From positions 46,281 to 85,346 of the forward strand of contig JAADHK010000027.1 in assembly GCA_013151835.1 (NCBI GenBank): a DNA stretch of 39,066 nucleotides, in the 5' to 3' direction. This stretch comes from Deltaproteobacteria bacterium. Lineage in GTDB: Bacteria; Desulfobacterota; Desulfobacteria; Desulfobacterales; Desulfosalsimonadaceae. Position 1 is the stretch's first letter. Every line of letters starts with the position of its first letter. The notes below the pieces were generated by a model. The model made no database searches, was not told the DNA's origin, and saw only the letters and a program-made list of their open reading frames with translations. Of the stretch, positions 1 to 39,066 are shown in pieces. A program made the position numbers and the translations under genes.

Positions 1-1
1 T

Positions 2-508
2 CCGGGGATCCGCAAATATATAAATGAAGATATCAATATCGCACAACTCGAAGTCCTGCCGCCCAAGGGAAAGCTTGCCGGCATATTGAAATGGGCCATA
101 CCCGCAGCCATTGCAGTTCTTGTACTGGCGGGATTCGCCCGTGGAGGGTTTACCACCGGCTCGGCCATGGTCACCTGGTGGATACTGGCAAACGCCCTTT
201 TTGCGGGTATCGGAGCGCTTGTGGCCCTGGGCCATCCTTTGACCATCCTTTCCGCCATGGTGGCCGCGCCCCTGACTTCTTTAAACCCCATGATCGCCGC
301 AGGGTGGGTGTCGGGCCTGGTCGAGGCATTTATCAGGAAGCCAAAGGTAAGAGACCTTGAATCCCTTTCAGTGGACATTTTATCGGCAAGGGGCTTCTGG
401 AAAAACAAGGTAACCCGAATACTCCTGGTGGTGGTCTTTTCAAACCTCGGCAGCGCCGTCGGCACCTTTGTGGCCCTGCCTCTCATGGTAAGGGTAATGG
501 GGGGGTGA
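2..508 (+). CDS. TraB/PrgY-family membrane protein, C-terminal part (5' end outside window)
   Basis: The reading frame is open from base 2 to a TGA at 506-508, so this is the 3' end of a gene that begins before the window. A TTG at 86 is not a convincing start because coding sequence continues upstream of it. The visible part reads like the C-terminal membrane domain of the TraB/PrgY family (pheromone-shutdown type proteins, related to GumN/TIKI): a short charged stretch, then about three to four hydrophobic helices rich in Gly/Ala with the sequence PLTSLNPMIAAGWVSGLVEA between them. The catalytic-type N-terminal TraB domain is not in view. The cellular role of bacterial members is poorly known. 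The family call rests on the C-terminal region only. Confidence 0.7.
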   Translation, partial: PGIRKYINEDINIAQLEVLPPKGKLAGILKWAIPAAIAVLVLAGFARGGFTTGSAMVTWWILANALFAGIGALVALGHPLTILSAMVAAPLTSLNPMIAAGWVSGLVEAFIRKPKVRDLESLSVDILSARGFWKNKVTRILLVVVFSNLGSAVGTFVALPLMVRVMGG

Positions 509-512
509 CGTA

Positions 513-570
513 TCTATCTTGCAACCATCACGACACCATCACGACTTTGCGCCGATAAATCTTTCCATTT
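513..570 (-). pseudogene. Stranded remnant of a purN 3' end
   Basis: Read leftward, this stretch encodes NGKIYRRKVVMVS followed by a stop (528-530). The intact-frame end of the purN gene at 1411-1457 encodes NGRVYRRRVVMVAE and a stop. At DNA level the two segments share blocks such as TGCAACCATCACGAC and TGCGCCG; this copy carries an extra imperfect repeat of ACCATCACGAC. The differences are mostly conservative or synonymous, so the copy diverged while it was coding, then lost the rest of its gene. It ends just beyond the TraB gene, on the opposite side of the HEPN/MNT pair from purN. Confidence 0.75.
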
Positions 571-572
571 AT

Positions 573-602
573 TTGACATTATCAACTATTTCACAGTATA
601 TT
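573..602 (+). promoter_or_regulatory. Sigma70-type promoter for the HEPN/MNT pair
   Basis: TTGACA at 573-578 and TATATT at 597-602 are separated by 18 bp. The predicted transcript would start near 609 and have a leader of roughly 60 bases before the HEPN start codon. The -35 box abuts the purN remnant, so the cassette carries its own promoter. Confidence 0.6.
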
Positions 603-666
603 TTACAAATCAGATACAATCCCTGTTGCTGAAAGTGTATAAAAAAACTATAAAGACTCGTTTTTT

Positions 667-1074
667 ATGAATTTTATGGCAAAAAATGATAAAGTAAAAT
701 ATTGGCTTAAAACCGCCGATCAAGATTGGAAAGTAGCGAAGCACTTGTTTGAGAAGAGGGATTACTCTTACGCGTTGTTTTTTGGCCATTTAACGATTGA
801 AAAAATATTAAAGGCAATTTTTACCGATAAAAAGGACAAAACCGCGCCATTTTCACACAACCTTGTATATCTTTCTGAAAAAGCCGGTTTGGAATTGAAT
901 GATGAAACCTTGGAATTGTTTGAGGAGATTTCGGATTTTAATCTTGAAGCGAGATATCCGGATGATAAGTTTTCATTTTATAAGAAAAGCACCATGGAAT
1001 TTACTGAAAACAAACTTGAACAAATTGAGAGGGTAAAAAAATGGCTTCTTCAAAGTCTTCAACCATTAATTTAA
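667..1074 (+). CDS. HEPN domain protein (putative toxin of a HEPN/MNT pair)
   Basis: 135 residues, all alpha by appearance, with the HEPN-family pattern: a YWLKTADQDW start, a YALFFGHLTIEKILKAIF central helix and an EARYP segment near residue 107. HEPN proteins paired with MNT nucleotidyltransferases act as toxins, often RNases, and are neutralised by AMP transfer from the partner. The usual RX4-6H RNase motif is not visible: the Arg of EARYP is followed by PDDKFSFYKK with no His, so catalysis is uncertain. The gene is AT-rich compared with its neighbours and overlaps the MNT gene by 34 bases, which suggests a transferred co-translated unit. An in-frame ATG at 676 is an alternative start; neither has a clear ribosome binding site. 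Confidence 0.85.
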   Translation: MNFMAKNDKVKYWLKTADQDWKVAKHLFEKRDYSYALFFGHLTIEKILKAIFTDKKDKTAPFSHNLVYLSEKAGLELNDETLELFEEISDFNLEARYPDDKFSFYKKSTMEFTENKLEQIERVKKWLLQSLQPLI

Positions 1075-1358
1075 TAAAAAAATATATAGAACGCTTAAAA
1101 GAAAATAATATTTCTGTTGAAAAAGTATTGTTGTTTGGTTCTTACATGAAAGGAACGCCAAGGGATGATAGCGATATAGACATTGCTATTATTTCATCTA
1201 CATTTAAAGGAGACAGGTATTCAGACCGAAGGCTTGTTGTTCCCTTGAGACGTGGCATAGACAGCAGGATTGAGCCCATTCCGTTTACTCCTGAGGACTA
1301 TGCAAAAGGTGGAATGCTTATTGATGAGATTAAGAGCACCGGACAGGAAATTATATAG
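1041..1358 (+). CDS. MNT-type minimal nucleotidyltransferase (putative antitoxin)
   Basis: 105 residues with the DNA polymerase-beta superfamily signature GS-X10-DxD: the motif begins LLFGSYMKG and ends SDIDIAI, giving the two metal-binding aspartates. A third acidic position may lie in the RIEPIPF strand. MNT antitoxins add AMP to the partner HEPN protein and so neutralise it. A GAGAGGG box lies about seven bases before the ATG. The start sits inside the HEPN gene, so translation is probably coupled, as is typical for these pairs. Base composition is as AT-rich as in the HEPN gene. Confidence 0.87.
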   Translation: MASSKSSTINLIKKYIERLKENNISVEKVLLFGSYMKGTPRDDSDIDIAIISSTFKGDRYSDRRLVVPLRRGIDSRIEPIPFTPEDYAKGGMLIDEIKSTGQEII

Positions 1359-1410
1359 CTTGGCATGACCTCATTAACAAAACACAAAAACAACGACAAT
1401 GTAAGCCTGT

Positions 1411-2198
1411 CTATTCTGCAACCATCACGACCCTGCGCCGGTAAACCCTTCCATTGTCCAGGGAATGGGTCTTGACCACCGTGTGGAGGCGTTTTTCGGA
1501 AAAAAGCATTCGGGATAGAGTTCCCATTCCATGGCCAGCCCCTTTTTTTTCACCGAATCGAGCGTGTCTTCATCTGATATCTCAAATGCCCGTTGCCCTA
1601 TGATGGGCCCTGAATCCTCTCCGTAGTCAATAAAATGAACCGTGCATCCTCCCACTTTGCAACCATACCTGAAAGTGTCGCCGTAACCGTCAACCCCGGG
1701 AAAGGCTGGGAGCAGGGCAGGGTGGATGTTCATTATGCGGGGTTTCGCAGGTTCGGTGTTGACCCGGTCTATGAAATACGGGGTGAGATTGCGCATGAAC
1801 CCGGCCAGGACCAGAAGATCGAAGGGATACGGTCGCATTTTTTCAAGAATCCGCGCCTCGGCAATGGCCCGGGTGGACAAAAAAGCTGAAACCCGCTCCG
1901 GGTTGGTGTCGGCAGGGAAAATAGTTTGTTTGGAACGGATTTCGTCTAAATTAAAATCCGGCGGAAGGGGAAACTCGGACGGGTTTTCCCGAAAGCCGCG
2001 TATGATTGCGCCATAATCCGTGATAAATGTTGGAATCGATCTTTTTTCAGCCCGTTTCAGGCCTGTTGCATCCGGGTTGTCGGTCCCCACAAAGACCACA
2101 TCCCCGTTTATGGTTCCATCCTCGCACGCGCCGAGAATCGCCTCCAGGTTGGTTCCCGAGCCGCTTATGAGCGCGCCGATGCGAATCGGTTTATCCAT
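1411..2198 (-). CDS. purN: Phosphoribosylglycinamide formyltransferase, frameshifted near its 3' end
   Basis: Transfers a formyl group from 10-formyl-THF to GAR in purine synthesis. The Rossmann start IRIGALISGSGTNLEAI (residues 5-21) and the catalytic set N157, H159 (NIHPALLP) and D195 (GEDSGPII) are present. A roughly 50-residue insertion (about 65-115) makes it longer than the usual 190-220 residues. The start is the ATG at 2196-2198, with AAAGGAGA five bases upstream. After ...WELYPEC (residue 231) the frame shifts. The current frame runs out at 1425, but the adjacent frame encodes the expected end (LFSEKRLHTVVKTHSLDNG...RRRVVMVAE) and stops at 1411. A few bases seem to be lost near 1500-1507. 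The shift is real decay or a sequencing error. Third gene of the nramp-uspA-purN operon. Confidence 0.85.
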
Positions 2199-2217
2199 CT
2201 GTTCTCCTTTAAAAGTT

Positions 2218-2622
2218 CTATCCCCGCAATAGCAAAAGGGGAATGTCAATGTGGTGCTTCAGGGCATCTGAGACGCTGCCAAAGAGCATGTCACCGAAAA
2301 AACCATGGCCGTGGGTGGCCATGGCCGCTAAATCATAATCGCCTTTTTTTATCTCCGCCAGTATCTCTTCCTCCGGTTCGCCTTTTTTCAACAGGGAGAA
2401 GGTCTCAATGCCCTGGTCCCGCAGACACTTAAGATATGTTTTCATGCGGCTTTCAGCTTTTAAACGCAGGACTCGTTCCTGATCAAGGCTGTGGGCGTGG
2501 ACTACATGGAGGAGATAGACCTTTGCCTGATTTTGGCGGGCCAGGAGGGCGATATGGCTGATAATGGCCTCATCGACGTCTGAGCAGTCAATGGCCACTA
2601 ATATCTTCTTATATATTTGCAT
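2218..2622 (-). CDS. Universal stress protein, UspA family
   Basis: 134 residues forming a single Usp domain: KKILVAIDCSDVDEAI at the start with the conserved Asp, and near the C-terminus ATHG, nine residues, then GSVSDALKHHIDIPLLLL. This corresponds to the ATP-binding G-2X-G-9X-G(S/T) motif with the first Gly replaced by Ala, so nucleotide binding is likely but not certain. Role: cytoplasmic stress or regulatory partner. Its ribosome binding site (GGAGG) lies inside the last bases of the upstream transporter gene, with 14 bases between the genes, so it is co-translated with nramp. Usp genes often accompany transporters. Confidence 0.92.
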   Translation of the reverse strand: MQIYKKILVAIDCSDVDEAIISHIALLARQNQAKVYLLHVVHAHSLDQERVLRLKAESRMKTYLKCLRDQGIETFSLLKKGEPEEEILAEIKKGDYDLAAMATHGHGFFGDMLFGSVSDALKHHIDIPLLLLRG

Positions 2623-2636
2623 ATCAGGGGCCTCCG

Positions 2637-3863
2637 TTAGAAGCTGGTGTAGAGCAGGTAAAGGTTAAGGGCAACCACGATTGTCGTAATGATAAAGGCG
2701 GCTGTAAACTCCAGGCTGCCGCTCCGAAAGCGGCCCATGCGTCGCCGGTCGCGGCAGATAATCAATAAAGGAATCAGGGTAAAGGGCAGTTGCAGACTCA
2801 AGACCACCTGGCTGAAGAGAAGGATGCGAAAGGTGTCGAGATTAAGGGCAATAATCAAGAAAGATGGAATGGCGGTGATAAAGACCGAGACCCGGTAGAG
2901 CCGGGTTCGGGGGTCCTCCGGGCGGCCCAGAAATCCGGTGATGACATTGACCTCGGCCATGGACGAGGTGATGGATGACCCCACTCCGGCAAAGACCAGG
3001 GCCACGGCAAAGAGCAGAGCGGCCAGGGGCCCGGCCAGGGGCCGCATCGTTTCGGCTGCCTGTTCAATACTGGTAACCTCAATATTGTTATGGGAGAATA
3101 CCGCTGCCGCCACAATAATCATGGCCGAATTTACAATCCAGCCCGCCAGCATGGCAACTGTGGTATCGATTTTTTCAAAGCGTAACATTTTCGCTTTTTC
3201 AGCATCCGAAGCCCCCCATTTGCGGCTGTGAATGACATTGGAATGGAGAAATATATTATGGGGCATGACCACCGCCCCAAGGATGGCCATGGCCACGTAG
3301 ATACTGCCGTGGTTCAGGCGGGGGATGACCAGGGCCGGGACCAGAGTCGGCCAATCGGGTTTGACAATGAATATCTCGATTATATAGCAGAGGCTGATAA
3401 TGCCCAAAAAAGCCATAATCATAGCTTCAAGGCGGTGATAGCGCTGGCTGATAATCAAAAATATTTCAAGAAAAACGGTGACAAGCGCCCCGAGCCACAG
3501 AGGAAAGCCCAGGAGGAGGTTAAAACCGATGGCCCCGCCGAGGAGTTCCGCAACATCGGTGGCGACACAGGCAAGAACAATGGTCAAACCCAGGACGGCC
3601 GCCACCGGCTTCGTAAAACGCTCCCGGATATTAACGGCCAGGGACTTGCCGGTGGCAATACCCACCTTGGCCGCCATATGCTGAATGACTATGAGCATTA
3701 TGGTGCTCATCGTAATGACCCATAGAAGCTCATAGCCAAAGCGGGAACCGCCCTCAATGTTAGTGGCCCAGTTACCTGGGTCAATAAAACCCACGGTTAC
3801 CAGGAACCCCGGCCCCATAAAGCGTAGAATCGTTTTTAAAGGGGTGGCTTTGCTGTTACTCAT
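2637..3863 (-). CDS. Nramp-family divalent metal (Mn2+/Fe2+) transporter
   Basis: 408 residues with about 11 hydrophobic segments and both hallmark unwound-helix motifs: DPGN at residues 28-31 and MPHN at 200-203, the Met being the metal-selective thioether ligand. These predict proton-coupled import of Mn2+ or Fe2+ across the inner membrane. It is the first gene of a leftward operon with uspA and purN. The ATG at 3861-3863 has no strong ribosome binding site. Sixteen bases upstream lies the 18-bp palindrome TTTAAC-N6-GTTAAA, a likely metal-responsive operator. MntH proper is a close alternative name; substrate preference cannot be read from the sequence. Confidence 0.93.
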   Translation of the reverse strand: MSNSKATPLKTILRFMGPGFLVTVGFIDPGNWATNIEGGSRFGYELLWVITMSTIMLIVIQHMAAKVGIATGKSLAVNIRERFTKPVAAVLGLTIVLACVATDVAELLGGAIGFNLLLGFPLWLGALVTVFLEIFLIISQRYHRLEAMIMAFLGIISLCYIIEIFIVKPDWPTLVPALVIPRLNHGSIYVAMAILGAVVMPHNIFLHSNVIHSRKWGASDAEKAKMLRFEKIDTTVAMLAGWIVNSAMIIVAAAVFSHNNIEVTSIEQAAETMRPLAGPLAALLFAVALVFAGVGSSITSSMAEVNVITGFLGRPEDPRTRLYRVSVFITAIPSFLIIALNLDTFRILLFSQVVLSLQLPFTLIPLLIICRDRRRMGRFRSGSLEFTAAFIITTIVVALNLYLLYTSF

Positions 3864-3878
3864 GATTGTGGATATCTA

Positions 3879-3896
3879 TTTAACCGTATAGTTAAA
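3879..3896. promoter_or_regulatory. Palindrome upstream of the Nramp operon, possible operator
   Basis: TTTAAC and GTTAAA form perfect 6-bp arms around CGTATA. It lies immediately upstream of the transporter start, and read leftward contains a -10-like TATACG. Its position fits a repressor site for a DtxR/MntR or Fur-type regulator, but no regulator is encoded nearby and the sequence does not match a consensus I can name with confidence. Confidence 0.4.
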
Positions 3897-4211
3897 ATAA
3901 AAGCCCCGCTTTTTGCCGACGATTTCATAAAATATCGGTTGACGGTAGTCTTTGACTATTAAAAACTGATTTTTATGTCAAGAGCTTATGGCGTGAACTG
4001 AGTAATTAGAGTAAGAATCTGCTGTCTCGCCCCGGCTCTATTTGCTACCTACCTATAACGGTCATAAACGACATTTTATATACCGATAAGGACATCATTA
4101 AAAACAACTTGCCATTTAGTTTAATAGATTTTGATTTAACGCTTTGGAAGTGATACAAAAAACGTCGCAGGCCAAGCAGCCTGAAATCAATGGCTTTACT
4201 TGGGGCTTTAT
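3897..4211. other. Gene-free AT-rich stretch
   Basis: Spacer between two divergent genes. It should hold the leftward nramp promoter: read leftward, a TTGACA box occurs near 3973-3978, without a convincing -10 at standard spacing. I see no conserved gene, RNA or repeat here. Confidence 0.4.
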
Positions 4212-4242
4212 TTGGCGTAAAATGTAACTATTAACTGATAAT
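4212..4242 (+). promoter_or_regulatory. Weak candidate promoter for the redox lipoprotein
   Basis: TTGGCG at 4212-4217 and GATAAT at 4237-4242 (19 bp apart; 18 bp if the -10 is read as TGATAA) lie about 40 bases before the start codon. The match is partial. Confidence 0.3.
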
Positions 4243-4280
4243 CAGAAAACTTACCGTTTTTGTTGAAAAAGGAAACCAAA

Positions 4281-5465
4281 ATGAAAAAAGAAGCAATCCT
4301 ATTGATCGGATTGGGCGTGATCAGTTTGCTTCTGCCCCTGACAGGGTGCAAGATGCAGCAATGGAACAGCACAGGAGAAGCATCGCAGAATAATACGCGG
4401 GATGTGGCCGGAGATCTGGTGTATGGGTATAATCTGATACACGTCGGAGAGACATTTCCGGATATCGCCCTTAAGACCCCAGCCAGCCGGCAAGACCGCT
4501 CTTACCTGGGGATCGCCTCTGGTGAAACTTTTTCAATCAAAGATATTCAGGCGGACATGGTGCTGGTGGAAATATTAAATACGCATTGCGTCCCCTGTCA
4601 GGAGCAGGTTCCTGAATATAAGCATCTCTTTGAACAGATTGCGCTTGCCGAGGGACCACGGAACCGGATTAAAATGCTTGCCGTGGGCATAGGCAATACT
4701 CAGGAGGAAATCAATCGCTTCCGGGAAGAACACAAAATACCGTTTCCCATGGTGGCCGATCCGCGATTTGAGCTGCACAGGGCCATTGGCAAACCGCAGG
4801 CGCCTTTTTCCATATTGGTCCGCCTGGAAAAAAGCCCGGATGCAACCATTGTTGCGCTCACGTATTCTGATGTAAACAAGAAAAGTGTAAATTTGTATCC
4901 GGATATGATGGCGCTTATGACATTGGACTTATCCGTGTTTCGTAAAAAAGGACTCCGGACAAAGACAAGTTACTCCTTTGCCGGGCTGCCCCTTTCCCAG
5001 GCGGCCCTGGAGGAAAAGATAAAAAGCGCCATGGCCGAAGTCGGTGGCAAAGATGGCTTTTTAACGGAATTCAGCAAGATAGCCATTAAAGGCCGCATTG
5101 TATTCAGCGGTGTCAATAAGGGCAGGAAAGGCGCAAAGCGATTGTTTGCCGAGGTGGTAAGCCGCCCCACCATATGTGATGTATGCCATGATGTTCATTT
5201 CTTTTATATCTTCAATGAAGAAGGCGTAGTGCTGGAGTTTGTCCCCTTGCAGTTGACCAAATGGGGAAATGAGAAATGGTCTGAGCAGGATATTCAATTA
5301 ATGCGGGATCGGCTGGTGGGGCGTTTTATATTTACGTCATTTTATTTTAATCCCCAACTGGATGCGGTCACTTCGGCAACCATCACCTCGGTATTAATTT
5401 TTGACGAACTGTCCCGTGGAAAACAATTATTTGACATATTGAAACAAAAGGGCCTTATTTCATAA
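4281..5465 (+). CDS. Thioredoxin-like lipoprotein fused to an FMN-binding-like domain with a CxxCH motif
   Basis: 394 residues from the ATG at 4281, preceded by AAAAAGGAAA; a TTG at 4260 is less likely. A lipoprotein signal ends in LTGC (Cys23). Residues about 52-185 resemble a TlpA/AhpC-type redoxin fold with the active pair C103-VP-C106. Residues 299-303 read CDVCH, a c-type haem attachment motif. Residues 361-370 read DAVTSATITS, like the (S/T)xAT segment by which FMN_bind (NqrC/RnfG-type) domains attach flavin. The protein may thus carry a dithiol, a haem and a flavin outside the inner membrane. The redoxin part is confident. The flavin and haem roles are inferred from motifs; CDVCH could also be a plain zinc or disulfide CxxC. 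It stands alone between divergent spacers. Confidence 0.75.
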   Translation: MKKEAILLIGLGVISLLLPLTGCKMQQWNSTGEASQNNTRDVAGDLVYGYNLIHVGETFPDIALKTPASRQDRSYLGIASGETFSIKDIQADMVLVEILNTHCVPCQEQVPEYKHLFEQIALAEGPRNRIKMLAVGIGNTQEEINRFREEHKIPFPMVADPRFELHRAIGKPQAPFSILVRLEKSPDATIVALTYSDVNKKSVNLYPDMMALMTLDLSVFRKKGLRTKTSYSFAGLPLSQAALEEKIKSAMAEVGGKDGFLTEFSKIAIKGRIVFSGVNKGRKGAKRLFAEVVSRPTICDVCHDVHFFYIFNEEGVVLEFVPLQLTKWGNEKWSEQDIQLMRDRLVGRFIFTSFYFNPQLDAVTSATITSVLIFDELSRGKQLFDILKQKGLIS

Positions 5466-5561
5466 AGCGGGAAGCCTTGTATAATGCATATTTATAGTGG
5501 ACCCCTTAAATTGCGTCCGGTTTGCACCGGCTTTGATCAAAGGATAAAAATCTATTTTTTT

Positions 5562-5634
5562 CAATAGATTAGATCTCGGGAAAAAGCCGGTTGCATGGGC
5601 ATGGTTTTTTTGTTTTTACGAGTCCGTCAATTAT
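5562..5634. repeat. 73-bp direct repeat, copy 1
   Basis: Identical over 73 bases to 5724-5796, with a period of 162 bp. It runs from CAATAGATTAGATCTCGGG to TTTTTACGAGTCCGTCAATTAT. Its right end is the same terminus as the dispersed hairpin family near 32735-32750. Confidence 0.95.
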
Positions 5635-5640
5635 GATGAT

Positions 5641-5714
5641 CTCGTAAAAAGTCAGGCAACCCGGTTAAGATGGCATCGTTGCAAGTTCCATATACAAGGC
5701 GTAGTGGTGTCGCG
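5641..5714. repeat. Member of the dispersed TCGTAAAAAGT repeat family (fragment)
   Basis: Lies between the two 73-bp repeats. It starts CTCGTAAAAAGTCAGGCAAC and ends with ...ATATACAAGGCGTAGTGGTG and TCGCG. The reverse complement of 32668-32742 carries the same blocks in the same order, including the CAGGCAACCCGGTTA block, so these are inverted copies of one element. Confidence 0.85.
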
Positions 5715-5723
5715 AAAGCGGAG

Positions 5724-5796
5724 CAATAGATTAGATCTCGGGAAAAAGCCGGTTGCATGGGCATGGTTTTTTTGTTTTTACGAGTCCGTCAATTAT
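5724..5796. repeat. 73-bp direct repeat, copy 2
   Basis: Second identical copy of the repeat at 5562-5634; it ends 35 bases before the Old Yellow Enzyme start codon. Together the two copies and the fragment between them fill most of the 5466-5831 spacer. Confidence 0.95.
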
Positions 5797-5831
5797 AGCT
5801 GAAACGATAATCAAGGATAGAGGAGGCTAAA

Positions 5832-7079
5832 ATGCCGGAAAACGAAATGTCGATACCCGAAACTCTCGCCCGTTCCCTGGAACTCCCCTGCGGGGTAATT
5901 ATTAAAAACCGCTTGTGCAAGTCGGCCATGAGCGAGGGGTTGAGCAGCGTGGACAATGCCCCGACTCCCAGGCATACTCGGCTTTACGGCCGGTGGGCGG
6001 ACGGCGGAGTGGGCCTGTGCATCACCGGCAATGTCATGATCGACAAGAGCGCGCTGGGCGAGCCGAGAAACGTCGTCATCGAGGACGAACGCAACTTGGA
6101 TGAGCTCTCCGAGTGGGCAGCGGCGGGCCGGGCCGGGGACACCCATATCTGGCCGCAATTAAACCATCCCGGAAAACAGAGCCCGAACACCCTTTCGCCC
6201 GAGCCTGTGGCCCCATCAGCAATTGGTTTTCCCCCGCCCCTAAACAAGTTTTTCAATCCTCCCCGGGCGCTTGAAGAAACGGAGATCGAAAATCTGATCG
6301 AACGGTTTGCAAGGACTGCGGGAATCGTCAAAAAAGCAGGGTTTACCGGTGTGCAGATTCATGCGGCCCATGGATATCTGGTAAGCCAGTTTTTCTCCCC
6401 GGTCCACAACAGGCGCATTGATGAATGGGGCGGCTCCATTGAGAACAGGATGCGATTCGCCCGTGAAATTTACCGGGCCATCCGCAATGAGGTGGGAAAG
6501 GATTTTCCCGTGGGGATCAAGATTAATTCCGCAGATTTCATGAAGGGCGGGTTTTCAGCCGAGGAATCCGCGCTTGTGGTAAAAACCCTGGCCGAAGACG
6601 GTATGGACCTGATCGAACTCTCCGGCGGCACTTATGAGAAGCCCGTCATGACCGGCCGGACCGCCTCGGATAGAAGAATCAATGCAGAGGCTTATTTTAT
6701 CGAACAGGCCGGACGCGTCAGGGATTTAATATCCACCCCGATCCTTGTTACCGGGGGATTCCGTACGGGGCAGGGCATGGCTGCGGCTGTTTTCGAAAAT
6801 CTCGTGGACATGGTGGGAATTGCCCGGCCCATGGCCGTTGATCCGGAACTGCCGTTAAAAATCCTTTCGGGCGAGCAATATACAAGCTCCGTGCGGCCCC
6901 TTACCACCGGCATCAAGCTGATCGACAAGATGGCCCTCCTGGAAGTCACATGGTACGAGCAACAATTGGGATATATTGCCCGGGGTAAGGCCGTTCGGCC
7001 CAACCAGGGCGTCTGGTTTTCACTTATAAAGACCCTTGTTGAAAACGGGTTCCAGGTATTTCAGAAGAGGAGGGCGTAG
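5832..7079 (+). CDS. NADH:flavin oxidoreductase, Old Yellow Enzyme family
   Basis: 415 residues, the length of a single FMN-binding TIM barrel without the 4Fe-4S and NAD domains of the 2,4-dienoyl-CoA reductase branch. Diagnostic motifs are present: the N-terminal IIKNRLCKSAMSEG, QLNHPGKQ near residue 113, the active-site block HAAHGYLVSQFFSP and then RIDEWGGSIENRMRF (about 176-205), and PILVTGGFRT in the phosphate-binding region. It should reduce activated C=C bonds of enones or related compounds in the cytoplasm; the physiological substrate is unknown. The ATG has AGGAGG eight bases upstream. It is monocistronic and converges on the tetR gene. Confidence 0.93.
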   Translation: MPENEMSIPETLARSLELPCGVIIKNRLCKSAMSEGLSSVDNAPTPRHTRLYGRWADGGVGLCITGNVMIDKSALGEPRNVVIEDERNLDELSEWAAAGRAGDTHIWPQLNHPGKQSPNTLSPEPVAPSAIGFPPPLNKFFNPPRALEETEIENLIERFARTAGIVKKAGFTGVQIHAAHGYLVSQFFSPVHNRRIDEWGGSIENRMRFAREIYRAIRNEVGKDFPVGIKINSADFMKGGFSAEESALVVKTLAEDGMDLIELSGGTYEKPVMTGRTASDRRINAEAYFIEQAGRVRDLISTPILVTGGFRTGQGMAAAVFENLVDMVGIARPMAVDPELPLKILSGEQYTSSVRPLTTGIKLIDKMALLEVTWYEQQLGYIARGKAVRPNQGVWFSLIKTLVENGFQVFQKRRA

Positions 7080-7151
7080 GGCCGCCATAATGCCTCCGGC
7101 TTTAATGCCCGGTTGCGCGGTTTGGGGGCTGCGGGGCATCGGGAGGAGTGG

Positions 7152-7832
7152 TCATGTGCCGGCCCCATAGCCCGGTGCCGGCAGGAGGGGAGAAAGCGCG
7201 CCGCGGATAAAGCGCATGATACCCTTGATCATCTTTTCATCATCCTCAACGGCATCGGCGCCGGCGAAAATCTTCATGCGCTCCCGGAAGTATTCCGAGG
7301 AATAGGAAAACTGGAGCAAAAGGATGATATTGTCGAGGCAGAAAGCGGTCACATGATCGTCGATGTCATCGGCTACAAGACCCTCTTTGCGGGCTTCGGC
7401 CAGCAGCGCCCGGTAATATTCGGCCGTGATGCTTTCAACGGTTCGGGACAGCCGGGCGGATAAATGCCTCAGGCCTTCGGAAGCCAGGTCCAGATAGATC
7501 TGGTTGAGTTCGGGATTTTTGCGGGAAAATGTTTGTGCAACGCGCAACAGATTTTCAAACTTGTCGAAAATATCGCCCGACTCGAGATCCACGCCGGACA
7601 GGATCGTTTCCAGCAGGTCGTATCCGTAATCGATTACGGCGAGAAACAGCTGTTCCTTGGAGTCAAAATAGTTGTACATGGACCCGATGCTGATGTCGGC
7701 CTGTCGAGCAATGATATTGATATTGGCTCCGGTGAACCCTTTATTCCCGAACTCCGCGATTGCGGCATCAAAAATTCGTTGCCGTTTTTCTTCCGGTATC
7801 TTTTCAAATGCCTCTTTATGATGTTTATCCAC
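7152..7832 (-). CDS. TetR/AcrR-family transcriptional regulator
   Basis: About 226 residues from a GTG at 7830-7832 preceded by GGCGGGG; an in-frame TTG at 7868 would add 12 residues. The N-terminal HTH is clear: EKRQRIFDAAIAEFGNKGFT, then IARQADISIGSMYNYFDSK. The C-terminal ligand domain is all-helical and unassigned. The gene is divergent from the ceramidase operon, and the shared spacer holds a strong rightward promoter with two palindromes, so it most likely represses that operon and possibly itself, with a lipid or fatty-acid-type inducer. The inducer is inference from context only. Confidence 0.92.
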   Translation of the reverse strand: MDKHHKEAFEKIPEEKRQRIFDAAIAEFGNKGFTGANINIIARQADISIGSMYNYFDSKEQLFLAVIDYGYDLLETILSGVDLESGDIFDKFENLLRVAQTFSRKNPELNQIYLDLASEGLRHLSARLSRTVESITAEYYRALLAEARKEGLVADDIDDHVTAFCLDNIILLLQFSYSSEYFRERMKIFAGADAVEDDEKMIKGIMRFIRGALSPLLPAPGYGAGT

Positions 7833-7994
7833 CGCCGCCCCGCCTGTTATTTTTTCAGATATCCGCAAACATGCCGCAATTATTGCCGGTCCCGCATCGG
7901 GTGCGACAATACGCCTTGATCTATCCGGAAAGCGCCCGCAAAGTCAATGTCGGATTGTCAGTGCGGGAATGATACTCCCGGCAAAATTTTTTTC

Positions 7995-8024
7995 TTGACA
8001 TTAACGTTAACGTTATATCATAAA
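7995..8024 (+). promoter_or_regulatory. Strong promoter of the ceramidase operon
   Basis: Perfect -35 TTGACA at 7995-8000. A -10 such as TCATAA or CATAAA lies 17-18 bp downstream at 8018-8024. Palindromes occupy both the spacer and the predicted start-point region, so activity is probably set by repression. Confidence 0.6.
8002..8015. promoter_or_regulatory. Palindrome in the promoter spacer, candidate operator 1
   Basis: TAACGTTAACGTTA is a perfect 14-bp palindrome lying between the -35 and -10 boxes of the ceramidase promoter. Confidence 0.5.
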
Positions 8025-8026
8025 AT

Positions 8027-8042
8027 GAGTGAGTCCTCACTC
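8027..8042. promoter_or_regulatory. Palindrome at the predicted transcription start, candidate TetR operator
   Basis: GAGTGAG-TC-CTCACTC: perfect 7-bp arms around a 2-bp centre, positioned just after the -10. Sites of this GTGAG/CTCAC type are typical for TetR-family repressors, and a TetR gene is divergent from this promoter. Confidence 0.65.
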
Positions 8043-8181
8043 GGTTTTTGCCGTAGCACATATTTGGCCATACGGGTGGACTGAAAATTCAACATGTTGG
8101 TCCTGGTTTGAAGGCAATTAAAGCCTTTAGACCGGTGCCGAACTCACAACTTAAATGGCGTTCTATAGAAGGGGGAGTTTT

Positions 8182-10299
8182 ATGAAACGGCAGCATCAGA
8201 AAGGAACACTACCGCTATACCTTCATGTCCGATTCATTGCAGCGGCATTCGCCATCCTGGTCATGGCGGCTTGCCCGTTTACCGCATTTGCCCAATCCGA
8301 TTTTCTCATCGGCACCGGCATTTATGATATCACCGGTCCTGCGGCGGAAGAAGGGATGATGGGCTATTCCATGCCCGACCAGAAGACAGAGGGGATAATG
8401 CTGCGACTCAGGTCCCGGGCGTTTGTGGTGGCTGATCCGGCGACCGGCAAAAGGGTAGCGTTTGTCTGCGCCGAAGCCGGCGTCCTGCCGCAGGGCGTCA
8501 AGCAGGCGGTGGTCAAAAAGCTGCTTGCGGCATACGGGGGGCTCTACACGGACGCGAACGTGGCCTTGAGCGCCACGCATACCCATTCCGGACCGGGAGC
8601 CATTTCCCATTACGCCATGTATAACCTCTCCATGCTCGGATATGATGAAAAACACTTTAATACCGTTGTCGATGGAATCTTCCGGTCGATCGTCCGTGCG
8701 CACAACAACCTGGCGCCGGGGAGCATATATATCAACACCGGCGAACTGGATAATTGCGGATGGAATCGCTCCCCGGGCGCCTACGCCAATGATCCCGCCC
8801 GGGAGAGGGCAGGATACGACGCGAATACGGACAGGCGGATGACCCTGCTGAAATTCGTGACGGACGCCGGCGAGCAGATCGGGACGATCAACTGGTTTGC
8901 CGTCCACCCCACGTCCCTGGGGAACACCAACAAGCTGATCAGCGGCGACAACAAGGGATACGCCTCCTATCTGTTTGAAAGGGCAAAGGGGACCAATTAT
9001 GCCGCCGGCCGCACGTTTGTCGCCGCCTTTGCCGAAAACAACGCGGGCGACGTGTCTCCCAACATCTACTGGGGTTATCCGAACGGGATTGATGATTTCA
9101 ATCACATGAAGATCATAGGGACGCGCCAGTATGATAAAGCCGCTGATTTATACAACAGCGCGACACGGCGCGTGACCGGCCATGTCGATTACCGGCATAT
9201 GTATGTTGATTTTTCCAATACCAGCATCGACGCCCGTTTTATTCAGGATCAGCCGGACGGCGCCGTGACGTGCAGCGCGGCCATAGGCGTTTCCATGCTG
9301 GCCGGGAGCACCGAGGACGGCAAAGGGATCGACATCCCGGAAGGGATTACCTATCCATATGATATCAGTATATTAGGGCAGGTATTTCCGTGGGGATTCA
9401 CCCTGCTGCCCGGAGACCAGGAATGCCAGGCCGAAAAGCCGATCATTCTTCCCATGGGCCGGATCAGGCCCCAGGGGATTCCGCTGACTCCGGAAGTCCT
9501 TCCGGTCCAGATCCTGAGAATCGGCGATTTTGCCATCATCGCCCAGCCCACCGAGATCACCACCATGGCCGGCCGGCGATTGCGGCAGACGGTAACAGAC
9601 GCCCTGGACGGCACGGTGGACAATGTGGTGATCGCCGCCCTGTCCAATGCCTATGCCGGATATGTCGCCACTCGGGAAGAATACGCCACCCAGAATTATG
9701 AAGGGGCCTCCACGCACTTCGGGCCCTATACCCTGAATGCATTTCAGCAGAGCTTTGACACCATTGCCACGGCCATGGCCGACGGGACGGCGGCCGATTC
9801 AGGCCCAACGCCCCGGGACATCGCCGACAATCAGCTGATTCCCGTCATAGGGGTCGTATTCGACGACAAGCCGCTGGATGTTAATTTCGGAAGCGTCTCG
9901 GCCGATGTCCGGACATTCTACAACCGTGGAGAAACCGCTGAAGCGGTCTTCTGGGGCGGGCATCCGAAAAACGATTACCGAATCCAGGGCACCTTTCTGG
10001 CCATTGAAAAGATGACGACCCATAAGGTATGCCACCAGGAGAAAGTAGGATGCGACACCATCACGGTCTGTGAAGATGTGCCGGTTGTGGAAAAGGTCGT
10101 TGCCAGGGACTGGGACCCCCAGACCCGCTATCACTGGGAACGCTACGGAGTTGCCTACTCGAAGATCCGGATTTCATGGGATACCGGCGGCGCTGAACCG
10201 GGACAATACCGCATCCATCATTACGGCAACTGGAAATCGGGCTGGACCGGCGAAATCAAACCCTATGAGGGTGTGTCAAGCGTGTTTACGCTGTATTGA
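8182..10299 (+). CDS. Neutral/alkaline (non-lysosomal-type) ceramidase, secreted
   Basis: 705 residues from the ATG at 8182, which has GGGGGAG five bases upstream; the ATG at 8155 has none. Signal peptide, cleavage probably after AFA (about residue 37). It hydrolyses the N-acyl bond of ceramide-like lipids. Family landmarks: GIYDITGPAAEEGMMGYSMP (47-64), zinc ligands in THTHSGPG (H133, H135), a further ligand candidate H242 in WFAVHPTSLGN, and the serine nucleophile motif GDVSPN (S292). An Ig-like C-terminal region follows, with CHQEKVGCDTITVC as a possible disulfide. First gene of a TetR-controlled operon with an Lgt-like and a CPBP protein. The natural substrate could be a bacterial sphingolipid, another N-acyl lipid, or exogenous ceramide. 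Confidence 0.93.
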   Translation: MKRQHQKGTLPLYLHVRFIAAAFAILVMAACPFTAFAQSDFLIGTGIYDITGPAAEEGMMGYSMPDQKTEGIMLRLRSRAFVVADPATGKRVAFVCAEAGVLPQGVKQAVVKKLLAAYGGLYTDANVALSATHTHSGPGAISHYAMYNLSMLGYDEKHFNTVVDGIFRSIVRAHNNLAPGSIYINTGELDNCGWNRSPGAYANDPARERAGYDANTDRRMTLLKFVTDAGEQIGTINWFAVHPTSLGNTNKLISGDNKGYASYLFERAKGTNYAAGRTFVAAFAENNAGDVSPNIYWGYPNGIDDFNHMKIIGTRQYDKAADLYNSATRRVTGHVDYRHMYVDFSNTSIDARFIQDQPDGAVTCSAAIGVSMLAGSTEDGKGIDIPEGITYPYDISILGQVFPWGFTLLPGDQECQAEKPIILPMGRIRPQGIPLTPEVLPVQILRIGDFAIIAQPTEITTMAGRRLRQTVTDALDGTVDNVVIAALSNAYAGYVATREEYATQNYEGASTHFGPYTLNAFQQSFDTIATAMADGTAADSGPTPRDIADNQLIPVIGVVFDDKPLDVNFGSVSADVRTFYNRGETAEAVFWGGHPKNDYRIQGTFLAIEKMTTHKVCHQEKVGCDTITVCEDVPVVEKVVARDWDPQTRYHWERYGVAYSKIRISWDTGGAEPGQYRIHHYGNWKSGWTGEIKPYEGVSSVFTLY

Positions 10300-10344
10300 T
10301 GCCGGAATACATGGTGCCAATCACATTTTCCGGTAATACATGCC

Positions 10345-11160
10345 ATGCTCTATTTCCTGCTTAAAAATTCGGTCCGGTTTCCGCTGCTCGGTGTTATTCT
10401 GAACACCGCTTATTACACCTGCATCGGCGCCGGTCTTGCGGTTGCGGCCACGCTGATCTGCCGCCGACTGCAGGCGCTCGGGTATCGGCGGCCAAAGGTC
10501 ATCATCTTCATGGCGCTTTGCGTCGCCCTTGCCATTCCCGCCGCTTTTATCAGTTCCCGTGCGGCCAATATGTTTTACTATCCGCCGGCGGACTGGACCA
10601 TCAGGCTGTTTGTCAGCGCCTTTGCCTCAGCCAGGAATGAAACCTTTCATGCAGCCCTCCTGCTGCCCGTGCTTGCCATCTCAATTCTCATCTTCGCCAT
10701 GGGGTTTTCCTTCGGCAGGGTATGGGATGTGATTTTTCTCTATGTGCCCCTTGGGCATGCATTCGGCCGGGTAGGCTGTTTCCTGGCCGGATGCTGCTGG
10801 GGAAATCCGGTATCGATCTGTATCGGCAATGTGTGTTACGCTTTTGCCAATCCGGTACCTCTATATGCCATCGCATGCAACCTCATGATATTTTTCTGGC
10901 TGCGCCGCAGGTATAACCGGATTCATGATCCGGCGCGGCCTGGTGGACCCGCCGGGACCATCGCGACCCATTATCTGGTGCTCTACGGGAGTGTCCGGTT
11001 TTTTATGGAATATATCCGCAAGGAACCGATTGTGGGACTCGGCCTGACCCAGGCCCAGTGGTTCATGACAGGCTATGTCCTTGCCGGTTCCTTGTTCTAT
11101 ATAGTAATACGGGTACGGTATCGCGCCCGTCTCCTTCATAACGCAACCTCAAACGCCTGA
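10345..11160 (+). CDS. Lgt-family (prolipoprotein diacylglyceryl transferase-like) membrane protein
   Basis: 271 residues with about seven hydrophobic segments. It has two Lgt landmarks: HAFGRVGCFLAGCCWG (138-153, with the family Gly-Arg) and YLVLYGSVRFFMEYIRKEP (210-228, with the R and E pair). Where E. coli Lgt has Asn146 and Glu151 this protein has Cys residues, a variant GRxGCFxxGCC seen in other family members, so the exact activity is uncertain. True Lgt moves diacylglycerol from phosphatidylglycerol to the lipobox Cys. Here the location in a ceramidase operon, rather than beside housekeeping genes, suggests a specialised paralogue. The start ATG has a weak ribosome binding site. The stop TGA overlaps the next start (TGATG). 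Confidence 0.82.
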   Translation: MLYFLLKNSVRFPLLGVILNTAYYTCIGAGLAVAATLICRRLQALGYRRPKVIIFMALCVALAIPAAFISSRAANMFYYPPADWTIRLFVSAFASARNETFHAALLLPVLAISILIFAMGFSFGRVWDVIFLYVPLGHAFGRVGCFLAGCCWGNPVSICIGNVCYAFANPVPLYAIACNLMIFFWLRRRYNRIHDPARPGGPAGTIATHYLVLYGSVRFFMEYIRKEPIVGLGLTQAQWFMTGYVLAGSLFYIVIRVRYRARLLHNATSNA

Positions 11161-11813
11161 TGGACCAGGCTGCCCGAAATATGCGAGCTGCGGCAGGATT
11201 TATCCTGTATTACCTGCTCTGTCTGGGGGCCATTGTTTTTGTCCTGCAAAACCGGATACTGCCGTGGCCGTTTCACGGGACCGGCACCTTGTCCCGTGTC
11301 TGGCTGAACGTTGGGGTTTATTTGCCGGTCCTCCTCATGGCGGCAATTTCCCTTGCATGGCTTGGATCTGAGGGCATGAGGGTCAGAGATGCTTTTGCGT
11401 GGCGCAAAATCCATTGGCTGTTTTATATCGGCCTTGTTGTCAGCGTGGCGGACAGCGTCTACCTGTTTACATTCAATCGATTTCCCCTGCATGCATATAC
11501 CTTCTGGCCGCCGGTGCTTCTCCTTTCCGCCATGAATGCGGCGGCGGAGGAAACGTTTTACCGGCTGGTGATATATCGCCTCACAAAAAGGTTGATTAAG
11601 CATTCATGGATGGCAAATCTGGTCCAGAGCGTGATATATGCAATTCCCCACTTATGGATAGGCGGGCCGCAGATGGTGGTTTTTGCTTTTATTTACGGGT
11701 TGATCCTGGGCATGATCGTTGAAAAAAACGACAGTGTGGTTCCGGCTATGATCTGTCATTTTTGTATTGATATCGGTAATATCGGCCTGCCCCTTCTGAT
11801 CATGCTGCCCTAA
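11160..11813 (+). CDS. CPBP-family intramembrane metalloprotease (CAAX/Abi type)
   Basis: 217 residues, mostly hydrophobic, with the catalytic pattern of family PF02517: EETFYR at 130-135 (EExxxR), H164 in AIPHLWIGG and H200 in MICHFCIDI as the metal-binding histidines. Such enzymes cleave membrane-proximal peptides (prenylated proteins, bacteriocin precursors, anti-sigma factors). Its start overlaps the upstream stop by one base, so synthesis is coupled to the Lgt-like protein. With the ceramidase it forms a three-gene lipid/lipoprotein-processing operon. The substrate is unknown. Confidence 0.85.
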   Translation: MDQAARNMRAAAGFILYYLLCLGAIVFVLQNRILPWPFHGTGTLSRVWLNVGVYLPVLLMAAISLAWLGSEGMRVRDAFAWRKIHWLFYIGLVVSVADSVYLFTFNRFPLHAYTFWPPVLLLSAMNAAAEETFYRLVIYRLTKRLIKHSWMANLVQSVIYAIPHLWIGGPQMVVFAFIYGLILGMIVEKNDSVVPAMICHFCIDIGNIGLPLLIMLP

Positions 11814-11858
11814 AAATAAAGAGATACACCTGCGTACGGACGGTTTTATGATTTTTCC
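11811..11858 (-). pseudogene. Stranded remnant of the outer-membrane gene 3' end
   Basis: Aligns with 15882-15926, the 3' end of the leftward outer-membrane-like gene, over about 45 bases with roughly six mismatches; the block GATACACCTGCGTACGG is identical. Read leftward it encodes NRPYAGVSLYF and a stop, against NGPYAGVSLYF in the intact gene; a Leu codon upstream has become TAA. The two copies bracket the DUF6502-DUF5666-cytochrome module as direct repeats. Confidence 0.8.
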
Positions 11859-11927
11859 GGATGCTGCAAATAACTCCAAAAACAGGAGTTCTCAGATCCT
11901 GTCTCATCTTTTTTTTGAAAATCTTTG

Positions 11928-11956
11928 TTGACAGTTTGTTTTTTTGGGAATATATT
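11928..11956 (+). promoter_or_regulatory. Near-consensus promoter of the DUF6502 module
   Basis: TTGACA at 11928-11933, a 17-bp spacer and TATATT at 11951-11956. The expected start point (about 11963) falls next to the ATG at 11964, so the mRNA would be leaderless. Confidence 0.7.
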
Positions 11957-11962
11957 CCCAAA
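11943..11962. promoter_or_regulatory. Perfect 20-bp palindrome covering the -10 box, probable operator
   Basis: TTTGGGAATATATTCCCAAA is fully self-complementary and contains the TATATT -10. It ends one base before the DUF6502 ATG. Binding here would block polymerase. The most economical ligand is the product of the gene itself or another regulator of this module. Confidence 0.7.
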
Positions 11963-11963
11963 T

Positions 11964-12802
11964 ATGAAAAACTCCATCACTACAAGTCTGAATCAGGCAG
12001 TCATCCGGTTGCTGCGGCCCCTGGTAAGGCCCTGGTAAGGATTCTACTGCGCAACGGTATATCCTTTCAGGTCTTTGCCGACCTGGCCCGCTGGGTCTAT
12101 ACCGATGTCGCCTTCAGGGAGTTTGCCATTGAAGGGAAAAAACAGACGCTTTCCAGGGTTTCGGTGTTAACCGGTCTTTCCAGAAAAGAAGTACAGCGGC
12201 AGCGAAGGATAGAGGCGCCCGTTGATGATGAAACTGCGCAGCGTTACAACCGGGCCACCCGGGTTGTCAGCGCCTGGGTACGAGATCATCGTTTTGTCGA
12301 CAGCCAGGGAAATCCGCTGCCTCTTTCCATGAGTGGGCCTGAACCATCTTTTGCCACCCTTGTCCATCTCTTCAGCGGCGATATGCCGGTCAGGGCTGTC
12401 TTGGACGAAATGCTGCGCGTCGGCGCGGTAGCTTTGAACGAAGACGAGACCCTCCGGCTTGCCACCAGGGCCTACCTTCCTGGAAGTGATAAAGAGGCCA
12501 AGATCAATATTCTCGGCGTCGATGTAGCCGATCTGGTTACGACCATTGATCATAATCTTGTCAAGAGCCATTCTCCGTTCTTCCAGCGCAAGGTTTCCTA
12601 CGATAATGTGCCGGCGGAGGTGCTCGAAAAGTTTAATGTTTTATGTACTGCTGAATCCCAGGCATTGCTGGAGAAGCTTGATGAATGGCTGGCAGCCCGG
12701 GACCGCGACACCAATCCGGAGATCCATGGGCTCGGCCGCAAACGGGTTGGACTCGGCATCTATTATTTTGAAGAAGACCTTGAAGGTTCTCTTCCATTAT
12801 GA
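11964..12802 (+). CDS. DUF6502-family protein, frame broken by an 11-bp tandem duplication
   Basis: The expected product starts at the ATG at 11964 (MKNSITTSLNQAVIRLLRPLVR), but CCCTGGTAAGG is duplicated in tandem at 12019-12040. That frame then meets TAA at 12036, while the rest (ILLRNGISFQVFADLARWVY...) continues in another frame to 12802. Removing one repeat unit restores about 275 residues. An uninterrupted frame from 11861 exists but starts upstream of the promoter. The segment QTLSRVSVLTGLSRKEVQRQ (about 70-90) looks like a helix-turn-helix, so a DNA-binding role is plausible; the family has no established function. Ten bases separate it from the DUF5666 gene, a recurrent partner of DUF6502 as I recall. 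Pseudogene, slippage variant or sequencing error are all possible. Confidence 0.75.
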
Positions 12803-12812
12803 GGTATTACTA

Positions 12813-13805
12813 ATGAACTATGCGCAACGCTCCCATAAAAGAATTGCAAAAATATCCTGGAAAAGATGGCTGAGAGCAGCCTCGCTTCTATTGCTTCTTC
12901 TGATAATATCTGCCTGCGGTGGTGGTGATGGGCTGCTGGCCGGCGGCGGCATCGGCGGTACCGGCATTACCAGCTCCGGCCCGATTACCGCCTTTGGAAG
13001 TATCTGGGTTAATGGCGTTGAGTACGATGTCGCCGGTGCGGATATTTCCGTGAACGGCATCCCCGCTACCGAGGTAGAACTGACCAGGGGAATGATAGTC
13101 CTGGTCAGGGGGAGCATCAATGATGATGGAATCAGTGGCAGCGCGTCATCCGTTACCTATAACAGTAATATTGCCGGCACAGTTACCGCCGTTGATATAG
13201 CCAATAACACCCTGACCGTCCTTGGCCAGACAGTCACCTGGGACAGCGAGACCTTTGGCGATGATAATGAACCCGGCGCTTGGGCTGTTCCCGCAGTTGG
13301 CGATTTCATCGAGATCAGCGCTCTGCCGTCGCTTAACGGCTGGCTGGCCAGAGCAATCAACCACCATGATCAGAGTGAGGGAAATGAGATTTCCGGAGAA
13401 GTCGAAAGCCTGAACATCCAGAATCACACCTTCATGGTCGGTGGCCTTGAAATTCGTTACCAGGGGCAGGTTGATCTCCAGGAGGGTGATTTTGTTGAAA
13501 TAAAGGGTACGGTAAACGGTAACGTTATGATGGCGTCGAAAATCGAGATACATACCCCGGAGCTGGCCGGCGACAATGAAGATATGGAGGTTGAGGGCAT
13601 TGTCAGTGAGTATGATGGCAGCAGCAAGGCGCTTGTCCTGATGGCTTCCGGCGGTCATTACCAGATAGAGGCCAACGGCGCCGTTTTCGAGCACGGAAAT
13701 GAAAGCGATCTGCTACCCGGCGCCCGGGTCGAAGTGAGCGGCTATGTGCAGGATGGCCTCTTCTTTGCGGAGAAGATTGAGATCAAAGGACAGGGACAGG
13801 ATTGA
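12813..13805 (+). CDS. DUF5666 repeat lipoprotein
   Basis: 330 residues from the ATG at 12813, with GAGGT seven bases upstream. A lipoprotein signal ends in ISAC (Cys35), followed by a Gly-rich linker GGGDGLLAGGGIGGTG. The body is a series of short beta-rich units of the DUF5666 type (GPITAFGSIWVNGVEYDV, then repeated blocks of the form VEGxVxxxDxxxxxxxVxG), about four to five in all, probably OB-like barrels. It should sit at the outer membrane or surface. The function is unknown. It lies between the DUF6502 gene and the tetraheme lipoprotein, so it may be an accessory or binding protein of that system. Confidence 0.85.
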   Translation: MNYAQRSHKRIAKISWKRWLRAASLLLLLLIISACGGGDGLLAGGGIGGTGITSSGPITAFGSIWVNGVEYDVAGADISVNGIPATEVELTRGMIVLVRGSINDDGISGSASSVTYNSNIAGTVTAVDIANNTLTVLGQTVTWDSETFGDDNEPGAWAVPAVGDFIEISALPSLNGWLARAINHHDQSEGNEISGEVESLNIQNHTFMVGGLEIRYQGQVDLQEGDFVEIKGTVNGNVMMASKIEIHTPELAGDNEDMEVEGIVSEYDGSSKALVLMASGGHYQIEANGAVFEHGNESDLLPGARVEVSGYVQDGLFFAEKIEIKGQGQD

Positions 13806-13822
13806 TCCCTTTTATATAGTGG

Positions 13823-13865
13823 GTGGGCGGCCCGGTCTCGGCCAAAAGAATCCGGGCCACCCTGA
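13823..13865. promoter_or_regulatory. GC-rich stem-loop between the DUF5666 and cytochrome genes
   Basis: GGCCCGG and CCGGGCC can pair, extended by GGGT/ACCC with a small bulge. No T-run follows, so it is not a classic terminator. It could protect mRNA or set the expression ratio within the operon. Confidence 0.35.
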
Positions 13866-13921
13866 ATCGGACAAAACGCAAATTTTCCGACTACTTTGTA
13901 ACATACCAGAAGGAGCGCACA

Positions 13922-15667
13922 ATGAGCAACAACAAAAGAACACAAAAACGATTGCCGGCATTACTGGCCCTTTTTACCATCCTGGCATTTAGCATGTCTG
14001 GATGCAGCGGCGGTGAAGGAACCGCAACTGTTGCATCTCCATCAGGAGTAACACCGACGACCTCGTTATCAACAGGCGCTGCGGTCATCGGCACTGTGCC
14101 CGGGACCCTGATTGAGGCATTTTGTGACAATGGTTCCTACTACAGCACCACATCCACCCAAAACGGCACCAGTGAACACCCTTTCAATCTGCAACTTCCA
14201 GCTGACATAGGTTGCCGCCTGGTCATGACCACCAACGAGGGGACCGCCGATGAAGTGGTTTCCCCCATAGGTTTCCTGGATATCAATAATGAAGTCAACA
14301 CCAGGCTGACCCTTGCTGATAACAGCACGGTTGACCTCGGATTTGTCCCGCTTCCCATGAGCCGTGCGGAAGCTTCCAACAATGACATTAATGGCGACGG
14401 CATCCTCGATGCACCCTTTATCCTCGACAATTATCAGGACCAGGGAGCCATAAACCCGCTCAAACATATGGACTCGGACCATGACGGCATCAAGGACTGG
14501 CAGGACGAGGACCACGGAGATCCGCTACATGCCGGCACCGCTAATGATATTCTGGACAAGGATATGGACGGCATCCCCAACAACTATGACCACGATTTTA
14601 TTCCAGAGGCAAATGATACGGACGGCGACGGCATCCCGGACCGGATGGACGTAAATCCGGAGAATCATAAGGACCAAAACAGTCGCCTGGCCGGAGACCA
14701 TGATGGTGACGGCTATCACGACAGCGACCGTGACCATGACGGTTTCCTTGATGAAGATCATGACCGGGACGGCGAACCGGACAACAACCAGACAATCGGC
14801 CTTACCGGCGCCAATGCGGGGGCGATACTGTTTGGCAGCTACTGCTCATCCTGCCACCTGCCTGACGGTTACGATCTTGGGACAGTATCTGCCGAAGCCA
14901 TTGGCGCCGCCCTGAACGGCGTGCCTGACATGGTCGGAGTCGCCGCCCTGGTAACCGGACAGGACTATCAAGCGCTGGCGGACTTCATCAATATGAATGG
15001 CCATGATTCGGGTTGGGCAATTGAGGAAAATCACGGCGGTTACGTTAAGATCAATGGCGTTGATGTTTGCGCGGCCTGTCACGGAGCCGACCTGAACGGA
15101 AATGTTTCAATCCCTTCCTGCTACTCCTGCCATGACAATAAATGGGGCGCCGGTCCGGGGCCTTTGCCGACACCTCCGTCTGGTCCGGGCGCCAACAGGG
15201 CGCCGGTCGCCGATGCCGGGCCCAACCAGAATGTGATTATCGGGGACACCGTTAATCTTGACGGTTCCGGAAGCCATGATGCCGACAACGATATCCTGAG
15301 TTATAACTGGAGTATGCCAGGCAGCCCGCCGGGTTCTGCCGCCGCCCTTCCCAATCCATATATTATCAATCCCGCCTTTATTGCGGATGTTGCCGGGACC
15401 TATACCATCCAACTGGTGGTCAACGACGGCACCGCCAACAGCAACACGGCCACAATGAACGTTACCGCCACCCCGGTTATTGACGGCGCCTCCCTTTACG
15501 GAACAAACTGCGCCATGTGCCACGGTCCCCTGGCCACCAGTTCCAAGCGGGGCGCAAGCGCGGCCAAGATCCAGTCCGCCATCAATAACAACAGGGGGGG
15601 GATGGGTCGTCTGAATACGTTTGCCAGTGCCGAAATCAGCGCTATTGCCGCAGTATTGACGCCATAG
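13922..15667 (+). CDS. Tetraheme c-type lipoprotein with calcium-binding TSP3-like repeats and a PKD-like domain
   Basis: 581 residues; ATG at 13922 with AGGAG six bases upstream. Lipobox MSGC (Cys28). Residues about 153-290 are Asp-rich DxDxDG repeats (thrombospondin type-3/EF-hand-like) that should bind many Ca2+ ions. Four haem motifs follow: CSSCH (308-312), CAACH (383-387), CYSCH (400-404) and CAMCH (530-534). A PKD/Ig-like domain (about 426-518) separates the third and fourth. The last part (520-581) is a class I cytochrome c-like domain, but its distal Met is not obvious. This suits an outer-surface electron carrier or a haem enzyme that needs calcium; direct function is unknown. An eight-G run at 15594-15601 lies in the last domain. 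Confidence 0.85.
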   Translation: MSNNKRTQKRLPALLALFTILAFSMSGCSGGEGTATVASPSGVTPTTSLSTGAAVIGTVPGTLIEAFCDNGSYYSTTSTQNGTSEHPFNLQLPADIGCRLVMTTNEGTADEVVSPIGFLDINNEVNTRLTLADNSTVDLGFVPLPMSRAEASNNDINGDGILDAPFILDNYQDQGAINPLKHMDSDHDGIKDWQDEDHGDPLHAGTANDILDKDMDGIPNNYDHDFIPEANDTDGDGIPDRMDVNPENHKDQNSRLAGDHDGDGYHDSDRDHDGFLDEDHDRDGEPDNNQTIGLTGANAGAILFGSYCSSCHLPDGYDLGTVSAEAIGAALNGVPDMVGVAALVTGQDYQALADFINMNGHDSGWAIEENHGGYVKINGVDVCAACHGADLNGNVSIPSCYSCHDNKWGAGPGPLPTPPSGPGANRAPVADAGPNQNVIIGDTVNLDGSGSHDADNDILSYNWSMPGSPPGSAAALPNPYIINPAFIADVAGTYTIQLVVNDGTANSNTATMNVTATPVIDGASLYGTNCAMCHGPLATSSKRGASAAKIQSAINNNRGGMGRLNTFASAEISAIAAVLTP

Positions 15668-15694
15668 CGCTGTGATCTTTTGAAAAATCCCGGA

Positions 15695-15765
15695 GCGACA
15701 TCGGCAGGACCAAGAGGCGCCATCTCCGAGTAATCCCTCCCTGAAGATGGCGCCCTGCCGGTGTC
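15695..15765. terminator. Long inverted repeat after the cytochrome gene, possible terminator
   Basis: Two nested arm pairs: CGACATCGGCAG (15695-15706) with CTGCCGGTGTCG (15754-15765, one mismatch), and GGCGCCATCT (15715-15724) with AGATGGCGCC (15744-15753, perfect). It lies 28 bases after the stop. There is no T-run, so it could equally be a mobile palindrome or an mRNA-protecting stem. Confidence 0.45.
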
Positions 15766-15880
15766 GTGAAGGGAGTTATTCGCAGGCGGGTTTTCTGTGT
15801 GGAAACTTGGCGTAACGGAAGAGAATGGGTTTTTACGATATTATCACGCTTACCTTATGATTGCGTATGGTTATCCACCC

Positions 15881-16675
15881 TTAAAAATAAAGGGATACAC
15901 CTGCGTACGGCCCGTTTAATGATTCTTCAACGCTGTGCAGCCATCGATAGCCCAGTTTTAATGAAGCATATTTTTCGCCAAGCATTATGGCGATGTCATA
16001 ATCATTAACATCGGTTCCGTTAACACTTGACCAGGCCGGTCTGAATTCAACCCCGACATATTTAACCGGTCGTATGATAAACGGCAATGTGAAGGAAAAA
16101 CCGGAGTTTTCATTTTTCCCGTTTATGATTAAGGTGCCAAGCCCCAGATCGAGTTCGACAAGCGTGGAAAAAGACATCCGGTAAACGCCGTAGATGCGGA
16201 TTAAATCCAGTTTGTCTTTCGGTTCATTTTCGTGAAAACGGGTTTGGTTGTAATGTAACGCAAAAGGGCCGTAGCCGACTTCAGCTCGAAAATCCAGGGC
16301 ATTAACATCGGATTCAAGATTCTGGCGTGAAATATCGGCACGGAAAAAAGGGATGAGCGGCTCCCCTGCTTTCCTGGGCGTCGCATCTGAAATTTCAGTA
16401 TCTCCGGAGGGACAAACACGTTTCCAGCTCGATACACCTCCGAGCGTCATGCCGCCTAGAATACCGATAGTTACAAAACCTGCCACATCAGAAAGAAAAT
16501 CATCCGTGTCCTCGCTGTCCTCGGTGTTGAAATAATGGTGATCTGTTTTTTCATTATCTTCCCGGTGTGTTGTGGCATCATTTTCAAAGCTCTCTAATTT
16601 GCCGCCATAACAATGGCTTGAGAAACAAAGAAGAAGCGAGATGATTATGCATAACCATGCATGCCGGTAAATCAT
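15881..16675 (-). CDS. Putative outer-membrane beta-barrel protein
   Basis: 264 residues, no family recognised. An N-terminal signal peptide (MIYRHAWLCIIISLLLCFSSHCYGG) is followed by an acidic linker, a hydrophobic segment (DVAGFVTIGILGGMTLGG, about 63-80) and then alternating beta-strand-like stretches ending in PYAGVSLYF. The terminal Phe is typical of barrels inserted by the BAM complex. A decayed copy of the last codons lies at 11811-11858. The start ATG at 16673-16675 has only a weak ribosome binding site. Confidence 0.65.
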   Translation of the reverse strand: MIYRHAWLCIIISLLLCFSSHCYGGKLESFENDATTHREDNEKTDHHYFNTEDSEDTDDFLSDVAGFVTIGILGGMTLGGVSSWKRVCPSGDTEISDATPRKAGEPLIPFFRADISRQNLESDVNALDFRAEVGYGPFALHYNQTRFHENEPKDKLDLIRIYGVYRMSFSTLVELDLGLGTLIINGKNENSGFSFTLPFIIRPVKYVGVEFRPAWSSVNGTDVNDYDIAIMLGEKYASLKLGYRWLHSVEESLNGPYAGVSLYF

Positions 16676-16836
16676 AGGGGGGATAGATCCTTTTATTTAA
16701 TTTGTTCGGAGGTTGTTTTGGTAATTTACGACTATTTATATACCCGACAAGGAGGGCATGCAAGGATAATGACAGGCAGATTCAGGTATGAATGAAGACT
16801 TGAAGATGAGTAGTTTATGTGTATAAAGTGGAGTGT
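16676..16836. other. Gene-free stretch upstream of the outer-membrane gene
   Basis: AT-rich spacer that should hold the leftward promoter of the outer-membrane gene; a TATAAA-like -10 on the minus strand is visible near 16735-16742 but the -35 is poor. The missing 5' part of the dehalogenase remnant would be expected here and is not recognisable. Confidence 0.3.
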
Positions 16837-16971
16837 ATGAAACGGATGGCTGAACTCCTGCCCTCCGCCGGGGTGACAAAGACCGGCGCCGGACATTTTC
16901 TCCAGGAAGAGGTGCCGGAGGAAATCGCCGAGGCAGTCCGCCTGGTGGCGAGAGCCGTGATTAACAAATAA
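16837..16971 (+). pseudogene. 3' remnant of a haloalkane-dehalogenase-like alpha/beta hydrolase
   Basis: The last 44 codons of an open frame, containing TGAGHFLQEEVPEEIAEAVR and a natural stop at 16969-16971. GAGHFLQEE is the segment around the catalytic His of haloalkane dehalogenases and related hydrolases. The nucleophile elbow and the rest of the fold, about 250 residues, are absent upstream. The ATG at 16837 has no clear ribosome binding site. It is a truncated gene unlikely to be functional. Confidence 0.7.
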
Positions 16972-16999
16972 TTATCCCTATAGAAAATGGAGAAGAATC

Positions 17000-17236
17000 A
17001 TGCCGCATGTGAGCATCAAAATGTATCCCGGCAGGAGCGAGGAGAAGAAAAAGGAGATGGCCTCAAGGATTACTGCGGACATCGTCGCAGTGGCAGGCTG
17101 TTCAGCCGATTATGTGACAGTGGCCATAGAGGAGATCGATCAGGACAAGTGGCCTGAAGAAGTATATCGGCCCGAGATAATGGAAAAGTCCGGGCGCTTG
17201 TATAAGAAGCCCGGCTATAATCCGTTCAAGGACTGA
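17000..17236 (+). CDS. pptA: 4-oxalocrotonate tautomerase family protein, PptA-like
   Basis: 78 residues. After Met removal Pro1 is the expected catalytic base (PHVSIKMYPGRSEEKKKEMA). The C-terminal LYKKPGYNPF matches the PptA/YdcE branch of the tautomerase superfamily. Such proteins catalyse keto-enol tautomerisation of 2-oxo acid enols such as phenylenolpyruvate; the natural substrate is usually unknown. A GGAGAAG ribosome binding site precedes the ATG. It is followed after seven bases by the CDF transporter gene, so the two are probably co-transcribed, without an obvious functional link. Confidence 0.88.
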   Translation: MPHVSIKMYPGRSEEKKKEMASRITADIVAVAGCSADYVTVAIEEIDQDKWPEEVYRPEIMEKSGRLYKKPGYNPFKD

Positions 17237-17243
17237 CGACCGA

Positions 17244-18176
17244 TTGAAAACTTCCCTGCATTCACCCCCCATGACTGAAGATGCGCGGGCCGCGGCCGTG
17301 CGCAAGATTACATGGTGGGGTTTTGCCGTAAATATCTTTCTTTCGGCATTCAAGGTTTTAGCAGGTTATTACGGCAACAGCCAGGCTGTTATAGCCGATG
17401 GAATCCACAGCCTTTCGGATACCGTAACCGACCTGGCCGTGATCGCGGGCTCCTATTTCTGGTCTATGCCCGCCGACACCGATCACCCTTACGGTCACAG
17501 GCGTCTTGAAACAATCGTGGCGGTAGTAATAGGGGGCGTTTTATTCGGGGCCGGAATCGGCATTGCCTGGCATGCCGCCTCGACACTCGATTCCATGGGA
17601 GTCCATCCGCCGTGTCCCATCGCTTTGGTTGCCGCCGGGATATCGATTCTTGTAAAAGAGTTCCTGTATCGGTGGACGATCTCGACCGGCCGCAGGACAA
17701 AAAGCCTGTCGCTGGAAGCAAATGCATGGCATCACCGGCTTGACGCCATCAGCTCGATACCGGTCTTCCTAGCGGTCGGCGTGACATTCGTATTCCCTTC
17801 GGCATTTTTCATGGATTGCGTGGCTGCGTTTTTCGTGGCGGGTTTTATCTGCTATTCGGCCGTCGGGATCATGGCGGTTGGATTGCGGGAACTCGTGGAT
17901 GCAGGGGCGCCCAGGCAAACCTGTCTTGAGATCCGGGATATTGTCCTTAAGAACACCTCGGTTATCCAGGCTCACCGTATCCGCACCCGTTACCTGGGCA
18001 ACCGGATTCAGGTGGACCTGCACGTGGTTGTCGACGGGCGCATGACCGTGTCCGAGGGGCATGCAATCGCCGAGGATATTAAGCAGGGGATACTTGACGA
18101 AGGTCCGGATGTCGTTGATGTCGTGGTCCATGTGGAACCTACGGAATCTGCGTTGCCGGCAACGGAGTGCGTCTAG
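17244..18176 (+). CDS. Cation diffusion facilitator (CDF) efflux transporter
   Basis: 310 residues from a TTG at 17244; the in-frame ATG at 17271 is an alternative, and neither has an ideal ribosome binding site. Six hydrophobic helices, the metal-site pattern DGIHSLSDTVTD in TM2, the loop DTDHPYGHRRLE and a second site HHRLDAISS in TM5 are all CDF hallmarks. The cytoplasmic C-terminal domain (about 215-300) carries the dimer and metal-sensing fold (HRIRTRYLGNRIQVDLHVVVDG). It exports Zn2+, Fe2+, Mn2+ or Ni2+ by proton antiport; the metal cannot be fixed by eye. FieF/MamB-like members are the closest in appearance. Confidence 0.93.
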   Translation: MKTSLHSPPMTEDARAAAVRKITWWGFAVNIFLSAFKVLAGYYGNSQAVIADGIHSLSDTVTDLAVIAGSYFWSMPADTDHPYGHRRLETIVAVVIGGVLFGAGIGIAWHAASTLDSMGVHPPCPIALVAAGISILVKEFLYRWTISTGRRTKSLSLEANAWHHRLDAISSIPVFLAVGVTFVFPSAFFMDCVAAFFVAGFICYSAVGIMAVGLRELVDAGAPRQTCLEIRDIVLKNTSVIQAHRIRTRYLGNRIQVDLHVVVDGRMTVSEGHAIAEDIKQGILDEGPDVVDVVVHVEPTESALPATECV

Positions 18177-18295
18177 GACGTACCCTTGAATCCGGCCGCG
18201 CCGATCACCAGGGCTTTTTTCACGGGACGTTCATCCTTCCTCCTTTGTTGTACGGTTGCGAACTCAAAGCATTACAATGGTTTTAAGATAAGTCC

Positions 18296-18511
18296 TTACC
18301 CGGTGGATGGTGAGGGTAAAAAGCTTTGTCCCGGTTTTTTCTCATCCAGGCTGTCCCCGGCCCGGCTCATAAACCAGATGGTACATGAGGGCCTGAATTT
18401 GCAATAGATTTCCGGATCTCGGCATTTCAGGCATTGCCCGCAGAGATATACGTTATGTTTCATGCAATTATAGCTGGTTTCAACTTCGGGGTGGTTAATA
18501 CATCTGCCCAT
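18296..18511 (-). CDS. Small B-box-like zinc-binding protein
   Basis: 71 residues from the ATG at 18509-18511, with GAGGA seven bases upstream; the longer frame to 18568 has no such site. The N-terminal 42 residues hold nine Cys/His ligands: C4, H7, C16, H19, C24, C27, C30, C37 and C42, in a CxxH...CxxH...CxxCxxC order resembling a B-box zinc finger. The tail (WFMSRAGDSLDEKK) is polar. I believe similar small proteins occur in related sulfate reducers, but no function is known. It is an isolated leftward gene between rightward operons. Confidence 0.7.
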   Translation of the reverse strand: MGRCINHPEVETSYNCMKHNVYLCGQCLKCRDPEIYCKFRPSCTIWFMSRAGDSLDEKKPGQSFLPSPSTG

Positions 18512-18642
18512 GCTGTTTTCCTCTATCAGGTTATATCCGTACCCATGGCTTTCTATAACCGAAATCATTCCCTATTGCGACAAAGAAATTTTTGATTTTT
18601 TCTTGCATAACATCACAATAAGTTTGGGGAACCCCTGGAAAC

Positions 18643-18663
18643 GGGCGGGGATAAACCCCGCCC
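18643..18663. other. Perfect 8-bp-arm hairpin
   Basis: GGGCGGGG-ATAAA-CCCCGCCC, very stable as RNA. There is no T-run on either side. It lies upstream of the methyltransferase operon and upstream of the leftward zinc-finger gene; role unknown. Confidence 0.4.
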
Positions 18664-18810
18664 CTGCTGAAGATCAGCGTATGGGGTCGCCCACCGCGCC
18701 GACCATCGTTACTTATAGGCTCGGTCCCGGACGTGGCCGTGGATGCGCCTGATACGAGCACCACCATTATTTGCCTTGAAAAAGGGAGGGGTTTTTCGTA
18801 ATATGTTCCC

Positions 18811-19599
18811 ATGGGCCATGTATTTGACTTAAAAGATGCAAATTCGTATGAAGACTGGCTTGCCAAAGGCAGCAGCCGGGCCGTGCTTGAAACCGAGACC
18901 GCGCTTATGCTTTCGATGCTCAGGCCGGTCCCCGGCGAATCGCTCCTGGATATCGGCTGCGGCACGGGAGCCAGCCTTTCCCCTTTTTTGGGCAGGGGGA
19001 TATCACTTACCGGCATTGAGCCCTCGCCCAATATGCTCGATTACGCAAAACAGCGCCTGGGCAGCCGGGTCGACCTCCACCGCGGGTACGCCGAGGATCT
19101 TCCGTTTGACGATAATTCTTTTAATTGCAGTATCTTTTTTTTGAGCCTCGAATTTGTCGATGATCCCGCAAAGGCCATTGAAGAAGCCTGCAGGGTTACA
19201 AAGGACCGCATTTTTATCGGGATTATAAATAAATACTCAATGTACGGGGCCGTCCGCCGGATTCGGGCCATGTTCGGTCCGACCCTGTTTCGCCACGCCC
19301 GTTTTTTTTCAATTTTCGGAATACAACGCATATTGTTCAACCTCCTGGGGGAGGTTCCATTTTCATGGAAGACGGCCCTTCACACGGCCGGATTGTCTGG
19401 AGGATTATTAAATGATCCCGGCCGGTTTGCCCTGCTTGAAAAAAATCCCTTCGGAGCCTTTGCGGCCATGGTAGCCGTGCCGATTCCCCATTACAGGACC
19501 ATTGCGCTCCCTCTTTTGGTGGATAAGGTCCGCAAGGCCCCGACGGGTGAGCAGGTTGCAAGCTGCTCGGGTGATTTCAGGCGCGTGGGGAAACAATAG
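18811..19599 (+). CDS. Class I SAM-dependent methyltransferase
   Basis: 262 residues. Motif I LLDIGCGTGASL lies at about residues 45-56, the acidic end of strand 2 is GIEPSPNML, and motif II (LPFDDNSFNCSIFFLSLEFVDDP) is clear, as in the UbiE/Methyltransf_11 group. The C-terminal half (about 160-262) is basic and hydrophobic and may bind a lipophilic substrate. It opens a compact operon with AmrS (2-base gap), MqnP, UbiX and KamA. A quinone methylation role is tempting but only inferred. The ribosome binding site is poor: GGGAGGGG lies 20 bases upstream. Confidence 0.85.
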   Translation: MGHVFDLKDANSYEDWLAKGSSRAVLETETALMLSMLRPVPGESLLDIGCGTGASLSPFLGRGISLTGIEPSPNMLDYAKQRLGSRVDLHRGYAEDLPFDDNSFNCSIFFLSLEFVDDPAKAIEEACRVTKDRIFIGIINKYSMYGAVRRIRAMFGPTLFRHARFFSIFGIQRILFNLLGEVPFSWKTALHTAGLSGGLLNDPGRFALLEKNPFGAFAAMVAVPIPHYRTIALPLLVDKVRKAPTGEQVASCSGDFRRVGKQ

Positions 19600-19601
19600 C
19601 C

Positions 19602-20615
19602 ATGAAAGCCATGCTCTATGAATCAATGGAAGACGGGAGTGTAAAGTGTCACCTTTGCGCACACGGGTGCATTATAAAAGACGGCCGCCGGGGGATCTGC
19701 AATGTGCGGAAAAACCGGTCGGGCGTGCTTGAAACACTGGTATATGACAAAATCATCGCGGCTCACGTGGATCCCATAGAGAAAAAACCGCTTTTTCATT
19801 TTCACCCGGGCTCTCTTGCCTTTTCCATTGGAACCGTGGGGTGTAATTTCAGGTGCCGGTTCTGCCAGAACGCGGATATCGCACAGATGGCAACCGACAA
19901 TAACGGAAGGATAGAAGGCCGCGCGCATTCACCGGAACAGCTCGTTGACGCAGCCATCCGATCCGGGGCAAAGACCATCGCCTACACCTATACGGAGCCC
20001 ACGATATTTTTCGAACTCGTGTATGAAACGGCCCGGCTTGCGCATGAAAAGGGTTTGTATAACGTACTTGTCACAAACGGCTATATGACGAAGGCTGCGC
20101 TCGATACCCTGGGGGGATGCATCGACGGCGCGAATGTCGATCTAAAGGCGTTTTCAGATGATTTTTACAAGAAATTCTGCTCGGCCAGGATAGAGCCTGT
20201 AAAAGAGACCCTGCGCAACATGAAAAAAGCCGGAATCATCGTCGAGGTCACAACGCTCCTTATTCCAGGCTTAAATGATGATCCGGATGAGTTAAAGGAA
20301 CTTGCGTCATTTATCGTAAGCGACCTTTCTGTCGACACCCCCTGGCATGTAAGCCGCTTTCATCCCACCTACAAGCTGACCGACCGGGGGCCCACGCCGG
20401 TTGAAAGCCTCATGGCCGCGTGGCGTATCGGCAGGGAAGCCGGCCTTAAATATGTCTATACGGGAAACGTCCCGGGCCTTGAGACCGAAAGCACCCTGTG
20501 CCCGGGATGCGGAGATGTGCTCATCTCCCGGCAGGGATTTTATGTGGAAAAAAACAGCATACGCGAAAGCGCCTGCCCGAAATGCGGTGAAAATATTTAC
20601 GGGAAAGGGCTGTAA
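19602..20615 (+). CDS. amrS: AmmeMemoRadiSam system radical SAM enzyme AmrS
   Basis: 337 residues. The cluster-binding CxxxCxxC is C81-NFR-C85-RF-C88. Extra Cys sites flank it: CHLCAHGC and GIC in the first 35 residues, and CPGCG...CPKCG zinc-ribbon-like pairs at the end. This layout with FHFHPGSLAFSIGTVGCNFRC is diagnostic of AmrS. The enzyme belongs to a conserved AMMECR1-Memo-radical SAM set whose chemistry is still poorly defined. The AMMECR1 and Memo partners are not in this window. It is translationally packed between the methyltransferase and mqnP. Confidence 0.93.
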   Translation: MKAMLYESMEDGSVKCHLCAHGCIIKDGRRGICNVRKNRSGVLETLVYDKIIAAHVDPIEKKPLFHFHPGSLAFSIGTVGCNFRCRFCQNADIAQMATDNNGRIEGRAHSPEQLVDAAIRSGAKTIAYTYTEPTIFFELVYETARLAHEKGLYNVLVTNGYMTKAALDTLGGCIDGANVDLKAFSDDFYKKFCSARIEPVKETLRNMKKAGIIVEVTTLLIPGLNDDPDELKELASFIVSDLSVDTPWHVSRFHPTYKLTDRGPTPVESLMAAWRIGREAGLKYVYTGNVPGLETESTLCPGCGDVLISRQGFYVEKNSIRESACPKCGENIYGKGL

Positions 20616-20621
20616 CGGCAC

Positions 20622-21530
20622 ATGGGCCTTTTATCCCGTATCCCGCGGCCGTTTTTGCTCATGGCTGAAAAGGCCGTTTTCTTCGGCCGGATGATCAAGT
20701 TTTCCCACACGGCGTTTGCCCTGCCTTTCGCCCTTTCCGCAGTTGTCCTTGCCCATGATACCGATCCTTTGAGTATTTATAAGATATTCTGGATTCTTGC
20801 GGCAATGGTCGGAGCCCGGTCGGCGGCCATGGGTTTTAACCGGATCGCGGACGCCCGGCTTGATGCCGAAAATCCCCGCACGGCCGAGAGGGCCATCCCT
20901 TCCGGTATACTTTCAATACGGTCCGCCGCTGTTTTCGTTATCCTCTCATCCGCGCTTTTCATATTTTCAGCGGTAATGCTTTCGAGCCTCTGTTTTTATT
21001 TTTCCTTTCCGGTGTTGGCCCTTTTGCTGGGCTATTCCTATGCCAAACGGTTTACCCGGTTCTGCCATTTTTATCTGGGTTTTGCCATCTCCCTTGCGCC
21101 CATGGGCGCGTGGGTCGCCATGACCGGCCGTTTTTCATGGGGGATTCTCTTTTTAAGCGCGGGTCTTGCGGCGCATATCGCCGGGTTTGACATTATTTAT
21201 GCCTGCCAGGATACCCGGTTTGACGCCGACCACGATCTTTTTTCCCTGCCGTCGCGCTCCGGCGTGGGCTATTCCCTTAAAATATCATCGTGGCTTCATG
21301 TTGCCGCCGTCCTGTTTTTTGCCGTAACAGGTTTGTGTTTCGGCCTTGGGGGGTATTATTTTGTTTCAGTGGGGCTTGTGGCCATCATGTTTGCTATCGA
21401 ACACCTGATCGTCTCGCCTTCGGATCTTACGCATATCAATATTGCTTTTTTTTACATAAATTCAATGATATCTGTCGTTCTATTTTTCGGTATACTTGCG
21501 GATTCTCTTTTGCCGGGAGGCCTTTTATGA
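20622..21530 (+). CDS. mqnP: UbiA-family prenyltransferase, menaquinone (futalosine) type
   Basis: 302 residues with eight to nine hydrophobic helices. Both Asp-rich prenyl-diphosphate motifs are present: NRIADARLDAENPRT (about 68-82) and CQDTRFDADHDLFSLP (about 192-207). KFSHTAFALPFALSA near the N-terminus is typical of the MqnP group, which prenylates 1,4-dihydroxy-6-naphthoate in the futalosine menaquinone pathway. The immediate ubiX-like neighbour (ATGA overlap) supports this over a ubiquinone role, as does the probably anaerobic lifestyle. Other mqn genes are not in the window. Confidence 0.88.
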   Translation: MGLLSRIPRPFLLMAEKAVFFGRMIKFSHTAFALPFALSAVVLAHDTDPLSIYKIFWILAAMVGARSAAMGFNRIADARLDAENPRTAERAIPSGILSIRSAAVFVILSSALFIFSAVMLSSLCFYFSFPVLALLLGYSYAKRFTRFCHFYLGFAISLAPMGAWVAMTGRFSWGILFLSAGLAAHIAGFDIIYACQDTRFDADHDLFSLPSRSGVGYSLKISSWLHVAAVLFFAVTGLCFGLGGYYFVSVGLVAIMFAIEHLIVSPSDLTHINIAFFYINSMISVVLFFGILADSLLPGGLL

Positions 21531-22135
21531 AAAATATTATCGTGGCCATATGCGGCGCATCCGGATCGATTTACGCCGTTAATCTCTTAAAGATTCTCCT
21601 TGCCCAACCGGTGCGGGTTCATCTCATGGTCTCCGAAGCGGGGCGCCGGGTTATGGCCCATGAGGTCCCCGGATTTGCCGATGACATGGCGGGCCTTCTA
21701 ACGGAGCAGGGCGCAATATTTCATGAAGATGCCTGCCTGCGGCTTTATCTTCCCGACGACCATGGGGCCGGGCCTGCTTCCGGGTCTTTTGCACATGACG
21801 GAATGGCCGTAATCCCCTGCTCCATGAACACGCTCGCATCCATTGCAAACGGTATCACGGCAAACCTCATCCACCGGGCCGCGGATGTCACCTTAAAAGA
21901 GGGGCGAAAGCTTTTGCTCTGCATCCGGGAGACCCCCTTAAGCCTTATTCATATTGATAACATGGCCCGGGCCGCCCGGTCAGGGGCCGTGATAATGCCG
22001 CTTTGCCCGGGGTTTTATTTTAAGCCCCGGACCATGGACGACCTTGGACGGGCCATGGCCGAGCGCGCGGCCGTGCATCTTGGGGTATTGAGTGACTCTT
22101 TTTCGCAATGGGGGGAGGAGTCTTTTGATGTATGA
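21527..22135 (+). CDS. ubiX: UbiX-family flavin prenyltransferase
   Basis: 202 residues; ATG at 21527 with GGGAGG seven bases upstream, overlapping the mqnP stop as ATGA. The flavoprotein signatures ICGASGSIYAVNLL at the start, VIPCSMNTLASIANGI (about 98-113) and RETPLSLIHIDNM (about 137-149) are intact. UbiX makes prenylated FMN for UbiD-type decarboxylases; beside mqnP the client is probably the naphthoate decarboxylase of menaquinone synthesis. Such a UbiD-like gene is not present here. Confidence 0.93.
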   Translation: MKNIIVAICGASGSIYAVNLLKILLAQPVRVHLMVSEAGRRVMAHEVPGFADDMAGLLTEQGAIFHEDACLRLYLPDDHGAGPASGSFAHDGMAVIPCSMNTLASIANGITANLIHRAADVTLKEGRKLLLCIRETPLSLIHIDNMARAARSGAVIMPLCPGFYFKPRTMDDLGRAMAERAAVHLGVLSDSFSQWGEESFDV

Positions 22136-23186
22136 GGTTTCCGGCCGTAAATCCGGCTGGCGCAGGATTTTATCCGCCAGCCTGGTTTCGCCGCAGGATA
22201 TCGCCGACCGGCTGGGGATAGGATCCTCTATGATCGAGCCTGTAACGGCCAGGTATCCGGCCCGCATCAACCCCTATTATCTCTCCCTGATCGAATCAAA
22301 GGGCGATTCTTTATGGCGTCAGGCAGTGCCCGACCCGGCAGAGCTTAAAGACAGGGTTTTTAAGGAGTCCGACCCGTTGTCCGAAGCCGGGCAGTCGCCG
22401 GTTGCCGGATTGATCCACAGGTATCCGGACCGGGTTCTTTTCATGGTTTCCGACAAATGCGCCATGTATTGCCGTTATTGCATGAGAAAGCGGATAGTCG
22501 GTGGTGGAAAAGGGGCAGGGGATGTCGACATTGGCAAGGGGCTTGATTACATAAGCAGGACGCCCCGCGTAAGAGAGGTCATTCTCTCCGGCGGTGATCC
22601 CCTGATGGCCGATGACGCAGGGCTTGATAAACTGCTTTCCCGCATTTCACGCATAGAGCATGTGGAGGTTATCCGGATTCATACACGCATGCCCTGCACA
22701 CTTCCTTTTCGTATAACATCAGACCTTGTCCGGATACTTGGCGCCCATGCCCCGCTTTATGTAAACATCCAGTTCAACCATCCGGACGAATTGACAGATG
22801 AGGCGAAAAAGGCATGCGCCATGTTAGCTGATGCCGGGATTCCCCTGGGATGCCAGACCGTTCTGCTGGCAGGCGTAAACGATGACATCAAGACCATGAC
22901 CGCGCTCATGACGGGCCTTCTTGCCGCCAGAATCCGCCCTTATTATATCCATCATCCCGATCCCGTCCAGGGGACGGCGCATTTTACGGTTCCCCTTAAA
23001 AAGGGGCTTGAGATTATGGATGCGCTCCGGGGTAATATCTCGGGCATGGGTGTGCCGAATTACATGATCGATCTTCCGGGCGGGGGAGGCAAGGTGCCGC
23101 TGCTGCCCCAATACGTGCTTGAGAGGACCGAGGAGAAGCTTGTGGTGAGAAATTTTGAAAATCAGATATTTGAGTATCAGATTTGA
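22128..23186 (+). CDS. KamA-family radical SAM protein (lysine 2,3-aminomutase-like)
   Basis: 352 residues from the ATG at 22128, which overlaps ubiX by eight bases and has GGGGGGAGGAG just upstream. The [4Fe-4S]-SAM motif is C111-AMY-C115-RY-C118, preceded by HRYPDRVLFMVSDK as in lysine 2,3-aminomutases. It has PLP- and Lys-binding-type segments (LSGGDPLM, HTRMPCTLPFRIT, DLPGGGGKVPL). The protein is shorter than clostridial KamA, near EpmB length. It could make beta-lysine as an osmolyte or modify EF-P; neither an acetyltransferase (AblB) nor an EF-P ligase gene is beside it. Last gene of the operon. Confidence 0.88.
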   Translation: MYEVSGRKSGWRRILSASLVSPQDIADRLGIGSSMIEPVTARYPARINPYYLSLIESKGDSLWRQAVPDPAELKDRVFKESDPLSEAGQSPVAGLIHRYPDRVLFMVSDKCAMYCRYCMRKRIVGGGKGAGDVDIGKGLDYISRTPRVREVILSGGDPLMADDAGLDKLLSRISRIEHVEVIRIHTRMPCTLPFRITSDLVRILGAHAPLYVNIQFNHPDELTDEAKKACAMLADAGIPLGCQTVLLAGVNDDIKTMTALMTGLLAARIRPYYIHHPDPVQGTAHFTVPLKKGLEIMDALRGNISGMGVPNYMIDLPGGGGKVPLLPQYVLERTEEKLVVRNFENQIFEYQI

Positions 23187-23187
23187 C

Positions 23188-23307
23188 GGGCTCGTAAAAA
23201 GTCCATCTGCGGCGTTGCGCGAGCCATGAAAGACCTCAACGTACAAAAAGTACGCCTTCGCCCTTTCCCGGCTCGCGCGCCTTGCATATGGAGCTTTTTA
23301 CAAGCCC
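23188..23307. repeat. Hairpin element of the dispersed TCGTAAAAAGT family
   Basis: Starts GGGCTCGTAAAAAGTCCAT two bases after the kamA stop and ends with the inverted counterpart ATATGGAGCTTTTTACA then AGCCC. Internal arms GCGCGAGCC and GGCTCGCGC pair as well, so the whole 120 bp folds into one long hairpin. It has no coding capacity and looks like a non-autonomous palindromic (MITE/REP-like) element; it may serve as a terminator for the operon. Confidence 0.85.
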
Positions 23308-23334
23308 TCAGGTCTGAATGGGGGAATCGGTGGT

Positions 23335-23835
23335 TTACGTTCGGCCCGATTTGAAACCGCCGGAATGGCCGGAAAGATCGCACTTTTCAGGCACAATATC
23401 ATCCCCGCGCTTGACCCGGATGATCTCGGGCTTGTAGGCATCGCTTTTTTTCGCTTTGCGTTCAAGGATCATGATAAGGCCCATGGCGGCCGCGAAAAAA
23501 ATAAATCCAGCTACAACCGAGCCAAGGGACTTGTCGATGCCGAGCTGCAGTGCGTATCTGTCGCCGATTACCGCGCCCGTGATCAGGGCTATTATGGGGA
23601 AGACATAGAGAAGAAAGGATAATTTTATCAGTTTGAAACTATTGAACTCAAGGACTACAGTATCCCCTATGACGGCTTTTACCGGGTTTGTCGCCTCGAA
23701 TTCGTTTTCTTTTATATTTCCCGTGCCATGGCATACATCATGCTCGGAGCATCCCTCGCACGAGGCCATGCGTCGGGTCCTTACCATGGCGGTTTCGCCC
23801 TTTATTTTTATGATGGTGCCGAGTTCGGTAGCCAT
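23335..23835 (-). CDS. rseC: RseC/MucC-family membrane protein
   Basis: 166 residues. The N-terminal beta domain (MATELGTIIKIKGETAMVR) holds clustered cysteines in CEGCSEHDVC. Two transmembrane helices follow (about 72-91 and 104-122), then a charged tail. This is the RseC layout, linked in enterobacteria to sigma-E control and to SoxR reduction with Rsx/Rnf electron transport. No rnf or rpoE genes are nearby. An AAGGA ribosome binding site precedes the ATG at 23833-23835. Monocistronic, leftward. Confidence 0.88.
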   Translation of the reverse strand: MATELGTIIKIKGETAMVRTRRMASCEGCSEHDVCHGTGNIKENEFEATNPVKAVIGDTVVLEFNSFKLIKLSFLLYVFPIIALITGAVIGDRYALQLGIDKSLGSVVAGFIFFAAAMGLIMILERKAKKSDAYKPEIIRVKRGDDIVPEKCDLSGHSGGFKSGRT

Positions 23836-24000
23836 ATTTTTATCCTTTTTACAAAGCCTTTGGGTGTGTTCGTTGTGGGCGGGGATTCGCCGGTTACGAT
23901 GAAAATAGTATTTACATTTAAATGAGAATAAGGATAGACACAGTCGAAGTCAATACCTGAAATTTTTGGTGAAGGCTGGGATAATATGAAAGGAAAGACC

Positions 24001-24831
24001 ATGAAAACATATTGGGACAGGGTGGGGGCGGCTGCGGATTTTTTGAGTGAAAAAATCGGCATGTCACCGGATATTGCCGTTATTACCGGCACTGGCCTTG
24101 GCGCGAGCCTTGCGTCTATTGATGAAAATATCAGGTTGAATTATGGCGAAATCCCCGGATTTTCGGCATCGACCGTTGAAGGCCATGCCGGAGTGCTCGT
24201 GGCCGGGACCGTAAGCGGCCGGCCGGTAATGGCCATGGCCGGCCGGTTTCACCTTTACGAGGGATATTCCCCGGCCGAGGTGGTTTTTTCCGTGCGCGTG
24301 ATGCGGGCCATGGGTATCTCAACCCTTATAGTCACAAATGCTGCGGGCGGTCTTAATCCGGATTTTTGCGAAGGCGATATCATGATTATAAGGGATCATA
24401 TCAATTTAACGTGCGAAAATCCGCTTGTGGGGCCAAATAATGATGATTTCGGTATCCGTTTTCCGGACATGAGCTGCGCATATTCGCATGATCTTGCCGT
24501 GTCTGCCGCATCGTGTGCCAAAAAATCGGGGATCAGCGTAAGGTCCGGTATATATGCGGGGCTCAAGGGCCCCTCGCTTGAAACCCCGGCAGAGATCCGC
24601 TTTCTTAAAATCATAGGGGCCGATGCGGTGGGCTTTTCAACCGTGGCCGAAGTTATTGCGGCGGTTCACGGGGGCATGAATGTGCTGGGCCTTTCCATTA
24701 TCACCAATGTCCATGACCCGGACAACCCAAAGCCGGCCTCGGTTGACGAGATTATCGGGGTCGCGCAGGCCGCCTCGGGCAATCTTGGCAAGATAATATC
24801 ATGCATTGCGGCAAAAGAGGAAAAACGATGA
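24001..24831 (+). CDS. Purine nucleoside phosphorylase family (PNP / methylthioinosine phosphorylase)
   Basis: About 276 residues from the ATG at 24001, which has AGGAA five bases upstream; the ATG at 23986 would add five residues. Trimeric PNP motifs: VITGTGLGASL (phosphate loop), VEGHAG, MAGRFHLYEGYSPAEV, TNAAGGLNPDFCEGDIM, and GADAVGFSTVAEVIAAVHGGM, where PNPs usually have GMST. The reaction is phosphorolysis of purine nucleosides. Since the next gene (ATGA overlap) encodes an MTA/SAH deaminase, the likely in vivo substrate is methylthioinosine or inosine, as in Pseudomonas aeruginosa MTA salvage. That assignment is inference. Confidence 0.9.
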   Translation: MKTYWDRVGAAADFLSEKIGMSPDIAVITGTGLGASLASIDENIRLNYGEIPGFSASTVEGHAGVLVAGTVSGRPVMAMAGRFHLYEGYSPAEVVFSVRVMRAMGISTLIVTNAAGGLNPDFCEGDIMIIRDHINLTCENPLVGPNNDDFGIRFPDMSCAYSHDLAVSAASCAKKSGISVRSGIYAGLKGPSLETPAEIRFLKIIGADAVGFSTVAEVIAAVHGGMNVLGLSIITNVHDPDNPKPASVDEIIGVAQAASGNLGKIISCIAAKEEKR

Positions 24832-26147
24832 ATAACGTTGACCTGATAGTGAAAAACGGAACGATTGTCACCATGGATGAAGATTTTACAATCATTGAAC
24901 AAGGCGTGGTGGCCGTTTCAGGAGATACGATTTTTGAGGTCGGCAAATCCGGTGACGTGAGTATGCCGGAAACGGCCCGGATCATCGACGCCCGGGGTGG
25001 TATCATCATGCCGGGCCTCGTAAATACGCATACACACGCGGCAATGACCTGTTTCAGGGGCCTGGCCGACGACCTGCCGCTCATGGACTGGCTTGAAAAA
25101 CATATCTTCCCGGCCGAATCAAGGCTGAACTACAATACGGTCCTTGCCGGAGCCAGGCTGGGCTGCGCCGAGATGCTCCTGTCCGGCACCACCTGTTTTT
25201 GCGACATGTATCTTTTTGAAGACGCGGTCGGCGAAGCGGCCCGGGCCGCCGGCATGAGGGCCGTGGTTGGCGAGGTTCTCTATGATTTTGATTCCCCTAA
25301 TTACGGTTCCATTGAAAAGGGGTTTGAATACACGCGATACCTTATTGAAAAATGGCAGGATGATCCGCTCGTGTCCGTGGCGGTGGAGCCGCATTCCCCC
25401 TATCTCTGCGACCCTGAACTTCTCTGCCGGGCCGCCGCAATATCCGGGGAATACGGGATACCCCTTGTCATTCATGTGTCGGAAACAATCGATGAACTTG
25501 AAACCATCAAAAAAAGGTATGGAAAAACCCCTGTTGGCCATCTTGCCGATATCGGGGTTTTGTCTTCCCGGACGGTGGCCTGCCATTGTGTGGCAGTGTC
25601 CGATGACGACATAAGGCTGTTGTCTGAAAACCATGTAAATGTATCCCATAATCCGGAAAGCAACATGAAGCTTGCGGCAGGCGTCGCGCCCGTGCCGCAG
25701 ATGCTTTCCGCAGGGATTACGGTGGGGCTCGGCACCGACGGTCCTGCAAGCAACAACGATCTTGACATGTTTGCCGAAATGGACACCGCAGCTAAATTGC
25801 ACAAGGTGAATACCCTTGATCCCACGGTTGTTGATGCGCGCACGGTTCTTCGCATGGCGACAATTGACGGGGCCCGCGCTTTGGGCCTGGGCAATGTCTG
25901 CGGATCACTTGAGCCGGGCAAAAAAGCCGATATTATAGTTATAGACACCCGCAAGCCCCATCTTACGCCCATGTATGACCCCTGTTCCCACCTTGTTTAT
26001 GCCGTACGCGCCAATGATGTATCCTCTGTAATCATAGGGGGGAATATTGTTGTGGAAAACAGGCGGATAAATACTTTTGACGTGGATGAGATCATGGCTG
26101 AAATAAAAGAGATTGGAAAGGGTATTGCCCTTAAAAACGGCAGGTGA
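24828..26147 (+). CDS. mtaD: 5-methylthioadenosine / S-adenosylhomocysteine deaminase family amidohydrolase
   Basis: 439 residues; ATG at 24828 inside GAGGAAAAACGATGA, overlapping the phosphorylase stop. Metal and substrate motifs of the ATZ/TRZ/MtaD amidohydrolases: NTHTHAAMTCFRGLADD (HxH, about 64-80), PHSPYLCD, HVSETIDE, HCVAVSDDD and GTDGPASNNDLDMF. It deaminates MTA or SAH to the inosine analogue, which the adjacent phosphorylase could then cleave. Because the genome seems to use the futalosine pathway, aminodeoxyfutalosine deamination is another possibility; only biochemistry or clustering of close homologues would decide. Confidence 0.9.
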   Translation: MNNVDLIVKNGTIVTMDEDFTIIEQGVVAVSGDTIFEVGKSGDVSMPETARIIDARGGIIMPGLVNTHTHAAMTCFRGLADDLPLMDWLEKHIFPAESRLNYNTVLAGARLGCAEMLLSGTTCFCDMYLFEDAVGEAARAAGMRAVVGEVLYDFDSPNYGSIEKGFEYTRYLIEKWQDDPLVSVAVEPHSPYLCDPELLCRAAAISGEYGIPLVIHVSETIDELETIKKRYGKTPVGHLADIGVLSSRTVACHCVAVSDDDIRLLSENHVNVSHNPESNMKLAAGVAPVPQMLSAGITVGLGTDGPASNNDLDMFAEMDTAAKLHKVNTLDPTVVDARTVLRMATIDGARALGLGNVCGSLEPGKKADIIVIDTRKPHLTPMYDPCSHLVYAVRANDVSSVIIGGNIVVENRRINTFDVDEIMAEIKEIGKGIALKNGR

Positions 26148-26191
26148 CAAGACCGGCTGTCCCGGTTTCAGGCGTTTTTTAATTCTTTTGA

Positions 26192-26220
26192 TTGACTTGT
26201 GAACACAATCCGGTTAATAT
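26192..26220 (+). promoter_or_regulatory. Promoter of the mlaA-mlaC-RND operon
   Basis: TTGACT at 26192-26197 and TAATAT at 26215-26220 with a 17-bp spacer, about 40 bases upstream of the GTG start. Confidence 0.6.
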
Positions 26221-26268
26221 CCTAAATTTACACGCAGTTTGGCTTATAATTCGAAAAGGAGACAATTT

Positions 26269-27081
26269 GTGCGGGGTCGCGTACACATTAAAATTTCAGC
26301 CATAACAACAGCCTTCATATTCTGGTTTTTCCCTTTTGCTTTTTTCTTATGCACGGCCGCACATGCAGGCACACAAAAGAGCCCGGGCAGTCAGGGCTCT
26401 GTTTTGAGCCCCGCAGATGATATGAGTGGGGATGCATTTGATACCTTTGATGAATTCGAGGTCAAGGAAATAAGGGAGAAAGTGTCTGATCCCCTTATGG
26501 GCTATAACCGGTTCATGACCAAATTTAACGACAAGGTATATTTCTGGTTTTTCAAGCCGGTTGCAAGGGCCTATTCATTTGTGGCGCCCGAAGTCGTGAG
26601 GATTTCGGTTTCCCGGTTTTTCAAAAACCTGGCCTGGCCCATACGCGGGTTTAATAACCTGCTCCAGCTTAAATTCAGGTGTGCCGGCATAGAAACTGCC
26701 CGGTTTGCCGTAAACACGACCGTGGGGGTCGCCGGGTTTTTTGACCCGGCCCGCTCCTGGCTTAATCTCTGCCCATGCCCCGAGGACTTCGGGCAGACAC
26801 TCGGCCACTATGGCGTGGGCCCGGGAATTCCGCTTGTGATTCCGTTTGTAGGCCCGTCCAATATACGGGATGCCATGGGACTTGTGCCGGATTATTACCT
26901 TGATCCAGTTAGCTATATAAAGGACTGGAAAACCGCTTTTGCCGTAGACACCTACGGCAGGTTTAACACGGTTTCGCTACATATCGGAGAGTATGAAAAA
27001 TTAAGGGAAGGCGCCGTGGACTGGTATATATTCATGCGCAATGCTTATGAGCAGAACCGCGAAAAAGCAATTGGAGAATGA
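26269..27081 (+). CDS. mlaA: MlaA (VacJ)-family phospholipid-handling lipoprotein/outer-membrane protein
   Basis: 270 residues from a GTG at 26269, which has AAAAGGAG seven bases upstream; an upstream in-frame TTG lacks one. Signal peptide ends near AHA (about residue 34). A lipobox is not evident, unlike E. coli MlaA. Family motifs: DPLMGYNRFMTKFNDKVYFWFFKP, FFKNLAWPIRGFNNLLQ, RFAVNTTVGVAGFFDPA and DFGQTLGHYGVGPGIPLVIP. MlaA removes mislocalised phospholipid from the outer leaflet of the outer membrane. Directly followed by mlaC and an RND exporter. Confidence 0.93.
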   Translation: MRGRVHIKISAITTAFIFWFFPFAFFLCTAAHAGTQKSPGSQGSVLSPADDMSGDAFDTFDEFEVKEIREKVSDPLMGYNRFMTKFNDKVYFWFFKPVARAYSFVAPEVVRISVSRFFKNLAWPIRGFNNLLQLKFRCAGIETARFAVNTTVGVAGFFDPARSWLNLCPCPEDFGQTLGHYGVGPGIPLVIPFVGPSNIRDAMGLVPDYYLDPVSYIKDWKTAFAVDTYGRFNTVSLHIGEYEKLREGAVDWYIFMRNAYEQNREKAIGE

Positions 27082-27084
27082 TAG

Positions 27085-27768
27085 ATGAAAAAAATGCTTG
27101 CCGCCGCTATTATGTTTTGCGTGATTTTTTCCATACCCATCATGCCGGTGTATGCTCAGCCGAACCAGAGGTGTTCGGGAAGCGGTCCGGATTTCATCCT
27201 GCATACAAAGATAGACCAGATACTTGCAGTGCTTGAAAACAAGAGCCTGTCTGATAAAAAAAAGGCGGATCAGCTCCAGGGCATCGTGGATCCGATTTTT
27301 AATTACAGGCTAATGGCCAAGCTCACATTGGGAAGGGAGTACTGGCCCAGGCTTACAAAAAACCAGCAGGCCGAGTTTTTAGACCTGTTTGTAAAGCGGC
27401 TGAAGGCATCTTATTTTGACAAGATCAGCCTCTATTCCGGCAACGTGCATGCCGATATCGTGTGCGGGGGCGTGGAGCCGGATGGTAAAAAAGCAGTCGT
27501 TCCAGTGTCTGTTACGGCCAAAGGCACGACCATCAACATGCGGTATTATTTTTACCGGTTCCCGGACGGATGGAAGGTCTATGATGTTGAAATACAAGGG
27601 GTCAGCATTGTTTCCAGTTACAAGGCCCAGTTTGAACAGGTTCTGAGCCACGGTTCCGTGAATGATCTGTTGAATGCATTGAAAAAGCCGCTTGCGGAAA
27701 AGTCTGAAAAGCCCCCTGGAAAATCAGATGAAAAATTACCGTCAAAATCGGATGCGCAGAAGCAATGA
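27085..27768 (+). CDS. mlaC: MlaC-family periplasmic phospholipid-binding protein
   Basis: 227 residues with a signal peptide (cleavage near VYA, residue 24). It has the MlaC/Ttg2D fold pattern: DKKKADQLQGIVDPIFNYRLMAKLTLG and then REYWPRLTKNQQAEFLDLFVKRL, with later VSVTAKGTTINMRYYFYRFPDGWKVYDVEIQGVSIV, here quoted in part. The C-terminal tail is Lys/Pro-rich (KPPGKSDEKLPSKSD). MlaC shuttles phospholipid between MlaA and an inner-membrane partner. That partner is normally the MlaFEDB ABC transporter, which is absent here and replaced by an RND protein. Confidence 0.9.
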   Translation: MKKMLAAAIMFCVIFSIPIMPVYAQPNQRCSGSGPDFILHTKIDQILAVLENKSLSDKKKADQLQGIVDPIFNYRLMAKLTLGREYWPRLTKNQQAEFLDLFVKRLKASYFDKISLYSGNVHADIVCGGVEPDGKKAVVPVSVTAKGTTINMRYYFYRFPDGWKVYDVEIQGVSIVSSYKAQFEQVLSHGSVNDLLNALKKPLAEKSEKPPGKSDEKLPSKSDAQKQ

Positions 27769-30287
27769 GTAGCAATCCTCTAATATCACGCTTTTATGAC
27801 AGGGTTATACTGGCAAGGCCGAAATTCGTTTTAGCCCTTTTTTTCGTGGTGCTGGCTTTTTTTTCATCCTATGCCGGAAATTTCAGGATAGATGCGTCCT
27901 CGGACACCCTGGTAATGAAGGACAACAAGGATTTTCTCTATTACCAGAAAGTGTTGAAGCGTTACGGGTATAACGATTTTCTGATCGTCACTTATTCGCC
28001 AAAATCCGGAGACCTGTTTTCAGATCCGGTCCTTGCCAGGATCGCAAGCCTTAAAAAGGAATTTCTGAATCTTCCGGGTGTGGGGTCGGTGGTTTGCCTT
28101 TTAGATGTTCCCCTTCTCGCAAGCCCGCCCGTACCCATCAAGGATCTGGCCGAAAATATCAAGACCTTGTCAACCCCGGGGATTGACAGGCAACTTGCGA
28201 AAAAAGAGTTCAAGACAAGTCCTTTATACAGCGATCTTATTGTCAGCCCGGATCTCAAAACCACGGCGCTGCAAATCGTTTTCAAGCCGGATAAGTATTA
28301 TGAGCCGCTCTGGAAAAAGAAGCTCGCGCTGCGGGAAAAGGCGGCCGGAAAGGGGCTTTCCCCAAAAGAGGAGAAAGAATATAAAAATATAACCCAGCAG
28401 ATGGACGACTACAGGGATGTGACGGATAAAAACCGGCACAATGTAATCGTGAAAATCCGTGCGATCATGATGAAGTATACGGATCATGCGAGCCTTTATC
28501 TTGGCGGAATCAGCATGATCGCGGACGACATGATGGCGTACGTGAAAAACGACCTCAAGGTATTCAGCGTTGGTGTTTTCCTGTTTCTCGTGGTCACCCT
28601 GGGTTTTATTTTCAGACAAATCCGCTGGGTGCTCCTTCCCGTTCTCAGTTGCGCGTTTTCCGCCATTATCATGATTGGCATACTCGGATATTTCGACTGG
28701 GAGGTTACGGTAATATCGTCTAATTTCATCTCGTTGCAGCTCATCATGACAATGGCCATGTCAATCCATCTGGTTGTGAGATACCGCGAGCTTTCACGGG
28801 AAAATCCGGATGCAGATCACCGGAGCCTTGTCCTTGAAACCATAAGCTCCATGCTGATTCCTATTTTCTATGCCGGGCTCACCACCATCGCCGGGTTTGC
28901 ATCCCTTCTCTGGGCTGATATCCTGCCGGTCATAACCTTTGGCTGGATGATGTGCGCGGGGCTCACGGTATCCTTGCTGGTCACCTTTATCTTTTTTCCG
29001 GCAACCCTTGCGCTCTTTAAAAAATCCCCCCCCCTGGTTTCTCTCAAAGGCGGCGGCGTTTCCCTGACCCGTATGACATCGAATTTCACCCAGCGCCACG
29101 GCCGAGCGATTATCCTGGCCACCTGTCTGGCATTTGTCCTGAGCATTGCCGGTATTTCACAATTGATCGTGGAAAATTCGTTTGTAAATTATTTCAGGAA
29201 ATCAAGCGAGATTTACAAGGGGCTTACCGTTATCGATAAAAATCTGGGCGGGACCACGCCCCTCGACGTGATCATAGACTTTGATGATAATGTGTCGAAA
29301 AAAGCAGCCGTGTCACCGGCTGTGGGCGGGGCGGGGGGCGGCTTTGATGTCTTTGATGAGTTTGAATCAAAAACCGATCCCGCCAAATACTGGCTCACCC
29401 CGTTTCGCCTGGCCAGAATCGAAGCGGTCCATGATTACCTTGCGGGCCTTGATCACGTGGGCAAGGTCCTTTCCCTTGCAACCCTGGGCAAGCTCGCGCG
29501 CCAGTTAAATAACGGGACGCCCCTGGACAGTTTTGATCTTTCCCTGATTTTTAACGGATTTCCGGACAAGTATAAAAAGATGCTTGTAACCCCCTATGTA
29601 TCCGTTTCCGACAACGAGGCGAGAATCGCATTGCGGGTGCGCGATTCGGACAAGGGGCTCAGGAGAAACGCGCTGTTGAAAAAAATAGAGCACGACATGA
29701 CCCATACGCTTGGGTTTAAGCCCGGGCAGGTGCATCTCACGAGCATGCTGGTTTTATATAACGATATCCTTCAAAGGCTTTTTGAATCCCAGATTCTGAC
29801 CCTGGGGATCGTACTCCTTGCCCTTATGGGGATGTTTTTAATCTTATTCAGGTCAATTAAAATCTCGCTCATCGCCATTTTTCCCAACCTGCTTTCAATC
29901 GGGGTCGTCCTGGGGGTCATGGGCTGGTTCCGCATACCGCTCGATATCATGACCATAACGATCGCGTCCATCAGCGTCGGGATCGCGGTGGATGACACGA
30001 TCCATTACATCCACCGATTCAAACATGAAATCGAGGTGGACCGGGATTATGTCGCGGCCATGCACCGGTGCCACGAAAGTATCGGATATGCCATGTACTA
30101 CACCTCGATCACCATAGTCATAGGGTTTTCCACTCTCGTCCTGTCGAATTTCATACCCACCATCAATTTCGGGCTGTTAACCTGCCTCGCCATGGTCATG
30201 GCCCTGGTGGGCGCCCTTACCCTTCTTCCCGAACTGATTATCCTGATAAAGCCGTTCGGGCCGGGCAGGGTGCAGGAAGCAAAGTAA
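27765..30287 (+). CDS. RND-superfamily (MMPL/HAE3-type) lipid exporter
   Basis: 840 residues; ATG overlaps the mlaC stop (ATGA). Topology: TM1 (about 19-38), a large periplasmic loop, five TM helices (about 265-410), TM7 (about 447-466), a second large loop, then five more helices (about 680-835). This duplicated six-helix design with VGIAVDDTIHYIHRF in the second half (proton-relay-type Asp residues) marks the HAE3/MMPL/HpnN group, which moves hydrophobic lipids such as hopanoids. Its position after mlaA and mlaC implies phospholipid or hopanoid transport between the membranes. Confidence 0.9.
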   Translation: MSSNPLISRFYDRVILARPKFVLALFFVVLAFFSSYAGNFRIDASSDTLVMKDNKDFLYYQKVLKRYGYNDFLIVTYSPKSGDLFSDPVLARIASLKKEFLNLPGVGSVVCLLDVPLLASPPVPIKDLAENIKTLSTPGIDRQLAKKEFKTSPLYSDLIVSPDLKTTALQIVFKPDKYYEPLWKKKLALREKAAGKGLSPKEEKEYKNITQQMDDYRDVTDKNRHNVIVKIRAIMMKYTDHASLYLGGISMIADDMMAYVKNDLKVFSVGVFLFLVVTLGFIFRQIRWVLLPVLSCAFSAIIMIGILGYFDWEVTVISSNFISLQLIMTMAMSIHLVVRYRELSRENPDADHRSLVLETISSMLIPIFYAGLTTIAGFASLLWADILPVITFGWMMCAGLTVSLLVTFIFFPATLALFKKSPPLVSLKGGGVSLTRMTSNFTQRHGRAIILATCLAFVLSIAGISQLIVENSFVNYFRKSSEIYKGLTVIDKNLGGTTPLDVIIDFDDNVSKKAAVSPAVGGAGGGFDVFDEFESKTDPAKYWLTPFRLARIEAVHDYLAGLDHVGKVLSLATLGKLARQLNNGTPLDSFDLSLIFNGFPDKYKKMLVTPYVSVSDNEARIALRVRDSDKGLRRNALLKKIEHDMTHTLGFKPGQVHLTSMLVLYNDILQRLFESQILTLGIVLLALMGMFLILFRSIKISLIAIFPNLLSIGVVLGVMGWFRIPLDIMTITIASISVGIAVDDTIHYIHRFKHEIEVDRDYVAAMHRCHESIGYAMYYTSITIVIGFSTLVLSNFIPTINFGLLTCLAMVMALVGALTLLPELIILIKPFGPGRVQEAK

Positions 30288-30409
30288 GGCCCTTTGATAG
30301 CAGGCATAATGGTTGTTTATCCCGAATTGCCGCATGCATATAATTAAGAATTAAGATGCGACCCCGGGCCTCGCGCCCAATAAATTACGCCCTTGCCTTG
30401 TGCGCCAAT

Positions 30410-32551
30410 TTAGCCGTTCCGAGTGAACAAATCGCGCGTTTCAATTACTTTGCTTTGTTTGAGAAGTGTGCCTGCTGTTTTTTCCGCATCGTTGACATCT
30501 ATTTCAGAAATGATTTTTTGGGCTCGGAGCAAGCGCGCCGGTTCCATGCTAAACTGACGGACGCCGATCCCAATGAAAAAAACAATGTAATCCGGTTCCG
30601 ATGCAATATCACCGCATATCGACAAGGGTTTGCCTATTCGTCCGGCGCCATCGACAATCCTCTTGATGGATCGAAGCACCGAGGGGTGGAAGGGGACGTA
30701 ATAGTCAGCCAATTCTGCATTAGTCCTGTCCACCGCAAGCATGTACTGGACAAAATCATTGGTTCCCAGAGAAAGAAAATCCGCCGCCATAGCCAATTCA
30801 TCAATGATATCAACAACCGAGGGCGTTTCAATCAATACGCCAACCAAAACATCCGTTGCATGAGGGATTTTTTCTTCGACAAGCTGTTGTTCGGATTGCA
30901 GGATAACCCGCTTTGCCGCAAGGAATTCATCTATCGATGAGATCATGGGTAATAAGATGCGGCAGGGATCGTTGATGCACGCTCGTAATATGGCACGGAT
31001 TTGTTGGACAAAGAGGTCTTGGTGCCGCAGGGAAAAGCGAATGGACTTTATTCCGAGAAGGGGATTCATATCCTCCGAACTGCCTGAACGAAAGAAGCAT
31101 TTGTCTCCGCCAAGGTCCATTGTCCTGAATGTGATAATCTTCCCGGCCCCGCGTTCCGCCACTTTTTTATAAATAGCGTATTGTGCCTCCTCTGAAGGAA
31201 ACGTGCTATGGTCTAAAAATGAAAATTCAGTCCGGTATAAGCCAATACCCCGGCAAAATGGGATTTCCAAAGCCTTCAAGTCTGTTAGAAGGTTTATATT
31301 TCCCATAAGGTCAATAGGGGTTCCGTCTTTTGTCCGGCAGCTTCCGGAAAGGCCTTTTCCTATACTTTCGATTTCCAGCGAACTCAACCGTATTTTTTCT
31401 TCAAATGAGCTTATCGCCCTGTCGGTGGGGTTTACGCAAATGTCGCCGGTAATGGCATCCAGCAGCACGTTTAAACCATCCGGTTGATCAAGCAAATAAG
31501 GGGAATCCGCAATGACCAAAGGGATTTGTAGAGATCTGGCAAGAATGGAGACATGGCCGGTGATGCCTCCCTGAATTATAATAATGCCTTTTGCATCCTC
31601 TGCGCATATCTTGAGGAGATCGGAGGGCAATAACTCCTTGGCAATGACAATCCGGCCTGAAAAACCGGTTTGTTCGGGATTTGAATCCATCAGGTTGCGC
31701 ATAATCCGAAGGACAATATCTTTTACATCCTGAATCTTTTCCCGTATGTAAGGGTTTTTTATTTTGGTAAAGCGGTCGATGTATTGGCTCGTTACCGTAA
31801 GTATTGCCCTTGGTGCATATTCTCCTTGCCGGATGAGGTTTTTTATAGGCTTCACAAATGCCTTATCGGCAAGCATGGCTTGGTGCGCGTCGAAGATTGA
31901 GGCCGCATCAACGGTGGATTTTCGTCTAGCTTGCTCCTGCAAAGCGTTGAGCTGAGTAACGGTCTGTTTAACGGCCTGTTCAAAACGTAACAGTGCATTT
32001 GTGTTGTCAAAGGGCTTTTGAAAAAGCAATACGAAGTTCTTGTCTTGGTTGTAATAAGCCGTGAGCCCCCTGGCAAGGCCGGGTGAGGCAGGTTTCCCTT
32101 TAAGCATTTGCTCAGACTGGAATGATTCCGGCCATTGTTTTTTATAATTGCGATCCCGGCCCAAATCAGGGTCATACCCCCATAATCTGTTATAGGCTAA
32201 AATTAGAGCCTGTGTGGTTGACAAACGTTCCGCGACATGCCTGAGGTCAATGAGTTTGTGGGCGTAGAGGCCTTGAGCCATCCCGATAAAAAAGCCCAAA
32301 GCGGCAAAGTAAGTTCCCATGTCAAGATGTTTAACTGAAAAAGATGCTTGTATAATTTGTAGGAATGGGAACGTACCTTTATAGGGGAAAAGATAAGGAG
32401 TAATCATGGCGGCAGGGTGTAAAATAAAATATCCGACTAACCCTCCGGCAATACCATGAAGGAGAAATTCAATCTTAAATATTTTTGCCCACTTGAACTG
32501 AGGGGCATTATTGGTTTTTTTATCGTTTGGTGCCATAAGGTGGTGTTGCAT
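30410..32551 (-). CDS. Membrane-anchored PEP-protein phosphotransferase (PTS Enzyme I-like)
   Basis: 713 residues from the ATG at 32549-32551, with AAAGGA six bases upstream. The first 100 residues hold two hydrophobic segments (about 29-55 and 77-97), not seen in ordinary soluble Enzyme I (about 570 residues). The rest is a complete Enzyme I: phospho-His domain with GGITGHVSILARS (H333), PEP-binding RGIGLYRTEFSFL (434-446), TFRTMDLGGDKC (474-485), NPLLGIKSIRFSL, LGTNDFVQYMLAVDRTN and the acid/base Cys646 in SICGD. It should autophosphorylate from PEP and phosphorylate an HPr/NPr-like protein, none of which is nearby. There is no N-terminal GAF domain as in PtsP. AT-rich relative to its neighbours and bordered by a mobile hairpin element, so probably acquired. 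Confidence 0.85.
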   Translation of the reverse strand: MQHHLMAPNDKKTNNAPQFKWAKIFKIEFLLHGIAGGLVGYFILHPAAMITPYLFPYKGTFPFLQIIQASFSVKHLDMGTYFAALGFFIGMAQGLYAHKLIDLRHVAERLSTTQALILAYNRLWGYDPDLGRDRNYKKQWPESFQSEQMLKGKPASPGLARGLTAYYNQDKNFVLLFQKPFDNTNALLRFEQAVKQTVTQLNALQEQARRKSTVDAASIFDAHQAMLADKAFVKPIKNLIRQGEYAPRAILTVTSQYIDRFTKIKNPYIREKIQDVKDIVLRIMRNLMDSNPEQTGFSGRIVIAKELLPSDLLKICAEDAKGIIIIQGGITGHVSILARSLQIPLVIADSPYLLDQPDGLNVLLDAITGDICVNPTDRAISSFEEKIRLSSLEIESIGKGLSGSCRTKDGTPIDLMGNINLLTDLKALEIPFCRGIGLYRTEFSFLDHSTFPSEEAQYAIYKKVAERGAGKIITFRTMDLGGDKCFFRSGSSEDMNPLLGIKSIRFSLRHQDLFVQQIRAILRACINDPCRILLPMISSIDEFLAAKRVILQSEQQLVEEKIPHATDVLVGVLIETPSVVDIIDELAMAADFLSLGTNDFVQYMLAVDRTNAELADYYVPFHPSVLRSIKRIVDGAGRIGKPLSICGDIASEPDYIVFFIGIGVRQFSMEPARLLRAQKIISEIDVNDAEKTAGTLLKQSKVIETRDLFTRNG

Positions 32552-32579
32552 AAAGGATCCTTTAATTTTCTGCAATTTT

Positions 32580-32750
32580 GATGGCGTCGTAAAAAGTCCC
32601 ATCTACTGCGTTGTAGTGTTTTTTCAGTCACTCGGAATACTATATGTATGCCTTTGTTCCTGAAAAACGCGACACCACTACGCCTTGTATATGGAACTTT
32701 CTACTTAGCCATCGTAACCGGGTTGCCTGACTTTTTACGAGTCCGTCAAT
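32580..32750. repeat. Composite hairpin element of the TCGTAAAAAGT family
   Basis: Begins GATGGCGTCGTAAAAAGTCC just upstream of the Enzyme I start and its first hairpin closes at 32713 with ATATGGAACTTTCTACTTAG then CCATCG. A second terminus, GACTTTTTACGAGTCCGTCA, follows at 32730-32749. The interior ACGCGACACCACTACGCCTT block is the inverted counterpart of the fragment at 5641-5714. Confidence 0.85.
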
Positions 32751-32988
32751 GTTTATTGTATCTCTATTTACTAAACACACCCCAAATAGCTATTTATTAA
32801 TGCAAATTGTGTGCCATCAAAGGCGCCTCTATGCATAACTTATCGAAAATAATGAATTATTTATCAACTGCATCAACCAAGTGACAACTATTTAAATCCG
32901 CAATTTTTATTTCGCGCAGAAATTTCACACCAGATACCCATGGGAATTCCGGGTACAGAAGAAATCGATGCCGCAGGAAAGGTTTCGC
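32751..32988. other. Gene-free AT-rich spacer
   Basis: Lies between the repeat upstream of the Enzyme I gene and the end of the cyclase gene. I see no ORF with family resemblance, no RNA gene and no clear terminator. Confidence 0.4.
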
Positions 32989-35850
32989 CTATTTATTTTC
33001 CAGGACCCACACGCCGTCCCATTCCGGCGAAGGCGGGTTTTTCAAAAAATGGGCGCACCGGTCAAAAAAAGCGCGGCACGGGGGATCGGAGACCCGTCCT
33101 TTTTTAAACCAGGTCATGGCTTCGGCAAAATCGCATGCCAGGTAGAAATCGAGCCCTTTTTGGAAAAAGGAGATTTCATCCGGAAGAGGGCGCCCTTTTT
33201 CGCATAGGGCCTCAAAAATGGCAAAGGGCTCGGTTCTTCCCTTTACCAGCACATGGTCGATCATCCGGATTTCAAATGTATCCGAGATTTCCTTTCGGGT
33301 CTTTTCCTCAAGCAGGATCGTGGTTCCGTACTGTTTGTTAAGGCTTTCCAAGCGGGAGGAGATGTTTACCCCGTCGCCGATCACCGTAAAGTCCATCCGT
33401 TTTTCCGACCCGATGTTACCTGAAAGGACCCTGCCGGTTGATATCCCTATACCGATCCTGATCGGTGCGAGACAGCGTGAGGTCATCTCCCGGTTAAATG
33501 GAAGAAGCAGCTTTTTCATCTGCAGGGCCGTGCGCACGGCCCGCACGGCGTCGCCGTCCCTGGCATAGGGGACCCCGAATACCGCCATGATGGTGTCGCC
33601 GATGTATTTGTCGAGGATTCCTTCGTTTTTGAATACCACGTCCACCATGAGGCTGAAGTACCGGTTTAAAAAGTCCACGACCTGCTCGGGCGAAAGGTTT
33701 TCCGAAATGCCGGTAAATCCCCGGATATCGGAAAACAGGATGCTCGCCTTGTTTATGGAACCGCCCAAAGTCTGCACGTTCGGATCGTTTATCAGTTTTT
33801 CGACAATATCCTTGGCCATGTATCGGGTAAGGGTTGTTTTCATACGCTTTTCAAAACTGATGTCCTCGAGTATGATCACCTGGCCCTTCTGGTTGCCGCA
33901 GTCATCGGCAAGGGGCACCATGCTGATATTCGCGGATTTCTCTGCGCCATTTATGGAGACTGGAATGTCATAGTCCGAAACAGCGGCCTGATCGGCATAC
34001 ACCCTGTCGATTTTCTCGCAAATATTCGAGTTTTCACTTCCCAGTATATCCCTTATGTCCCTGCCGGTAACTGCGGATTCATCAAGTGCGAGCATTCTTA
34101 GGGTTGCCCGGTTTGTCGTTACGACCCTGTAGGCGTTATCCAGCGTGATGATGCTGTCGGTGATGCTGTTGTGGATGTTCTCCAGGTAGTTTTTCATGTC
34201 GCGCGCGTCTTCATAGAGCCGCGCATTTTCCAGTGCCACGGCTATTTGTGACGACAATGCGCGCATGATCTCTTCGTCTTCACCGGTAAAGGGGCCGGCC
34301 TGCTTGTTGATCGACTGGGTGACGCCGATGACATCCCCCTTACGGTTAATCACGGGCACGCACAGGACGCTTTTGGTCCTGTACCCCGTGGCCTGATCGT
34401 GTTCCGGATTAAAACGAGGATCCTGGTAGGCATCGTCCGTGTTTATGATTTCGCCGGTCAGGGCCGTGTGTCCGGCCATGCCCGTAGTTGCTGAAAAGCG
34501 GATTTCTGATATTTCCGTACCTTCGGCGACCTTGGACCATAATTCATTTTTTTCACGATCCAGGATGAAAAGAGAAGACCTGTCGGCCTTTAATATCTCT
34601 GTTATCTTTTCCACGATCCGCTTGATGAGCGTATTTAAATCCAGGGTGGTTGAAACGGAGGTGGCCACGTCCAGAAAGATGGACATGCGGGCATAGTTTT
34701 CCGAAATCCGGTTGTACATGTTGAAGTTTTCTACAGAGATGGCGGTCTGGTATGCAAAGGCTTTGAACAACTCCTCGTCCTGGGCGTCAAAATCACCGCC
34801 TTTTTTGTTTATTACCTGTATGACCCCGACGGTTTCGCCTCCAAGGTTTTTCACCGGACCGCAAAGGATGTTTCGGGTCGTGTAACCGGTCCGACGGTCC
34901 ACCTCGGGGTTGAAGCGGGAGTCATTGTACGCGTCTTTTATATTGAGGAGGCTGTCATTTTTGGCAACCCACCCGGCAATGCCGGAGCCTATGGGGATGC
35001 GGATTTCCCGGTGTGTTTCTCCCACGGCAACCACGGACCAGAGTTCACCGGATATGGAGTCAACCAGAAAAAGGGATGCGCGATCGGCCTTCATGACGCT
35101 GCCGGCCGTGATCACGACTCTTTCGATGAGATCCTTTATGCCGATCTTGAAATCACGGACCTGGGAAAGGTCCATCAGCTCGCTGATCCCCGAGATGGCG
35201 CTCTCGATCCGCCGGGCTTTTTGCACGGTTTTTTCGAATTTAAGGTTGGACTGCCGCAGCCTTCGGGTGACTATTTCCAGGAATGACACCGCAAGCCGGG
35301 GCGCCCGGTCGAATATTTCCTTTATATCTGAAAAGCGTATGGTGATGAGCTGTGAATCGACCGCTGCAATCACGGAAGCTGAGCGGCGGCCGTCGGAAAA
35401 ATAGCCCATTTCTCCCATGCTTTCCCCGGGATTAATTGTGCCCAATGGAATTATCTCGTCATACTCGCCCTTTCGGAAGACCTCCATCTCCCCTTCGATG
35501 AGGATTAAAAGGCAATCTCCGGAGCTGTCCTGTTCAATGACGATTTCGCCTTTTTTAACCGGCTTCTCAAATACCAGGTGGCTGATTTTTTCGATTTCGT
35601 TATCATTTGATCCCGCAAAAAGAGAGCTTTTTTTCAGGCGTGCGATGCGCTGGAGGATCAAGGCCTTCGAGAGTTTTTCCGGAGTGATTTCCTTGAGGTG
35701 TAAAAGAATCTCTCCCAGGCGTTTGGATTTTCCGCCCGCGCAAAGGTTTTTCTGGACATCAAGGGCGCGGGGGATTGCCTCGGGATTGCATTCTAGGTAT
35801 TCGCCGATTTTACCCGGCCGGTCTTTTTTGTCCGTATCTTCCTGGTTCAC
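32989..35850 (-). CDS. Class III adenylate cyclase with cNMP-binding, two GAF and PAS sensor domains
   Basis: 953 residues from a GTG at 35848-35850, preceded by GGGAGA. Domain order: short N-terminal helical region, cyclic-nucleotide-binding domain (about 75-195, ISHLVFEKPVKKGEIVIEQD, PGESMGEMGYFSDGRRSASV), GAF1 (about 240-385), GAF2 (about 405-550), PAS (about 560-680) and the catalytic domain (about 690-875). Catalytic residues look intact: metal Asp in SDIRGFTG and DKYIGD, substrate Lys/Asp (KYIGD; DFTVIGDGVN) matching adenylate rather than guanylate specificity, and the transition-state Asn/Arg in NISSRLESL. A short C-terminal tail follows. No transmembrane segment. cAMP feedback through its own cNMP domain is plausible. 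Leftward, divergent from the PilZ-kinase operon. Confidence 0.92.
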   Translation of the reverse strand: MNQEDTDKKDRPGKIGEYLECNPEAIPRALDVQKNLCAGGKSKRLGEILLHLKEITPEKLSKALILQRIARLKKSSLFAGSNDNEIEKISHLVFEKPVKKGEIVIEQDSSGDCLLILIEGEMEVFRKGEYDEIIPLGTINPGESMGEMGYFSDGRRSASVIAAVDSQLITIRFSDIKEIFDRAPRLAVSFLEIVTRRLRQSNLKFEKTVQKARRIESAISGISELMDLSQVRDFKIGIKDLIERVVITAGSVMKADRASLFLVDSISGELWSVVAVGETHREIRIPIGSGIAGWVAKNDSLLNIKDAYNDSRFNPEVDRRTGYTTRNILCGPVKNLGGETVGVIQVINKKGGDFDAQDEELFKAFAYQTAISVENFNMYNRISENYARMSIFLDVATSVSTTLDLNTLIKRIVEKITEILKADRSSLFILDREKNELWSKVAEGTEISEIRFSATTGMAGHTALTGEIINTDDAYQDPRFNPEHDQATGYRTKSVLCVPVINRKGDVIGVTQSINKQAGPFTGEDEEIMRALSSQIAVALENARLYEDARDMKNYLENIHNSITDSIITLDNAYRVVTTNRATLRMLALDESAVTGRDIRDILGSENSNICEKIDRVYADQAAVSDYDIPVSINGAEKSANISMVPLADDCGNQKGQVIILEDISFEKRMKTTLTRYMAKDIVEKLINDPNVQTLGGSINKASILFSDIRGFTGISENLSPEQVVDFLNRYFSLMVDVVFKNEGILDKYIGDTIMAVFGVPYARDGDAVRAVRTALQMKKLLLPFNREMTSRCLAPIRIGIGISTGRVLSGNIGSEKRMDFTVIGDGVNISSRLESLNKQYGTTILLEEKTRKEISDTFEIRMIDHVLVKGRTEPFAIFEALCEKGRPLPDEISFFQKGLDFYLACDFAEAMTWFKKGRVSDPPCRAFFDRCAHFLKNPPSPEWDGVWVLENK

Positions 35851-36168
35851 GGGGCATCTCCCGGGCTAAGGCTCGCGCAGGAATAAGTTCACAGATTTTT
35901 GCGTGGGCTCTAAGTGTTGTGAAAAAGGAGTGGATATATCGATTCCGATTTCCGGCGCTATGGAATTTTGTATATTGAAATCAGCGCATAGTCAAGAAGC
36001 GACTTGATTCAACATGCCTGCACAAAACATCAGGTAAAAAAGGTTTCAAACCGTGCCGCATTCAGGTATAAAAAACGGGTAAGGAAAATTATGTGAAAAA
36101 TGATAAATTCATGAACATGCTTTTTATTGACATTTTTTAAGTTTGATATGGTTTATGATTTTACGGAT
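35851..36168. other. Divergent spacer between cyclase and PilZ operon
   Basis: AT-rich. Besides the promoter at 36169-36197 it holds a further TTGACA at 36127-36132 without a well-spaced -10. No gene seen. Confidence 0.4.
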
Positions 36169-36197
36169 TTGACATAATAGCCGGTTAATGCAATAAT
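36169..36197 (+). promoter_or_regulatory. Promoter of the PilZ-kinase-LysM operon
   Basis: TTGACA at 36169-36174, a 17-bp spacer and AATAAT at 36192-36197 (5 of 6 matches to consensus). Confidence 0.6.
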
Positions 36198-36288
36198 TTG
36201 AAATCCGCATGGATCTGCATGGGTGAAATGTCGGGGCAGGATACCGATAAATACGATTCGCCATCTGGAGCAAAGGAACTTTTTTGCC

Positions 36289-36639
36289 GTGGGAAAGGAA
36301 CGCCGAAAAGACCGAAGGCTTGACACCCGGATATGGGTTAAGGAATCGGGCGAGAGATATGTGTGCTATCACCTGGTCTCCAATCTAAGTTGCGGCGGAT
36401 ATTTTATTGAAAAAAAACTACCGTTTCCGATCGGAGCGGAGATTAACGTTATGTTTGAACTCCCCGGCGAAAGCGAGCCTCTCAATATAAAAGGGGTCAT
36501 TGTCAATAACTATCGGGACGCGGATTCGGCTTACAAGGGGGCGGGAGTCAGATTTACGGGGCTTTCCGAATCAGATGAAAAAAGTTTGGCGGACTTTCTT
36601 GCAAAAGTTAAAAACGTAAAGGGTAAGACGGGGCAATGA
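36289..36639 (+). CDS. PilZ-domain protein (putative c-di-GMP receptor)
   Basis: 116 residues from a GTG at 36289, with AAAGGAA ten bases upstream; a GTG at 36223 would add 22 poorly conserved residues. The c-di-GMP-binding elements are visible: the Arg-rich ERRKDRRLDTR at the start (RxxxR) and NLSCGGYFI (NxSxxG) about 30 residues later. It is a single-domain PilZ protein. Its stop overlaps the kinase start (ATGA), so the two are made together, and c-di-GMP could influence the kinase or its targets. Confidence 0.85.
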   Translation: MGKERRKDRRLDTRIWVKESGERYVCYHLVSNLSCGGYFIEKKLPFPIGAEINVMFELPGESEPLNIKGVIVNNYRDADSAYKGAGVRFTGLSESDEKSLADFLAKVKNVKGKTGQ

Positions 36640-38360
36640 CGGAATTCCAGCCCATTGAATTTGGGAAGTACACCCTGCTGCACAGGCTTGCCACCGGCGG
36701 TATGGCTGAACTCTATCTGTCGAAGCTGACAGGCGCTGAAGGGTTTGAAAAACTTATCGCCATTAAAAAGATTCTCCCCCATCTTCTGGACGAAAAGGAT
36801 TTTGTTGATTCATTTATTGCCGAGGCAAAGCTTGCGGCTTTCCTCCAGCATCCGAATATCGTTCAAATCTATGATTTCGGGTCCATGGATGACAATTATT
36901 TTATTGCCATGGAGTATTTGTCGGGCCGGGACCTTAAAAACGTTATCGGTAAATCCGGCCAGGCCGGTTCTCCCATTGACCTGGATATGGCATTGTATAT
37001 TACCGGCCGTATCTGTTCCGGCCTGGACTACGCCCATGACCTTAAGGATTTTTACGGAAACCATTTAAATATCATTCACAGAGACATAAGTCCTCAGAAT
37101 ATTTTTGTTACATATGACGGGCTGGTAAAGATCATCGATTTTGGCATTGCCAAGGCGGCCGGCCGAAGCACAACCACCCAGATGGGATCCATAAAGGGCA
37201 AGATTGCATACATGTCTCCCGAGCAGGCGGGCGGACAGGCTATTGATTACAGGTCGGATATTTATGCCGTGGGCATCCTCTTGTATGAGATGGTTACGCA
37301 CAGCAAGATGTTTGCAGGCGATACGTTTGAGATATTTCCAAAGGTCAGAAACGCGGAATTTACACCGCCGGAAAAGATTGTGGAGGACATCCCGCCAGCT
37401 GTAGTGAATATCCTCCACCGCGCACTCGAAAAAGACCCCGACAGCCGCTACCAGTCTGCCGGGGAGATGCAGACGGACCTGGAACAATGCATGGCCGAAC
37501 TGGACAGGCGCCCTAACTCCAGAGCCCTTACGCAGTTTATGGGCGATCTTTTTCTTGACGAGACCGTCGCGGACAGGACGGCCCTTGTCTCGGCCATGAC
37601 GGGCGCTGAAAAGACGGCCGAAAACAAGGCGCCCGGGCAGGATACGGATGCGTTGGATCGTGATGCCTCCGTTTATGAAAAAACGGATGAAAAAACTGAA
37701 ATAATGTCCCGGATACATGCCCCTTTGCCGCCGAAAAAAAAGAGGTTCCCAATCGCTGTGGCGGTAATCGGCGGTTTAATGGCAGGCCTGGTCGTGGTTT
37801 TTATTTTCATGTTCGGGAAAAAACCGGTTTCGCAAACTAAAAATAACCTTTCACAAAGCTCTGGGAAACAGGCTACAGGACTGGTGGGTGGAAAAAGGGC
37901 CACCGGTTCGGATGCACTTCTCAACAGCGCCGTTGGACTGATGAAATCAGATCCTTCAAGAGCCTATAATCTTCTTAAGAAATGTGTAGCCATTGATCCG
38001 GGAAATGCCGAGGCCTATTTCAGGCTGGGAGTTTTATCTTCCCGCCGCAAGGCATACCCCGATGCAATAGAGTTCTATAAAAAAGCCGTTAAAATAGACT
38101 CCGAATTTTCGGTTGCTTTTTTCAACCTGGGTTATATTTATGCAACAGAGAGCCGATATGAGGAAGCTGAAAAAATGTATCACCGTGTTGTCGACTTAAG
38201 GCCGGGTTTTCTGGATGAGGCTCTTTTCAATCTTGCCATGGTTGAGGTTCGTCTCGGCAAGAAGGCTGCGGGGATTAAAAACCTTGAGCGCGCAATTGCG
38301 ATCAATCCAAAAAACCGGGCAATCGCAACCTATCTTAACCGATTGAAAAATAAGAGCTAA
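36636..38360 (+). CDS. Hanks-type Ser/Thr protein kinase with membrane anchor and TPR repeats
   Basis: 574 residues. Kinase domain about 11-285 with a complete set: glycine-rich LATGGMAELYL, K44 (AIKK), E63, catalytic HRDISPQN (D150, N155), DFG (168-170), and the activation segment ending GKIAYMSPEQAGG. After an acidic linker, one transmembrane helix (about 371-391) places the C-terminus in the periplasm. There about four TPR motifs (about 425-570, for example AEAYFRLGVLSSRRKAYPDA) could bind a partner. It is coupled to the PilZ gene upstream; a LysM lipoprotein follows after ten bases, suggesting sensing at the cell wall. Confidence 0.92.
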   Translation: MTEFQPIEFGKYTLLHRLATGGMAELYLSKLTGAEGFEKLIAIKKILPHLLDEKDFVDSFIAEAKLAAFLQHPNIVQIYDFGSMDDNYFIAMEYLSGRDLKNVIGKSGQAGSPIDLDMALYITGRICSGLDYAHDLKDFYGNHLNIIHRDISPQNIFVTYDGLVKIIDFGIAKAAGRSTTTQMGSIKGKIAYMSPEQAGGQAIDYRSDIYAVGILLYEMVTHSKMFAGDTFEIFPKVRNAEFTPPEKIVEDIPPAVVNILHRALEKDPDSRYQSAGEMQTDLEQCMAELDRRPNSRALTQFMGDLFLDETVADRTALVSAMTGAEKTAENKAPGQDTDALDRDASVYEKTDEKTEIMSRIHAPLPPKKKRFPIAVAVIGGLMAGLVVVFIFMFGKKPVSQTKNNLSQSSGKQATGLVGGKRATGSDALLNSAVGLMKSDPSRAYNLLKKCVAIDPGNAEAYFRLGVLSSRRKAYPDAIEFYKKAVKIDSEFSVAFFNLGYIYATESRYEEAEKMYHRVVDLRPGFLDEALFNLAMVEVRLGKKAAGIKNLERAIAINPKNRAIATYLNRLKNKS

Positions 38361-38370
38361 CGGTGGGAAA

Positions 38371-39021
38371 ATGAAAAATCAGAAAGGCAGGTACAATGTT
38401 TGTCCGGGGCTGATAATTGCAACACTGGTCCTCGTTTTTCTCCTTTCGGGGTGCGCGGAGATTTCAAAACGATTTCCCGAGGCTTCCAAGAGATTTCCGG
38501 CGATTTTCCCACAGGAAAAGACGGTCGTGCCTGAAAAGCAGGAACCGGTGGCCGTCATTCCCGAGCCTGAAGCGAGTTTCGTCCACATTGTTACCTGGCC
38601 CGGTGAATCACTTTCGGTGATTTCCAAGTGGTATACCGGTAAAATTACAAACTGGCGGGCCATTGCGGATTCCAATCCGCAGCTTGACCCCGACCGGATA
38701 TATATCGGCGATGAAGTTGTAATCCCGGACGAATTGCTGATCACGGAAAAAGAGATGCCCAAGTCATTTGTTAAGCTCTTTACGGTTCATCCAAAACCAT
38801 CAGCACCGGCCATTGAAAAAAGGCCGGAGGAACCTGTTTTAACCGCCCCTGTAATTGAAAAAGAACCCGAAAAAGCGGAATCTATTGCCCCGGCTCTTCC
38901 AGAAGCCAAAAACGATAAAGGAGAACAAGGGGTTAAAGGTGAGGTACCGCCCCCGGCGCCTGAAGGTGGAGAAGAGGGCGGCGATGGGGATGCTTTCAAA
39001 CTTTTTGGCCCCAAGGAATAG
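38371..39021 (+). CDS. LysM-domain lipoprotein
   Basis: 216 residues. Signal with lipobox LLSGC (about residue 28). A single LysM-like domain at about 70-120 (IVTWPGESLSVISKWYTG, ITNWRAIADSNPQL, RIYIGDEVVIP) should bind peptidoglycan glycan chains. The remaining C-terminal 95 residues are low-complexity Pro/Glu/Lys-rich and probably disordered. It is likely transcribed with the PilZ and kinase genes and may be the periplasmic partner of the kinase TPR domain. The stop at 39019-39021 is followed by a repeat end. Confidence 0.87.
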   Translation: MKNQKGRYNVCPGLIIATLVLVFLLSGCAEISKRFPEASKRFPAIFPQEKTVVPEKQEPVAVIPEPEASFVHIVTWPGESLSVISKWYTGKITNWRAIADSNPQLDPDRIYIGDEVVIPDELLITEKEMPKSFVKLFTVHPKPSAPAIEKRPEEPVLTAPVIEKEPEKAESIAPALPEAKNDKGEQGVKGEVPPPAPEGGEEGGDGDAFKLFGPKE

Positions 39022-39030
39022 GGGGGGAGC

Positions 39031-39050
39031 GAACTTTTTACGACGCCATC
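39031..39050. repeat. End of another TCGTAAAAAGT-family repeat at the window edge
   Basis: GAACTTTTTACGACGCCATC is the reverse complement of GATGGCGTCGTAAAAAGTTC, nearly identical to the terminus at 32580-32599. The element may continue beyond the window. Confidence 0.7.
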
Positions 39051-39066
39051 AAAAATAGCCTTGACA

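Follow-up and report, generated by a model that had tools for sequence, protein, structure and literature searches.

In the window, the 39 066-nt stretch of a genome from the family Desulfosalsimonadaceae analysed here, we found a promoter, a palindrome and the start codon of a DUF6502 gene fused into one element. Since this fusion recurs across phyla, we take DUF6502 to represent a new family of regulators that control themselves, possibly with a fold shared with HetR, the regulator of cell differentiation in cyanobacteria. DUF6502 is probably a dimeric helix-turn-helix (HTH) protein that recognizes the operator TTTGGGA-N6-TCCCAAA and represses its own leaderless operon. We found no mention of DUF6502 in the literature searched, and Pfam annotates the family (PF20112) as being of unknown function.

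Promoter region of the DUF6502 gene

The elements upstream of the gene are as follows.

11928..11933, plus strand: -35 element TTGACA, read from the sequence; TTGAC(A) has the same spacing in most homologous loci
11943..11962, no strand: palindrome TTTGGGAATATATTCCCAAA, 20 bp, perfect; putative DUF6502 operator
11951..11956, plus strand: -10 element TATATT, within the palindrome and 7 nt 5′ of the ATG at 11964

The two promoter elements, with a spacer of 17 nt, carry 11 of the 12 consensus bases, and TTGACA-N17-TATATT was the top promoter-like site within positions 11000–14000. The sequence TTTGGGAATATATTCCCAAA was the sole match in the window with up to three mismatches allowed (0.01 expected), and its 14-bp core GGGAATATATTCCC is present in a single copy in the 3.3-Mb genome. 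With a gap of 7 nt between TATATT and the ATG, the expected transcription start is position 11964 or a site a few nucleotides from it; such a message would have no room for a ribosome-binding site. No Shine-Dalgarno site was seen ahead of this ATG in the window sequence. The first-pass annotation had described this promoter and its spacer, the location of the -10 element inside a perfect palindrome and the absence of a ribosome-binding site, and the window sequence bears out each of these observations. A genome-wide search for TTGAC...TANNNT-N5-8-ATG was uninformative (in 3.3 Mb, 21 matches as against 6 with the pattern reversed).

One could suppose that the palindrome works at the RNA level, as a hairpin or terminator, instead of serving as an operator in the DNA, since the transcribed sequence could give an 8-bp stem (MFE -11.8 kcal/mol, z -1.9). 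The predicted transcript, however, begins where the palindrome ends, and this promoter would therefore not make the hairpin RNA; moreover, the -10 element lies within the palindrome, no U tract follows it, and its distances to the -35 element and to the ATG are fixed across phyla. We rejected the hairpin on this geometry and assign it a negligible probability.

The frameshifted DUF6502 copy and its neighbours

As assembled, the gene following the promoter is interrupted near its 5′-end.

11964..12038, plus strand: ancestral leaderless DUF6502 start, conserved as a start in homologues; assembled as a 24-codon ORF with TAA at 12036–12038
12019..12040, plus strand: frame-shifting tandem duplication of 11 bp, CCCTGGTAAGG twice, absent from homologues; mutation or assembly error
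12026..12802, plus strand: coding body of DUF6502 (PF20112), open, in the frame of 11861; putative HTH regulator
12801..12805, plus strand: Shine-Dalgarno-like GAGGT ahead of the DUF5666 gene; it overlaps with the stop codon of DUF6502
12813..13805, plus strand: DUF5666 lipoprotein gene (PF18914), putative second gene of the operon
13922..15667, plus strand: gene of a secreted protein with PKD and cytochrome c motifs, preceded by a Shine-Dalgarno-like site; possible further operon member

The ORF starting at ATG 11964 translates to MKNSITTSLNQAVIRLLRPLVRPW* and is broken by the duplication, whose units of CCCTGGTAAGG occupy positions 12019–12029 and 12030–12040. The window protein is a member of DUF6502, with 292.8 bits against PF20112 (cut-off 27). 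This match is in the frame of 11861–12802 and begins at profile position 13, positions 1–12 being absent because of the frameshift. Intact homologues read without interruption across the duplication point (M...LLRPLVRILLRNG), as does the 68% identical homologue L023 (MDSSINKTLNIAILKLLRPLVRILLRNG), and therefore we characterized ATG 11964 as the ancestral start of DUF6502. The earlier proposal that DUF6502 starts at this codon is thus right for the ancestral gene, while in the assembled sequence the codon opens an ORF of just 24 codons. As an alternative start we considered ATG 11861 and rejected it: it sits 5′ of the -35 element and is unusable from the TTGACA-N17-TATATT promoter.

Judging from the sequence, the window copy is recently frameshifted or misassembled, with the remainder of the gene open; if the duplication did not arise in assembly, the gene may be a pseudogene, possibly inactive. 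The 11-bp tandem repeat could also slip back, and we saw no sign of phase variation here.

The broken ORF would fit a chance arrangement at the window locus, or the remains of a gene that is no longer functional. Yet the arrangement is repeated in ∼40 other loci from several phyla, and the otherwise open body with its high profile score indicates that any damage occurred recently or was introduced by the assembly; we consider chance or a relic to be very improbable.

Among the homologous loci described below, 59 of 63 DUF5666 genes were preceded by a Shine-Dalgarno match; the rule was permissive (80% in shuffled sequences), and we did not count this figure as evidence. On the 5′ side, immediately before the lipoprotein operon, positions 8155–11813 of the window hold in a row genes for a neutral ceramidase, a homologue of Lgt (prolipoprotein diacylglyceryl transferase) and an Rce1-like CAAX protease.

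Conservation of the palindrome and of the leaderless arrangement

DUF6502 has a patchy distribution. From the family and order, 60 genomes were sampled and only one, the window genome, had a DUF6502 match, with none in the other 59; in the phylum sample a match was present in 17 of 395 genomes. For comparison we used the 80 best loci from a scan of species genomes, all members of PF20112 (81 loci with the window). As these were picked by similarity to the window group, the frequencies given below refer to that part of PF20112. One locus (L054) comes from a metagenome-assembled genome titled Bordetella parapertussis; its DUF6502 branches with those of Nitrospirota and other Pseudomonadota, and the record is probably misnamed or mis-binned.

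The first-pass annotation had proposed to look for the palindrome upstream of other DUF6502 genes and had made its case dependent on the outcome. We observed exact TGGGA-N6-TCCCA within 260 bp upstream of DUF6502 in 53 of the 80 loci, across phyla, an outcome strongly in favour of the first-pass annotation. A palindromic position weight matrix derived from these 53 sites identified 105 sites of at least 10 bits across the loci, versus 1.4 in shuffled loci. Sites of at least 20 bits were present within 400 bp 5′ of DUF6502 in 62 of 81 loci. Among the 19 loci below 20 bits, three have a near-threshold site and retain the leaderless layout; in others the site stands before a neighbouring gene or the upstream DNA is truncated. 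The motif was absent upstream of the divergent members L013, L017, L019 and L020. Upstream of L017 (58 bits) there is a different palindrome, ATATATGTGC-AAAAA-GCACATATAT, possibly reflecting a changed operator specificity.

The palindrome core and the start codon are most often 3 nt apart (29 loci, a sharp peak), and 2–5 nt apart in 39 loci. We characterized these 39 loci as leaderless-type: the start codon is ATG in all of them, and a Shine-Dalgarno match of four or more bases is present in one. Addition of the three near-threshold loci makes a set of 42, with a Shine-Dalgarno match in one locus as compared with 31% in shuffled upstream sequence; the -10 element is exactly 7 nt from the ATG in 26 of the 42, and the -35 element is mostly TTGACA with a 17-nt spacer. 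Altogether, in ∼40 of the 80 loci, from at least five phyla, the -35 element, the -10 element inside the palindrome and the ATG are fused with no Shine-Dalgarno site, so the fusion first described for the window is a layout recurring across phyla.

On the protein tree the leaderless form appears in Nitrospirota, Pseudomonadota, Thermodesulfobacteriota, Myxococcota, Tectomicrobia and SAR324, and it is the form of the window's three nearest relatives. The minimum number of changes between leadered and leaderless states is 17, indicating that the leader was gained and lost repeatedly. Leadered members include L026, L064, L071 and L072, as well as Desulfobacterales such as L038, L062 and L077, the last from the cultured Desulfosarcina alkanivorans; several have a Shine-Dalgarno site (e.g. 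AGGAGGTGAT in L026 and AAGGAG in L064). Leaderlessness at DUF6502 loci is, therefore, common and not universal.

Association of the site with DUF6502 and with neighbouring genes

The 18-base form of the site, TTGGGA-N6-TCCCAA, occurred in 16 of 20 genomes with DUF6502, always with a copy at the DUF6502 locus; away from this locus we found three copies among the 20 genomes (in G297, G377 and G451). In 20 control genomes of the same family or order with no DUF6502 match the site was found in three, all with G/C-containing centres. This nearly one-to-one association of the site with DUF6502 makes DUF6502 the likely binding protein.

Second genomic copies of the palindrome are located at G297:C20:11321 (L105) and G377:C122:19834. 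The L105 copy is in a promoter ahead of a gene for a secreted protein with the cytochrome c motif CxxCH. Judging from the L105 copy, the G297 and G377 genomes seem to contain a distant target.

Genes of DUF5666-type lipoproteins were present at 66 of 81 DUF6502 loci, mostly directly downstream. In all seven loci with DUF5666 directly upstream of DUF6502 (L031, L055, L057, L067, L080, L082 and L101) the palindrome is located before DUF5666. In L100 it precedes a DUF5666 gene farther downstream, and in L061 the site is ahead of a gene for a DUF5666-multihaem cytochrome protein. The first-pass annotation had suggested that DUF6502 regulates its own gene and the lipoprotein genes; the sites before DUF5666 support this, with the difference that the target would be promoter DNA and not the message.

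Genes of DUF1611-like P-loop proteins near DUF6502 were preceded by the site in five of five loci from two phyla.

L027:1155-2198: DUF1611-like P-loop gene, Nitrospirota
L032:5497-6552: DUF1611-like P-loop gene, gammaproteobacteria
L033:2625-3680: DUF1611-like P-loop gene, gammaproteobacteria
L036:5316-6371: DUF1611-like P-loop gene, gammaproteobacteria
L096:5428-5967: DUF1611-like P-loop gene, gammaproteobacteria

The DUF1611-like gene is, on this positional ground, likely to be a second DUF6502 target.

The presence of sites before DUF5666, DUF1611-like and cytochrome-like genes could also mean that the palindrome belongs to another regulator with DUF6502 as just one of its targets. We consider this improbable, as most genomes have close to one copy of the site, located at DUF6502, it is rare and differently centred in the control genomes, and it tracks DUF6502 across phyla while the other neighbours vary.

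Predicted structure and comparison with HetR

In the AlphaFold model of the L023 protein (pLDDT 88.8, pTM 0.75), the N-terminal domain is helical and includes an HTH (helices 59–66 and 70–78); the middle part resembles a winged helix, and a pair of long helices lies at the C-terminus. The HTH residues S60, R61, G67, R70, K71 and E72 are invariant or nearly so. An N-terminal HTH was also seen in the model of a divergent protein, L019 (35% identical to the window protein); the helix-turn-helix-like segment noted in the first-pass annotation thus has a counterpart in the predicted structures.

Among solved structures the top match of the L023 model was HetR (4j00), with a Foldseek E-value of 3.8e-4 and, in VIA, Z of 8.3 over 217 aligned residues at an rmsd of 10.7 Å. 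For the L019 model HetR was again first (Foldseek E-value 1.7e-2; VIA Z 7.7, 214 residues, rmsd 10.9 Å), and the first five VIA rows were all HetR. The HetR structures (PDB 4j00, 4izz, 4hri, 4yrv and 3qod) are thus the best match of both DUF6502 models along their whole length and, like them, have an N-terminal HTH; on these rankings DUF6502 may have the three-domain fold of HetR (HTH domain, flap and hood). HetR is also autoregulated and needs a GGG-N5-CCC palindrome in which both half-sites are essential (PMC4649674), similar to the GGG and CCC half-sites of the putative DUF6502 operator; the spacing differs, being GGG-N8-CCC at DUF6502 loci. The rmsd of ∼10–11 Å over the whole chain may stem from domains moving relative to each other; when HetR binds DNA, its flap turns by 18–63 degrees (PMC4649674).

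Sequence comparisons gave no significant support for homology to HetR by hhalign, hmmsearch, Pfam scan or PSSM (167 decoys, 150 shuffles). The hhalign probability for DUF6502 versus HetR was 0.1%, the score against the HetR profile (PF03574) was no better than those of decoys, and HetR was absent from the 25 families most matched by 69 DUF6502 proteins at E-value ≤10. A search of the window genome with PF03574 gave no match; no positive control gave one either. The DUF6502 profile produced nothing significant against solved structures. Since there is no detectable sequence similarity, and VIA Z values near 8 can be due to a common arrangement, kinship with HetR is a lead and not a result. Tentatively, DUF6502 could be a sister family of HetR outside the cyanobacteria that has the intertwined-dimer fold of HetR and reads GGG/CCC half-sites as HetR does; we regard this idea as somewhat less probable than its opposite. 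HetR also differs in being cyanobacterial and chiefly an activator.

Proposed mode of regulation

With a dimer centred on its -10 element, a near-consensus promoter would be closed to RNA polymerase, which makes autorepression the most likely mode of action. The same operator and regulator could instead serve activation of the operon, as with HetR at some promoters; the best structural matches are indeed to an autoregulated activator (PMC4649674). A near-consensus promoter with a 17-bp spacer needs no activator, however, and a dimer bound at the -10 element would clash with RNA polymerase. We therefore see activation as unlikely.

In the autorepression model, the operator overlies the -10 element of a near-consensus sigma-70-type promoter that would drive DUF6502 and then the DUF5666 lipoprotein gene. 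A bound DUF6502 dimer would block RNA polymerase, and the operon would stay repressed until some signal releases the operator. Transcription would then begin at the ATG or a few nucleotides away from it and yield a leaderless mRNA; its weak translation would keep the regulator scarce, and the lipoprotein gene would be translated from its own ribosome-binding site.

The closest documented case is the leaderless acuR-acuI-dddL operon of Rhodobacter sphaeroides, headed by the gene of the TetR-family autorepressor AcuR (PMC3017554). Mapping placed the 5′ end of the acuR transcript at the AUG itself, with no Shine-Dalgarno site; the promoter contains an inverted-repeat operator adjoining the ATG; AcuR is translated less than the downstream genes; and the layout recurs in diverse bacteria (PMC3017554). 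The window locus has the corresponding features: a -10 element ∼7 nt from the ATG, no Shine-Dalgarno site, and an inverted repeat that overlaps the promoter and is conserved in homologues. The two systems differ in that AcuR belongs to the TetR family, responds to the ligand acrylate and has catabolic genes downstream, whereas DUF6502 is of another family and has lipoprotein targets. Lambda cI and tetR of Tn1721 are regulator genes with leaderless messages (cited via PMC3017554), as DUF6502 would be in this model; their proteins, operators and contexts are unrelated to DUF6502.

Implications

If DUF6502 were a true sister family, a widespread autoregulator of lipoprotein operons would be either the forerunner of the heterocyst master regulator or its relative by common ancestry. 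Homology would also provide non-cyanobacterial relatives for a factor whose flap and hood were called novel folds.

For DUF6502 itself, a family with members in Nitrospirota, Desulfobacterota, Myxococcota, Gammaproteobacteria, SAR324 and other groups gains a predicted function and a predicted operator, and becomes tied to the DUF5666 lipoproteins, likewise of unknown function. The occurrence of leaderless and leadered members within one family allows their comparison, and the leaderless loci are a clear-cut example of how a promoter, an operator and a start codon can form one element that is kept across phyla.
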